Assembly: GCA_001303705.1 (NCBI GenBank)
Contig: LJUI01000026.1
Location: forward strand, 1 to 48,360
DNA: 48,360 nt
From: a candidate division TA06 bacterium SM23_40
GTDB taxonomy: Bacteria; LJUI01; SM1-40
Direction of reading: 5' to 3'
The notes beneath the pieces were generated by a model. That model did no database searches. It saw only the letters and a list, made by a program, of their open reading frames with translations, and was not told where the DNA came from. Positions 1 through 48,360 of the stretch are shown one piece after another (within the stretch, counting starts at the first letter, position 1; every line of letters begins with the position of its first letter). A program made the position numbers and the translations under genes.

Positions 1-1071
1 CTCAGGTGTGAGTAGATCGTGGCATAGTGCCGCTCGAAGTCCTGTGCCGATACTCCGCTGAAAATCGCGGTCCTGGCGGCAGCCTTGGCTGTGCGGTAGG
101 CGGCCCCGATTCCGTCTTTGTATAAGCGCGATACCCCACAGTCCCCTACGGCGACGACTCGGTCTGCATAGGGACGAATGGCCTCTCCTACATTGATCTT
201 GGGGGAGCATCGGCACGCGTCATCAGGTATTCTCCACGTGGGAGGGAAGCAGCCTCGTACAGCAGGATCCTTGAAGAACGAGCGGACGCATGCTCTGTCG
301 ATGCTCCTCCCCAGGAGGCAGACAGTGACAAAGTCGCCCTTGGGGATGAAAGCAGCAAACTCGATCGACGGATTACTGAGAAGAAACAGGTGCATCGAAC
401 TTCCGAACCACTCTTGAATCGTCTTCCTGCCGAGCATGATCTCAGTGATGAATGTCTGCATTGTCTGCGGACGGCGGTACCCGAAGCCGAGGTTCTCGAG
501 GAGGCGGAGCCCGCTCGTATTGACACCGCAGGCTACAACGACAAGATCGTACGGCCTCGGTTCCTTCCCCCGACACTCGATCTCGGGGCGCTTGTCCCGC
601 CACACAATGTCACAGACCCTGGCTGGCAACACTCGGGCGCCCTCCCCCCGCGCCAGGTTGAGGAGGAGTGCGTCGAAGCTCTTCCACAGTGTTTTCGAAA
701 CGCCCTTGGGGCCGGCCCCGCGGTGGAGCGTCGCGATCCTCTTCTCGTTGTGCGGGGTCTCGATGTGTACATTCCCCTGATTGGTGTGGAGGATATATGA
801 GTCGATCGCTCTCTGAACAACATCATCCGGAAGATGGATTCCTTCCACGGCCAGGGCCTGGACAAGGGACTCGGAAACGATTCCCCCGCACATGTTGCAC
901 CCCTCCGGCCCGGGCACAGAGAAATCCCGTGGTTCATAGATATCGATTCTTACATCGATGGCCGCGCGTTTCGCCATGGTGAGGGCGAACAGGCTGAAGA
1001 ACGAACCCGCAGGCCCTCCGCCAATGACGGCGCAGCGGGAGCCATTTTCGAGTGCGATTGACGTGGTTCAT
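1..1071 (-). CDS. FAD-dependent oxidoreductase, geranylgeranyl-reductase-like (3' end outside window)
   Basis: This is the N-terminal about 350 residues of a flavoprotein running off the left edge. Read on the minus strand it shows the dinucleotide-binding loop CAVIGGGPAGSF near the start and a cysteine motif EGCNMCGGI about 55 residues in. The second FAD-binding region, VAVGDCGVSRLYKDGIGAA, lies near the left edge. Such motifs are typical of the geranylgeranyl reductase / digeranylgeranylglycerophospholipid reductase-like superfamily. The exact substrate cannot be told. The start is problematic. The only ATG (1069-1071), directly after AAGGGAGG, is in a different frame from the FAD motif. 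The gene frame meets a stop at 1066-1068 and has no usual start codon before the motif. Removing one A from the AAAA run at 1045-1048 would join ATG to the FAD domain. The family call is solid; the start is not. Confidence 0.8.
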
Positions 1072-1526
1072 CCTCCCTTGGATCGAGTTTACCGATTGAC
1101 CAGCGGGCGGTCACAGGCTGGAGGTGCGCGGGGCCGCAAATTCGGCGCCGTGGTGGCCTGAGCGAACTCCGTCAGCCAGCAGCGACAGGCGGATAACGTT
1201 TCTCCGCTTCTGGCATTACAGTCTATCATGCCATGTCTCGAAAGTCCACCGAAAATCTCCGTTTCGGGCACCGTCCTCGGGGAGGGTGACGACGGCCGAC
1301 CACCGGGGCGGGCTCCTTCGGAGCGGTTTTTGCGGGAGAAGGCGAAAAACCTCTCGACAATCATGTCTGGATGTGGTATTTTTCGCGCCGATGGTCGAGT
1401 CCCTCGGCACACCACGTCGAGCAGTTGGATCTCGGCCGGGCGGTGTGCGTGGTGATCGGAGTACGTGTGATGCGTCAGGATAAGAGTGGGTCTACCTTGA
1501 GAATAACCTAGTGATTAGAATGGTGT
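1072..1526. other. Intergenic region between flavoprotein gene and tRNA-Lys
   Basis: This stretch of about 455 bases holds no convincing gene. The short reading frames on both strands lack ribosome sites and recognisable protein features. The only clear element is a terminator-like hairpin at 1312-1331, listed separately. No clear promoter for the tRNA was found: the TAGAAT at 1516-1521 has no good -35 partner at normal spacing. Confidence 0.5.
1312..1331 (+). terminator. Orphan terminator-like hairpin with T-run
   Basis: GCTCC (1312-1316) pairs perfectly with GGAGC (1320-1324) across a 3-base TTC loop. It is followed within two bases by five Ts (1327-1331). The orientation fits a plus-strand transcript, but no plus-strand gene precedes it. 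It could end a small RNA or act as an attenuator; the stem is short. Confidence 0.4.
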
Positions 1527-1603
1527 GCGCCGCTAGCTCAACTAGGCAGAGCAACGGACTCTTAATCCGTGGGTTGAAGGTTCGATTCCTTCGCGGCGTA
1601 CCA
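1527..1603 (+). tRNA. tRNA-Lys (anticodon CTT), CCA encoded
   Basis: A full cloverleaf can be drawn. The acceptor stem is GCGCCGC at 1527-1533 against GCGGCGT at 1593-1599, with a terminal G-T pair. The D arm starts GCTC. The anticodon arm ACGGA-CTCTTAA-TCCGT places CTT at 1561-1563. The T arm is GAAGG-TTCGATT-CCTTC. Discriminator A and a genome-encoded CCA follow (1600-1603). Anticodon CTT reads AAG lysine codons. Confidence 0.95.
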
Positions 1604-1757
1604 TCTCTTTTCGCCCTCTCGGACGCGCTGCGATGAGAGGCGGACCTCGGCGCAGTGGGATCGATTGGGCGTTTCTTCTCTGTTCGAGAGGGGCGGTCCC
1701 CTGAAGGGATCGAGGACCAGGGGTGAGGATCTTAACACATAGAGGAGGAGTCGAACT

Positions 1758-2333
1758 GTGGTGCCGCAGCGTGCATTCTTGACTAAGGGCGTGGGCAGGC
1801 ACCGGGAAAAGCTCACGAGCTTCGAGATGGCGCTCCGGAACGCCGCCATCGCCGACTACAACATAGTTCGTGTCTCGAGCATTTTTCCCCCCGGATGCCG
1901 ATTGATCACGCGCGCCGAGGGCCTGGGTCGCCTGACGCCGGGGCAGATCGTCTACGTCGTGCTGAGCGAGAACGCGACAAACGAGCCTCACCGATTGATC
2001 GCGGCATCGATCGGTGTTGCCATACCCAAGGATCCTGCCAACTTCGGCTACCTGTCCGAGCACCATAGCTTCGGCGAGAAGGGGGTGAAGGCAGGGGACT
2101 ACGCTGAAGATCTGGCCGCCAGCATGCTCGCGACTATCCTGGGCGTCGAGTTCGATCCTGACTGGAGCTACGACGCGCGGAAGGAGATATGGAAGATCAG
2201 CGACCAGATCGTGCGCACAACGAACACTACACAGACGGCCATCGGGGATAAGAGCGGACTGTGGACGACGGTGGTGGCCGCTGCCGTCTTTGCTCCGGAA
2301 GATACCGATACTCACGACGAGGGGAACACGTGA
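1758..2333 (+). CDS. Pyruvoyl-dependent arginine decarboxylase
   Basis: This 191-residue protein resembles PvlArgDC, which converts arginine to agmatine with a self-made pyruvoyl cofactor. The processing site is visible as VSSIFPPG, with Ser40-Ser41 as the expected cleavage pair. Cleavage gives a short beta chain and an alpha chain whose N-terminal serine becomes the pyruvoyl group. Further family sequence includes the glycine-rich GQIVYVVLSE segment and the hydrophobic C-terminal helix. Translation starts at one of two tandem GTG codons (1758 or 1761), with AGAGGAGGAG at 1741-1750 as a well-placed ribosome site. The stop overlaps the start of the next gene as GTGA, so the two are translationally coupled. 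The next gene is deoxyhypusine-synthase-like, which points to polyamine synthesis rather than acid resistance. Family assignment is confident. Confidence 0.92.
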   Translation: MVPQRAFLTKGVGRHREKLTSFEMALRNAAIADYNIVRVSSIFPPGCRLITRAEGLGRLTPGQIVYVVLSENATNEPHRLIAASIGVAIPKDPANFGYLSEHHSFGEKGVKAGDYAEDLAASMLATILGVEFDPDWSYDARKEIWKISDQIVRTTNTTQTAIGDKSGLWTTVVAAAVFAPEDTDTHDEGNT

Positions 2334-3373
2334 CAAGACGATTTCTCGACCGACCCGTTGTGCCGCTCGAGGTCGACCCAGACGCAAACGTGGCATCGCT
2401 CCTGCAGCGAATGGGCAGGATCTCGTTTCAGGGGCGGAATCTCTCGAAAGCATTCGCGGTCTGGAAGGAGATGCTCCAGCATCGCAATGTCATCTTCTTG
2501 GGGCTCGCGGGAGCGATGATCCCTGCCGGCATGCGAAAGCTGATGGTCTTCCTCATTGAGCATCGCTTCATCGACTGCCTCGTTGTCACCGGGGCCAATC
2601 TCTTTCACGATATCCATGAGTCCCTTGGGCGGCGCCACTATATAGGCCATCCCGGGCTGCCCGACGAGGAACTGAGAGAGGCGGCAGTCGACAGGATCTA
2701 TGATACGCTCGCCAGCGAAGACGAATTCCGGGCCACTGACTATCAGCTCGCTACGTGGGCCACTCAGCTCGATCTGAGTAGGGCCTGGACGACGAGAGAG
2801 TATCTCTATGAGGTTGGCAGGGTGTTGAGCGAGGGCGGGCACGACCGGTGCATGGTGAGCGAGGCGTATCGTGCAGGTATACCGATCTACTGCCCCGCGA
2901 TCGGGGACTCCTCTATCGGCCTGGCGCTCCTGCGGAGTGAAGCAGGAAAGAGAGTTCCGATCATCTTCGATGTTGTATCGGACGTGGCAGAGACGGGCCG
3001 GATCGTCGAGGGCTCACCGTCTTCCGGAGTGATCTACGTCGGGGGAGGTACCCCGAAGAACTTCATCCAGCAGACCGAGGTGTTGCTTCCGCGTGACCAG
3101 CGGACTAAGGAGGGGCACCGCTATGCCATCCAGATTACGGCCGATGCCCCGTTCTGGGGGGGGCTGAGTGGATGCACCTTCGACGAGGCCAAATCCTGGG
3201 GCAAGATCTCGTCTGATGCGGCGATGGTGACGGTCCGCGCCGACGCCACCGTCGCGTTGCCCATCCTGGTGACCGCGCTCTCGCAGGAGGCCATGGACCT
3301 GGCCCGCGCCCGTCCCAAACCCGGGTTCGAGATGGGAAGGGAGCTCTCAGTCCACTGGGACGAGGGTCAGTGA
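2330..3373 (+). CDS. Deoxyhypusine synthase-like enzyme (possible homospermidine synthase)
   Basis: This 347-residue protein belongs to the deoxyhypusine synthase fold, which moves an aminobutyl group from spermidine via NAD and a lysine imine. The catalytic lysine motif is present as SWGKIS (Lys292). NAD-binding stretches are also seen, such as VIFLGLAGAMIPAGM near residue 60 and VIYVGGGTPKNF around residue 235. Bacteria lack the eukaryotic eIF5A substrate, and bacterial members often act as homospermidine synthases or related aminobutyl/aminopropyl transferases; the product here is inferred only. The start is GTG at 2330, overlapping the upstream decarboxylase stop (GTGA) with a GAGGGG ribosome site. 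Longer upstream reading in the same frame overlaps the decarboxylase and was rejected. No agmatinase gene lies beside it, so the route from agmatine is incomplete within the window. Confidence 0.88.
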   Translation: MTRRFLDRPVVPLEVDPDANVASLLQRMGRISFQGRNLSKAFAVWKEMLQHRNVIFLGLAGAMIPAGMRKLMVFLIEHRFIDCLVVTGANLFHDIHESLGRRHYIGHPGLPDEELREAAVDRIYDTLASEDEFRATDYQLATWATQLDLSRAWTTREYLYEVGRVLSEGGHDRCMVSEAYRAGIPIYCPAIGDSSIGLALLRSEAGKRVPIIFDVVSDVAETGRIVEGSPSSGVIYVGGGTPKNFIQQTEVLLPRDQRTKEGHRYAIQITADAPFWGGLSGCTFDEAKSWGKISSDAAMVTVRADATVALPILVTALSQEAMDLARARPKPGFEMGRELSVHWDEGQ

Positions 3374-3513
3374 AATACGTATAATGAATTGATATTCTGT
3401 TAGTTATCCTGGTAACTTAAAGTGCTGTATGAGATAATGATTCTGCCGTGCGCCAGCCCTTCAAGCCCGGCAGAAGACACTCAATCAGAGTATGAGCCAC
3501 GGAGGGTCAGCAT

Positions 3514-4572
3514 ATGGAGGCATCGTCGAGGCGGGAGCGTCTGGCGGACATGATAGGCGAGCTGCCGGTACTGTACCGCCTGAACAAAGATCTTCTCTCG
3601 ACCCTCGATCCGAGGCAGATCGCCCAGAGGGCCTTCAGCCACCTGAAGGAGGTCATCGACTACGACAGCGTGGCGCTGTTGACGCTCGGCGACGAGTCGA
3701 GGGCAGAGCTGTTGATCGATGCAGCGCGGCCTCTGGAAGAGAAGTACAGTGCCGCGGTGAAGAATCGCCTCATCCGGGGGCTCGCTGCTGCCGCGGGAAA
3801 GGAGCTCGACGTCGAGAACCTCGTCGTCCTCGCCTTTCAGCGCGGGAGTGATGTGGAAGAGGAGGAGGAGACGCCGGCGAGTGAGCTTAACTCGTACCTC
3901 ACGGTGCCGATAGTGGCGCGAGGTCAGCTGTACGGAATGCTGAGCAGCGGGGCGGCCCGAGAGCGAGCGTTCACTGAGGACAATCTGCGTATACTCTCGA
4001 TCTTTGCCAATGAGATCGCCTCGGCAATGGAGAATGTCAATCTCCAGAAGACGAAGCTTCTCGCCATACTCGACACGGTGACAGACGTATACAACAGTCG
4101 CTTCTTTCGGCAGTGTCTCCGAATGGATTTCGCGCGAGCGCAGCGATACCACTCTACGCTGTCGCTCATCGTTATCGATATCGACCATTTCCGCCACATC
4201 AACGATGCCCATGGACATCGTCAGGGGGACGTCATCCTGTACGAGCTGGCATCGATCCTCGGGAGGACCGCGCGCGAGGTCGATGTCGTCGCTCGTCTGC
4301 GTGGAGGAGAATTCGCCCTCCTGTTGCCGCAGACAGACTATGCCGGGGCCGTGGCGCTCGCGGAGCGCCTGAGACTCCGCGTGCGGGAGCACAAATTCTC
4401 CGGCCTTCCGGAGTCCTCTATGATGACTGTCAGCGCCGGCGTTGCCAGCTTCCCTGCTCTGTCCGGGATCTCCCACGAAGCGATGCTCGAGCAGGCGCGC
4501 CGGGCGCTCAGACAGGCAAAGGAGGCCGGAAGAGATCGGGTGGTGGGGGCGATTCAGCGTCAGCCCGGCTAG
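3514..4572 (+). CDS. GAF domain plus degenerate GGDEF protein (probable c-di-GMP receptor)
   Basis: This 352-residue protein has an N-terminal GAF-type sensor domain (about 15-180), a short helical linker and a C-terminal GGDEF domain (about 185-345). The GGDEF fold is clear from IDIDHFRHINDAHGH and from the ordered continuation FALLLP. The signature is RGGEF (residues 263-267) instead of GG[D/E]EF, so the third acidic catalytic/metal position is glycine. An inhibitory-site motif RxxD (Arg254-Asp257, REVD) sits exactly five residues before the signature. That is the spacing of known c-di-GMP-binding I-sites. A protein with a dead active site but kept I-site is best read as a c-di-GMP receptor rather than a synthase; this is inference. 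There is no membrane segment. Start ATG 3514. Two further genes follow in the same direction. Confidence 0.88.
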   Translation: MEASSRRERLADMIGELPVLYRLNKDLLSTLDPRQIAQRAFSHLKEVIDYDSVALLTLGDESRAELLIDAARPLEEKYSAAVKNRLIRGLAAAAGKELDVENLVVLAFQRGSDVEEEEETPASELNSYLTVPIVARGQLYGMLSSGAARERAFTEDNLRILSIFANEIASAMENVNLQKTKLLAILDTVTDVYNSRFFRQCLRMDFARAQRYHSTLSLIVIDIDHFRHINDAHGHRQGDVILYELASILGRTAREVDVVARLRGGEFALLLPQTDYAGAVALAERLRLRVREHKFSGLPESSMMTVSAGVASFPALSGISHEAMLEQARRALRQAKEAGRDRVVGAIQRQPG

Positions 4573-4623
4573 CGTGGTCGACGGGAATGGGGAACGTATG
4601 TTGCGCATAGGAAGGGCAGACCG

Positions 4624-4989
4624 ATGATGGAGCAGCTTGAACGTCTGTTGGATGTGGATCGGAGTCCGGCAGCGCGCCTCGAGTACTACCAGGGGATACT
4701 CGGTAGACTGAAGAGGCGAATGGTTGCGACGATGGGGACCGGTATCGCGGATCTGCTCGCCACCCAGGCAGTCAGCCGGGTCGCGATGGACCATCCGATA
4801 GCGACAGATCTAGGCATCGAGGATGGTGGCGTCACATTCGACGCGTTCAGCGATCTCGACGAGGCCAGGGCAGAGCCCCTTGCCGCGGCCTGTAAGGATC
4901 TTGTCATCGCGTTCTTCGATATCCTCTCCGAGCTCACCGGTCAGGTCCTCACCCAGGGTTGGCTGCGTGAGATCGAGGACGGAGAGTAG
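4624..4989 (+). CDS. Small uncharacterised protein
   Basis: I do not recognise this 121-residue protein. It is acidic, looks mainly helical, and has no signal peptide, membrane segment or cysteine pair. A motif-like stretch GIEDGGVTFDAFSDLDEA sits in the middle. Translation begins at ATG 4624 or the next codon (ATGATG), with GGAAGGGCAG a few bases upstream. It lies 52 bases after the GAF-GGDEF gene and 21 bases before the membrane protein gene, so the three probably form one transcript. A role in the same signalling pathway is a guess from position alone. Confidence 0.65.
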   Translation: MMEQLERLLDVDRSPAARLEYYQGILGRLKRRMVATMGTGIADLLATQAVSRVAMDHPIATDLGIEDGGVTFDAFSDLDEARAEPLAAACKDLVIAFFDILSELTGQVLTQGWLREIEDGE

Positions 4990-5010
4990 CCGGACTCAGG
5001 GCGAGTCGCT

Positions 5011-6075
5011 ATGCACACCATCCTGCTGATAGCTGTCCTTCTCCTCATGTTCGTCGGGCTCGTTGGCAGCCTGCTCCCGGTATTGCCCGGCGCCCCGCTC
5101 ATCTTCCTCGGTGCGTTCGTGTACGCCATCTTCACTCACTTCGAAAAGGTCACGTGGGGGAAGCTTCTCGGCCTCGGCGGGCTGACTGCGCTTGCCCTGG
5201 TGATCGACTACATCGCCACCGCCGTTGGAGTAAAGCGGCTCGGGGCCTCATGGTCCGGTGTGGCGGGGGCGCTCCTCGGCGCTGTGGTCGGGGGCGTTCT
5301 CATGGCCCCGGTGGGCGTGTTCCTCGCGCCGATCTGTGTGGCGATGGTCGTCATTTTCCTGTACGCAGTCTATGGGTGTGGTGAGGTGCGGCAGACGGTG
5401 AAGATGCGGTCTGCGGAGGAGGAGGAATTTCTCCGCCAGCTCGCAGTATTGAGTTCTATGCCCGAGGACTCTTCCGTATCCCGACTTCTGCTCGGGAAGG
5501 TCGAAAGAGTGTACGGGGAGCGTCGGGGATCAGGAGAGGTGCCTGCCGGGACGGGTCCATCCGCGGCCGCGGCGCCGGGAACGGACGCCGGGGCGGAGAG
5601 CGACAGGCAGGTGTCCGCGCCTCTGGAGGACGTTGTTGTCAGACTTGGAGATCTCATGGCCATAGGGCCGTTCAGGCCATTCCTCGGTCAGATGGTAGTC
5701 ATTCTCGGCTCGCCCCGGACCCGGGAGGCCGGGCCGGACGAGGAGGGGAGACCGGTATTCCTGGCTGAGGAGATCGTTCTCGCCGAGGAGATGTTTGCCA
5801 TTGACTTCGTCGAGGAGACACTGGCGTTGACGATCAGCAACCACTTCTCCCGGCCGCTCCGCGAGCTTCGCGTTCTTTACCCCGGCGGCGGACATCTCGT
5901 TCCGGAGGGCCCGCCTGCACGACACCTCTCGGTTCTGTTACCGGGTGCCAAGGCGCTCGCGTCCTGGCGCCTCCGGGCCGTCGGTGAAGTGAAACGGATG
6001 CCGTCCCTCCGCTTTCTCACCCTGGAACCCCCTGCAAATCTCCATCTGGCCCTTCATCACCTGCACGGGAAGTAG
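5011..6075 (+). CDS. Membrane protein: DUF456-like N-terminus fused to a soluble domain
   Basis: The 354-residue product begins with about 125 residues resembling the first part of DUF456 membrane proteins (VGLVGSLLPVLPGAPLIFLG; then ALVIDYIATAVGVKRLG). It has three or four hydrophobic segments. The usual rest of DUF456, including its GAFxGE-like stretch, is absent. In its place come a charged segment (EEEEFLRQL), a low-complexity Gly/Ala/Pro linker (about 170-200) and a C-terminal domain of about 150 residues. That domain has alternating hydrophobic residues and no motif I know. The start ATG 5011 follows the preceding gene by 21 bases. Function is unknown. The layout suggests a membrane anchor presenting a beta-rich cytoplasmic domain, perhaps linked with the upstream c-di-GMP receptor-like protein. 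Confidence 0.7.
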   Translation: MHTILLIAVLLLMFVGLVGSLLPVLPGAPLIFLGAFVYAIFTHFEKVTWGKLLGLGGLTALALVIDYIATAVGVKRLGASWSGVAGALLGAVVGGVLMAPVGVFLAPICVAMVVIFLYAVYGCGEVRQTVKMRSAEEEEFLRQLAVLSSMPEDSSVSRLLLGKVERVYGERRGSGEVPAGTGPSAAAAPGTDAGAESDRQVSAPLEDVVVRLGDLMAIGPFRPFLGQMVVILGSPRTREAGPDEEGRPVFLAEEIVLAEEMFAIDFVEETLALTISNHFSRPLRELRVLYPGGGHLVPEGPPARHLSVLLPGAKALASWRLRAVGEVKRMPSLRFLTLEPPANLHLALHHLHGK

Positions 6076-6117
6076 ATCGAGAACCCGGGTACTTCCCCGA
6101 ACCAGGGCCATTCGCTG

Positions 6118-6146
6118 TTGACTTGTTTCCGCCCGTGTGCTACAAT
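6118..6146 (+). promoter_or_regulatory. Sigma70-type promoter of the tmRNA gene
   Basis: TTGACT (6118-6123) and TACAAT (6141-6146) are separated by 17 bases, close to the consensus. Transcription should start near 6153. That leaves about 44 bases of 5' leader before the mature tmRNA end at 6197, to be removed by RNase P as in other bacteria. Confidence 0.8.
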
Positions 6147-6196
6147 ATCAGTGTAGTTGGCTGTGCACGGGAACAGGGTCGACACCGTATGTGCGT

Positions 6197-6550
6197 GGGG
6201 GCGATCGGTTGCGACGGGGACGGAAGAGATCGAGGCTGCATGCCGAGGTCCCGTCACCTCGCTAAACAGTCGGGAACTCAATAGTTGCCAACAGCAACTA
6301 CGCACTAGCCGCCTAAGAGTGGCTACGTCCGCGGCAGCCTTTGTCTGCGAGACCGCCGATGGGCGCCGCGAAAGCAGACTGGCCCTTTGTTCGGGCCCTG
6401 GGGACGGAGGGTGAGAAAGAACAGGGCTGGCCCCGCTGTGCATCCTGTGGCCGGAGGCCAGCGGGGTGAGATCAAGTAGGCCTACTAAGCATGTAGGGGC
6501 CTCCTTCGAACCGTTTCCGGACGCGGGTTCGATTCCCGCCGCCTCCACCA
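6197..6550 (+). ncRNA. ssrA: tmRNA (ssrA), one-piece form
   Basis: The tRNA-like ends pair. GGGGGCG (6197-6203) matches CGCCTCC (6540-6546) with one G-T pair, followed by A and encoded CCA (6547-6550). The T arm is GCGGG-TTCGATT-CCCGC. The 5' part carries the ATCGGTTGCGACGGGG stretch seen at tmRNA starts. The tag frame begins at GCC 6287 after ATAGTT. It reads ANSNYALAA and ends with TAA at 6314-6316. The ending ALAA is the usual degradation signal for ClpXP-type proteases. The RNA rescues stalled ribosomes and tags the unfinished protein. Length is 354 nt, normal for the family. It has its own promoter upstream and a hairpin terminator downstream. Confidence 0.95.
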
Positions 6551-6557
6551 ACTGTTT

Positions 6558-6586
6558 GGCGTGAGCTGAAGCTCACGCCTTTGTTA
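6558..6586 (+). terminator. Terminator of the tmRNA gene
   Basis: GGCGTGAGCT (6558-6567) and AGCTCACGCC (6570-6579) form a perfect inverted repeat. In practice this is an 8-bp stem with a 6-base loop. It is followed by TTTGTTA, and it sits eight bases after the CCA end of tmRNA. Confidence 0.8.
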
Positions 6587-6743
6587 CCTTGTGCGACCTG
6601 CCTGCGGGATCGATTACTGTGTTTGCCCCCACAACTGGTCCTCATCTCACAGAATCACGCTCTCGTCTCATCCAACTCGCACGGTGGGTGGAATCGTCCG
6701 AGACGTGTTTTTGCGCGTTCCTAGCTCTGGCTATACTGGTCAA

Positions 6744-6935
6744 GAAGATTGACAGAGAGACCTCCGCTGGCTACAGTCGCTTTCGGCCCAACGCAATGAT
6801 TGCCCCGAGGCTTCCCTACACCTCCCGTCACCCTTCGGGGTGAGCGAGGGAAGTTGAGCTGTCCCCGGGCAGCTTCCTCGGGGCATACCATGTGAAAGCG
6901 GCTTCGTCTATGCTAGGAGAAGGGGTCTATCTCGG
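6744..6935 (+). ncRNA. Candidate structured RNA, 6S-like layout
   Basis: Nested pairings found by eye build one long imperfect hairpin of about 180 nt. The outer stem is 6755-6764 with 6922-6933 (one 2-base bulge). The second stem is 6775-6784 with 6894-6903 (10 bp, one G-T). The third is 6801-6810 with 6876-6885 (10 bp perfect: TGCCCCGAGG/CCTCGGGGCA). Inside it are a 7-bp stem (6811-6817/6847-6853) capped by a UUCG hairpin (6828-6833/6838-6843) and a small hairpin (6857-6861/6870-6874). Large internal loops separate the stems. A TATACT at 6732-6737 would start transcription near 6744, although the -35 is poor. Size and rod-with-bubbles shape resemble 6S RNA, but I see no decisive conserved sequence. 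No coding frame fits. It lies between tmRNA and rubrerythrin. Confidence 0.5.
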
Positions 6936-7060
6936 TGGCGAGCTCACAGATCCAGCAGTGACATGCGATACGTTCGTGGGCGGCCGGGTTCGTCATTGTG
7001 TGCTATCGTCTCGGGAGAGATCTCTCCGCGACATCCTTCTCCCGTAAGACGGAAAGGGGA

Positions 7061-7089
7061 TTGACAAACGAGAAGACTTCATATATAGC
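7061..7089 (+). promoter_or_regulatory. Probable promoter of the rubrerythrin gene
   Basis: TTGACA (7061-7066) is a perfect -35 hexamer. An AT-rich -10 region follows, with TATAGC (7084-7089) at 17-base spacing or TATATA (7082-7087) at 15. The start would leave a leader of about 100 bases before the rubrerythrin ATG. No regulator site was identified. Confidence 0.6.
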
Positions 7090-7196
7090 AACAGTCACCC
7101 GATACGTTATCTCATCCGCGTCCGGTTTCGTACGGCAGCGCACGGACCTGACACCGCGTGCATCTCATAGCTACGGAAGCGAAACGGAGGGAAAGC

Positions 7197-7727
7197 ATGG
7201 CGAACCTGAAGGGGACGAAGACAGAGAAGAACCTGTCGGCGGCATTCGCGGGCGAGTCTAAGGCCAGAAATAAGTACACCTATTTCGCCGAGGTCGCACG
7301 CCGAGAGGGGCACCAGTACATTGCCCAGATCTTCGAAGAGACGGCAATGAACGAAATGCAGCATGCAAAGGATGAGTTCAGACTGCTGGGCGGCATAGGG
7401 GACACGGCGGCGAATCTGAAAGAAGCGATGGGAGGAGAAGATTACGAGACCGTCTCCATGTATCCTGAGTTCGCCAGGCAGGCGGAGGAAGAGGGATTCA
7501 AGGACGCCGCGATCCTGTTCAGGCAGATAGCCAGGGCCGAATCATCGCACAGAGACAGGTACAGGAAGTTGCTGGAGATGCTCGAGGGCGGGACTCTGTA
7601 CAAGAGGGAGAACCCGATACAATGGAAGTGCAGTGTGTGCGGCTACATTGTGGAAGGTACAGAGCCGCCTCGTAAGTGTCCCTGTTGTCAGTATCCGAGA
7701 GAATACTACGGGCCGGTCTGTCTGTAG
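7197..7727 (+). CDS. Rubrerythrin
   Basis: The product of 176 residues is a peroxide-reducing di-iron protein of anaerobes. The first about 135 residues form the ferritin-like four-helix part (MANLKGTKTEKNLSAAFAGE; YTYFAEVARREGHQYIAQIF). Repeated ExxH-type iron ligands are visible (NEMQHAKDE and ESSHRDRY). The C-terminal 35 residues are a rubredoxin iron site with CSVCGY and CPCCQY. The start is ATG 7197 because the ribosome site CGGAGGGAAAGC precedes it and the family begins at this point. An upstream in-frame GTG at 7158 was rejected. The gene stands alone behind its own promoter. It supports an anaerobic or microaerophilic lifestyle facing oxidative stress. Identification is firm. Confidence 0.95.
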   Translation: MANLKGTKTEKNLSAAFAGESKARNKYTYFAEVARREGHQYIAQIFEETAMNEMQHAKDEFRLLGGIGDTAANLKEAMGGEDYETVSMYPEFARQAEEEGFKDAAILFRQIARAESSHRDRYRKLLEMLEGGTLYKRENPIQWKCSVCGYIVEGTEPPRKCPCCQYPREYYGPVCL

Positions 7728-8049
7728 CGGAACGAATCTGAGCGTGAGCCTCAGTTCCCCGCCGAGCGGATCGGGACCGTGACAATAGATGAGCGCCTCT
7801 CGAGTCGGGGGCGATCCGTCCCCTGACTGTCGGCCGCGCGTGAGATAGCAATGAGAGAGACGCACGACATGGTACTCTATATGGGCTACTCGCACCGGTC
7901 AAATCCTTTTGCGGCTTTGCGCGATGAAGTAGCCGTCGCACGGCCAGGCCCGAGAGTGTTGGGTGGCATCAGCGTTGAGGTAGCCAGAGAGCGGCAGCCG
8001 GGCGAGCATCTGCACCCCCACCTTCGGGATCATGGCGATTCGCTCGGGA
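7728..8049. other. Intergenic region between rubrerythrin and the SDR gene (convergent)
   Basis: These about 320 bases separate two convergent genes. I see no strong terminator. On the minus strand, 17 bases past the SDR stop, a 44-codon frame (8033 down to 7899) starts at ATG. It encodes a proline/arginine-containing peptide with SRAWPCDGYFIAQSRK near its end. It has no ribosome site and no family I can name; it may be a gene remnant or chance. Confidence 0.4.
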
Positions 8050-8967
8050 TCATGCCGACTCTCTCATCAGATCCTTCAGAGCATTGTCCAGGTCAGGGAA
8101 CTCGAACGCGAAGCCGCCCTCCAGCAGCTTCCGGGGCAGCACCCGCTGTCCCTCGAGCAGTGCATTGGCGAATTCGCCCATGACGAGCCGGAGAGCGAAC
8201 CCGGGGACCGGAAAGCGTGAGACCGATCTACCGAGCTGGCGTGCCACCAGTTCGGTCAACTCGCGGTTGCGAACGGGATTGGGGGAGACGCAGTTGACTG
8301 CGCCCCTGAGCTCCCCGCGCTCCAGCAGGAATAGGAGGATCCTGGAGAGATCTTCGAGGTGGACCCAGGAAACCCACTGCCGACCGCTCCCCAGGGCGGC
8401 TACGGGGCGACGCCGGAAGTTCTCGACCATGGTCGCAAGTGCACCGCCGCCTCTTCCCAGTACGATGCCGAACCGGCACAGAACCACCCGCGCACCTGCG
8501 TCAGCGGCTTTCCCGGCCGTGGCTTCCCAGTCGCGCGCTACCCGGGCCAGGAAATCATCGCCAGATCCATTCTCCTCATCCAGAGTCTCGTCGCCGTGGA
8601 ATCCGTAGTACCCGACCGCGGATGCGTTGAGCAGATGGAGACTGCGATCGGGGCTGGCCGCTGTTGCGCTGACCACATTACGTGTGGTCTCGACGCGGCT
8701 GTCGAGGATAGTTCGCTTATATCTTGCGGTCCAGCGTCTGAATATCGGCGCTCCGGCAAGATTGATGACTGCGTCGTGCCCGGCCAGTCTCTCCTGCCAG
8801 GGGCCCGGCTCTGTGGGATCCCCTCCCAGGTACGAGATCCCCGGGTGAAGATCCGGAGAGACCCTGGGTGAGCGGCTCAGTATCGTGACCCGATGGCCTT
8901 CAGCTGCCAGCATCCGCGACACGTATCGACCGACGAGTCCACTGCCGCCGGTAATGAATACCTTCAT
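8050..8967 (-). CDS. TIGR01777-type SDR epimerase family protein
   Basis: The 305-residue product is an extended short-chain dehydrogenase with the NAD(P) motif MKVFITGGSGLVGRYV at the N-terminus. It has the family's HDAVINLAGAPI segment, the active-site-like YYG (AVGYYGFHGDETLDE), the WEATAGKA stretch and a C-terminal RKLLEGGFAFEFPDLDNAL ending. This matches the YfcH/SulA-like TIGR01777 family, whose substrate is not known. Length is normal. ATG at 8967 has CCGGAG eight bases upstream. It lies 60 bases downstream of the tspO-like gene on the same strand, so the two are likely co-transcribed. The family is sure; the biochemical role is not. Confidence 0.92.
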   Translation of the reverse strand: MKVFITGGSGLVGRYVSRMLAAEGHRVTILSRSPRVSPDLHPGISYLGGDPTEPGPWQERLAGHDAVINLAGAPIFRRWTARYKRTILDSRVETTRNVVSATAASPDRSLHLLNASAVGYYGFHGDETLDEENGSGDDFLARVARDWEATAGKAADAGARVVLCRFGIVLGRGGGALATMVENFRRRPVAALGSGRQWVSWVHLEDLSRILLFLLERGELRGAVNCVSPNPVRNRELTELVARQLGRSVSRFPVPGFALRLVMGEFANALLEGQRVLPRKLLEGGFAFEFPDLDNALKDLMRESA

Positions 8968-9027
8968 GATCGCACTCCGGTGTACCCGGACGAAACCGCC
9001 TGTCAGCCGGGATGCATCGGCTCCGGT

Positions 9028-9507
9028 CTACCTGTTCAGAGCATATATCGAGGCATTCAGAATGGCTGCGAAACTCACCCAGGCGATATAAGGGATCAGA
9101 ATCAGGCTGGCCAGCGCCGATATCTGACGGAAAAGCACAATCGTGACCGATATGGCAACCCATAGGAGCAGGATCACTATCAGGCCGGCCAGCGGCGAGC
9201 GGAGGCCGAAGAAGGCACCCGACCATGCTGCGTTCAGGATCAGCTGTACCGCGAAAGCGACGATAGCTACTCTGACCTGCGCCGTCCCGACTCCTTTGCG
9301 CCATACGAGAAACAGGGATATTCCCATCAGCAGATAGAGTGTGATCCAGACCGGCCCGAAAACCCAACTGGGGGGGTTGAAGAACGGCCGTCTCAGGGTT
9401 GGATACCAGGTGGAGACTGACCGAGCAGTGAAGATCGACCCAATGACGCCGGCCGACTGACACAAGACGATGCTTATGACGAGTCTCGCGAGATCTAGGG
9501 GCTTCAC
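9028..9507 (-). CDS. TspO/MBR family membrane protein
   Basis: This 159-residue protein has five hydrophobic segments, the hallmark of the tryptophan-rich sensory protein / peripheral benzodiazepine receptor family. Recognisable pieces are WYPTLRRPFFNPPSWVFGPVW near residue 35, LNAAWSGAFFGLRSP near 90 and the C-terminal PYIAWVSFAAILNASIY. Members bind porphyrins and modulate tetrapyrrole or stress responses in the outer or cytoplasmic membrane. The start is GTG at 9507, preceded by AAGGCGGG. It comes first in a two-gene minus-strand unit with the SDR gene. A dyad at 9597-9615 lies about 90 bases upstream and may be a control site. Confidence 0.93.
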   Translation of the reverse strand: MKPLDLARLVISIVLCQSAGVIGSIFTARSVSTWYPTLRRPFFNPPSWVFGPVWITLYLLMGISLFLVWRKGVGTAQVRVAIVAFAVQLILNAAWSGAFFGLRSPLAGLIVILLLWVAISVTIVLFRQISALASLILIPYIAWVSFAAILNASIYALNR

Positions 9508-10009
9508 GTTCCCGCCTTTCTGGTTTGAAGTCTTGTTCTCTAGTTCGTAGTCTTCTTCGTCAGGTCGGAGCAGTCCACTCCGTACGGACAGAACCGCTCT
9601 CTATTAGATAGAGAGATGGACAGTTGTGCCAGCTGTTCGAAGATTCTCCAGCTCTCGGCCATCACAATACTTCTCCCGGTCGAGTATTGCCGGGAGATGC
9701 AGCTTGACACCGGGGCCCGATTCCCATACGATGGCCGCCTCGAGATTATATCTCATCCTGTTGCGCATGCAAGACCATTTGTGGCCCTGCTGTACCTACG
9801 CTTCCTCACACATGGGTGCGTCCATCCGAAGGAGTCGGCCCGAACCGGGACTGGAGAAATGCCCGTACGGGAAAGCGATTCAGGGTAATACCTTCGTGCG
9901 TGCGGTGCGCCGCGCTTCGTCTCGTCTGAGGGAAGATGAAGCCGGATATCAGACATCGTCACCACGCGCCTCAGTATGACGCAATGAATCGAGGCAACCT
10001 CGAGAGGAG
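9508..10009. other. Intergenic region between tspO-like and DUF523 genes (divergent)
   Basis: About 500 bases separate two divergently transcribed genes. Overlapping short frames on both strands look non-coding. Two symmetric elements stand out. One is the dyad at 9597-9615 (separate entry). The other is a hairpin at 9672-9697, with TCTCCCGG pairing with CCGGGAGA across a 10-base loop. Neither has a T-run. No good promoter pair was found for either gene. Confidence 0.45.
9597..9615. repeat. Inverted repeat, possible operator
   Basis: CTCTCTAT and ATAGAGAG form a perfect 8-base dyad around a 3-base centre (TAG). It lies in the divergent region upstream of tspO and the DUF523 gene. Its length and spacing suit a dimeric regulator site. 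A hairpin in RNA is the alternative. Confidence 0.35.
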
Positions 10010-10990
10010 ATGCTCGTCGTGTCAGGAACAGAGACGGTGGCCGAGAGGAGGATACGGCTCGGCATCAGCAGCTGTCTTCTGGGAGAGCAGGTGCGCTGGG
10101 ACGGAGGCCACAAGCACGATCGCTATCTGACCGATACGCTCGGCAAGTATGTCGATTATGTCCCCGTCTGCCCCGAGGTGGAATGCGGGCTTCCCATACC
10201 GAGGGAGCCGCTCCGGCTTGTGGGCGATCCGGAGTCGCCCCGTCTCGTTACCTCACGTACCGGTATCGACAAAACGGAACAGATGCTGACCTGGGCGAGG
10301 AAGCGCGTGGTCGAACTGGAGCAGGAGGATCTCTGCGGGTTCATCTTCAAGTCCAGGTCGCCGAGCAGCGGGATGGAACGCGTGAAGATCTATGACGGAA
10401 AGGGGATGCCCCGGAAGAAGGGTGTGGGCATGTTCGCGAGGATCTTCATGCAACACTTTCCGCTGCTGCCCGTAGAAGACGAGGGTCGGCTGCACGATAT
10501 GAACCTGCGCGAGAATTTCGTCGAGAGAGTCTTCACATTGAGGCGCTGGCGCGAGACGCTCGGGCGCGGCAAATGGGGAGGCCCCCTTGTCGACTTCCAC
10601 ACCCGACATAAGCTCCTCATTCTTTCGCATAGTGTGGAGCACCATCGCGACATGGGACGGCTTGTCGCGCACAGCAAGGAGCACTTACCGGCCGAACTGT
10701 ACGGGCGGTACGAATGGCTGCTTACGGAAGCCCTGCGCCGCAAGACGACTCCGAGGAAGCATGCGAATGTCCTGCATCATATACTGGGCTATTTCAAGAA
10801 GCAGCTGTCCGGGGATGAAAAGCAGGAGATGCTCGAGATCATCGAAGAATATCGTCAGGGGTACGTGCCGCTGATCGTTCCGATCGCCCTCGTCAATCAC
10901 TATGTGCGCAAGTACGGCCAGCCGTACTTGAGGGAACAGTACTACCTGCATCCCCATCCTGTCGAGCTGCAGCTCAGAAACCACGTGTAA
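10010..10990 (+). CDS. DUF523 and DUF1722 domain protein
   Basis: The 326-residue product joins two domains often found together. Residues about 15-150 are DUF523: RIRLGISSCLLGEQVRWDGGHK, with cysteine-containing PVCPEVECGL and the FIFKSRSPSSG segment. Residues about 185-310 are DUF1722 (YbgA-like), with FHTRHKLLILSHSVEHHRDMG and the basic RKHANVLHHILGYFKKQLS segment. The function is not established in the family; the conserved cysteines suggest metal or cluster binding. The ATG at 10010 follows GAGAGGAG. It is apparently monocistronic, ending convergent with the minus-strand operon at 11090. Confidence 0.9.
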   Translation: MLVVSGTETVAERRIRLGISSCLLGEQVRWDGGHKHDRYLTDTLGKYVDYVPVCPEVECGLPIPREPLRLVGDPESPRLVTSRTGIDKTEQMLTWARKRVVELEQEDLCGFIFKSRSPSSGMERVKIYDGKGMPRKKGVGMFARIFMQHFPLLPVEDEGRLHDMNLRENFVERVFTLRRWRETLGRGKWGGPLVDFHTRHKLLILSHSVEHHRDMGRLVAHSKEHLPAELYGRYEWLLTEALRRKTTPRKHANVLHHILGYFKKQLSGDEKQEMLEIIEEYRQGYVPLIVPIALVNHYVRKYGQPYLREQYYLHPHPVELQLRNHV

Positions 10991-11089
10991 GCGGCAGTTG
11001 CGACGGAATTGATCGAACCTCCCTCACTCGACTCGTCCCCACACCCACCAGTTCTCCCCGCGCCGGCTCGGGGACCTCGATACCCGATC

Positions 11090-11542
11090 TCACTCGCTGA
11101 TGCGCAGCTCGACCACGTCCTGGAATCTGGTAACGAGGTAATAGGTTTCCACGTTCACCCGCAGGAAGGCACAGGCGGGGGAGGCGATGAACTCGCGCAT
11201 AGACGGGTGCTTCCGGAGATAGAGCTGCGCGAGCGCGCCTTTCGCCGCTTCAGGAACCGGTTCAGCCCTACCCATGATGGTTGCGGCTGAAGCTTCCTGG
11301 AAATCCGATTCTTCGTTGGCACGATTATCGACGAGAAGAGCTACCCGAGCATCTGCCTCCATATTGGCGAACTTGCGGGTCGAACGGCCTGTCGCGAAGA
11401 GCACGTGTTTCAGATCATCCGTGGCCGCGAATGCCACGAGGTTCGCATAGGGTCCAGTCTGCCCGTGTGTCGCGAGCACTGCCAGGCGCTGCCCCGCAAG
11501 CAGCTTCCTCACGGTCTCCTTCAATCTCAGGATGTCTTTCAC
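11090..11542 (-). CDS. Pyridoxamine 5'-phosphate oxidase-like FMN-binding protein
   Basis: This 150-residue protein has the split-barrel flavin-binding pattern: LAGQRLAVLATHGQTGPYANLVAFAA, then VLFATGRSTRKFANMEADARVALLVDNR. These are typical of general stress/PNPOx-like proteins. It is too short for a true PdxH. The start is GTG 11542: its GTGA overlaps the stop of the upstream peroxiredoxin-like frame (TGA 11539-11541), and GGAGG lies five bases before it. The longer open frame to 11692 has no protein logic and was rejected. It is the last gene of the minus-strand selenium/sulfur-type operon. A flavin or F420-type redox role is inferred. Confidence 0.85.
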   Translation of the reverse strand: MKDILRLKETVRKLLAGQRLAVLATHGQTGPYANLVAFAATDDLKHVLFATGRSTRKFANMEADARVALLVDNRANEESDFQEASAATIMGRAEPVPEAAKGALAQLYLRKHPSMREFIASPACAFLRVNVETYYLVTRFQDVVELRISE

Positions 11543-11955
11543 ATTGCCTCCAGAGCCTGGCGAGCCCTGGGTACGGTCTCCGTGGGGCTGACCTTGTACC
11601 AGGCCTCGATGATCTTTCCCTTCTCGTCGATCAGGAAGGAGGAGCGGATGATACCCATGTGCTTCTTCCCGTACATCGACTTCTCGCCCCACACACCATA
11701 GGCTTTTGCCACCTTGTCATCGGGATCGGAGAGGAGCGGGAAGCCGAGCCCGTGCTTTGTATCGAAGTTTCGCTGTCTCTCCGGTGTGTCGGGGCTGATC
11801 TCCACCACAGCGACGCTTGCCCCCGCCAGATCTTCGCGGGCGTCCCTGACGCTGCACGCCTGTTTTGTACAGCCCGGGGTGTCTGCCGCCCGCCCCTCTG
11901 CGGAGAGGTCGCTAGCACGGGGAGACCGGGGGCATGCGCTCGTACGTCGATCCAC
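11539..11955 (-). pseudogene. N-terminally truncated Bcp-type peroxiredoxin
   Basis: From DTPGCTKQACSVRD onward this matches bacterioferritin-comigratory-type peroxiredoxins. It keeps the peroxidatic cysteine, FPLLSDPDDKVAKAYGVWGEK and IIRSSFLIDEKGKI. The about 45 residues that should precede it are missing: the PDFxLPD segment and the first beta strands of the thioredoxin fold, ending in a FYPKD-like strand. Instead the frame runs back through arginine-rich sequence into the C-terminal end of the DUF3343 gene. The only possible start is a GTG at 11955 inside that gene, or none. The C-terminus is intact and coupled by GTGA to the next gene. A deletion at the gene junction is the simplest explanation; an assembly error is possible. 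Confidence 0.7.
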
Positions 11956-12178
11956 GGCGTCGGTACAGGGCCTCGACCTCGACGCCTGCCCCTGCCAGCA
12001 GATCGAGCGCTTGCTTCAGGACTGCACCGGACAGAGCGATGGCGATCCCGCAGTCGGAACTGAGATCACGCGGGGTGGGTATGATCTCGTGGGCGAGACC
12101 GTGTTCCTTGAACACGTGTTCCGCCCTCATCACGTGATGGACTGAGACGAAGTTAATGACCGAATCGGGTCGATCCAT
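11912..12178 (-). CDS. DUF3343 protein (putative Se/S carrier)
   Basis: This 88-residue protein fits DUF3343. It has an N-terminal INFVSVHHVMRAEHVF strand-helix, then IIPTPRDLSSDCGIAIAL with the family's invariant-looking cysteine after two serines, and the end GVEVEALYRR. Family members are thought to shuttle selenium or sulfur as a protein-bound persulfide/selenide, because they occur with SelD and YedF; this is not proven. The start is ATG 12178, with CGGAGATC upstream; an earlier in-frame ATG lacks a site. It sits downstream of the cysteine desulfurase-like gene. Its 3' end overlaps the truncated peroxiredoxin frame. Confidence 0.85.
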   Translation of the reverse strand: MDRPDSVINFVSVHHVMRAEHVFKEHGLAHEIIPTPRDLSSDCGIAIALSGAVLKQALDLLAGAGVEVEALYRRRGSTYERMPPVSPC

Positions 12179-12262
12179 GCGTGATCTCCGGGACCTCATG
12201 ATCCGATGATAGATGCCGGCGCACGCCCGCGCTCGCGATGAGATCAGCCGCCCCCGCCCGTG

Positions 12263-13414
12263 TCAGCCGGGTGGGGTCTGGTTCTGCGCAAGATCGGCCA
12301 CCGCCTCCAGGATCGACTCGACGTCGTCAGCCGTGTTGAACGGCCCCAGCGAGATCCGTATCGTCCCGGCGGGGAAGGTCCCGATCGTGCGGTGGGCGGA
12401 GGGGGCGCAGTGGAGTCCGGGCCTGACGAGGATGGCGTGCTCTCGATCGAGAATGTGTGCCGCATCTGAGGGCGAGAGGCCATCGATCGTGATCGATGCT
12501 GTCGCCAGCTGTCGCTCGGGGTCGGCGGTGCCGAAGAGCGTCACACCCGGGATGCCGCGCAGTCCGTCGGCGAGCCGCGAGAAGAGTGCCAGTTCGTGCT
12601 CGCGGATCGACATGACACTGCGCTCCGTGACGTATCGCGTGGCGGCGAGAAGGCCGGCGATGCCGACTGCGTTGGGAGTGCCCGCTTCGTGGAGATCCGG
12701 CAGGAAGTCGGGTTGTTCCTCCCGTTCGGATCTGCTGCCCGTCCCCCCGCGCACGAGCGGTTCCAGATCGATGCCCTCTCCAATGCAGAGGCCCCCGATG
12801 CCCGGCGGCCCAAGCAGACCCTTGTGGCCTGAGAACGCATACAGGCAGGGGCCCAGCCGGGAGAGGTCTACGGGAAGAGATCCGATACTCTGGGCGCCAT
12901 CGATGAGGAGTGGAACCGGACCGATTTCCCTGCTCACCTCCGCAACTGGCTGGACCGTGCCCGTGACGTTTGATGCGTGCATCACGGCAACGAGCCGGGT
13001 CCGGTCGGTCACGAGGTCACCGAGCTGCCGGGGATCGACGAGACCGGAGCCGTCGGTCTGGGCCACACGGACTCGCACCCCACGTTCCCCCTCCAGATGT
13101 CTGAGTGGCCGCATGACTGCGTTGTGTTCCATAGACGAGGCGATGACCTCGTCGCCATGGCGGAGCAGACCGAGAAGGGCGGCGTTGATGCCGAAGGTTG
13201 CGCCCGGGGTGAAGATCATCCGGGAGGAATCGTCCATTCCCAGGAGGGCAGCAAGCGTCTCCCGGGCCTCGAAGACGATGCGGGCAGCCTCGATCGAGAG
13301 GCGGTGGGCCGATCGGCCGGGAGAGGCACCGATCCGATCGAGGTAGTCCCTCATCGCGTCAGCCACACCCGGCGCCTTCGGGAATGAAGTAGCCGCGTTG
13401 TCGGCATAGATCAT
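12263..13414 (-). CDS. Class V aminotransferase, cysteine desulfurase-like (TIGR01977 type)
   Basis: This 383-residue PLP enzyme resembles the SufS/selenocysteine-lyase branch. It begins MIYADNAATSFPK and carries the PLP lysine in SGHKG (Lys198). The cofactor-stacking histidine region is SMEHNAVMRPL, and the persulfide-forming cysteine is in RPGLHCAPSAH (Cys336). Such enzymes take sulfur or selenium from (seleno)cysteine and pass it on as a persulfide. The partner genes yedF-like and DUF3343 on either side are the usual neighbours of the orphan-selenium TIGR01977 group rather than the Suf machine; no sufBCD or iscU is seen. ATG 13414 has AGGAGGAAAGG upstream. Confidence 0.9.
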   Translation of the reverse strand: MIYADNAATSFPKAPGVADAMRDYLDRIGASPGRSAHRLSIEAARIVFEARETLAALLGMDDSSRMIFTPGATFGINAALLGLLRHGDEVIASSMEHNAVMRPLRHLEGERGVRVRVAQTDGSGLVDPRQLGDLVTDRTRLVAVMHASNVTGTVQPVAEVSREIGPVPLLIDGAQSIGSLPVDLSRLGPCLYAFSGHKGLLGPPGIGGLCIGEGIDLEPLVRGGTGSRSEREEQPDFLPDLHEAGTPNAVGIAGLLAATRYVTERSVMSIREHELALFSRLADGLRGIPGVTLFGTADPERQLATASITIDGLSPSDAAHILDREHAILVRPGLHCAPSAHRTIGTFPAGTIRISLGPFNTADDVESILEAVADLAQNQTPPG

Positions 13415-13542
13415 CGACAGGTCCTTTCCTCCTCTATGGAAACACTCACTGCATGTCCGGAGATCGAGTACAGGGAGGATCCGGGAACAGCCTCAGAAGT
13501 CGGTCATTCTCATCACTCGGGAAGAGAAGACTGTCCCGCCCC

Positions 13543-13890
13543 TCAGGGAGAGACGACCGTGCCCGCCGACATCAAACTCTCCACCGTGCCGGCCATGTTT
13601 CCCACCGTACCGACCTTCAGCTTCTCCTTCAGTCCGTAGTAGTCGAGGCACGTACCGCAAGAAGAGATGGCAACACCGGCCTCTTCGATCTTCCGCAGTG
13701 TGGCGATGAGTTCGGAGCCCTCGGTTGTAAGCCGGACCCCGCTGTTGACGAAGATCATGCGCTCGGGCTTCTCGTCCGAGGCCTCTAGTGTCTTGAAGAA
13801 CGACTGGAGAAGAATGCGCCCCAGCTCCTCGTCGCCGGTTCCCATGCGGTTGGAATTCACATACAGCACTCTGGTCGGTCGTTCGCTCAT
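13543..13890 (-). CDS. YedF-like DsrE-family protein lacking the TusA domain
   Basis: This 115-residue protein corresponds to the C-terminal DsrE-like half of YedF selenium-metabolism proteins. It has VLYVNSNRMGTGDEELGRIL at the start, FVNSGVRLTTEGSE in the middle and SSCGTCLDYYGLKEKLKVG with Cys78 and Cys81. Normal YedF has an added N-terminal TusA/SirA domain of about 75 residues with a CPxP motif; none is found upstream here. ATG 13890 has GGAGGGA eight bases upstream, so the short form looks real. It is the first gene of the minus-strand operon behind its own promoter. A role in handing sulfur or selenium from the desulfurase is inferred. Confidence 0.88.
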   Translation of the reverse strand: MSERPTRVLYVNSNRMGTGDEELGRILLQSFFKTLEASDEKPERMIFVNSGVRLTTEGSELIATLRKIEEAGVAISSCGTCLDYYGLKEKLKVGTVGNMAGTVESLMSAGTVVSP

Positions 13891-13950
13891 CGAGATACTC
13901 CCTCCGTGAGGATTGCCATTGGGGCCCAGCCCTGAGCGGCTCGTTTCCGT

Positions 13951-13980
13951 ATGGTAGACCAGGGAGGAAGTGAGTGTCAA
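13951..13980 (-). promoter_or_regulatory. Promoter of the YedF-desulfurase operon
   Basis: On the minus strand TTGACA (13980 to 13975) and TACCAT (13956 to 13951) are 18 bases apart. The predicted start is near 13944, about 55 bases before the yedF-like ATG. It is back-to-back with the promoter of the beta-helix gene. Confidence 0.65.
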
Positions 13981-13999
13981 GAGGGCGAGTTCATAATGC

Positions 14000-14029
14000 T
14001 TGACGCGCAGGGTAAATGTGTGATATACT
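14000..14029 (+). promoter_or_regulatory. Promoter of the beta-helix/FG-GAP gene
   Basis: TTGACG (14000-14005) and TATACT (14024-14029) are separated by 18 bases. The expected start near 14036 gives a 50-base leader before ATG 14088. Confidence 0.65.
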
Positions 14030-14087
14030 CGTTCTATCGCAGTGGGGGAGTGTGCGACGTTTCATTTTACCGCGTGAGGAGAGGGCT

Positions 14088-16013
14088 ATGACATTGAGCA
14101 CGAGGAATGTGATGGTGGGACTGGCCGCCGGTCTGGCCGTGCTGGCGCTGTGGGCGTCCGGTATGGGTACGGTCATCCACGTTCCTGGCGACTATCCGAC
14201 GATCCAGCAGGGGATTGATGCCGCAGCCGGCGGTGACACGGTTCTGGTTGGCGACGGGGTCTATACAGGACCAGAGAACAAGAATCTCGATTTCGGCGGA
14301 AAGGCACTCCGTGTGACGTCCGAACTGGGACCTGCGGCAACTGCTATCGATTGTGAGAACGATGGCAGGGGGTTTTACTTCCATACCGGCGAGGACTCCC
14401 TCTCGGTCGTGGAAGGGTTCACCATCAGGAATGGGTACGTAGGTACCCTCGGGGGCGGCATCTACTGCCTCGGCGCATCGCCGTCGATCGTGCGCACTGT
14501 CATCATCGGCTGCCAGTCCGACGCCGGGGGGGCGATCGCCTGCGAGAGTGCATCCCCCCTCATCGAAGGCAGCACGATGAGTGAGAACGACGGCGGCCTG
14601 AATGGCGGGGGGGCGCTCTTCTGCTGGCAGGGCTCGTTTCCGATTGTCTCCAATTCCATTCTCTGGGGGAATATGCCCGACGAGATCGCGGTCGTGAATG
14701 GCAATCCTGCCGTCCGATACAGCGATGTTGCGGGCGGCCGGGCGGGGGTCGGCAACATCGCCTGTGATCCCCTGTTCGTCAATGTGCTGGCCGGCGACTA
14801 CTCGCTGAGCTACGACTCCCCCTGCCTCGATTCGGGCGATCCGCTGGCGGGCGTTCCGGACGGAGGCGGCGACAGGCTCGACATGGGGGCGTTCGAGCAT
14901 CTTATTCCATACAATGATCTGGCACTATCGTTTACCAATACTCCCGATTCGGTGGCCCAGGGATCGCGCGTCTCCTGGGATGTATCGTTCACCAACCCGC
15001 TCTCCATCCCGGTGACAGTAGATGTCTGGTTCGACGTCTCGTCGCAGATCCGCTGCGCGATCATCATGGAGTACAGGGATGTGACGGTTCCCCCGCAGAC
15101 AACCCATAACCGGACACTCAGTCTGCCGGTGCCGAATGCGGCTCCTCTCGGCCAGTACACGATCCACGGTCGGGTAGGCGTGATGGACATGATAGACGGG
15201 GGAGTGTACGACGCGGAGAACTTCATCGTCGAGATCCTTGAGGGGCATGCCCTGAGCTATGTGGAGTCATCGAGCGGCCTCGGCTACCCGCAACTGGAAG
15301 CGGGCAGGACCGAGCTCGAGATGGGAGATGTCGATGGCGACGGCCACCCCGACATCGTCTCCATCGGCGATCACGGGTCTCCCTACATTAACACGAACGA
15401 GCACGGGATCATGGTCTGGTTCGGGGATGGAACAGGCACGTGGTCGGTGTACCAGAACGGGAATTTCGGGTACGGCGGCGTTGCCCTGGGTGATGTGAAC
15501 AACGACGGGCTCATGGATGTCGGCTATGCAATGCATCACAACTACTCGGGCAATGACTTCGGCGATCAATTGATCGAAGTCGCCCTGGGAGACGGAACCG
15601 GGCAGAACTGGCAGCCCTGGGATGACGGCCTGGCGACGAACGGGGAGACCTGGGGGATGTTCGGGACCGACTTCGCGGACGTCGACAATGACGGAGACCT
15701 CGATCTCGTCTCCAACTCGTTCGGTGCCGGCTCCGGCGTTCATGTCTATCTGAATCAGGGTGACGGGACCTGGGTCCAGAGCTTCGGGTTCCTGGAGGGG
15801 AATTCGACTGACGACATCGTCTTCGGCGATGTCAACGGCGACTGCAACGCCGATTTCGCGGCCGCTCACGAATATGGCACGGTCTATCTGGGAGACGGGG
15901 CAGGCAACTACGTCCTCGCCGACGGCAATCTTCCGCCTCCCGGGTGGGTTGGAAGGTTTGGGCCCGACCTGGGCGACGTCAACAACGACGGGGGGGATGA
16001 TCTCTCCTACTGA
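14088..16013 (+). CDS. Secreted right-handed beta-helix plus FG-GAP/VCBS repeat protein (5' part of a frameshifted gene)
   Basis: The first 641 residues begin with a signal peptide (MTLSTRNVMVGLAAGLAVLALWASGMG). Next is a pectin-lyase-like beta-helix, recognised by VIHVPGDYPTIQQGIDAAA and GDTVLVGDGVYTG plus right-handed-helix repeats. A middle Ig-like segment follows (about 270-385). The last part is a series of calcium-type FG-GAP/VCBS repeats (GDVDGDGHPDIV, GDVNNDGLMDVG, ADVDNDGDLDLVS, GDVNGDCNADFA, GDVNNDGGDDLS). These are exported or surface proteins whose ligands are unknown. GTGAGGAGAGGG precedes ATG 14088. The frame stops at 16013 in the middle of a repeat; the remainder continues in the +1 frame. 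Confidence 0.82.
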   Translation: MTLSTRNVMVGLAAGLAVLALWASGMGTVIHVPGDYPTIQQGIDAAAGGDTVLVGDGVYTGPENKNLDFGGKALRVTSELGPAATAIDCENDGRGFYFHTGEDSLSVVEGFTIRNGYVGTLGGGIYCLGASPSIVRTVIIGCQSDAGGAIACESASPLIEGSTMSENDGGLNGGGALFCWQGSFPIVSNSILWGNMPDEIAVVNGNPAVRYSDVAGGRAGVGNIACDPLFVNVLAGDYSLSYDSPCLDSGDPLAGVPDGGGDRLDMGAFEHLIPYNDLALSFTNTPDSVAQGSRVSWDVSFTNPLSIPVTVDVWFDVSSQIRCAIIMEYRDVTVPPQTTHNRTLSLPVPNAAPLGQYTIHGRVGVMDMIDGGVYDAENFIVEILEGHALSYVESSSGLGYPQLEAGRTELEMGDVDGDGHPDIVSIGDHGSPYINTNEHGIMVWFGDGTGTWSVYQNGNFGYGGVALGDVNNDGLMDVGYAMHHNYSGNDFGDQLIEVALGDGTGQNWQPWDDGLATNGETWGMFGTDFADVDNDGDLDLVSNSFGAGSGVHVYLNQGDGTWVQSFGFLEGNSTDDIVFGDVNGDCNADFAAAHEYGTVYLGDGAGNYVLADGNLPPPGWVGRFGPDLGDVNNDGGDDLSY

Positions 16014-16509
16014 TGGCGTCGGCGGATGGGTCCAGGCGACACAGTTCACCCTGCCGAATCCCGGTTACTTCGCCGCGTTCCGCGTCGGCGTTGACGCCGA
16101 CCACAATGGGTATCCTGATATCGTCCTCGTCGACGAGGAAGGGTCCTGGATCAACCGGACCAATCATCTGCGATTCTTCAAGGAGGCATCATCGCCTCAG
16201 TCCCTCTCGGTACGGCCCACGTATCCGCGGGGGGGTGAGGTCTTCATTATCGGCTCGGTCAGGTTCATCGACTGGGTGAGCGGCGTACCCGGACAAGAGG
16301 CGTTAGCCGTGAAGCTTGAGCTCTCGACTGATGGCCCGGGTGGGCCGTGGACTACGATCGCCGATGGGCTGCCGAACAACGGGCGCTATCAGTGGACCGT
16401 TGCAGGGAACCAGTCGCTCGATTGCTACATCCAGTACACGGTCGTGGCCGGCCAGGATACTGCGACCGCGGTGACCGCGATGCCGTTCACAATCGCCTCC
16501 GCCGACTGA
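16009..16509 (+). pseudogene. Downstream part of the FG-GAP protein in a shifted frame
   Basis: Immediately after the TGA at 16011-16013, the frame one base later continues the same protein. It has GVGGWVQATQFTLP and then another repeat-like VGVDADHNGYPDIVLVDEEG. About 100 residues of a beta-rich C-terminal domain follow (SVRPTYPRGGEVFIIGS; GRYQWTVAGNQSLDCYIQYTV), ending at TGA 16509. It has no start of its own. A single-base slip somewhere in 15990-16013, next to a run of seven G, would restore one protein of about 800 residues. The C-terminus lacks a recognisable sorting domain. Confidence 0.7.
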
Positions 16510-16600
16510 GAGGAGGTCCCCTGTAACTGGTGAGAGGAGGTTCTCCAGAAACATAATATAGGTATGCACTGATATAGCATGTGAGTGCTCGGGTTGTGAG

Positions 16601-16662
16601 ATCGACGCTCTCCCGGGCCTCCCCTGTCAGCTAATCGGGAGGCCTTCGGGGAGAGCGTCGAT
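16601..16662 (+). terminator. Long stable hairpin downstream of the FG-GAP gene
   Basis: ATCGACGCTCTCCC (16601-16614) pairs perfectly over 14 bp with 16649-16662. Inside, GGCCTCCC (16616-16623) pairs with GGGAGGCC (16637-16644). The loop is 13 bases. It sits 90 bases after the stop. There is no T-run, so it may be a rho-assisted terminator, a 3'-end stabiliser or a small RNA. Confidence 0.45.
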
Positions 16663-16828
16663 TCTCTGTCGGATATGCGGCCGTGACAAGGTGCCGCGTG
16701 GGGGCATCCTCTCCCGGGCGGCAGAGTCACCTGTCTCTGCGCGGGGAGGCGGTCAGTGTACAGGCTCTGGCCCCCGTAAAGACTGAGGTATACGGCGCGA
16801 GGTGATCGGTCCGGCGAGGGGAAACCAC

Positions 16829-16857
16829 TTGACACCTCAGAGTAGCCTCCCTAACAT
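16829..16857 (+). promoter_or_regulatory. Strong promoter ahead of the decayed SGNH gene
   Basis: TTGACA (16829-16834) and TAACAT (16852-16857) are spaced by exactly 17 bases. Transcription would start near 16864 and run through the degraded gene and the minisatellite toward yggS. It may now serve as a distant promoter of yggS. Confidence 0.6.
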
Positions 16858-16859
16858 GG

Positions 16860-17192
16860 GCCTGGCGCAGTGTGTGTGTACGTACTACGAGGCGGCGCGG
16901 AGGAGCGAGGAGCGCGGCGTCCGAGATGGACGGGTGGCCGTGATCGGATGGGGATGGAGGCCCGGATCAAGTAACAGATGATCTCGCTCATACTCACCAG
17001 CGACTCGTGGGGAGGCACCTGCGAGCAGCAGGCGCTGGCGTAACCGATCTCCTCCCTGTGCTCGCCGGCCACGCGGCTGAGGAGGTCTACCTCCCGGACG
17101 ATACCATACACCTCAGTGAGCGGGGACACCAGATAGTGGTAGAGGTGCTCGCGGAGGCTATCGGAACACTCCTCACCGTGGGGGTCGACTGA
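16860..17192 (+). pseudogene. Remnant of an SGNH/GDSL-type hydrolase
   Basis: The frame ending at TGA 17190-17192 carries HQRLVGRHLRAAGAGVTDLL and then the catalytic block LPDDTIHLSERGHQIVVEVL. That matches the Asp-x-x-His end of SGNH hydrolases (DxxHLSxxGH). Only this C-terminal part is recognisable. Upstream, a different frame (about 16862-16980) reads EAARRSEERGVRDGRVAVIG, gene-like but interrupted by stops. No intact start or serine motif is present. The region therefore looks like a gene broken by several frameshifts or a large deletion. The short frame from GTG 17007 is not likely to make a working enzyme. Confidence 0.6.
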
Positions 17193-17280
17193 TGCTCGCC
17201 GGATGGGCGCTGGGCGAGGGGGCGCTGGCTGGAGACGGGCCGACCGGGGAGCAATTGGACCGTCGCTGGCAGGAGCTCCT

Positions 17281-17447
17281 GATCGATACGAGGGTCAGTG
17301 CGAGATCGACAGGAGGGTTAGTGCGAGATCGACAGGAGGGTCAGTGCGAGATCGACAGGAGGGTTGCTGCGAAATCGACAGGGGGGTCGCTGCGAGATCG
17401 ACAGGAGGGTCAGTGCGAGATCGACAGGAGGGTTGCTGCGAAATCGC
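17281..17447. repeat. 23-bp minisatellite, about seven copies
   Basis: The unit GGTCAGTGCGAGATCGACAG plus GAG is repeated head to tail from 17293. Copies start at 17293, 17316, 17339, 17362, 17385, 17408 and 17431; the last is partial, and a degenerate half-copy precedes at 17281. Two sub-types alternate (GTCAGTGCGAGATC and GTTGCTGCGAAATC). The period of 23 is not a multiple of three, so the reading frame rotates. The array lies in an open frame starting at ATG 17192 (overlapping the SGNH stop as TGATG) that runs to 17479; that frame's protein beyond about residue 33 is just repeat. The array ends about 58 bases before yggS. Confidence 0.9.
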
Positions 17448-17504
17448 TTGCATCGTCGCGATCTCGTGTGCTAAGGTAGCCCGTCAGTGGAAGGATAGCA
17501 TTCA

Positions 17505-18203
17505 ATGACTCTGGCGCTCGCGGAGAGACTGGAGGCCGTCAACGCTCGGATCAGGCGGGCGGCCGAACATTCCGGGCGCGATCCCGATTCCATCACGTTG
17601 GTGGGCGTGACCAAGTTCGTCCCCCCTGACGCGATCGAGGAGGCAATCAGCTGCGGCCTGCACCACGTCGGGGAGAACCGGGTGCAGGAGGCACTGAAGA
17701 AGCATTCCGCCGTGCACGGGGAGGCCTGCTGGCACATGGTCGGCCACCTCCAGCGCAACAAGGTCCGGCGTGCCCTCGACATCTTTGATGTCGTGGAGTC
17801 GGTCGATAGCGAACGGCTCGCCGTTGCCCTCAGCGATGAGGCGGGCCGGCGAGGAACGGTGGTCGACGTACTCATCGAGGTCAATACCTCCGGCGAGACG
17901 ACGAAGTTCGGCCTTGCACCTGACGACGTTGCACGCTTCATCCGGACTGCGTTCCCGCTCCCCGGTCTGCGCCTGCGGGGGCTGATGACGGTCGGGCCGC
18001 TGGTCGAAGACCCCGAGCAGGCGCGTGCTTCATTCCGAATGCTCCGCAGACTTGCCGAGGCAGCGGCCGGATCCGTGACCGGAGATGACGTGATGGAGGA
18101 GCTGTCGATGGGGATGACAGCTGACTTCGAGGTCGCAATCGAGGAGGGGAGTACGATCGTCAGGATCGGGACCGCGATCTTCGGTCTTCGGCCAACCGCA
18201 TAG
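17505..18203 (+). CDS. yggS: YggS-family PLP homeostasis protein
   Basis: This 232-residue protein belongs to the PROSC/YggS family, which binds pyridoxal phosphate as a single alanine-racemase-like barrel and keeps free PLP and amino-acid pools balanced. The PLP lysine is in LVGVTKFVP (Lys37). Other family signatures are HHVGENRVQEALKK, WHMVGHLQRNKVRRAL, IEVNTSGETTKFGL, GLMTVGP and ELSMGMTADFEVAI, and the end is TIVRIGTAIFGLR. The start is ATG 17505 with GGAAGGAT upstream. It heads a unit with divIVA-like, yggU-like and purine phosphorylase genes; yggS next to divIVA and yggU is a common arrangement. Confidence 0.95.
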   Translation: MTLALAERLEAVNARIRRAAEHSGRDPDSITLVGVTKFVPPDAIEEAISCGLHHVGENRVQEALKKHSAVHGEACWHMVGHLQRNKVRRALDIFDVVESVDSERLAVALSDEAGRRGTVVDVLIEVNTSGETTKFGLAPDDVARFIRTAFPLPGLRLRGLMTVGPLVEDPEQARASFRMLRRLAEAAAGSVTGDDVMEELSMGMTADFEVAIEEGSTIVRIGTAIFGLRPTA

Positions 18204-18382
18204 CAGAACCGCAACCACGTGAGGTGGCGATTGGAAGGCTGCCGCGATACGTGGTCGAAGACGGGCGGGCTGCCAGGGAGGTGCATACGACGATGATGAA
18301 CGAGGGACCCATTTCTGAGGAGCGACGTGCCGACGGGGGATCGACGGAATACCTCGGCGAGCCGACAGAGAGGGGGAGATCA

Positions 18383-18970
18383 TTGAAGATCACGCCGCTT
18401 GACATCCGCAAGCAGACATTCAAACGGGCGGTGCGGGGGTTTGACGTGGCAGAAGTGAGTGCTTTCCTCGAGGCCGTGGCCGCGGAATTTGAGGGGCTGG
18501 TGAGGGAGAATACCGCGTTCGTGGAGCGCATGCGGGAGCTCGACGAGAAGATAGATGACTACCGGCGGCTGGAGAAGACCCTGCAGCAGACGCTGATCCG
18601 AGCGCAGGAGACGGCGGCGGAGCAGGTGGACAATGCCAGAAAGGAAGCTGAGCTCACCCTGAGGGAGGCGAGAGTCAAAGCTCAGGAGGCGGTCGCGGAC
18701 GCAGAGGCGAAGGCATCTGAACTGGCGAGCCACGTCTCTCAGCTGAAGAAGCAGCTTGCGGCGTTCATCACCAGATTCCGCGGCATCATCGATGCCCAGG
18801 CGCAAATGCTCGATGCTCAGTCCGCTCATCTCGAGGGAGGCATAGTCGTCCCTCCCGAGCTCGCGGGGGCGAGAGGTCCGGTTCGCGCACATGCGGAACC
18901 TGTGCACGAGGAGGTGCCGCCCGCGAGGACAGGCGAAGAGGCACAGCACGAGACGGAGAGACCGGGCTGA
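18383..18970 (+). CDS. DivIVA-domain coiled-coil protein
   Basis: The 195-residue product starts LKITPLDIRKQTFKRAVRGF, which is the membrane-binding N-terminal DivIVA motif, and continues as a long coiled coil (about 30-155). A Pro/Glu/Ala-rich tail follows. DivIVA proteins sit at curved membranes (poles or septa) and recruit growth or division partners. I chose TTG 18383, with AGGGGGAG upstream, because the family begins here. An ATG pair at 18293 with GGGAGG could add 30 residues of non-conserved sequence. It is less common in LPS-bearing bacteria than in Gram-positives but known in several diderm phyla. It lies between yggS and yggU. Confidence 0.85.
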   Translation: MKITPLDIRKQTFKRAVRGFDVAEVSAFLEAVAAEFEGLVRENTAFVERMRELDEKIDDYRRLEKTLQQTLIRAQETAAEQVDNARKEAELTLREARVKAQEAVADAEAKASELASHVSQLKKQLAAFITRFRGIIDAQAQMLDAQSAHLEGGIVVPPELAGARGPVRAHAEPVHEEVPPARTGEEAQHETERPG

Positions 18971-19048
18971 CGAGTTACGGAACCGTCTCTTCTGCCGGGT
19001 CGTCCTCCTGTGTGACATGGGGACGTGCGCCGAGAGGGAGTCACCGAG

Positions 19049-19327
19049 ATGCGGGTGAGAGTCCGGCTCCAGCCCAGGGCATCCCGCGATGAGATCGTGG
19101 GGTGGAGCGACGATGGATCTCTCAGGGTGCGCGTCACCTCCGCGCCTGAGCGGGGTAAGGCGAACCTCCAACTGCTCCGGCTGCTGGCTGCGACTCTGGG
19201 GATGTCTCGTGGACGGCTCCGCATTGTGGCAGGCGAGAGGTCGCGCGAGAAGGTCATCGACATAGACGGCGATGAGGGAGAGGTGTTGGCCGCGCTGAGC
19301 GGTGCACAACGGGGCGGCTCTCGGTGA
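19049..19327 (+). CDS. DUF167 / YggU-family protein
   Basis: This 92-residue basic protein matches DUF167. It shows MRVRVRLQPRASRDEIVGW at the start, LRVRVTSAPERGKANLQLLR in the middle and VAGERSREKVIDIDG. Its role is unknown, but it commonly follows yggS/yggT/divIVA. ATG 19049 is preceded by GAGAGGGAG. An earlier in-frame GTG at 19025 would add eight non-conserved residues. Family assignment is firm. Confidence 0.92.
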   Translation: MRVRVRLQPRASRDEIVGWSDDGSLRVRVTSAPERGKANLQLLRLLAATLGMSRGRLRIVAGERSREKVIDIDGDEGEVLAALSGAQRGGSR

Positions 19328-19392
19328 GCAACCTGGTGGGCGCGGCAGTCGGAGGTCATACCGGGGAAGGATCGATCAGGTGCTGGTGAGAG

Positions 19393-20241
19393 ATGACTGT
19401 GAGAGGGACAGAGATGGACGATCTTCCAGAAAGAGTTGAAGAGACCCGGAGGTTTCTCCACGATGCCACAGGATTTGAGCCGCAGATAGGAGTCATCCTG
19501 GGAACCGGGCTCGGTGGCCTCGCGAAACAGATCGATGTCGAACACGAGATATCGTACGAAGAGATTCCCAACTTCGCGGTATCGACAGTGGAATTCCACG
19601 CCGGGAAGCTGTTGTTCGGCTATGTCGGCGACAGGCGCGTCATGGCCATGCATGGTCGGTTCCATTACTACGAGGGGTACACGATGCACCAGATCACCCT
19701 TCCGGTGCGTGTCATGCGCGCTCTCGGTGCATCGGTCCTCGTGGCGTCGAATGCATCCGGCGGCCTCAACCCGCGCTTCCGAACGTCCGATATCATGATA
19801 ATGGTCGATCACATCAATCTCCTGGGAGACAATCCTCTCATCGGGCTCAGCGACTCCAGGCTCGGTCCCCGGTTTCTGGACATGTCACACGTGTATGATC
19901 GTGAACTCATCGCGCTGGCGGAGCGGATCGCCCTCGAGGAGGGGATACGTCTGCAGCAGGGGGTGTATGTGGCCGTGCCCGGCCCCAACCTGGAGACCGC
20001 CGCGGAGTATCGGTTCCTGCGGATCATCGGGGCGGACGTAGTGGGGATGTCGACCATACCAGAGGCGATCGTGGCGGTCCAATCGGGCATGCGCGTCATG
20101 GGGTTTTCGGTGGTAACCGATATGGGTTTGCCCGACGCACTCGAGCCGACGAGCATCGAGACAGTACTGGAAGCAGCACGTCGAGCTGAGCCCGGGCTGA
20201 CCACGTTGATGGTCCGGATTATCGAGTCGATGGTGATCTAG
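19393..20241 (+). CDS. Purine nucleoside phosphorylase
   Basis: The 282-residue enzyme splits purine nucleosides (inosine, guanosine) with phosphate, in the trimeric PNP class. Motifs are GVILGTGLGGLAKQI (phosphate loop), MHGRFHYYEGYTM, VASNASGGLNPRF, MVDHINLLGDNPL, and VPGPNLETAAEYRFLR with the purine-binding GADVVGMSTIPEAIVA. Length is normal for the family. The start is ATG 19393; an in-frame ATG at 19414 is a possible alternative. It follows yggU by 65 bases and is followed 3 bases later by a TPR lipoprotein gene. Confidence 0.93.
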   Translation: MTVRGTEMDDLPERVEETRRFLHDATGFEPQIGVILGTGLGGLAKQIDVEHEISYEEIPNFAVSTVEFHAGKLLFGYVGDRRVMAMHGRFHYYEGYTMHQITLPVRVMRALGASVLVASNASGGLNPRFRTSDIMIMVDHINLLGDNPLIGLSDSRLGPRFLDMSHVYDRELIALAERIALEEGIRLQQGVYVAVPGPNLETAAEYRFLRIIGADVVGMSTIPEAIVAVQSGMRVMGFSVVTDMGLPDALEPTSIETVLEAARRAEPGLTTLMVRIIESMVI

Positions 20242-20244
20242 CAC

Positions 20245-21207
20245 ATGCATAGAAGTCGCAGGGGGAAGGCAGGCAGGCGGGGAGCTCATTCCCTTCTTTT
20301 GTTATTACCTCTGTTCTTGTTGTTGTCGGGGACGGTGCTCTCGCCGGGATGCCGGTCAAAGATCGAGGAACGCCTCGCCACAGCGCGTACGCTGATTGAC
20401 GAAGAGCGGTACAACGAGGCGATCTTCGAGTTGAGGGAGTGCCTGGCCCAGAGCAAGGGCGACGCACGTCCACCCTTTCTTCTCGGTGTCGTCTATGCCA
20501 GACAGGGCAAGCTTGAGCGCGCTGGCACATTCTTCCGACAGGCACTCGAGATCGATTCGCTGTTGACACCGTCGGTCGTGAACGAATGGGTGCAGCGCGG
20601 TACGGTCTTCGTCGCCAGGGGGCAAAATGATCGCGCAGTCGCTGCGTTCGAACGCGCCCTCGTGCTTGACCCCCACGTCGATCTCGGAGATGGGTTCTGT
20701 GTGCTGGGTGAGCGATACTTCGGCGAACGCCGAATCGAGGAGGCCGCGGGTATGTTCGAGCGAGCGATCGGGAGCGGACTCGATGCGGAGGGAGAGCTCG
20801 ATGCGCGCCTCCGCCTGGCCCAGTGCTACGAGGCTCTGGATGATCTGGAGGCCGCCTTCGCCTGCCTCGATGAGGGCTCGCGTACTATCTCTGATCCGGA
20901 GTTGCTATGGGAGAGAGGGAGAGTCGCCTACGAACTCTCCCAACAGTGCCTGCGGGGAGGTTACTATGAGCGAGTGCGTTCGTTGGCGGGGTCGGTCATC
21001 AAGAGTGGAATGCCCGAGGTTCTTGTCGACGATGCGTACTTTGCTGTCGGCGAGAGCTACTTCCTTCAGGGCGAATACCGGGATGCGATCGCTGCCTACG
21101 AGAAGGTATTGCGGCTAAACCCCATCGGATCGGGGAGTCTTGTCGAGGATGCACGCAGGCGGATCGAGTTAGCGCGCGCCCTCGATCGAGGGAGGAGCGA
21201 GTCGTGA
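20245..21207 (+). CDS. TPR-repeat lipoprotein
   Basis: This 320-residue protein has a hydrophobic leader (LLLLLPLFLLLSGTVL) ending in a lipobox-like SPGC. It is therefore likely a lipoprotein facing the periplasm. After it come tetratricopeptide repeats. Examples are RYNEAIFELRECLAQSKGD, GKLERAGTFFRQALEIDS, NDRAVAAFERALVLDP, RRIEEAAGMFERAIGSG and EYRDAIAAYEKVLRLNP. The repeats imply protein-protein contact. Its stop overlaps the next start (GTGA) and the next product is a BamD-like lipoprotein. A helper role in outer membrane assembly is plausible but inferred. No enzyme motif is present. Confidence 0.85.
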   Translation: MHRSRRGKAGRRGAHSLLLLLPLFLLLSGTVLSPGCRSKIEERLATARTLIDEERYNEAIFELRECLAQSKGDARPPFLLGVVYARQGKLERAGTFFRQALEIDSLLTPSVVNEWVQRGTVFVARGQNDRAVAAFERALVLDPHVDLGDGFCVLGERYFGERRIEEAAGMFERAIGSGLDAEGELDARLRLAQCYEALDDLEAAFACLDEGSRTISDPELLWERGRVAYELSQQCLRGGYYERVRSLAGSVIKSGMPEVLVDDAYFAVGESYFLQGEYRDAIAAYEKVLRLNPIGSGSLVEDARRRIELARALDRGRSES

Positions 21208-22937
21208 GAATCCATTGCAGAGAATTGATGAGAGCGCTCCTTTGCCTCCTGATCGTGGCGGGGTGCTCCAGCCGTCAGCACCTCCGTGTCAGCCTCGATG
21301 CGGAGGACGAATTCGCCCTGGCGAAGAAGGCATTCGACGAGCGGCAGTGGGATCGGGCGGCCGAGGGGTTCAAGAGGCTCATGTTCGACCACCCGGAGAG
21401 CGGCCTCGTCGACGATGCTCAATTCTATCTCGCCGAAACGTATCTGGCCCAGGAGGAATATGAGCTGGCGATAGTGGAGTACCGGCAGTTGTCCCGCAAT
21501 CACCCGCGCAGTGAGTATGCCGACGACGCCGACTTCTCTATCGGTCTTGCCTATTATCGGCGGTCTCCGGCATTCGACCTGGATCAGCAGTTCACCGAGC
21601 AAGCTATCGAAGCTTTCAATGTCTTCCTCGTGCGGCACCCGCGTTCACCTCTGGTCGCCGAGGCGGAGAGCAAAAGAAAGGAGTTGAGGGAACGGCTGGC
21701 GCGGAAAGAGTACGAAAACGGACTTCTGTACCTGCGCCTGGGACACATCGAATCGGCGCAGATCTACTTCGAGATCGTGCGCGATCAGTATCGCGATACG
21801 GAATGGCGCGCACGGGCAGAGAAGAAGCTCCTCGAGATCGCGTCCGACAGCGTCAGTTCGAGTGACCGACCGGCAGCTGGCTGGTCTGAGGTTTTGGATA
21901 TATCAGAGCCGCGCACGAACTCCTACACCTCGCGCAACAACGCTCGCTCAATCGGAGGCGACTGGACCGGCACGGTCCATATCGTCTGGCAAGAGGCGCG
22001 CGAGGCGGGAGATATTGTCCTGTACCGAGAGTGGGATGGGGTGGAGTGGAGTGAGTCTCGGCGCCTGTCGGACGAAGAGGAACGGGCACTCTCTCCTGCT
22101 CTCGCTGTCGACGTCGCGAATTCGGTCCATGTCGTCTGGGAGAGGGACATGGGAGATCGGGATGCGCTCGCCTACAGGATGAGGGGAGCGGGAGGATGGA
22201 GTGAGGTCGAGGTGATCGCCGAGGGAGGGTCGCGTGCATGGTACCCCGCCATCGATGCGGGACTCGATGGCGCCATCCACGTCGTCTGGATGGACGACAG
22301 GTCCGGCAACTTCGAGATCTGGCATCGCCGTCACGATGCCGGGGGCTGGGCAGAGCCGGTCCAGGTATCGCATAGTCCCGGGATCTCGGCCATGCCATCT
22401 GTCGCCGTCGGTCCTGACGGCCGCGTCCATGCGGTCTGGCAGGAGGAGATGGTAGAGGAGGGCGGTGAGTCTGTTCAGTACGCCTCTGGTGACGGCCTTA
22501 ACTGGTCAGAGCCCCTGCGCCTTTCATCCGGGGAGGGGGGGCTACACCCCTCCCTTGCGGTGACCGGCGACGGGACGGTCATCGCCGTGTGGCAAGAGGG
22601 TGAAGGGCCGACTTCGATCGTTCAGTACCGCGCGCTCGCGGGCGGAGCGTGGGGGCCTGTGGTACAGCTCTCCCTCGAAGACGAGACGGCCAGCACCCCG
22701 ACGGTTGCGGCAGGCCGGGAAAGCATCGTCGTCGCGTGGGCGCGCCGGCGTGACGATGACAGGAGCCTTGTCTGGCGATCGAGAGGCGGCGATGAGTGGC
22801 AGGAGCCGATCGTGGCTTCCGAGGGCACCACGCCGACTCATCCCTCGGTCTGGATCTCTCCGGAAGGTCGGGTTCACCTCGCATGGTGCGACGTGGACGG
22901 AGGCACGTGGCGCGTACGATACCGATCGAGGAAGTGA
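21204..22937 (+). CDS. BamD-like lipoprotein fused to a seven-repeat beta-propeller
   Basis: The 577-residue product starts with a lipoprotein signal (LLCLLIVAGCSSR). Residues about 30-220 match BamD, the TPR lipoprotein of the BAM complex: FALAKKAFDERQWDRAAEGF, ADFSIGLAYYRRSPAFDLDQ, then FNVFLVRHPRSPLV and ERLARKEYENGLLYLR. After a short linker, residues about 230-577 hold seven sialidase/BNR-like repeats, each centred on a core such as VHIVWQE, VHVVWER, IHVVWMD, VHAVWQE, VIAVWQE, IVVAWAR and VHLAWCD. This suggests a seven-bladed propeller. GTG 21204 overlaps the upstream stop and has GAGGGAGGAG before it. Canonical BamD ends after the TPRs, so the fusion is unusual; a BamB-like role for the propeller is inference. 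Confidence 0.88.
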   Translation: MRIHCRELMRALLCLLIVAGCSSRQHLRVSLDAEDEFALAKKAFDERQWDRAAEGFKRLMFDHPESGLVDDAQFYLAETYLAQEEYELAIVEYRQLSRNHPRSEYADDADFSIGLAYYRRSPAFDLDQQFTEQAIEAFNVFLVRHPRSPLVAEAESKRKELRERLARKEYENGLLYLRLGHIESAQIYFEIVRDQYRDTEWRARAEKKLLEIASDSVSSSDRPAAGWSEVLDISEPRTNSYTSRNNARSIGGDWTGTVHIVWQEAREAGDIVLYREWDGVEWSESRRLSDEEERALSPALAVDVANSVHVVWERDMGDRDALAYRMRGAGGWSEVEVIAEGGSRAWYPAIDAGLDGAIHVVWMDDRSGNFEIWHRRHDAGGWAEPVQVSHSPGISAMPSVAVGPDGRVHAVWQEEMVEEGGESVQYASGDGLNWSEPLRLSSGEGGLHPSLAVTGDGTVIAVWQEGEGPTSIVQYRALAGGAWGPVVQLSLEDETASTPTVAAGRESIVVAWARRRDDDRSLVWRSRGGDEWQEPIVASEGTTPTHPSVWISPEGRVHLAWCDVDGGTWRVRYRSRK

Positions 22938-22945
22938 GGGCGCCT

Positions 22946-23545
22946 GTGGACAAGAACCCCGGGATCGGTCTCTTCGGCGGAACGTTCGATCCGATCCACA
23001 TTGGCCACCTCATTACCGCCGAGGAGGTGCGCGACCTGTTCGGGCTCGATGAAATCGTCTTCACTCCTTCCAACCGATCTCCCCACAAACCAGATCGCCC
23101 CATGGCCTCCGCTCGTGACCGGTACGAGATGGTGGCCCTCGCCACGAAGAGCAACCCGTACTTCTCGGTAGACGACATAGAGCTGGTTCGCGGCGGCACT
23201 TCCTATACGGTGGATACGGTTCGTGAATTCAGGGAACGGCGTGGGGATGAGGTCTCTCTCCATTTGGTGATAGGAGCAGACCTGATGCTGGACCTCGAAT
23301 CGTGGAAAGATCCCGACCAGCTGCTCGCGCTTGTCACGATCATCGTGATGTCGCGGCCGGGCTATGATCTGAGGCAGGTCCCGGAGCCGTTCCGTGGCCG
23401 GTTCGAGGTAGCCCGGGTGAGCCACATCGACATCTCCTCGACGATGATTCGTCAGCGCGTACTCGAGGGGCGATCGGTCCGCTACCTGGTCCCCGATGCC
23501 GTGGAGGCATACATCAGTGCCAAAGAACTCTACCGCGGCAGATGA
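22946..23545 (+). CDS. nadD: Nicotinate-nucleotide adenylyltransferase
   Basis: This enzyme of about 199 residues makes nicotinate adenine dinucleotide in NAD synthesis. The nucleotidyltransferase signature GLFGGTFDPIHIGHLI is at the N-terminus. It is followed by IVFTPSNRSPHKP, the substrate-binding GGTSYTVDTVREFRER, LVIGADLMLDLESWKDP and the second ATP motif ISSTMIRQRV. GTG 22946 is chosen with GAGGG five bases upstream. Another GTG at 22934 overlaps the previous stop as GTGA and is nearly as good. The 3' end overlaps the polA reading frame, a compact arrangement. Confidence 0.95.
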   Translation: MDKNPGIGLFGGTFDPIHIGHLITAEEVRDLFGLDEIVFTPSNRSPHKPDRPMASARDRYEMVALATKSNPYFSVDDIELVRGGTSYTVDTVREFRERRGDEVSLHLVIGADLMLDLESWKDPDQLLALVTIIVMSRPGYDLRQVPEPFRGRFEVARVSHIDISSTMIRQRVLEGRSVRYLVPDAVEAYISAKELYRGR

Positions 23546-26309
23546 GTCGGCCTACCGAGCAGAAGGGGGAGAGCGGCGGCTCTTCCTCATCGATGGATCG
23601 GCTCTCGTCTACCGGGCCTACTTCGCATTCATCAATAACCCTCTCCGGAGCTCCAGGGGCGAGAACACCAGCGCGGTCTTCGGCTTCACCAATACACTCC
23701 TGAAGCTCATGAGGGACTACGATCCGCGCTACTGGGCTGTCGTCTTCGATACCGGCCGCCCGACCTTCCGGCACGAACAGTTCCCCGAATACAAAGCATC
23801 GCGCGAGGAGATGCCCGACGACCTCCGGGATCAGCTGCCGATGGTCCGTGAGCTGCTCGACGCGATGAAGATTACGGCCCTGGAAGCGGAGGGATACGAG
23901 GCTGACGACATCATGGCCACACTCGCCAGGCGCGCGCGAGAGGAGGGCATGGAGGTCGTCCTGGTCAGCCCGGACAAGGATCTGCTCCAGGCGGTGGACG
24001 AGGGGACATTCGTTCTCTATCCGCCGCGCGGCGCCGGGGACTGGGTCCTGTACGATGAGGCGAAGGTGAAGGATAAGCTGGGTGTCCCCCCGGGTTCTGT
24101 GGCCGAGCTCCTGGCGCTCGCTGGCGATTCGATCGACGATATCCCCGGCCTCCCGGGGATCGGGGAGAAGACGGCGCGCGACCTGATCCAGACGTTCGGG
24201 AGCATCGAGGACGCCCACACGAGAGCCGACGAGATCAGGAAGAAGAGCGTCCGTAACAGTCTCGTCGAGCACTATGATGATGCGCTCCTGTTTCGGGAAC
24301 TTGTGCAGCTGTGTACGGACGTGCCCATTGTCCTGGACCTCGAGGATCTGGCGGCTCAACCGTTCGAAGGTGAGCGGCTACGATCTCTCTTCGTCCGGCT
24401 CGAGTTCATGAGCCTCGTACGCGAGCTGGGGCTCGGCGGCGAGGAGGAGCCCTTCGCCTACCGGGTCGTGGCCGGCCGGGACGAACTGGCCGATCTCGTC
24501 ACACTCCTCAAAGAGAGCGGGGGATTCGCCATCAGGCCGCTCGTGCGGGGAGAGCGCCCGGAGGAGATCGAGCTCGTGGGATTGGGGATCGCCACGGACC
24601 CGCAACGGACTTGGTACGTACCGATCGTATGCGAGGGCGTAGGAGGGATCGGGACAGCCCCTGGATCGCCTGTGCCGCCCGGGGAGCCGGGGCTCTTCGA
24701 GGGGCGGGGCCTGCCTGTCGAAGAAGTGCGCGAGCTCATGTCACCTCTGCTCGCGGACCCCGCCGTACCCAAGTGGGGACACGACACGAAGGTGTTGCAC
24801 CACGGACTCATGCGGTGCGGGGCCGAGCTCGCGGGGCTCGCCTTCGATTCGGCGGTCGCCTCCTATCTCCTTGACCCATCTCAGCGGAGCGTGGATCTGC
24901 AGACCCAGAGTCTTCGGCTTCTCGGAGAATCGATCCCTGGCCTCGAGGAACTTCTGGGCAAGGGGAAGAAGGCGCTTTCCCTGGAGTCGGTCGAAGTCGA
25001 CCGGCTCGCCGAGCACTGCTGCCGCGAGGCCGCGGTCGTGGTCCGCCTGAGGGATCACCTCCAACCGGCCCTGGCGGAACGAGAACTCCCCCATCTGTAC
25101 CAGGAGGTGGAGATACCGCTCATCGGCGTGCTGGCACGGATGGAGCGCTGCGGGGTCGCGATCGACCTAGACTTCTTCGCCGAGATGTCGGCGAGGCTCG
25201 GCAAGGAACTCGAGGGATTGGTCGGCTCCATCTACGAACTCGCAGGTACGACGTTCAACATCAACTCTCCCAAACAGCTCGCCGACATCCTCTTCGACCG
25301 GCTCGGGCTTCCCGTAATCAAGCGAACGAAGACCGGCAGATCGACCGACGTCGAGGTACTGGAGAGGCTGGCGGAGGAGCACCCGTTGCCGGAGAAGCTG
25401 CTCCACTACCGCAGTCTGTTCAAGCTGAAGTCGACCTACGTCGATGCGCTGCCCCATCTCGTCGATCCCCGTACCGGACGGATCCACACCACGTTCAATC
25501 AGACGGCGACCGAGACAGGTCGGCTCTCCTCCAGCAGCCCGAACCTCCAGAATATCCCCGTGCGGGGGGAAGAGGCGGGCGAGATCAGGAGGGGGTTCGT
25601 GCCCGGCGAAGCGGGATATCTACTGCTCGCTGCTGACTACTCTCAGATCGAGCTCCGCATCGTTGCGCATCTCTCCCGGGACGACCGGATGGTCGAGACA
25701 TTCGTAAACGGAGAGGATATCCATACGATCACTGCCGCCGAGATATTCGATCTCGATCCGTCGGACGTCACACCTGATCATCGACGCCAGGCCAAAGTCG
25801 TCAACTTCGGGATCATCTACGGCATGGGTCCGTACGGCCTGGCCAAACAGCTCGACATATCGCCCGGCGAGGCGAGCGACTTCATCTCCAGCTACTTCTC
25901 CCGTTATCCCAAGGTCAACGAGTGGATCGAGCGAACAATCGATGAGGCGCGCGAGCGGGGATATACCACGACCCTGATGCAGCGGAGGCGATATCTGCCC
26001 GACATCTCCAGCCGGCGTCGAGGGATGAGGGAGTATGCCGAGCGCACCGCCATCAACACGCCGGTGCAGGGCACGGCGGCCGACCTGATCAAGGTGGCGA
26101 TGATCAATATCGACCGGGAGCTGAGGTCCCGCGACCTGAGGGCATCGATGATCCTGCAGGTGCACGACGAGCTCCTGTTCGAAGTGGCCGAAAAGGACGT
26201 GGAGGAGTGCTCCGGGCTCGTCCGCACCCAGATGGAGTCGCCGCTGCCGCTCTCCGTACCGATCGCCGTTCATATCGGTGTGGGCGGCACGTGGTTCGAG
26301 GCCCACTAG
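23517..26309 (+). CDS. polA: DNA polymerase I (proofreading site degenerate)
   Basis: The roughly 930-residue protein has the flap (5'-3') exonuclease domain first (LFLIDGSALVYRAYFAF; EGYEADDIMATLAR; PDKDLLQAVD; DSIDDIPGLPGIGEKTA). A 3'-5' exonuclease-like region and the polymerase domain follow. Polymerase motifs are intact: motif A DYSQIELRIVAH, motif B RRQAKVVNFGIIYG and motif C QVHDELLFEV. In the middle domain the DxE of motif I is replaced (GGFAIRPLVRG), the N-x-x-x-D of motif II reads HDTKVLHHG, and the YxxxD of motif III is gone. Proofreading is therefore probably lost. GTG 23517 has GGAGG nine bases upstream and overlaps nadD by 29 bases; ATG 23496 lacks a site. Confidence 0.93.
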   Translation: MPKNSTAADESAYRAEGGERRLFLIDGSALVYRAYFAFINNPLRSSRGENTSAVFGFTNTLLKLMRDYDPRYWAVVFDTGRPTFRHEQFPEYKASREEMPDDLRDQLPMVRELLDAMKITALEAEGYEADDIMATLARRAREEGMEVVLVSPDKDLLQAVDEGTFVLYPPRGAGDWVLYDEAKVKDKLGVPPGSVAELLALAGDSIDDIPGLPGIGEKTARDLIQTFGSIEDAHTRADEIRKKSVRNSLVEHYDDALLFRELVQLCTDVPIVLDLEDLAAQPFEGERLRSLFVRLEFMSLVRELGLGGEEEPFAYRVVAGRDELADLVTLLKESGGFAIRPLVRGERPEEIELVGLGIATDPQRTWYVPIVCEGVGGIGTAPGSPVPPGEPGLFEGRGLPVEEVRELMSPLLADPAVPKWGHDTKVLHHGLMRCGAELAGLAFDSAVASYLLDPSQRSVDLQTQSLRLLGESIPGLEELLGKGKKALSLESVEVDRLAEHCCREAAVVVRLRDHLQPALAERELPHLYQEVEIPLIGVLARMERCGVAIDLDFFAEMSARLGKELEGLVGSIYELAGTTFNINSPKQLADILFDRLGLPVIKRTKTGRSTDVEVLERLAEEHPLPEKLLHYRSLFKLKSTYVDALPHLVDPRTGRIHTTFNQTATETGRLSSSSPNLQNIPVRGEEAGEIRRGFVPGEAGYLLLAADYSQIELRIVAHLSRDDRMVETFVNGEDIHTITAAEIFDLDPSDVTPDHRRQAKVVNFGIIYGMGPYGLAKQLDISPGEASDFISSYFSRYPKVNEWIERTIDEARERGYTTTLMQRRRYLPDISSRRRGMREYAERTAINTPVQGTAADLIKVAMINIDRELRSRDLRASMILQVHDELLFEVAEKDVEECSGLVRTQMESPLPLSVPIAVHIGVGGTWFEAH

Positions 26310-26320
26310 AGGCGCACCAG

Positions 26321-26343
26321 GACCCCGCTACCCGTGCGGGGTC
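26321..26343 (+). other. Stable hairpin between polA and coaE
   Basis: GACCCCGC (26321-26328) pairs perfectly with GCGGGGTC (26336-26343) around TACCCGT. It lies 12 bases after the polA stop and about 50 bases before the coaE start. There is no T-run. It may protect or process the message rather than end it. Confidence 0.45.
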
Positions 26344-26393
26344 GCTCGGGGGAACCGGCAACACTCCTGGTTCAGATACTCAGGGGGAGGTAC

Positions 26394-27008
26394 GTGACAG
26401 AGAGGCGCCGCATCTTCCGCGTCGGACTCACCGGCGGGACCGGGGCCGGCAAGACCGTCGTCGCCCGATACCTCGTGAGCTGGGGTGCCCTACTCATCGA
26501 GGGAGACGTCATCGGGCGCGAAGTCGTCGAGCCCGGTTCCGACGCGTGGAAGGCGCTTGTCAACGCCTTCGGGCAGGAGATTCTGCTCCATGAGGGGACA
26601 CTCGACAGGAGGAAGCTCGCACACCTCGTCTTCACTGATCCGGCGGCTCGTGCCGCGCATCCTCCCCTTCTCTCCCGTCTCCATGAGACGATCCAGAGAG
26701 TCGAACAGCATGCCGGCGCGCACGGCCGCATCCTCGTCGTCGATGCCGCCCTGATCTTCGAATGGGATATCCTCGACTGGTTCGATCGGATCCTCGTCGT
26801 CGTCGCCTCCGAGGAGTCCTGTGTCAGGCGGCTCATTGAGGACGGATTGAGCGAAGCCGAGGCGCGCGGCCGCATCCGTTCCCAGCTCGATCCTCTGGAG
26901 AAGGCCCGGCGGGCCCATGAGGTGATCCGCAACGACGGGTCGCTCGAGGAGCTGGAGACGGCGGCCCGGGAGGTCTGGGAGAGGTTCCAGCAGGCGGCCC
27001 GCGCCTGA
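26394..27008 (+). CDS. coaE: Dephospho-CoA kinase
   Basis: This 204-residue P-loop enzyme performs the last step of coenzyme A synthesis, phosphorylating dephospho-CoA. FRVGLTGGTGAGKTVVARYL is the ATP loop. GDVIGREVVEPGSDAWKAL replaces the usual DAD-x-I-x-R segment with EGD. RRKLAHLVFTDPAARAAHP and VVDAALIFEWDILDWFDRI are typical. The end RNDGSLEELE is also standard (family HxIxNxGS). The start is GTG 26394 with GGGGGAGG just upstream. The reading frame continues upstream to an ATG at 26334 but without family sequence. A weakly supported oddity is EGD in place of DAD. Confidence 0.92.
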   Translation: MTERRRIFRVGLTGGTGAGKTVVARYLVSWGALLIEGDVIGREVVEPGSDAWKALVNAFGQEILLHEGTLDRRKLAHLVFTDPAARAAHPPLLSRLHETIQRVEQHAGAHGRILVVDAALIFEWDILDWFDRILVVVASEESCVRRLIEDGLSEAEARGRIRSQLDPLEKARRAHEVIRNDGSLEELETAAREVWERFQQAARA

Positions 27009-27153
27009 CCCCTGCCCTTTTTCGATCATCCCCGCTCCATGTCCCGACTGCCGGTGCGCCGCTCTGTTGCGCTGCCTCACGGCAGCCGAGTTCGAGTGCC
27101 GGCCCGGGGATCCTCGAGCCGCGGACCGGCATCAGGCTCTCCGGCGCCCCGTC

Positions 27154-27182
27154 TTGACAAACGCTTCCCCCGAACATATAAT
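27154..27182 (+). promoter_or_regulatory. Consensus sigma70 promoter of the prfB transcript
   Basis: TTGACA (27154-27159), a 17-base spacer and TATAAT (27177-27182) match the consensus at every position. Transcription should start near 27189, only about 17 bases before the prfB ATG. It is the best promoter seen in the window. Confidence 0.85.
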
Positions 27183-27205
27183 GAGTTGAGAGCAAAGGAG
27201 GGGCT

Positions 27206-28325
27206 ATGGAGATCGGTGGATTGCGTGACACCCTCAGCGAGCTCCGGGCTCGGATGGAGACTCTGCGGGGGTTTCTTTGACCTGGAGACGAGGCAGCGCG
27301 AGATGCGACGTCTCGAGCAGGAGATGGCCCGGGCCGGGTTCTGGGATGACCGCACGCGGGCCCAGGAGACGCTCGAGACGTTCAATGCTCACAAGGGCTG
27401 GATCGAGGCCTGGCAGAAACTAGAGGGCCAGGCTGACGACATCTCTGTGCTCGTCGAACTGGTTGAAGAGGACGACGAGGCCACCAGGAAAGAGATCGAG
27501 CAGGGCCTGGAGCGTCTCAGGGAGGGTATCGAGGATATCGAGCTGAGGCACATGCTCAGGGGGGAGGACGATGAGCGTGATGCGATCCTCGCGATCCATC
27601 CCGGGGCGGGTGGAACTGAGTCCCAGGACTGGGCGGGTATGCTCTTCCGTATGTATCTGCGGTGGGCAGAACGGAGGGGCTACCAGCATCGCATGCTCGA
27701 CTTCCAGCCCGGCGAGGAGGCGGGGATCAAGAACGCCACCATCGAGCTCGTGGGACGCTATGCATATGGATACCTCAAAGCAGAGAACGGCGTGCATCGC
27801 CTGGTCCGTATCTCGCCGTTCGATGCCAGTCACCGCCGACACACCTCCTTTGCCTCGATCTTCGTGACGCCTGCTATCGAGGACGATATCGAGGTCGACA
27901 TCAGGGACAGCGATCTCAGGGTCGACACCTTCCGCTCTTCCGGAGCAGGCGGTCAGCACGTCAACAAGACCGACTCGGCCGTGCGCATCACGCACATTCC
28001 TACCGGCATCGTAGCGACATGTCAAAATGAGCGCTCACAGCATCAGAATCGCGCGAATGCCATGCTCATCCTCCGTTCCCGGCTGTATCAGTACTACCGG
28101 GCCCGTGAGGATGAGCGCCTTCAGGCCCTCGAGGACGAGAAGACCGAGATCGCCTGGGGCAACCAGATCCGGTCCTATGTCTTCCACCCCTACAACTTGG
28201 TCAAGGACCACCGGACCAAACTCGAGGCAGGCAACACGGGCGCTGTGATGGATGGGGCGATCGATGAGTTCATCAGGGCGTACCTGATCCAGACAGGCTC
28301 GCCCGCGGCCACTGACGCTGCGTGA
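27206..28325 (+). CDS. prfB: Peptide chain release factor 2 (programmed +1 frameshift)
   Basis: RF2 reads UGA and UAA stops. The first frame starts at ATG 27206 (AAAGGAGGGG just upstream) and encodes 24 residues, MEIGGLRDTLSELRAR onward, before an in-frame TGA at 27278. The second frame, entered by +1 slipping at CTT, runs 27279-28325, giving a protein of about 372 residues, normal for RF2. The tripeptide SPF for UGA recognition is present (RISPFDASHRRHTSF) and the catalytic GGQ loop is RSSGAGGQHVNKTDSAVR. The longer frame beginning at 27039 reads through the promoter and was rejected. lysS follows after a leader. Confidence 0.96.
27267..27281 (+). promoter_or_regulatory. RF2 autoregulatory frameshift site
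   Basis: GGGGG (27267-27271), acting as an internal ribosome-binding sequence, is followed by the slip codon CTT (27275-27277), the stop TGA (27278-27280) and C (27281). This is the classic prfB arrangement. When RF2 is scarce, ribosomes pause at the TGA and shift to the +1 frame. Confidence 0.95.
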
Positions 28326-28370
28326 AGACAGGCTTGGCGCAGCACGCAGCTTGTATTATCTTGTACATGG

Positions 28371-28403
28371 TGCCGGGCAGAGCCCCGGGGGCTCCCGTCG
28401 GCA
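28371..28403 (+). other. Hairpin in the lysS leader
   Basis: TGCCG (28371-28375) pairs with CGGCA (28399-28403). Within it GAGCC (28380-28384) pairs with GGCTC (28390-28394). The hairpin lies about 90 bases before the lysS start. No T-box or leader peptide could be recognised; a structural or regulatory role is only possible. Confidence 0.35.
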
Positions 28404-28489
28404 TCCGGGCGGAGGGTCCATCCTGATATGTCCGGAGATGACGGGTCGTGTCCGGTTCGGTACCATGCCAGAGGGAGGGAGGCTGACCG

Positions 28490-30031
28490 GTGGGGCGAGA
28501 ACTCCGCCAACAGATGGCGCAGAGGTTGAAGAAACTGTCTCTGCTGGAGGAACGAGGGACAGTCGCCTTCGCCTACCGGTTCTCTCCCACCCACGTGAGC
28601 AGGGAGATCCTTGAGAACGCTGACGAGTTCGTGGAGCAGGGGACGAGGGTGAAGATAGCGGGGAGACTCGTGTCTCTCAGGGAACACGGCAAGACGACGT
28701 TCGCTCACGTACTCGACGGCCACGGCCGCATCCAGCTGTATCTGAGACAGGACAGGCTGGGGGAAGACCAGTTCGAGGTCACGAAGCTCTTTGACATCGG
28801 TGACTTCGTGGGCGTCGAAGGTCATGTCTTTCGCACGCGGACGAGCGAGGTGACGGTCGAAGTCGAGTTGTTCGCTCTTCTCGCCAAGTCCCTGAGGCCG
28901 CTCCCTGAGAAGTGGCATGGGCTGCGCGATGTGGAGACCCGATCGCGACAGCGGTATGCAGATCTGATCATGAACCAGTCTGTGAAGGATGCATTCACCG
29001 CTCGATCGCGAATGATCGGTCTGATCCGTTCCTTTCTCGAGGCGAGGGGGTTCATCGAGGTGGAGACGCCTGTACTCCAGGAGCGGTACGGAGGGGCGTT
29101 CGCCCGGCCATTCGTCACACATCATCAGGCACTCGACATGCCGCTCTACCTTCGCATCGCGGACGAGCTGTATATGAAGCGTCTGATCATCGGCGGCTAT
29201 GAAAAGGTATACGAGATCGGAAAGGATTTCCGGAATGAAGGGATCGACAGATTCCACAATCCCGAGTTCACCATGCTCGAAGCGTACCAAGCCTATGCCG
29301 ACTACCACGACATGATGGAGCTCGTGGAACAGCTCTTCTCGGATGTGGCGCGGGAGCTCGTGGGATCGACATCGATCACCTATCAGGGCCGGCACGTCGA
29401 TCTCAGGCCGCCCTGGCGCAGAGTCACCTTCCTGGGCGCACTCGGTGAACATCTGGCCCGGGATGTACGCGATCTCGAGGCCGATGCTCTGCGAGGACTG
29501 GCGGTCGAGCGGGGGATCGAGGTAGACGACGCGGATGACCGTGCGAAGCTCCTTGACGTGCTCTTCAGCGAGGCGGTTGAGCCGCACCTGATCGAGCCCT
29601 GCTTTGTCACTGACTATCCGATGGAGATGTCTCCACTGGCGAAGCGGGCCCGGCACGATCCAGCCGTGACCGAGCGGTTCGAGCCCTTCATCTGCGGGAT
29701 CGAGTTGGGGAATGCCTTCTCGGAGTTGAACGATCCTCGCGAGCAGCGCGAACGTCTGGAGGAGCAAGCGCGTCTGAGAGAGGCAGGGCGAGTTGATGCC
29801 GAAGGAATCGACGAGGACTTCCTGAGGGCGATGGAGTACGGGATGCCGCCCACGGGTGGCCTCGGATTGGGGATTGATCGAATGGCGATGCTCTTCACCG
29901 ATACGCATTCCATACGAGACATGATCTTCTTCCCGCATATGCGGCCCGAGACGCCGACGGATATAGACGCAGAGGACGTGGAGGCTGATGAGTCGGTACC
30001 GGTGGCACGCCGCGATCCTGGATCGGAATAG
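28490..30031 (+). CDS. lysS: Lysyl-tRNA synthetase, class II
   Basis: This 513-residue enzyme charges tRNA-Lys. The N-terminal OB-fold anticodon domain (about 50-150) includes VKIAGRLVSLREHGKTTFAHVLD. The class II core follows: motif 1 FIEVETPVLQERYGGAFARPF, motif 2 YEIGKDFRNEGIDRFHNPEF and motif 3 GGLGLGIDRMAMLFT. FVTDYPMEMSPLAK and GIELGNAFSELNDP are typical of LysRS. GTG 28490 follows GGGAGGCTG at seven bases; an ATG at 28514 is less likely. The acidic tail (after about 490) is not conserved. It lies about 160 bases after prfB, which matches the common prfB-lysS pairing. Confidence 0.96.
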   Translation: MGRELRQQMAQRLKKLSLLEERGTVAFAYRFSPTHVSREILENADEFVEQGTRVKIAGRLVSLREHGKTTFAHVLDGHGRIQLYLRQDRLGEDQFEVTKLFDIGDFVGVEGHVFRTRTSEVTVEVELFALLAKSLRPLPEKWHGLRDVETRSRQRYADLIMNQSVKDAFTARSRMIGLIRSFLEARGFIEVETPVLQERYGGAFARPFVTHHQALDMPLYLRIADELYMKRLIIGGYEKVYEIGKDFRNEGIDRFHNPEFTMLEAYQAYADYHDMMELVEQLFSDVARELVGSTSITYQGRHVDLRPPWRRVTFLGALGEHLARDVRDLEADALRGLAVERGIEVDDADDRAKLLDVLFSEAVEPHLIEPCFVTDYPMEMSPLAKRARHDPAVTERFEPFICGIELGNAFSELNDPREQRERLEEQARLREAGRVDAEGIDEDFLRAMEYGMPPTGGLGLGIDRMAMLFTDTHSIRDMIFFPHMRPETPTDIDAEDVEADESVPVARRDPGSE

Positions 30032-30069
30032 GGCGAGCGAGCCGGGTGAGGTGAGTGCGCGAGGGGGCG

Positions 30070-31302
30070 ATGAGACGACACGAGTGGATGGTTGCCAGGA
30101 GGTACTTCGGATCGAAACGATGGCGCTGGTTTCCCTCTGCGATCTCCACCTTCTCGATCGGAGGGATCTTCGTCGGTGTGGCAGCCTTGCTCACGGTACT
30201 CTCGGTCATGAACGGCTTCCACACCGAGCTCCGGGATAAGATCATCGGCACGACGTCTCATCTCGTCGTATTGCGCTATCACAACGAGCCGGTGGAGGAG
30301 TATCGCGCGCTCAGTGAGCAGATTCAGACGTATCCCCATGTAGTCGGCGTTGCACCGTTCGTGTACTCGAAGGCGATGATCTCTGCGGAATCGTACGTCG
30401 ACGGGATCGTGGTTCGAGGGATCGACCCGGAGGTGGGGCTCGGCGTGATCGATCTGCCGGAGAACATCGTCCTGGGTGGGCTCGCGCTGGGGAATGAGGG
30501 AGAGGACGGCCTTCCGGGGATAATTCTCGGGCTTAACTTGGCAGACAACCTCCGTGCGCACATCGGGACGGAGGTGGTCCTCGCCACGCCCGGATCGGCG
30601 CTCGCGCCGATGGGAGTGGTGCCGAGGCTCAAGAAGTTCCGTGTCGCCGGGGTCTTCGATGCAGGTATGTATGAGTACAATGCCTCTCTGGCCTACATAT
30701 CACTCGAGAGTGCACAGGATATCTTTGATATGGGCGATCGGGTGACGGGCCTGGAGGTGAAACTGGACGACATATATCGCGCTCCGGCGGTCGCGCGGGC
30801 CATCGAACGGGATCTCGGGTATCCGTTTCGGACGAATGACTGGATCGAGCTGAACAGCAATCTCTTCCGTGCCCTATCTCTCGAAAAGCAGGTGATGTTT
30901 CTCATATTGGCGTTGATCGTGGTTGTCGCGGCATTCAATATCGTTTCGAGCCTTATTATGCTCGTCATCAAGAAGACGAAGGAGATCGGGATTCTGAAAT
31001 CGATGGGAGCGACCGCCGGGAGCATTATGCGTATATTTGTGCTGGAGGGGCTGATTCTCGGGGTGATCGGCACCGTGATGGGTGTAGCAGGGGGGCTCGT
31101 CCTCTCCTGGGTCATCGACAGATATCGATTCATTCGGATTCCGGGGGAGGTCTACTTCCTCGATACTCTGCCGGTGAGAATGGAACTGACCGATTTTGTG
31201 GTGGTCGCGGCAGCATCGCTTACGATAAGCCTGTTGGCGACGATCTATCCCGCATATCGTGCCTCGCGGCTGGTTCCGGTCGAGGCGATCCGATACGAAT
31301 GA
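30070..31302 (+). CDS. Lipoprotein-releasing system permease (LolC/LolE family)
   Basis: This 410-residue inner-membrane protein is the permease of the Lol ABC transporter that frees mature lipoproteins for transfer to the outer membrane. It has an N-terminal membrane segment (STFSIGGIFVGVAALLTVL) and a large periplasmic domain (about 50-265). A C-terminal bundle of three membrane segments includes LILALIVVVAAFNIVSSLIM and the coupling KKTKEIGILKSMGATAG. It ends with the FtsX-type ATIYPAYRASRLVPVEAIRYE. ATG 30070 has GAGGGGG just upstream; a GTG at 30055 is an alternative. Only one permease gene is present, so the transporter may be a homodimer. lolD follows directly. Confidence 0.92.
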   Translation: MRRHEWMVARRYFGSKRWRWFPSAISTFSIGGIFVGVAALLTVLSVMNGFHTELRDKIIGTTSHLVVLRYHNEPVEEYRALSEQIQTYPHVVGVAPFVYSKAMISAESYVDGIVVRGIDPEVGLGVIDLPENIVLGGLALGNEGEDGLPGIILGLNLADNLRAHIGTEVVLATPGSALAPMGVVPRLKKFRVAGVFDAGMYEYNASLAYISLESAQDIFDMGDRVTGLEVKLDDIYRAPAVARAIERDLGYPFRTNDWIELNSNLFRALSLEKQVMFLILALIVVVAAFNIVSSLIMLVIKKTKEIGILKSMGATAGSIMRIFVLEGLILGVIGTVMGVAGGLVLSWVIDRYRFIRIPGEVYFLDTLPVRMELTDFVVVAAASLTISLLATIYPAYRASRLVPVEAIRYE

Positions 31303-31339
31303 TCGTGGTTGGAGAGGGCTGGCAAACGACGAGCGATTG

Positions 31340-32008
31340 ATGGCGATTCTCGAGGCGAGGGGGCTGCACAAGGTTTATGGCCGGGGGCCCGGCTCACTCC
31401 ACGTGTTGCACGGCATCGATCTGCTGATCGACACGGGGGAGGTGGTCATAGTCATCGGGCCGTCGGGTGCCGGGAAGTCGACACTCCTCCATATACTGGG
31501 GGGTCTCGACCGCCCCACTCGAGGGCAGGTGATGTTCGACGGGGCGGATCTGTTTCGGCGATCGGCCCAGGAGCTCGCCCGTGTGCGGAACCGGAGTGTA
31601 GGATTCGTCTTTCAGTTTCATCATCTGCTGCCGGAATTCACCGCGCTCGAGAATGTTCTGCTTCCGATGCTGATAGCGGGAGAGTCGAGGTCCGGAGCCG
31701 TGGGGAGGGCGACAGAGTTGCTCGAGGCCGTCGGATTGGGAGCTCGAGTCACACATCGGCCGAACGAGCTCTCTGCCGGCGAGAAGCAGCGTGTTGCGGT
31801 AGCACGGGCCCTTGTCAATCGCCCCAAGATAGTGCTGGCCGACGAGCCATCCGGCAATCTCGACCGAGCGACGGGTGAGATGCTCTATGATCTTATAATG
31901 AAGCTGAAATCTGAGTACGACACTACGTTCGTCATCGTCACCCATGACGAGACCCTGGAGGATAAGGCGACGAAGGTAGTGCGGTTGGTCGACGGGAAGA
32001 TCGTCTAG
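31340..32008 (+). CDS. lolD: Lipoprotein-releasing ABC transporter ATPase
   Basis: The 222-residue ATP-binding subunit partners the preceding permease. Walker A is GPSGAGKSTLLHILGG and the Q-loop is in VGFVFQFHHLLPEFTALENV. The signature is NELSAGEKQRVAVARAL (LSAGE instead of LSGGE). Walker B is IVLADEPSGNLDRATG, with the switch histidine in FVIVTHDETL. This order and spacing are those of the LolD/MacB/FtsE group; position after a LolC-type permease favours LolD. ATG 31340 begins the conserved MAILEARGLHKVYG; the preceding TTG is possible. The gene is followed at once by mcsA. Confidence 0.93.
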   Translation: MAILEARGLHKVYGRGPGSLHVLHGIDLLIDTGEVVIVIGPSGAGKSTLLHILGGLDRPTRGQVMFDGADLFRRSAQELARVRNRSVGFVFQFHHLLPEFTALENVLLPMLIAGESRSGAVGRATELLEAVGLGARVTHRPNELSAGEKQRVAVARALVNRPKIVLADEPSGNLDRATGEMLYDLIMKLKSEYDTTFVIVTHDETLEDKATKVVRLVDGKIV

Positions 32009-32029
32009 GATGCGGTGAGGAAGAGCCCA

Positions 32030-32584
32030 ATGAAATGCGATAACTGTGGAGAACGGGAAGCGACGGTTGAGTACCGAGAGATGCGGGATGGGAAGACAAC
32101 CACCTATCATTTCTGCAAGGACTGCGCCAAAGAGAAGGGGCTCGAGTCGACTCCCCCCAAGACTCAGTACTCAATAAGCGACATACTGGTAAGCATGGTC
32201 GATGGATCCGGGACATCCGAGACAACGATAGAGAGCGAACTGCGGTGTCCCAAGTGTGCGCTCAGCTATGCCGAGTTCGGGCGGGGAGGGAAGCTCGGGT
32301 GTCCCGCGTGCTACACTGCATTTCGCGGGCAACTCGAACCGCTCCTGCGGCGCATTCACGGCGCAACAAGCCACGTGGGTAAAACGGTCAAGGCGGCGAG
32401 CGCAACGAGCAAGACGAAGCGGGAGATACGCCAGCTCGAACGGGCCCTGCAGCAGGCTGTCCAGAGAGAAGCCTTCGAAGATGCAGCGGAGATCCGGGAC
32501 AAGATCCGGACGCTGGAGGCAGGACTCATCGTCCCACAATCGAATACGAAGTCGGAAGTATCGGGAGCATCGGAGGGCGAATGA
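32030..32584 (+). CDS. mcsA: McsA-type activator of protein arginine kinase
   Basis: This 184-residue protein has two zinc-binding parts made by four CxxC pairs (CDNC, CKDC, CPKC, CPAC). A C-terminal UVR domain has a coiled coil (RQLERALQQAVQREAFEDAA and EIRDKIRTLE). McsA binds and activates the McsB kinase and helps deliver substrates to ClpC. The start ATG 32030 follows GAGGAAG and sits 21 bases after lolD. Its last codon overlaps the mcsB start (ATGA). In Firmicutes the repressor gene ctsR usually comes first; here it is missing and lolD takes the place. Confidence 0.93.
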   Translation: MKCDNCGEREATVEYREMRDGKTTTYHFCKDCAKEKGLESTPPKTQYSISDILVSMVDGSGTSETTIESELRCPKCALSYAEFGRGGKLGCPACYTAFRGQLEPLLRRIHGATSHVGKTVKAASATSKTKREIRQLERALQQAVQREAFEDAAEIRDKIRTLEAGLIVPQSNTKSEVSGASEGE

Positions 32585-33636
32585 TGGACCTCGATGGCAT
32601 GGTGGGGCAGGCGCCGAAGTGGCTCGAGGGGTCGGGGCCGACGCCTGAGATCGTACTCTCCTCACGGGTGAGACTGGCCCGGAATCTGGCTGCCTATCCA
32701 TTCGCCCAGCGGGCAAAGGCGAGTCAGCTAGGAGAGATCGTCTCCGAGGTGGAGCGGGCCGCGATGGCGAACGAGCTGTTCGAGGAGGCGCTGGTTGCGG
32801 AGATCAAGGGGCTGTCGGACATCGACAGGCGCTTCCTTCTCGAGCGGCACCTTATCAGCCCGGAGATGGCGACGCAGCGACGAGATGGAGCGCTCATCGT
32901 CGCAGACGGTGAGAGTGTCAGCATAATGATCAATGAGGAGGATCACCTGCGCCTCCAGTCGATTTGCTCCGGCCTGCAGTTGTCTGATGCGTATCGCGCG
33001 ATCGACGGAGTGGATGATGGGCTGGAGGAGACGCTCCAGTATGCATTCCTGGACAAGTGGGGATACCTCACCGCCTGCCCCACCAACACGGGCACGGGCA
33101 TGCGGGCCTCCGTCCTCATTCACCTCCCTGCGCTAGTCCATACAAAGGAGATCGACAAAGCATTGCGTGGGGCAAGTCAGGTCGGTCTCGCGGTCCGGGG
33201 GTTCTATGGAGAGGGCACCGAGGTGAAGGGGAACCTGTTTCAGATATCGAATCAGACTACCCTTGGCCGGAGTGAGGAGGACAGCATCGAGGCCCTCGAC
33301 CGCGTGACGCGCCAGATCATCGACTACGAGAAGAGACAGCGGGAGGTGCTCATACAGAGTGCACCCCACCAGGTCGAAGATAAGATCTGGAGGGCGTACG
33401 GCATTCTGACGAATGCGCGAATCCTCAGCTCCGATGAGGTGATGTCGATCTCATCCGCAGTGCGGCTGGGGATCGGTCTGGGATTGATCAACACGCTTCC
33501 GCTTACTGTATTGAACGAGCTCGTCATTTTCACTCAGCCAGCTCATCTTCAGCGGTACTACGGGGCCGAAATGGAGGCCTCGGAGCGTGACACAAAACGA
33601 GCAGAGTTCGTCCGGGAGAGCGTCATGGGGCGCTGA
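32581..33636 (+). CDS. mcsB: Protein arginine kinase McsB
   Basis: The 351-residue protein is a bacterial phosphagen-kinase relative that phosphorylates arginines on proteins and so marks them for ClpCP. Catalytic-domain features are IVLSSRVRLARNLAAYPF, the LTACPTNTGTGMRASVLIHL core with the active-site cysteine, and VRGFYGEGTEVKGNLFQISN. The C-terminal allosteric phosphoarginine motif RDxxRA is present as RDTKRA (336-341). A start at ATG 32581 overlaps mcsA by four bases. The key regions appear intact, so activity is expected. It is followed by clpC after 125 bases. Confidence 0.95.
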   Translation: MMDLDGMVGQAPKWLEGSGPTPEIVLSSRVRLARNLAAYPFAQRAKASQLGEIVSEVERAAMANELFEEALVAEIKGLSDIDRRFLLERHLISPEMATQRRDGALIVADGESVSIMINEEDHLRLQSICSGLQLSDAYRAIDGVDDGLEETLQYAFLDKWGYLTACPTNTGTGMRASVLIHLPALVHTKEIDKALRGASQVGLAVRGFYGEGTEVKGNLFQISNQTTLGRSEEDSIEALDRVTRQIIDYEKRQREVLIQSAPHQVEDKIWRAYGILTNARILSSDEVMSISSAVRLGIGLGLINTLPLTVLNELVIFTQPAHLQRYYGAEMEASERDTKRAEFVRESVMGR

Positions 33637-33761
33637 CCTGCCGGACGATTTTCTCCTGGTTCCGAAAAGAGAGGGTCGCTGTGCGAGGACGCGTATCGAG
33701 GAGCCGCCCACGAGGAGCGGCGCCGAGGACGTCGCGAGACCCGCTACCCGGAGGACGATAG

Positions 33762-36254
33762 ATGCAAGACAGATTTACTGAGCGCGTGAAGAGAGTGATG
33801 TATCTCGCCCGAGAAGAAGCCGCGAGGCTGCAGCACGACTATATCGGGACCGAGCATCTCTTGTTAGGGCTGATCAGGGAGGGGGAGGGTGTTGCGGCGT
33901 TGGTGTTGATGAACCTGGGCCTCGATCTCGAGACCCTTCGGCAGGCGGTCGAGGACGTCGCTCCCGCCGGCGGTGGTACGCTGACGATCAGCGAGATCCC
34001 GTTGAATCCGAACGCCAAGAGGTCGCTCGAGCTCGCCGTCGAGGAGGCACGCTCCCTGGGGCATAGCTACATCGGGACCGAGCATCTCCTTCTCGGACTT
34101 CTCAAAGAGGGCGAGGGCGTCGCGTCGATGGTTCTCAAGAAACTGGGGGTGAGCCTCGAACAGGTCAAGGAGGAGACGGTTAACCTCCTGGGTGGAGCGA
34201 TGAAGGAGTTTCATCCCCATCCTCAGCCGCAGCAGCTGGCCGGCAAGGAGAAGTCGAAGACCGCGGCGCTCGACTACTTCTGTCGGGATCTGACGCAACT
34301 GGCGATGGAAGACAAGTTGGATCCGATTATCGGCCGGGAGCAGGAAATAGAGCGGGTCGTCCAGGTTCTGAGCCGCAGGAAGAAGAACAATCCTGTCCTT
34401 ATTGGAGAGCCGGGTGTGGGGAAGACAGCCATCGTCGAGGGTCTCGCCCAGCGCATCGTCGAGGGCAACGTGCCGGAGGTCCTCAAGGAGAAGCGGGTCA
34501 TGACGCTCGATATGGCGGCCGTCGTTGCCGGAACGAAGTATCGCGGTCAGTTCGAGGAAAGACTGAAGGCGGTGCTCAACGAGATCAGGCAGTCGGACGA
34601 GATCGTTCTGTTCATCGACGAGCTCCACACGATCGTCGGTGCGGGCGCGGCAGAGGGGGCGATCGATGCCTCTAACATGCTGAAGCCGTCTCTCGCACGT
34701 GGCGAACTGCAGTGCATAGGCGCAACGACTCTCGAGGAGTATCGCAAACACATCGAAAAGGACGGCGCGCTCGAGCGCCGCTTCCAGACGATCATGGTGG
34801 ATCCTCCGTCTGTTGAGGAGACCGTTGACATCCTGAAGGGGCTGCGTGACAGGTACGAGGATCATCATCGGGTGCGCTACTCGGACGAGGCGCTCGAGGA
34901 GTCGGCACGTCTCTCTGATCGATACATCTCCGATCGGTTCCTGCCCGACAAGGCGATTGATGTCATCGACGAGGCAGGATCGCGCGTGAAACTCTCGGCC
35001 ATGACGACGCCCCCCGAGCTCGTCGGGCTGGAGCACGAGCTCGAAGACGTCGTGAAAGAGAAGCGCCTCGCTATCGAGAGGCAGGAGTTCGAGCGTGCTG
35101 CGGCGCTGCGGGATCGCCAGAAGAAGATCAACCGGGAGCTGAAGCACCTGCGCAAGGAGTGGACCGAGAAGCGGATGGAGGCGAGACACGAAGTCAGTGC
35201 TGAGGACATTGCCTTCATAATCTCGCGCTGGACGGGGATCCCGATTCTCAGGCTAGAGGAACGCGAATCGACGCGGCTGTTGAAGATGGAGGCCGAGCTG
35301 CGCAGGCGGATCGTCGGCCAGGATGAGGCACTTCAGGCGATCTCCCGTGCGATCCGCCGAACGCGGGCGGGATTGAAGGATCCGCGCCGACCGATCGGTT
35401 CGTTTCTCTTCCTCGGACCGACCGGTGTGGGGAAGACCGCTCTGGCGCAGGCCCTCGCCGTCTTCCTGTTCGAGGACGAGAGCGCACTCGTGAGAGTCGA
35501 TATGTCGGAATACATGGAGAAGTTTGCCGTCTCGCGTCTCATCGGGGCGCCCCCGGGGTATGTGGGGTATGAAGAGGGAGGCCAGCTGACTGAGAAGGTG
35601 AGACGGAAGCCGTACTCCGTCGTCCTCCTCGACGAGATCGAGAAAGCCCATCCCGATGTCTTCAACCTCCTTCTCCAGATATTCGAGGACGGCCACCTGA
35701 CCGATAGCTTCGGCCGCCGGGTCAACTTCAAGAACACCGTGCTGATCATGACCTCGAACATCGGGGCGAGGGAGATCAAGAAGGGACAGAGCCTCGGATT
35801 CAGGAAGACCGATCCGGCCCAAACCTACGAGGCGATGAAGGATACTCTGACGACCGAGCTCAAGAAAGTATTCAATCCCGAATTCCTCAACCGGGTGGAC
35901 GAGACCGTCATCTTCCGGGCGCTCGGTAAGGAGGAAATGGCCAAGATCGTCGAGATCATCCTCGACGATGTGCGGTCTCGACTGGCAGAAAAGAAGATGA
36001 AGCTGGTCCTCACTCCAGAGGCTCAGGAGCTCCTGGTGAATGAGGGGTTCGATCCCACGTTTGGGGCCCGGCCTCTGAAGCGCGCGATCCAGCGGCTCAT
36101 CGAGGATCCTCTGTCGGAAGAGCTACTCCGCGGCAGATTCACTGAAGGGTGTACCATCAAAGTTGAGCGTTGCGAGGACCGGCTTGCGTTTGTCGAGGAT
36201 CGACCGATGGCGATCAGTGGGACGACGTCCTCCAACGGTTTGCCTCTATTCTAG
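33762..36254 (+). CDS. clpC: ClpC-type AAA+ unfoldase
   Basis: The 830-residue protein is the unfoldase partner of ClpP. Residues 1-145 are a double Clp N-domain with two GTEH motifs (Glu31 and Glu107). These are the acidic residues that bind phosphoarginine in studied ClpC. D1 has Walker A GEPGVGKT and Walker B LFIDELH. A medium-length M-domain has a coiled coil including a UVR-like [21 protein letters not shown]2 has [12 protein letters not shown] and [16 protein letters not shown]. The ClpP-docking loop [10 protein letters not shown] keeps LGF. Start ATG 33762 follows GGAGG. It belongs with mcsA and mcsB as a complete phosphoarginine degradation module without ctsR; clpP is not in the window. 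Confidence 0.96.
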
Positions 36255-36324
36255 GAGAGGGTGGAGCACCGTTCCGCATCGACCTGCTCCAGTCTGATAT
36301 TCACCCTCACGATGATGCTCCGGC

Positions 36325-36360
36325 CGTGTCGTCAATGACGACCGTGGCACACGATTTTTT
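36325..36360 (+). terminator. Possible terminator after clpC
   Basis: GTCGTC (36328-36333) pairs with GACGAC (36337-36342). An outer CGTG (36325-36328) could pair with CACG (36350-36353). Six Ts follow (36355-36360). The hairpin is imperfect and the T-run is good. It would separate clpC from bamA. Confidence 0.4.
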
Positions 36361-36479
36361 CCCATGTAGGATTCTGTCTCACGAGGGACGCAAGTTTTTT
36401 GCCTCAGGGATGTTCTGCCCTTTGGAAACGAGGGCACGACATTGGTGTCGGCAACCACATTCGGCGCTGCGAGGTGAGG

Positions 36480-38744
36480 ATGATGCGACGAGGTTACTGC
36501 TCTCTGGCCGCTCTCCTCTGTGTGGTCTGCCTCCTCGGGGCCTACGGGTCGCATGCACAAGAACTGGCTGCGGTGATCACGGCCGTCGAGGTGAGCGGGA
36601 ACCAACGGTTCGATACAGGTACAGTTCTATCCAACTTCGGCCTCGAGGTTGGCGATCGAGTCGATCAGGTCGCGATAGCGGAGGGGATCCGTCGGCTCTA
36701 CTCTCTCAGAGTCTTCTCGGATGTGGAGGTCGAGGCAGAGCCGGAGCCTGAGCGGGGTGGAGTGCGGCTGATAATCATCGTACTTGAACACCCTACGCTC
36801 GCGCAGTTGGAGTTGAGGGGCAATCGCGCTGTCTCATCGGGTGACATCGAGAAGGAGTTGATACCGCGGACCGGGCAGACGATCTCTCCGCAGACGGTCC
36901 TCCGCTGGAAGCGCCTTGTCCTCAAGCTGTACGAGGAGAAGGGCTATCTCCTGACGACGGTGACCGAAGAGGTCGGTCTTCCAGATGACAGGGGTGGGGT
37001 GCACGTCACCCTGAACATCGATGAGGGGAGGAAGGTCAAGATCCGTGACATCGACATCAAAGGTAACGAGGTATTCTCGGATGAAGCGATCGAACGGAAC
37101 CTGACGAACCGAGAGAAAGAGTGGTACCGGTCCGGCTCCTTCAAGCGTGAGGAATTGGATGAGGATCTGGACAAGATCGTCGCCCTGTATCGGAAACATG
37201 GGTACGTGGACTGCAAGGTTGCGGAGCACCGTTTCCGCTACGATGACCAGAGGGAATGGGTGACCATCACCATTGTTGTCGACGAGGGGCAGCAGTATCG
37301 GGTCGGGAGTATCGAGTGGGTGGGGAATGAGGCGCTGGCCGATGACGTGCTCCGGTCGGCGCTCAAGATCGGTACCGGTGACATCTACAATGTCGAGAAG
37401 GTCAACGAGACGCTCGGCTCACTGTACGCCGCATATACGGAAGAGGGCTACCTGTATGTGGGCATCGATCAGGAGGAGTCGACGCAGGGAGATGCGATCG
37501 ATATCTTCTACCGGATCAGAGAGGGACGTCCGGCCCGCATTCAGAAGTTGGTGATCGCGGGGAACAGCCGCACGAAGGAGAAGGTGATCCGTCGCGAGCT
37601 CGTCGCCCTCCCCGGGGAGATATTCCGCCGATCATCGGTCATCCGTAGCCAACAGAAGGTCATGAACCTCGGGTTCTTCGAGAATGTGATGCTGGATTAT
37701 CGAACTGCCAACGAGGAAGGTGATGTGGATCTCATCTTCAAAGTCGAGGAGAAGCAGACCGGTCACCTGGGTGGGGGGTTCGCCTACAGCGAGATCGATG
37801 CGCTCACATGGTATCTCGAGCTCTCTGAGCCGAACCTGTTCGGCCGCGCACGGAGGGGCTATCTGCGAACCGAATGGGGGAAGCGAAGACAGAACTACGA
37901 GTTCGGGTTCACGGAGCCATGGTTGTTCGACCGGCCGATCTCAGCCGGCTTCGACATCTTCCACATGACTCGATACCGCGACTACTACGATCAGAAGCGG
38001 ACCGGCGGCGCGGTGCGGGCATCTGCCCCCATCCCGCGCCTCGACTACACCCGGATCTATGGAACGTATCGTCTCGAGGATGTCGAGATCGTACTCGGTC
38101 CGGACATCGATAAGAGCGATCTCTCTGCATGGTTTGTGGAGGGGAAGCGGCGAACGAGCAGCGCCATCTTCTCCCTGATTCGCGACAGCCGGGACTATGT
38201 CTTCAATGCGACCCGCGGCTCTCGTCTCGCCTACACCATCGAGGTGGCAGGAGGTCCGCTCGGCGGTCAGGTCGACTTCCACAAACATGTGCTCGATGCA
38301 AGGTCGTACTGGCCGACCTTCTGGAAGTTCGTCCTCATGCTCCGCGGGAGGTTCGGGATCGTCGACGGGTACTCGACGGCATCGAGCGTTCCGAGCTATG
38401 AGTACTTCTATCTCGGCGGGGCCGGCGACTACGGCATCCGCGGCTACCCTGATCCCACGTTCCATCCGGCGCGGGACATCGCGGGGCGGACGATGATGAC
38501 GTTCACGGCGGAGCACAAGTTCCTGCTGACGGACAAGGTGTACTGGCTGCTCTTCGCCGACGCGGGCAATGCCTGGATGAATGTGCGCGACATCGGCAGC
38601 GAGGACTGGAAACGGGGGGCGGGAACGGGAATCAGGATAGAGATCCCGATGCTGGGAGTCCTCGGTTTCGACTTCGGGTACGGATTTGACAGAAAGCCGA
38701 AGCCGCGGTGGGAGTTCCACGTGCAGATGGGTGGGGCGGATTGA
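36480..38744 (+). CDS. bamA: Outer membrane protein assembly factor BamA
   Basis: The 754-residue Omp85 protein inserts beta-barrels into the outer membrane. A signal peptide (MMRRGYCSLAALLCVVCLLG) precedes about five POTRA domains (residues about 30-410). Examples are ITAVEVSGNQRFDTGTVLSN, LAQLELRGNRAVSSGDIEKE, VKIRDIDIKGNEVFSDEAIE and IQKLVIAGNSRTKEKVIR. The C-terminal barrel includes the conserved GAGDYGIRGYPD (VRGF-type) loop and ends KPRWEFHVQMGGAD. The last residue is not the usual phenylalanine. The start is ATG 36480 or 36483 (ATGATG) with GAGGTGAGG just upstream; an earlier in-frame ATG at 36399 has no signal-like sequence. It opens the envelope gene cluster. Confidence 0.95.
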   Translation: MMRRGYCSLAALLCVVCLLGAYGSHAQELAAVITAVEVSGNQRFDTGTVLSNFGLEVGDRVDQVAIAEGIRRLYSLRVFSDVEVEAEPEPERGGVRLIIIVLEHPTLAQLELRGNRAVSSGDIEKELIPRTGQTISPQTVLRWKRLVLKLYEEKGYLLTTVTEEVGLPDDRGGVHVTLNIDEGRKVKIRDIDIKGNEVFSDEAIERNLTNREKEWYRSGSFKREELDEDLDKIVALYRKHGYVDCKVAEHRFRYDDQREWVTITIVVDEGQQYRVGSIEWVGNEALADDVLRSALKIGTGDIYNVEKVNETLGSLYAAYTEEGYLYVGIDQEESTQGDAIDIFYRIREGRPARIQKLVIAGNSRTKEKVIRRELVALPGEIFRRSSVIRSQQKVMNLGFFENVMLDYRTANEEGDVDLIFKVEEKQTGHLGGGFAYSEIDALTWYLELSEPNLFGRARRGYLRTEWGKRRQNYEFGFTEPWLFDRPISAGFDIFHMTRYRDYYDQKRTGGAVRASAPIPRLDYTRIYGTYRLEDVEIVLGPDIDKSDLSAWFVEGKRRTSSAIFSLIRDSRDYVFNATRGSRLAYTIEVAGGPLGGQVDFHKHVLDARSYWPTFWKFVLMLRGRFGIVDGYSTASSVPSYEYFYLGGAGDYGIRGYPDPTFHPARDIAGRTMMTFTAEHKFLLTDKVYWLLFADAGNAWMNVRDIGSEDWKRGAGTGIRIEIPMLGVLGFDFGYGFDRKPKPRWEFHVQMGGAD

Positions 38745-38849
38745 CGGACGCCCCGACTGACGCGTCGGTGTGATAGGCGCACTCGCCGTCGACCGAACGG
38801 GGGCCGGCGCGTTCATGCAGCAGCCACAGACGTTGGGGGAGAGGAAGTC

Positions 38850-39842
38850 ATGGATGGATCGATCGATACCGCACGTCAGTGGGGTACCCTGATGAAGACC
38901 CTGGTTACTGCCTCGGCCATCGTGGCGCTGGCCTCTGCCCTGGGCGGCGAAGAGGTGAAGATCGGGTACATCGATTCTGGACGCATCTTCACTGAGTACC
39001 GGGGCACGGCAGACATAGAGACACAACTGAATGAAGAACTGCGTTCGTGGCAGGGAGAGGAGCGTACGAGGCTCGGCGAGATCGAGCAACTGGAGGCTCA
39101 ACTCGAGAGCCAGCGCCTTATGCTCAGCGATGAGTCCCAGAGGACGAAGCAGACCGAGATCGATCGCAAGCGAAGGGAATATCAGGAATACGTGCAGGGA
39201 GTGTGGGGGCCGGGTGGGCTCCTTGAGCAGCGCAACATCGAGCTCACTCAGCCGATCATCGAGAGGATCAATGTGGCGATCGAGAAGATCGCCAGTGCCG
39301 AGCACTACACGATGGTTCTCGATATAGCCGATGGATTTGTCGTCTATGCCGTCCCCGGGCTTGACGTAACCGACAAGGTAATCGAGGAACTCAATCGTGA
39401 GTTCGAGCCCCTGCTGGCCGCCGGCGAGAAGTTGAAGCTGGCAGTCTTCGATGTCCACGAGGCGGACAAGATGGCGCGCGAGCTCGGATATGGTGAACAG
39501 ATTACTCAGTTCCTCGAGGCCGCATTGGTGGCGACGAACCTGTTCGAACTCGTCCGGGGGGATGACTTCCAGAGGGCGATGACGGAGAATATGGTCGTGC
39601 GGACTGACGAGCAGATCGAGCTGTCCGTCGCTCTCGACGTGGGACGTGATGCACGGGCAGAGGTCATTCTCCTGTCTGAGGTCAGCGTGACTCCCTCCGA
39701 GATCGAGATAGAGTCGGTTCTCTACGATGTGATGACGGGGCGGGAGTTGGCGCAGGGCCGCGGCACCGCAGCGAATGAGGAGGAGCTGGAGTCGGCAGTC
39801 AGCGTTCTCACCGGCTCCATTCTGGAGAAGGTACGGCTCTGA
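38850..39842 (+). CDS. OmpH/Skp-like protein with an added CsgG-like domain
   Basis: This 330-residue exported protein has a hydrophobic leader (KTLVTASAIVALASALGG). An OmpH/Skp periplasmic chaperone domain follows (about 35-185), starting VKIGYIDSGRIFTEYRGTAD, with a long coiled coil (LRSWQGEERTRLGEIEQLEA) and the closing YTMVLDIADGFVVYAV. Beyond that, about 140 extra residues read like a CsgG/TolB-N type fold: KLKLAVFDVHEADKMARELG, ITQFLEAALVATNLFELVRG, then LYDVMTGRELAQGRG. Normal OmpH ends near residue 180. ATG 38850 with GAGAGGAAG upstream is chosen; ATG 38892 would shorten the leader. It sits between bamA and lpxD, the standard place for ompH. The fusion suggests a chaperone that also docks to an envelope partner. 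Confidence 0.85.
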   Translation: MDGSIDTARQWGTLMKTLVTASAIVALASALGGEEVKIGYIDSGRIFTEYRGTADIETQLNEELRSWQGEERTRLGEIEQLEAQLESQRLMLSDESQRTKQTEIDRKRREYQEYVQGVWGPGGLLEQRNIELTQPIIERINVAIEKIASAEHYTMVLDIADGFVVYAVPGLDVTDKVIEELNREFEPLLAAGEKLKLAVFDVHEADKMARELGYGEQITQFLEAALVATNLFELVRGDDFQRAMTENMVVRTDEQIELSVALDVGRDARAEVILLSEVSVTPSEIEIESVLYDVMTGRELAQGRGTAANEEELESAVSVLTGSILEKVRL

Positions 39843-39851
39843 GAAGACTTC

Positions 39852-40894
39852 ATGAAAGTGAATCTTGGGGAGATAGCGCAGCTCACCGAGGGAACGCTGA
39901 TCGGTGATGCGTCCGTCCAGATCACCGGTGTCGCCGGCATAGAGGACGCGGGCGAGGGAGACATCACATTCATCGGTCATCCGCGCTACGCGTCCTTTCT
40001 CCATACCACAGGTGCTTCTGCGATCATCGTTGCGCGCGAGATCCCCGATGCGCCGAAGCCGCTCATTGTCGTGGCACAGCCATATCTCGCGCTGGCGCAA
40101 GTTCTCGAGGTGTTCGCCGGGTCCAGGCCCGAGCCGAAGGGGGTCGTCGATTCCACAGCGGTCGTCTCTCAGAGCGCAACGCTCGGCGCGGATGTCTCGG
40201 TCGGAGCCTATGCGGTGATCGAGGACGGCGCCAGCATCGGCTCCAACACCATCATCTCTCCCCTTGTATACGTCGGCAGAGGAGCGAGCATCGGAGACGA
40301 CTGCGTTATTCATCCGATGACGGTCGTGCGAGAGGGCGTAACGCTCGGCGACCGTGTTATCGTACATGCTCATGCCGTGATCGGGAGCGACGGTTTCGGG
40401 TACGCTCAAGAGGGGCAGTCCCACCGGAGGATCCCCCAGATAGGAACGGTCATCGTCGAGGATGATGTGGACGTCGGGGCCGGAGTGACGATCGACCGGG
40501 CCACGCTGGGGGCAACGAGGATCGGGCGCGGCACAAAGATAGACAATCTCGTGCAGATCGGGCACAATGTGACTGTGGGCGAGGAATCGATCATCGTCGC
40601 CCAGGTCGGCATCTCAGGGAGCACTGAGATAGGGAAGCGCGTCATTCTCGCCGGGCAAGCGGGCCTGGTGGGGCATATCAAGGTAGGTGATGGGGCGGTC
40701 GTCGGGGCGCAGGCGGGTGTGACGAAATCTGTGGCGCCGGGGGAGGTCGTCTCCGGATACCCCGCTCGTTCTCACCAGGCGGCGTCGAGAGTGTACGCAT
40801 GCATGCAGCACCTCCCAGATCTGCTCAAGCGTGTCAAGCGGCTGGAGCAGAGGCTGGGAGAGTTGGAGAGCGAGCACCAGGGCGAGAAGGGCTG

Positions 40895-40895
<1 letters not shown>
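39852..40895 (+). CDS. lpxD: UDP-3-O-acylglucosamine N-acyltransferase
   Basis: The 347-residue acyltransferase adds the amide-linked fatty acid in the third step of lipid A synthesis. The N-terminal uridine-binding domain has [21 protein letters not shown] left-handed beta-helix of hexapeptide repeats follows ([20 protein letters not shown]). The catalytic histidine region is [17 protein letters not shown]. The end has a coiled-coil helix ([20 protein letters not shown]). The start is ATG 39852, nine bases after the ompH-like stop. The stop overlaps the next start as TGATG. Confidence 0.96.
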
Positions 40896-42178
<1,283 letters not shown>

Positions 42179-42182
42179 TCCC

Positions 42183-42953
42183 TTGGCCATCGACCCGCGC
42201 GCAGTTGTCCACCAACGAGCAAGACTGGGCGATGGGGTGTCGGTCGGGCCCTGCAGCGTCATCGGCGAGCATGTGGTCATCGGCGAACGGACCGAGGTGG
42301 GGAGCGGCGTCTTGATCGAGGGGTGGACAGAGATCGGGGCTGATTGTCGGATCTGCCACGGTGCAGTGATAGGGACAGAACCCCAGGACTACAAGTACCG
42401 CGGAGAGGAGTCGTACTGCATTGTTGGTGACCGGAATGTCATCCGTGAGTACGTGACGATCAATCGGGCCACAGGCGAAGGGAAAAGCACGACCCTCGGG
42501 GATGGCATCTTACTGATGGCTTACTCCCATGTGGCGCACAACTGCACGCTGGGGGACGACGTCATCATCGCCAATGCTGTCAACATGGCGGGGCACGTGA
42601 CGATCGAGGAGCACGCTATGGTGAGCGGGCTCATTCCGATCCATCAGTTCGTGAGGATCGGATGTCATGCGATGATCGGAGGGGGATCGCGCATAACCCA
42701 GGATGTAGTCCCCTACGGATTGGCAGTAGGGAATCCGCTCTCCATGCGGGGCATCAACGTGGTGGGCCTGAGGCGACATCGCTTCCCCGAAGGGGTGAGA
42801 ACGACACTCAAGGAGGCTTTCCGGTTTCTGTTCCGCTCGGGTCTCAATACATCTCAGGCGCTGACTCGGATCAAAGCAGATCTGCCTACTATCCCTGAGA
42901 TCGATCATCTCGTCGAGTTTGTCGAGAGCTCTAAACGCGGCATCACGAAGTAG
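42183..42953 (+). CDS. lpxA: UDP-N-acetylglucosamine acyltransferase
   Basis: This 256-residue hexapeptide-repeat enzyme begins lipid A synthesis by adding a hydroxyacyl chain to the UDP-sugar 3-position. Features are AIDPRAVVHQRARLGDGVSV at the start, the catalytic histidine in LMAYSHVAHNCTLGDD, GHVTIEEHAMVSGLIPIHQF and the GNPLSMRGINVVGLRRHRF segment before the C-terminal helices. The start is TTG 42183, chosen because AAAGGAG lies eight bases before it and the family starts here. A shorter distance to lpxC (4 bases) shows coupling. A Gfo/Idh/MocA-type gene follows, so the acceptor sugar may be modified. Confidence 0.95.
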   Translation: MAIDPRAVVHQRARLGDGVSVGPCSVIGEHVVIGERTEVGSGVLIEGWTEIGADCRICHGAVIGTEPQDYKYRGEESYCIVGDRNVIREYVTINRATGEGKSTTLGDGILLMAYSHVAHNCTLGDDVIIANAVNMAGHVTIEEHAMVSGLIPIHQFVRIGCHAMIGGGSRITQDVVPYGLAVGNPLSMRGINVVGLRRHRFPEGVRTTLKEAFRFLFRSGLNTSQALTRIKADLPTIPEIDHLVEFVESSKRGITK

Positions 42954-42985
42954 ATCGTCGTGTCAATCGGTGGAGGGCTAATGCG

Positions 42986-44023
42986 TTGGACCCGATTAGA
43001 GTAGGCGTTGTCGGAGTTGGCCATCTGGGCTGCGAGCATGCCCGCATCTATGCATCGCTGCCCGATGTCGAGCTGGTGGGTGTCTCCGATCTGGATTGGT
43101 CGCGGGCATCTGCCGTCGGGAAGCGGGTGGGAGTGAGGCCGTACAGCGACCACTCCGAACTCCTCGAGTCGGCGGATGCCGTGAGCGTGGCCGTGCCCAC
43201 GGTCGATCATCACGCGCTCGTCAGGGAGGCTCTGCTTGCGGGGGCACACGTGCTTGTAGAGAAGCCGATCACGAAGACGATTGCCGAGGCTGAGGAACTT
43301 GTCCGGCTGGCCCAGTCCCGCGGCCTCGTTCTTCAAGTTGGCCATGTGGAACGATACAACCCGGCCGTGCAGGCTATGGTCGGCCGCGTGAGCCGCCCTC
43401 TGTTCATCGAATGTCATCGGCTCAGTCCGTTCGGTAACCGCGGAACGGACGTCTCTGTCGTCCTCGACGTGATGATTCACGATCTGGACATCGTCCTGGG
43501 GATGGTCGAGTCACCGGTCGTGGGGATCGATGCCATTGGCATTCCCGTTCTCTCTCCTTTGGAGGACATCGCTAACGCCCGCATAGAATTCGAGGGAGGA
43601 TGTATTGCCAATCTCACCGCCAGTCGCGTGTCGGCCGAGAAGCTGCGAAAGATCAGGATATTCCAGCACGATTCGTACATGTCGGTCGATTATGTGGCTC
43701 AGAAGGTGAAGCTGTACCGCCGTGTACAAGACGAGGCGGGCCCGAGGGTCGTACAGGAGGATGTCGACGTAGCGGCGGATGAGCCGCTACGCATGGAACT
43801 CATCTCGTTTGTCGAATCGATCAGAGAAGGGAAGAGGCCGCTCGTCTCAGGCTGGGACGGCAAGCGGGCGCTCGAGGTTGCTCTCAGAATCGTCGATGTG
43901 ATAAGGGATCGCCGGCAGGCGATGATCGACAAGATCGCGACGGATGGAGACAAGTGGCATATCCCGCGTGAGAAGGGAGAGTACATATCGGGGGGTCCAG
44001 GGGAGAGATGTGAGCAAGGTTAG
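42986..44023 (+). CDS. Gfo/Idh/MocA-family oxidoreductase (GnnA-like by context)
   Basis: This 345-residue NAD-dependent oxidoreductase has IRVGVVGVGHLGCEHARIYA at the N-terminus, the VLVEKPITKTIAEAEELV motif and QVGHVERYNPAVQ. A C-terminal sugar-binding domain has VLDVMIHDLDIVLGMVESP. In several lipid A clusters a member named GnnA sits between lpxA and lpxB and oxidises UDP-GlcNAc at C3. The aminotransferase GnnB then makes the 3-amino sugar used by LpxA. Position here is exactly that, but no GnnB lies in the window, so the product is unproven. Start TTG 42986 follows GGTGGAGGG; an ATG a few bases earlier is out of frame. Its stop overlaps lpxB. Confidence 0.88.
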   Translation: MDPIRVGVVGVGHLGCEHARIYASLPDVELVGVSDLDWSRASAVGKRVGVRPYSDHSELLESADAVSVAVPTVDHHALVREALLAGAHVLVEKPITKTIAEAEELVRLAQSRGLVLQVGHVERYNPAVQAMVGRVSRPLFIECHRLSPFGNRGTDVSVVLDVMIHDLDIVLGMVESPVVGIDAIGIPVLSPLEDIANARIEFEGGCIANLTASRVSAEKLRKIRIFQHDSYMSVDYVAQKVKLYRRVQDEAGPRVVQEDVDVAADEPLRMELISFVESIREGKRPLVSGWDGKRALEVALRIVDVIRDRRQAMIDKIATDGDKWHIPREKGEYISGGPGERCEQG

Positions 44024-45152
44024 AGTCGCCATAGCAGCGGGGGACATCTCCGGCGACGTGCACGGGGCGAGTCTGGCTGAGGAGATCGCCCGGATCATTC
44101 CGGGGGTGGAGCTGTTTGGGGTCGGCGGCGAGCGGATGGAGCGAGCAGGCGTGAGACTCCTCCATCGGATGGACCGGCTCGCGATCGTCGGTTTTATCGA
44201 AGTGCTTCGCCACATTCCGGCAGCTCACCGGGTTATGAAAGATATCCTCCAATCGCTCGCCACGCTCAAGCCGCACGTCCTCGTCCTGATCGACTACCCG
44301 GGGTTCAATCTCAGACTGGCGCACGCCGCAAAACGGGAAGGCGTGCGCGTTGTCTACTACATCGGACCGCAAATCTGGGCGTGGGGTGGGTGGCGCATAC
44401 GGCGGATCGCCTCGTCGGTCGACAAGATGGTCGTGACGTTTCCGTTTGAGATCGACCTGTACCGTCGGGCCGGTGTCGACGTCGAGTTCGTGGGCCATCC
44501 GTTGCTGGACATGGTGGAGTCGAAGCTCGATCGCCGGACCTTTGCAGCCCGGCTCGGAATCGATCCAGAGAAGCCGATCATCGGGCTTCTTCCCGGATCG
44601 AGAGCTCAGGAGCTGCGTCGGCTCGTGCCGGTCATGTTGGATTCGGCAGAGGAGATGAGCCGCAGACGAGACGGGCTGCAGTTCGTCGTCGCATGCGCTC
44701 CCGGCGGTTGTCAGTCGTTCGTCCAGGAGAGGGCAAGGGGCCAGCGTCTCACCCTGAAAGTGGTGAGAGGGCTCACCTATGAGGTAATGAAGAATGCCGA
44801 TCTCCTTCTTGTCGCTTCCGGTACCGCGACGCTGGAGGCGGCGATTCTGGGCACGCCCATGCTGATACTGTACAAGATCTCGTTTCTCTCCTGGCTGATC
44901 GGCAGACAACTGATCCAGGTTCCCAATATCGGCCTGGTCAATATCCTGGCAGGCCGTGAGATCGTCCCTGAGTTCGTGCAGTTCGGGGCGAGGCGCTCGA
45001 AGATCGTGCGTGCGGCTCTGGAGATGCTGGATGGCGAGGAGAGGCTTTCAGCAGTGGAGCAGGATCTGGATGCCGTCGTTCAGCGGCTGGGCCCTGTCGG
45101 CGCATCGAGGCGCGCAGCACAGATCGTCGCGGACCTGATCGAGAGTGGATAG
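44010..45152 (+). CDS. lpxB: Lipid-A-disaccharide synthase
   Basis: This 380-residue glycosyltransferase joins two acylated sugars into the lipid A disaccharide. Motifs are VRVAIAAGDISGDVHGASLA, FGVGGERMERAGVRLL, PHVLVLIDYPGFNLRLA and VVYYIGPQIWAWGGWR. Also present are VEFVGHPLLDMV, IGLLPGSRAQELRRLVPVML and LLLVASGTATLEAAILGTPM. The start is GTG 44010, with AGGGGAG four bases upstream. It lies 14 bases before the end of the preceding gene, so the two are coupled. Length is normal. Confidence 0.96.
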   Translation: MSKVRVAIAAGDISGDVHGASLAEEIARIIPGVELFGVGGERMERAGVRLLHRMDRLAIVGFIEVLRHIPAAHRVMKDILQSLATLKPHVLVLIDYPGFNLRLAHAAKREGVRVVYYIGPQIWAWGGWRIRRIASSVDKMVVTFPFEIDLYRRAGVDVEFVGHPLLDMVESKLDRRTFAARLGIDPEKPIIGLLPGSRAQELRRLVPVMLDSAEEMSRRRDGLQFVVACAPGGCQSFVQERARGQRLTLKVVRGLTYEVMKNADLLLVASGTATLEAAILGTPMLILYKISFLSWLIGRQLIQVPNIGLVNILAGREIVPEFVQFGARRSKIVRAALEMLDGEERLSAVEQDLDAVVQRLGPVGASRRAAQIVADLIESG

Positions 45153-45230
45153 TGGTGTGTGCCGGCGCGTCTCTCTGATTGACCTCCGTCGAGCACATAG
45201 CGTGGCGTACTTCAGGGATCGAGACACCGG

Positions 45231-46028
45231 ATGAGCAGTACATCGCGATTGATGGAGCGGGTGGTAATGACGGTCGCGACATGGGTCGTAGCCCGCGTGA
45301 TTCAGGTCTCGGGGAGGAGCTGGCGCCTGATTGAGATCGAGAGAGATCAGGTTGAGCGGGGTCGCCGGGATGGGGGGGTGATATATGCCTTCTGGCATGG
45401 GCGCATGATGGTTCCCGCGTACACCCATCGGCGTCGCGGGATACACGTCCTCATCAGCGAGCATCGCGACGGCGAGTACATCGACCGCGTCATACGGCGA
45501 CTGGGCTTTGGTTCGGTGAGGGGATCCACGACCCGGGGTGGGGCAAAGGCTCTCTTCGGGATGGCAGGAGCAGGGCACAGGGGCCACGATCTCGCCGTCA
45601 CTCCCGACGGCCCGGGGGGTCCGCGATTCCGGTTCCAGACTGGGGTGCTCTCGATAGCCCAACGGACCGGGCTCGCGGTCATCCCCGCAGGAGTCGCCGC
45701 CCATCCCTGCCTTGTACTCAGGAGCTGGGATCGATTTGTCATTCCGTTGCCTTTCTGTCGCTGTGTCATAGTGTACGGCGAGCCGGTTATCGTTCCCAGA
45801 GACTGCACGCGCGAGGCTCTTGAGCGACTGCGGATTGAGGCCGAGTCGACGCTGCGCGGACTCACAGCGCGTGCCGAGAGGCTCTCCCGGAGCCGTGCGG
45901 GAAGACGACTGAGGGCGGCACTCGGGCCCGGCGGGCAGCCGGGAGACGGCGTCGAGGCTGCGTCGCCGACTCCGACGCGGGAGACGAGGGCTCACGGCGC
46001 GACGCCGGGGGGAAATGATGGATCGTAG
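45231..46028 (+). CDS. DUF374-type lysophospholipid acyltransferase-like protein
   Basis: The 265-residue protein matches the DUF374 acyltransferase family. It has GGVIYAFWHGRMMVPAY with the acyltransferase-like histidine, LISEHRDGEYIDRVIRRLGF, GSTTRGGAKAL and the acceptor-type LAVTPDGPGGPRFRFQTG. An N-terminal hydrophobic stretch could anchor it to the inner membrane. The family occurs in lipid A clusters and is presumed to transfer an acyl chain, but its exact step is not shown. The C-terminal tail (after about 225) is low-complexity and overlaps waaA by 14 bases. The start ATG 45231 has no strong ribosome site. Confidence 0.88.
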   Translation: MSSTSRLMERVVMTVATWVVARVIQVSGRSWRLIEIERDQVERGRRDGGVIYAFWHGRMMVPAYTHRRRGIHVLISEHRDGEYIDRVIRRLGFGSVRGSTTRGGAKALFGMAGAGHRGHDLAVTPDGPGGPRFRFQTGVLSIAQRTGLAVIPAGVAAHPCLVLRSWDRFVIPLPFCRCVIVYGEPVIVPRDCTREALERLRIEAESTLRGLTARAERLSRSRAGRRLRAALGPGGQPGDGVEAASPTPTRETRAHGATPGGNDGS

Positions 46029-47304
46029 GGGACAACTGGCTGCGGCTGCCTACGATGCGGCCTCCACGGCAATGCTCCTCCTCGCCTCACCGGGACTGGC
46101 GTGGCAGCTCTTTCTCCGACCAGAGGAGTGGAAGCCCCGTCTGGGAGGGAGGCCGAGCTCGCCGGGGCGGGAGTCCCGGCGCGGTCCGGTCATCTGGCTC
46201 CACGCAGCATCTGTCGGAGAAGTGGCGGCTATGGCGCCCCTGGCAGCGGAAGTGAGGAGGCTGCGCCCCGATGCCTCGCTCCTCGTGACGACGGTTACTG
46301 AGACGGGACGGCAGCGCTCGCGCGATCTCATCCCGTCTGCCGACTGGCACACGCTTCTGCCAGTCGATCTGCGCTGGCTCACGCGGCACGCGGTGGAGTT
46401 CTGGAGACCATCGGCGCTGCTCATCGCAGAGACTGAACTCTGGCCCAGTCTGGTGCGTGAGGCGAAGCGGGCGGGAGCGACCGTCTGTCTGGTGAACGGG
46501 CGGATCTCCGGTGCGAGTTTTGATCTGTACCGCCGGATCTCCTGGTTGACGAGGCACGTTCTCGGGTACTTCGATCTCCTTGCCGTCCAGACGTCGATCG
46601 ATGCGCAGCGAGTCATCTCCCTGGGTGCTGGCCCTTCGCGTGTGGTCATCACCGGGAGCCTCAAGTATGATCTGAAGGGCGCCGCAGCTGATGGCCAGCT
46701 GAGCCGCCCGGTCCTCGGCATCCCGGAGAAGTCCCGTCTTCTCGTGGCCGGTTCAACTCGGGACGGGGAAGAAGAACTCGTGGTCGCGGCGATCGCCCGG
46801 ATCGCAGACCGTGTGGCGGACCTGTACGTCGTCATTGCCCCCAGGCACCGAAAGCGGTTCGGGGAGGTTGCCCGAATTCTGAAGCGTCGCGGAATCGGTT
46901 TCCGGCGGCGTTCCATGGGGGAACGGCACAGGGGGGAGCAGGTTCTCCTGCTCGATACTATCGGCGAGCTGTCGAGAGTCTATGGCCTGGCAGATCTGGC
47001 GTTCGTCGGGGGGAGCCTGTTGCCGTTCGGGGGACATAACCCCCTTGAGCCGGCATACCACGGAGTGCCCGTGCTGTTCGGGCCGTACATGACGAATTCC
47101 CGGGAGAGCGCCGGGCGGCTGAGGGAGGTGGGGGGCGGCGTGGAGGTGTCCGGGCCGGACGAGCTTGCTCGTATGTGCGAGCGGCTCCTTCTCGATGAGG
47201 AGGAGCGCAGGAGGCGGGGAGCGGCCGCGCGTCTCGTCGTCGAGAATGAATCGGGTGTAGCGGCCCGCGTCGCCGAGCTGCTTGCTGAACGGGCGATCAT
47301 CTAG
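46015..47304 (+). CDS. waaA: 3-deoxy-D-manno-octulosonic acid (Kdo) transferase
   Basis: This 429-residue enzyme transfers Kdo from CMP-Kdo to lipid A precursor. Features are an N-terminal hydrophobic segment (TAMLLLASPGLAWQLFL), VIWLHAASVGEVAAMAPLAA, LLVTTVTETGRQRS and the catalytic glutamate region LIAETELWPSLVREAKRAGA. The C-terminal nucleotide-binding half has VVITGSLKYD, VVIAPRHRKRF and LADLAFVGGSLLPFGGHNPL, with LEPAYHGVPVLFGPYMTN. The start is ATG 46015 (ATGATG), inside the end of the DUF374 gene. Whether it adds one or two Kdo residues cannot be seen. Confidence 0.95.
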   Translation: MMDRRGQLAAAAYDAASTAMLLLASPGLAWQLFLRPEEWKPRLGGRPSSPGRESRRGPVIWLHAASVGEVAAMAPLAAEVRRLRPDASLLVTTVTETGRQRSRDLIPSADWHTLLPVDLRWLTRHAVEFWRPSALLIAETELWPSLVREAKRAGATVCLVNGRISGASFDLYRRISWLTRHVLGYFDLLAVQTSIDAQRVISLGAGPSRVVITGSLKYDLKGAAADGQLSRPVLGIPEKSRLLVAGSTRDGEEELVVAAIARIADRVADLYVVIAPRHRKRFGEVARILKRRGIGFRRRSMGERHRGEQVLLLDTIGELSRVYGLADLAFVGGSLLPFGGHNPLEPAYHGVPVLFGPYMTNSRESAGRLREVGGGVEVSGPDELARMCERLLLDEEERRRRGAAARLVVENESGVAARVAELLAERAII

Positions 47305-47687
47305 GACCCATCGCGGTCCACCCCGGGTCCCGATCACACGGTACCGAGCACCTTGCGTTGCATGCCGGTGTGGGCCGGACATCGAGCTGCCGGTCGTGTG
47401 CCATTCCGCGGAATAGGAATGGGGCGCAAGCAGTGCCCGGGGACGGCTCGAGGGCACATGAGCACGGCGCGGGCAGTGCACCGGCGCACAGAACAGGCGG
47501 CACCGAAGCACGGCATACGCGGCACCGGCGTACGGCATGCGCCGCACCACCGCATGGCATGCGCGGCACCAGCCCGACCCCAACCGTGAACGGGCAGGCC
47601 GGGGAGCGCACGGGAACAGAGCGAAGAGTGCGCGAGCACAGGGCGTTGATCCTATGGTGAGCTCATGTTGAGGACGATTCCGCGAGC
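47305..47687. other. Intergenic region between waaA and lpxK
   Basis: These about 380 bases interrupt an otherwise gapless gene run. They are very GC-rich. Overlapping frames on both strands have the composition of repeats, not of proteins. A degenerate repeat at 47496-47572 is listed separately. I found no clear promoter or terminator. Confidence 0.5.
47496..47572. repeat. Degenerate 22-bp tandem repeat, about 3.5 copies
   Basis: Units begin at 47496, 47518, 47540 and 47562. The consensus is near CGCGGCACCGGCGTACGGCA plus TG, with about three to six differences per copy. A still weaker copy may precede at 47474. It contains paired CGGCATGCGCCG-like palindromic stretches. Not a CRISPR: there are no unique spacers. 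Confidence 0.7.
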
Positions 47688-48360
47688 ATGATGAAGAAGA
47701 GGCTATTCCGCGCGTGGGAGAAGATCATCGGCGAGGAGAGGGACGGCATCGTCCCTCTCTTGCCCTTGGCCCTTCTTATTTTGCTGTCCTGGGTGTACGG
47801 TCTGTGCGTGCGCGCCAGGCTCTGGATGCATCGGCGCGGCCTCCTTCGCGCTGGACGCATCGATGCGGTCGTTATGAGCGTCGGAAATCTCACGCTCGGG
47901 GGGACGGGGAAGACGCCGTTCGTCATCTATCTCGCCCGGAGGCTACGTGAACGTGGCATCCCGGTCGCGATCATTGCACAGGGCTACGGAAGGAAGGCGG
48001 CCGCGGGGCTCCTCGTGTCGGAGGGAGGCGGGCCTCTTGTTTCCGCAGAGGAGGTCGGGGATGAGGCGTACCTGTTCGCGGAGCGCCTGCCCGATATTCC
48101 TGTGCTTGTGAGCCGCGACAGGGTGCGAGTCGGCACGCTCGCGGTGAGCCGGTTCGGGAGCCGGGTCATTATCCTGGATGATGCGTTTCAGTGTCTGGGA
48201 GTGAGGCGGGAGGTCGACCTCGTGCTGGTCGACGCGACGAGAAGGCTCAGGACCGGCCGGCTCTTCCCTGCCGGATATCTGCGCGAACCGGCGGGCGGCA
48301 TTGCACGTGCGTCAGCTGTTGTCGTCACCAGGGTCGACGAATCGGACCGGGATTGGGAGA
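47688..48360 (+). CDS. lpxK: Tetraacyldisaccharide 4'-kinase (3' end outside window)
   Basis: The first about 224 residues of LpxK are present, the enzyme that phosphorylates the 4' position of the lipid A disaccharide. After a short N-terminal helix and a membrane-associated hydrophobic segment (LLPLALLILLSWVYGLCVRA), it shows the kinase loop VMSVGNLTLGGTGKTPFVI. It continues with IIAQGYGRKAA, VGDEAYLFAERLPDIPVLVS and the magnesium-site ILDDAFQCLGVRREVDLVLV. The start is ATG 47688 or the next codon; GAGG upstream is poorly spaced. It is the last gene seen of the lipid A cluster. Confidence 0.93.
   Translation, partial: MMKKRLFRAWEKIIGEERDGIVPLLPLALLILLSWVYGLCVRARLWMHRRGLLRAGRIDAVVMSVGNLTLGGTGKTPFVIYLARRLRERGIPVAIIAQGYGRKAAAGLLVSEGGGPLVSAEEVGDEAYLFAERLPDIPVLVSRDRVRVGTLAVSRFGSRVIILDDAFQCLGVRREVDLVLVDATRRLRTGRLFPAGYLREPAGGIARASAVVVTRVDESDRDWE

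Follow-up and report, generated by a model that had tools for sequence, protein, structure and literature searches.

Fusion of the Outer Membrane Assembly Lipoprotein BamD to a Predicted Seven-Bladed Beta-Propeller at the bamD Locus

Most LPS bacteria assemble their outer membrane with a conserved core of BamA and BamD, the latter normally a stand-alone lipoprotein. The window analyzed here, a stretch of 48,360 nucleotides, encodes instead a BamD orthologue that continues in frame into a beta-propeller predicted to be complete and seven-bladed. Our preferred reading, to which we assign a probability of about 0.6, is that this fusion is the true and only BamD of the genome and that its added C-terminal propeller serves as a docking platform near POTRA5. 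The features discussed are listed in Table 1.

Table 1. Coordinates and basis of assignment of the fusion gene, its parts and the relevant neighbors (positions in the window).
Feature	Coordinates	Strand	Basis or remarks
BamD-propeller lipoprotein, 577 aa	21204..22937	+	GTG start, TGA stop
Signal peptide and lipobox LLIVAGC, lipidated Cys21	21204..21266	+	Direct reading; alignments
BamD TPR domain, TPR1-4 and first helix of TPR5, residues 33-219	21300..21860	+	TIGR03302; AF2 helices; alignment with stand-alone BamDs
Short linker or junction, about residues 214-225, SDSVSSSDRPAA	21843..21878	+	Alignments; low pLDDT from residue 220
Predicted seven-bladed beta-propeller, BNR/sialidase-like superfamily, residues 224-577	21873..22934	+	Repeats; AF2; VIA; homologous secreted propellers
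Upstream TPR protein, 320 aa	20245..21207	+	TGA stop overlaps the GTG start of the fusion as GTGA
nadD, conserved 3' neighbor	22934..23545	+	TIGR00482, E 7e-55; synteny; possible GTG start overlaps the TGA of the fusion
BamA, five POTRA domains	36399..38744	+	TIGR03303, 480 bits; five POTRA stretches (scored on 36480-38744)

The initial annotation described one lipoprotein made up of a BamD-type TPR part and a seven-repeat propeller, and the frame, lipobox, profiles and models all bear this out. The gene is a single open frame of 577 codons with no interruption, and a Shine-Dalgarno-like sequence, GGGAGGAG, precedes its start codon. Cys21 of the lipobox is invariant in two alignments with other BamDs. 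The BamD profile TIGR03302 matches residues 8-214 at 134.7 bits (cut-off 81.4) and Pfam YfiO matches at 66.6 bits (3e-18; cut-off 25). The best solved structure by sequence is Rhodothermus marinus BamD (3qky, 1e-26), which also ranks first in a Foldseek search with the AF2 model (rmsd 1.8 Å over 205 columns), with other BamDs next; the pLDDT of this model exceeds 90 for most of residues 31-200. The first half of the protein is thus a true BamD.

Among the named genomes, the closest BamDs are found in MAGs called Gemmatimonadota, KSB1 and Zixibacteria. These stand-alone proteins, together with 3qky, share with the fusion the lipobox, TPR1-4, the LDQxxT and LARK motifs and a place before nadD, at about 33-45% identity. 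They differ from it in that they measure about 220-320 aa, nearly all finish with a full TPR5, and none was seen with an extra folded domain of this kind. In alignment with stand-alone BamDs of other phyla the motifs of TPR1-4 are kept in the fusion, but past the first helix of TPR5 the chain departs from the BamD pattern and the end of TPR5 is missing; the other two frames at the junction contain no recognizable remnant of it. Loss of this segment appears tolerable, since the BamD of a Chlorobiota MAG (L064, 2974-3642) is naturally short and stops past the first helix of TPR5, at nearly the same point. Where E. coli BamD has its contact residue R197, the fusion has a tyrosine, as do nearly all aligned relatives, and the position is therefore uninformative about the fusion itself.

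The propeller consists of seven repeats of 49-51 aa each, with inner-strand motifs ending in a tryptophan at residues 258, 308, 358, 408, 459, 508 and 557. The outer-strand tryptophan of the first blade lies at 226-227, so that the ring would close N- to C-terminally. Pfam BNR_2 (28-31 bits against 31.4) and BNR_4 (23-25 bits against 27.3) fall just under their gathering scores, and the Asp box of GH33 sialidases (SxDxGxTW) is absent from the propeller in both its strict and its relaxed form. AF2 modeled the propeller poorly when the full protein was supplied with BamD-only alignment rows (pTM 0.46), and its placement relative to the TPR domain is not confident; for this reason the domain was modeled separately, from its own sequence and without an alignment, which gave a pTM of 0.77 and a mean pLDDT of 73.5. 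Structural comparison with VIA-align matched this model, from one end to the other, with seven-bladed propellers of known structure at Z scores of 24-33: the C-terminal propeller of CylK at 33 (rmsd 3.1-3.9 Å over about 340 residues, 339-346), the PLL/PHL lectins at 27-28 and GH145 enzymes at about 26. These proteins and the PL25 enzymes have the same seven-bladed fold, but only 9-18% sequence identity to the fused propeller.

Fold similarity raises the possibility of a glycan ligand, peptidoglycan or some other glycan of the periplasm, through which the propeller would attach BAM to the cell wall or sense wall maturity. Many of the nearest folds are glycan binders or glycan-active propellers, including the PLL/PHL and CV39L lectins, GH145 and PL24/PL25, and BAM is known to touch mature peptidoglycan and to be inhibited by it, while Neisseria BAM carries RmpM (PMC13067283). 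However, a common fold is no proof of function, the top Z score belongs to CylK, which is a non-glycan enzyme, and identity to the lectins is 14-18%. A role as a glycan anchor is rather unlikely.

What is the genomic setting of this gene? In about 30 loci of very different phyla nadD lies directly 3' of bamD, with polA next in several, and the order in the window is fusion-nadD-polA-coaE. The fusion therefore sits at the orthologous bamD locus, with the propeller between the BamD part and nadD. As the propeller separates bamD from its usual neighbor, one false assembly join is insufficient to account for it. The assembly is a draft (2.88 Mb, about 90% complete, 189 contigs), which might suggest that an assembly or frame artefact had joined two genes, but the flanking of the propeller by the BamD half upstream and nadD downstream means that two false joins would be needed. 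The junction also lies within one open frame and GC3 is even across it, at 0.64-0.82 over the full length of the gene, so that the local frame error considered in the initial annotation finds no support. We regard an artefact as very improbable.

Immediately upstream, a TPR lipoprotein made by coupled translation had been proposed. The TPR gene and the overlap of its stop codon with the start of the fusion were found as described, but its status as a lipoprotein is less sure because its lipobox, VLSPGC, is non-canonical. No full-length counterpart of this gene was found beside bamD in relatives, where similarity was local and at the level of TPRs, and upstream ORFs tested in three relatives gave no TPR match.

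In addition to BamA, the window carries OmpH/Skp, LpxD, LpxC-FabZ, LpxA, LpxB, KdtA and LolCE/LolD, the gene set of an LPS-bearing diderm. Several other genes of the window deserve mention in their own right. At 40799-42178, LpxC and a dehydratase domain of FabA/FabZ-like type form one fusion protein (Pfam LpxC and FabA), an arrangement known from Bacteroidota. A UVR-motif protein (McsA-like), the protein-arginine kinase McsB and a ClpB/ClpC-type ATPase are encoded consecutively at 32015-36254 in this LPS-bearing diderm; such a row is usually a Firmicute stress operon. The gene at 2261-3373 encodes, in a bacterium, a member of the deoxyhypusine synthase family (Pfam DS, 307 bits). The product of 14016-16013, 665 aa long, has FG-GAP repeats, which belong to another type of propeller, and no NCBIfam match.

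The initial annotation also raised the question of how widely the fusion occurs. It was surveyed in 386 genomes taken domain-wide, in the phyla to which several of the closest BamDs belong (82, 20, 4, 2 and 1 genomes) and in named GTDB genomes. Among the matches listed, about 200 BamDs in about 480 genomes, there was no second BamD-propeller fusion. The genome of the fusion is the sole member of its phylum in this set, and relatives outside it may therefore commonly have the fusion as well. Outside this genome only two BamD frames reach at least 540 aa (G099, 601 aa; G085, 1163 aa), and in both the extra length is upstream frame with no propeller; the same is true of long frames in G194 (534 aa), G120 (512 aa), G117 (497 aa) and G172 (462 aa). 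One further long match (L069) is a 1011-aa multi-TPR protein and no fusion. The 17 loci from the named GTDB genomes, obtained with a two-sequence alignment, were stand-alone BamDs along with some multi-TPR proteins and partial hits, and included no fusion. A different C-terminal addition is present in L027 (G048:C2:165605-166177), whose BamD has a low-complexity extension of roughly 300 aa rich in Ala, Pro and Gly. The open-access papers searched do not describe any fusion of BamD to a propeller. For a conserved core lipoprotein, a fusion without precedent in the survey or in the open-access literature searched is moderately surprising.

Where did the propeller come from? Its closest relatives are secreted propellers in distant genomes (up to 35% identity). 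BNR-like propellers are common in the same genome, but they are more sialidase-like and are not its closest relatives. Secreted seven-bladed propellers of five genomes (G134, G099, G129, G267, and G076) share its repeat and blade-1 motif and are 24-35% identical to it across all or most of the domain; they differ in having their own signal peptide, in some cases a FlgD/Por sorting tail (as in G267), and no joined TPRs. The mature chains of the G129 and G267 proteins (QGWTADSNLT... and QQWSPAVNLM...) start where the fused propeller does (AGWSEVLDIS...), and the blade-1 motif NNAR/NNS/NQAR is common to all three. It follows that BamD received the domain in its entirety, but without the export signal. 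Viral contigs contained no match for the propeller or for the whole fusion protein.

These relationships bear on the idea that the fusion is accidental, recent and idle, an adjacent propeller gene having lost its start and become part of bamD without contributing to BAM. Its occurrence in a single genome, where BNR-like propellers are otherwise common, would be in keeping with such an origin. On the other hand, the propeller is intact, with all seven repeats, a closed ring and a clean frame, and its repeats have diverged strongly from each other and from their relatives, which fits long retention better than a fresh join. An idle fusion is thus distinctly unlikely.

The initial annotation put forward a further possibility, that the protein is a compact BamB+BamD module. 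The propeller would then do the work of BamB: stabilizing POTRA2/3, receiving SurA and assembling BAM complexes into precincts. The presence of a standard BamD and BamB as separate proteins would speak against this, and neither was found above cut-off in the assembly, which is about 90% complete: the fusion is the only single-domain match above the BamD cut-off, the remaining matches being multi-TPR proteins, and the best BamB match scores 26.6 bits where 285 are needed. BamE is likewise below cut-off (best match 15.2 bits). A propeller fused to BamD would be reminiscent of E. coli, where a periplasmic ring is formed below the barrel by the meeting of BamD with BamB (PMC13067283). However, BamB, BamC and BamE arose within Proteobacteria, and elsewhere BAM consists of BamA and BamD with lineage-specific additions (PMC3359395; PMC13067283). 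Absence of BamB is therefore the rule outside Proteobacteria, where no replacement for it is known, and its absence here is no sign that it has been replaced. BamB is eight-bladed and carries the Trp-docking motif AX[DN]XXTG[DEK]XXW (PMC3506653), whereas the fused propeller has seven blades, the motif does not occur in the fusion protein, and NCBIfam scans of the whole protein and of the propeller alone gave no match to TIGR03300 (BamB). The propeller is moreover joined to the C-terminal end of BamD, away from the site of BamB on POTRA2/3. The proposal of a compact module is not upheld, and equivalence to BamB, at most an analogy, is improbable; as the two propellers differ in their sequence family, in how many blades they have and in the side on which they attach, it is the weakest form that a functional reading could take.

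In the E. coli complex the C-terminal repeats of BamD face POTRA5. The source on which this orientation also rests has BamD contacting POTRA5 through TPR3/4 and BamB sitting on POTRA2/3 (PMC13067283). In the fusion, a secreted-type propeller, predicted to be seven-bladed, has been joined in frame behind TPR4 and the first helix of TPR5 and ahead of nadD, where it takes the place of the C-terminal end of TPR5. Under the docking-platform reading, the protein would be exported, sorted by the Lol system and anchored through Cys21 in the inner leaflet of the outer membrane. Since TPR3/4 are the repeats that bind POTRA5, TPR1-4 would be expected to do the usual work of BamD with BamA, including the handling of substrate signals. 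The propeller, held beside POTRA5 in the periplasm, could then act as a docking platform that never leaves BamD, for example for a chaperone or client, a neighboring BAM complex or a cell-wall glycan; fold and position suggest this role. More tentatively, a whole unsampled phylum may build its outer membrane with an essential BamD that is permanently fused to a recruited propeller, a BamB-like periplasmic hub invented independently by gene fusion and coupled to substrate delivery or to the cell wall.

The presence of a propeller in the C-terminal end of BamD suggests that the end of TPR5 is dispensable, and that BAM can gain accessory functions by fusion instead of through a new subunit. With the fusion, the contribution of a propeller on the POTRA5 side of BAM also becomes cleanly testable in one gene, whereas it is hard to read from the redundant lipoproteins of E. 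coli.

How does this protein compare with known BAM components? Flavobacterium johnsoniae BamP is a separate protein whose three-helix C-terminal domain lies between POTRA1 and BamD (PMC12611786). It is an additional periplasmic element in contact with BamD and with the POTRA domains of BamA, as the fused propeller may be, but it is a separate polypeptide and no propeller is mentioned (PMC12611786). BamB (YfgL) resembles the fused domain as a beta-propeller joined to BAM, in the fusion presumably by a covalent link, but differs in every other respect considered: it has eight blades, is PQQ-dehydrogenase-like with Trp-docking motifs, is a separate lipoprotein on POTRA2/3 and is proteobacterial. 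Comparable additions to BAM are made elsewhere by separate accessory subunits such as BamB, BamC/E, BamP or RmpM, whereas here the addition is part of BamD itself.
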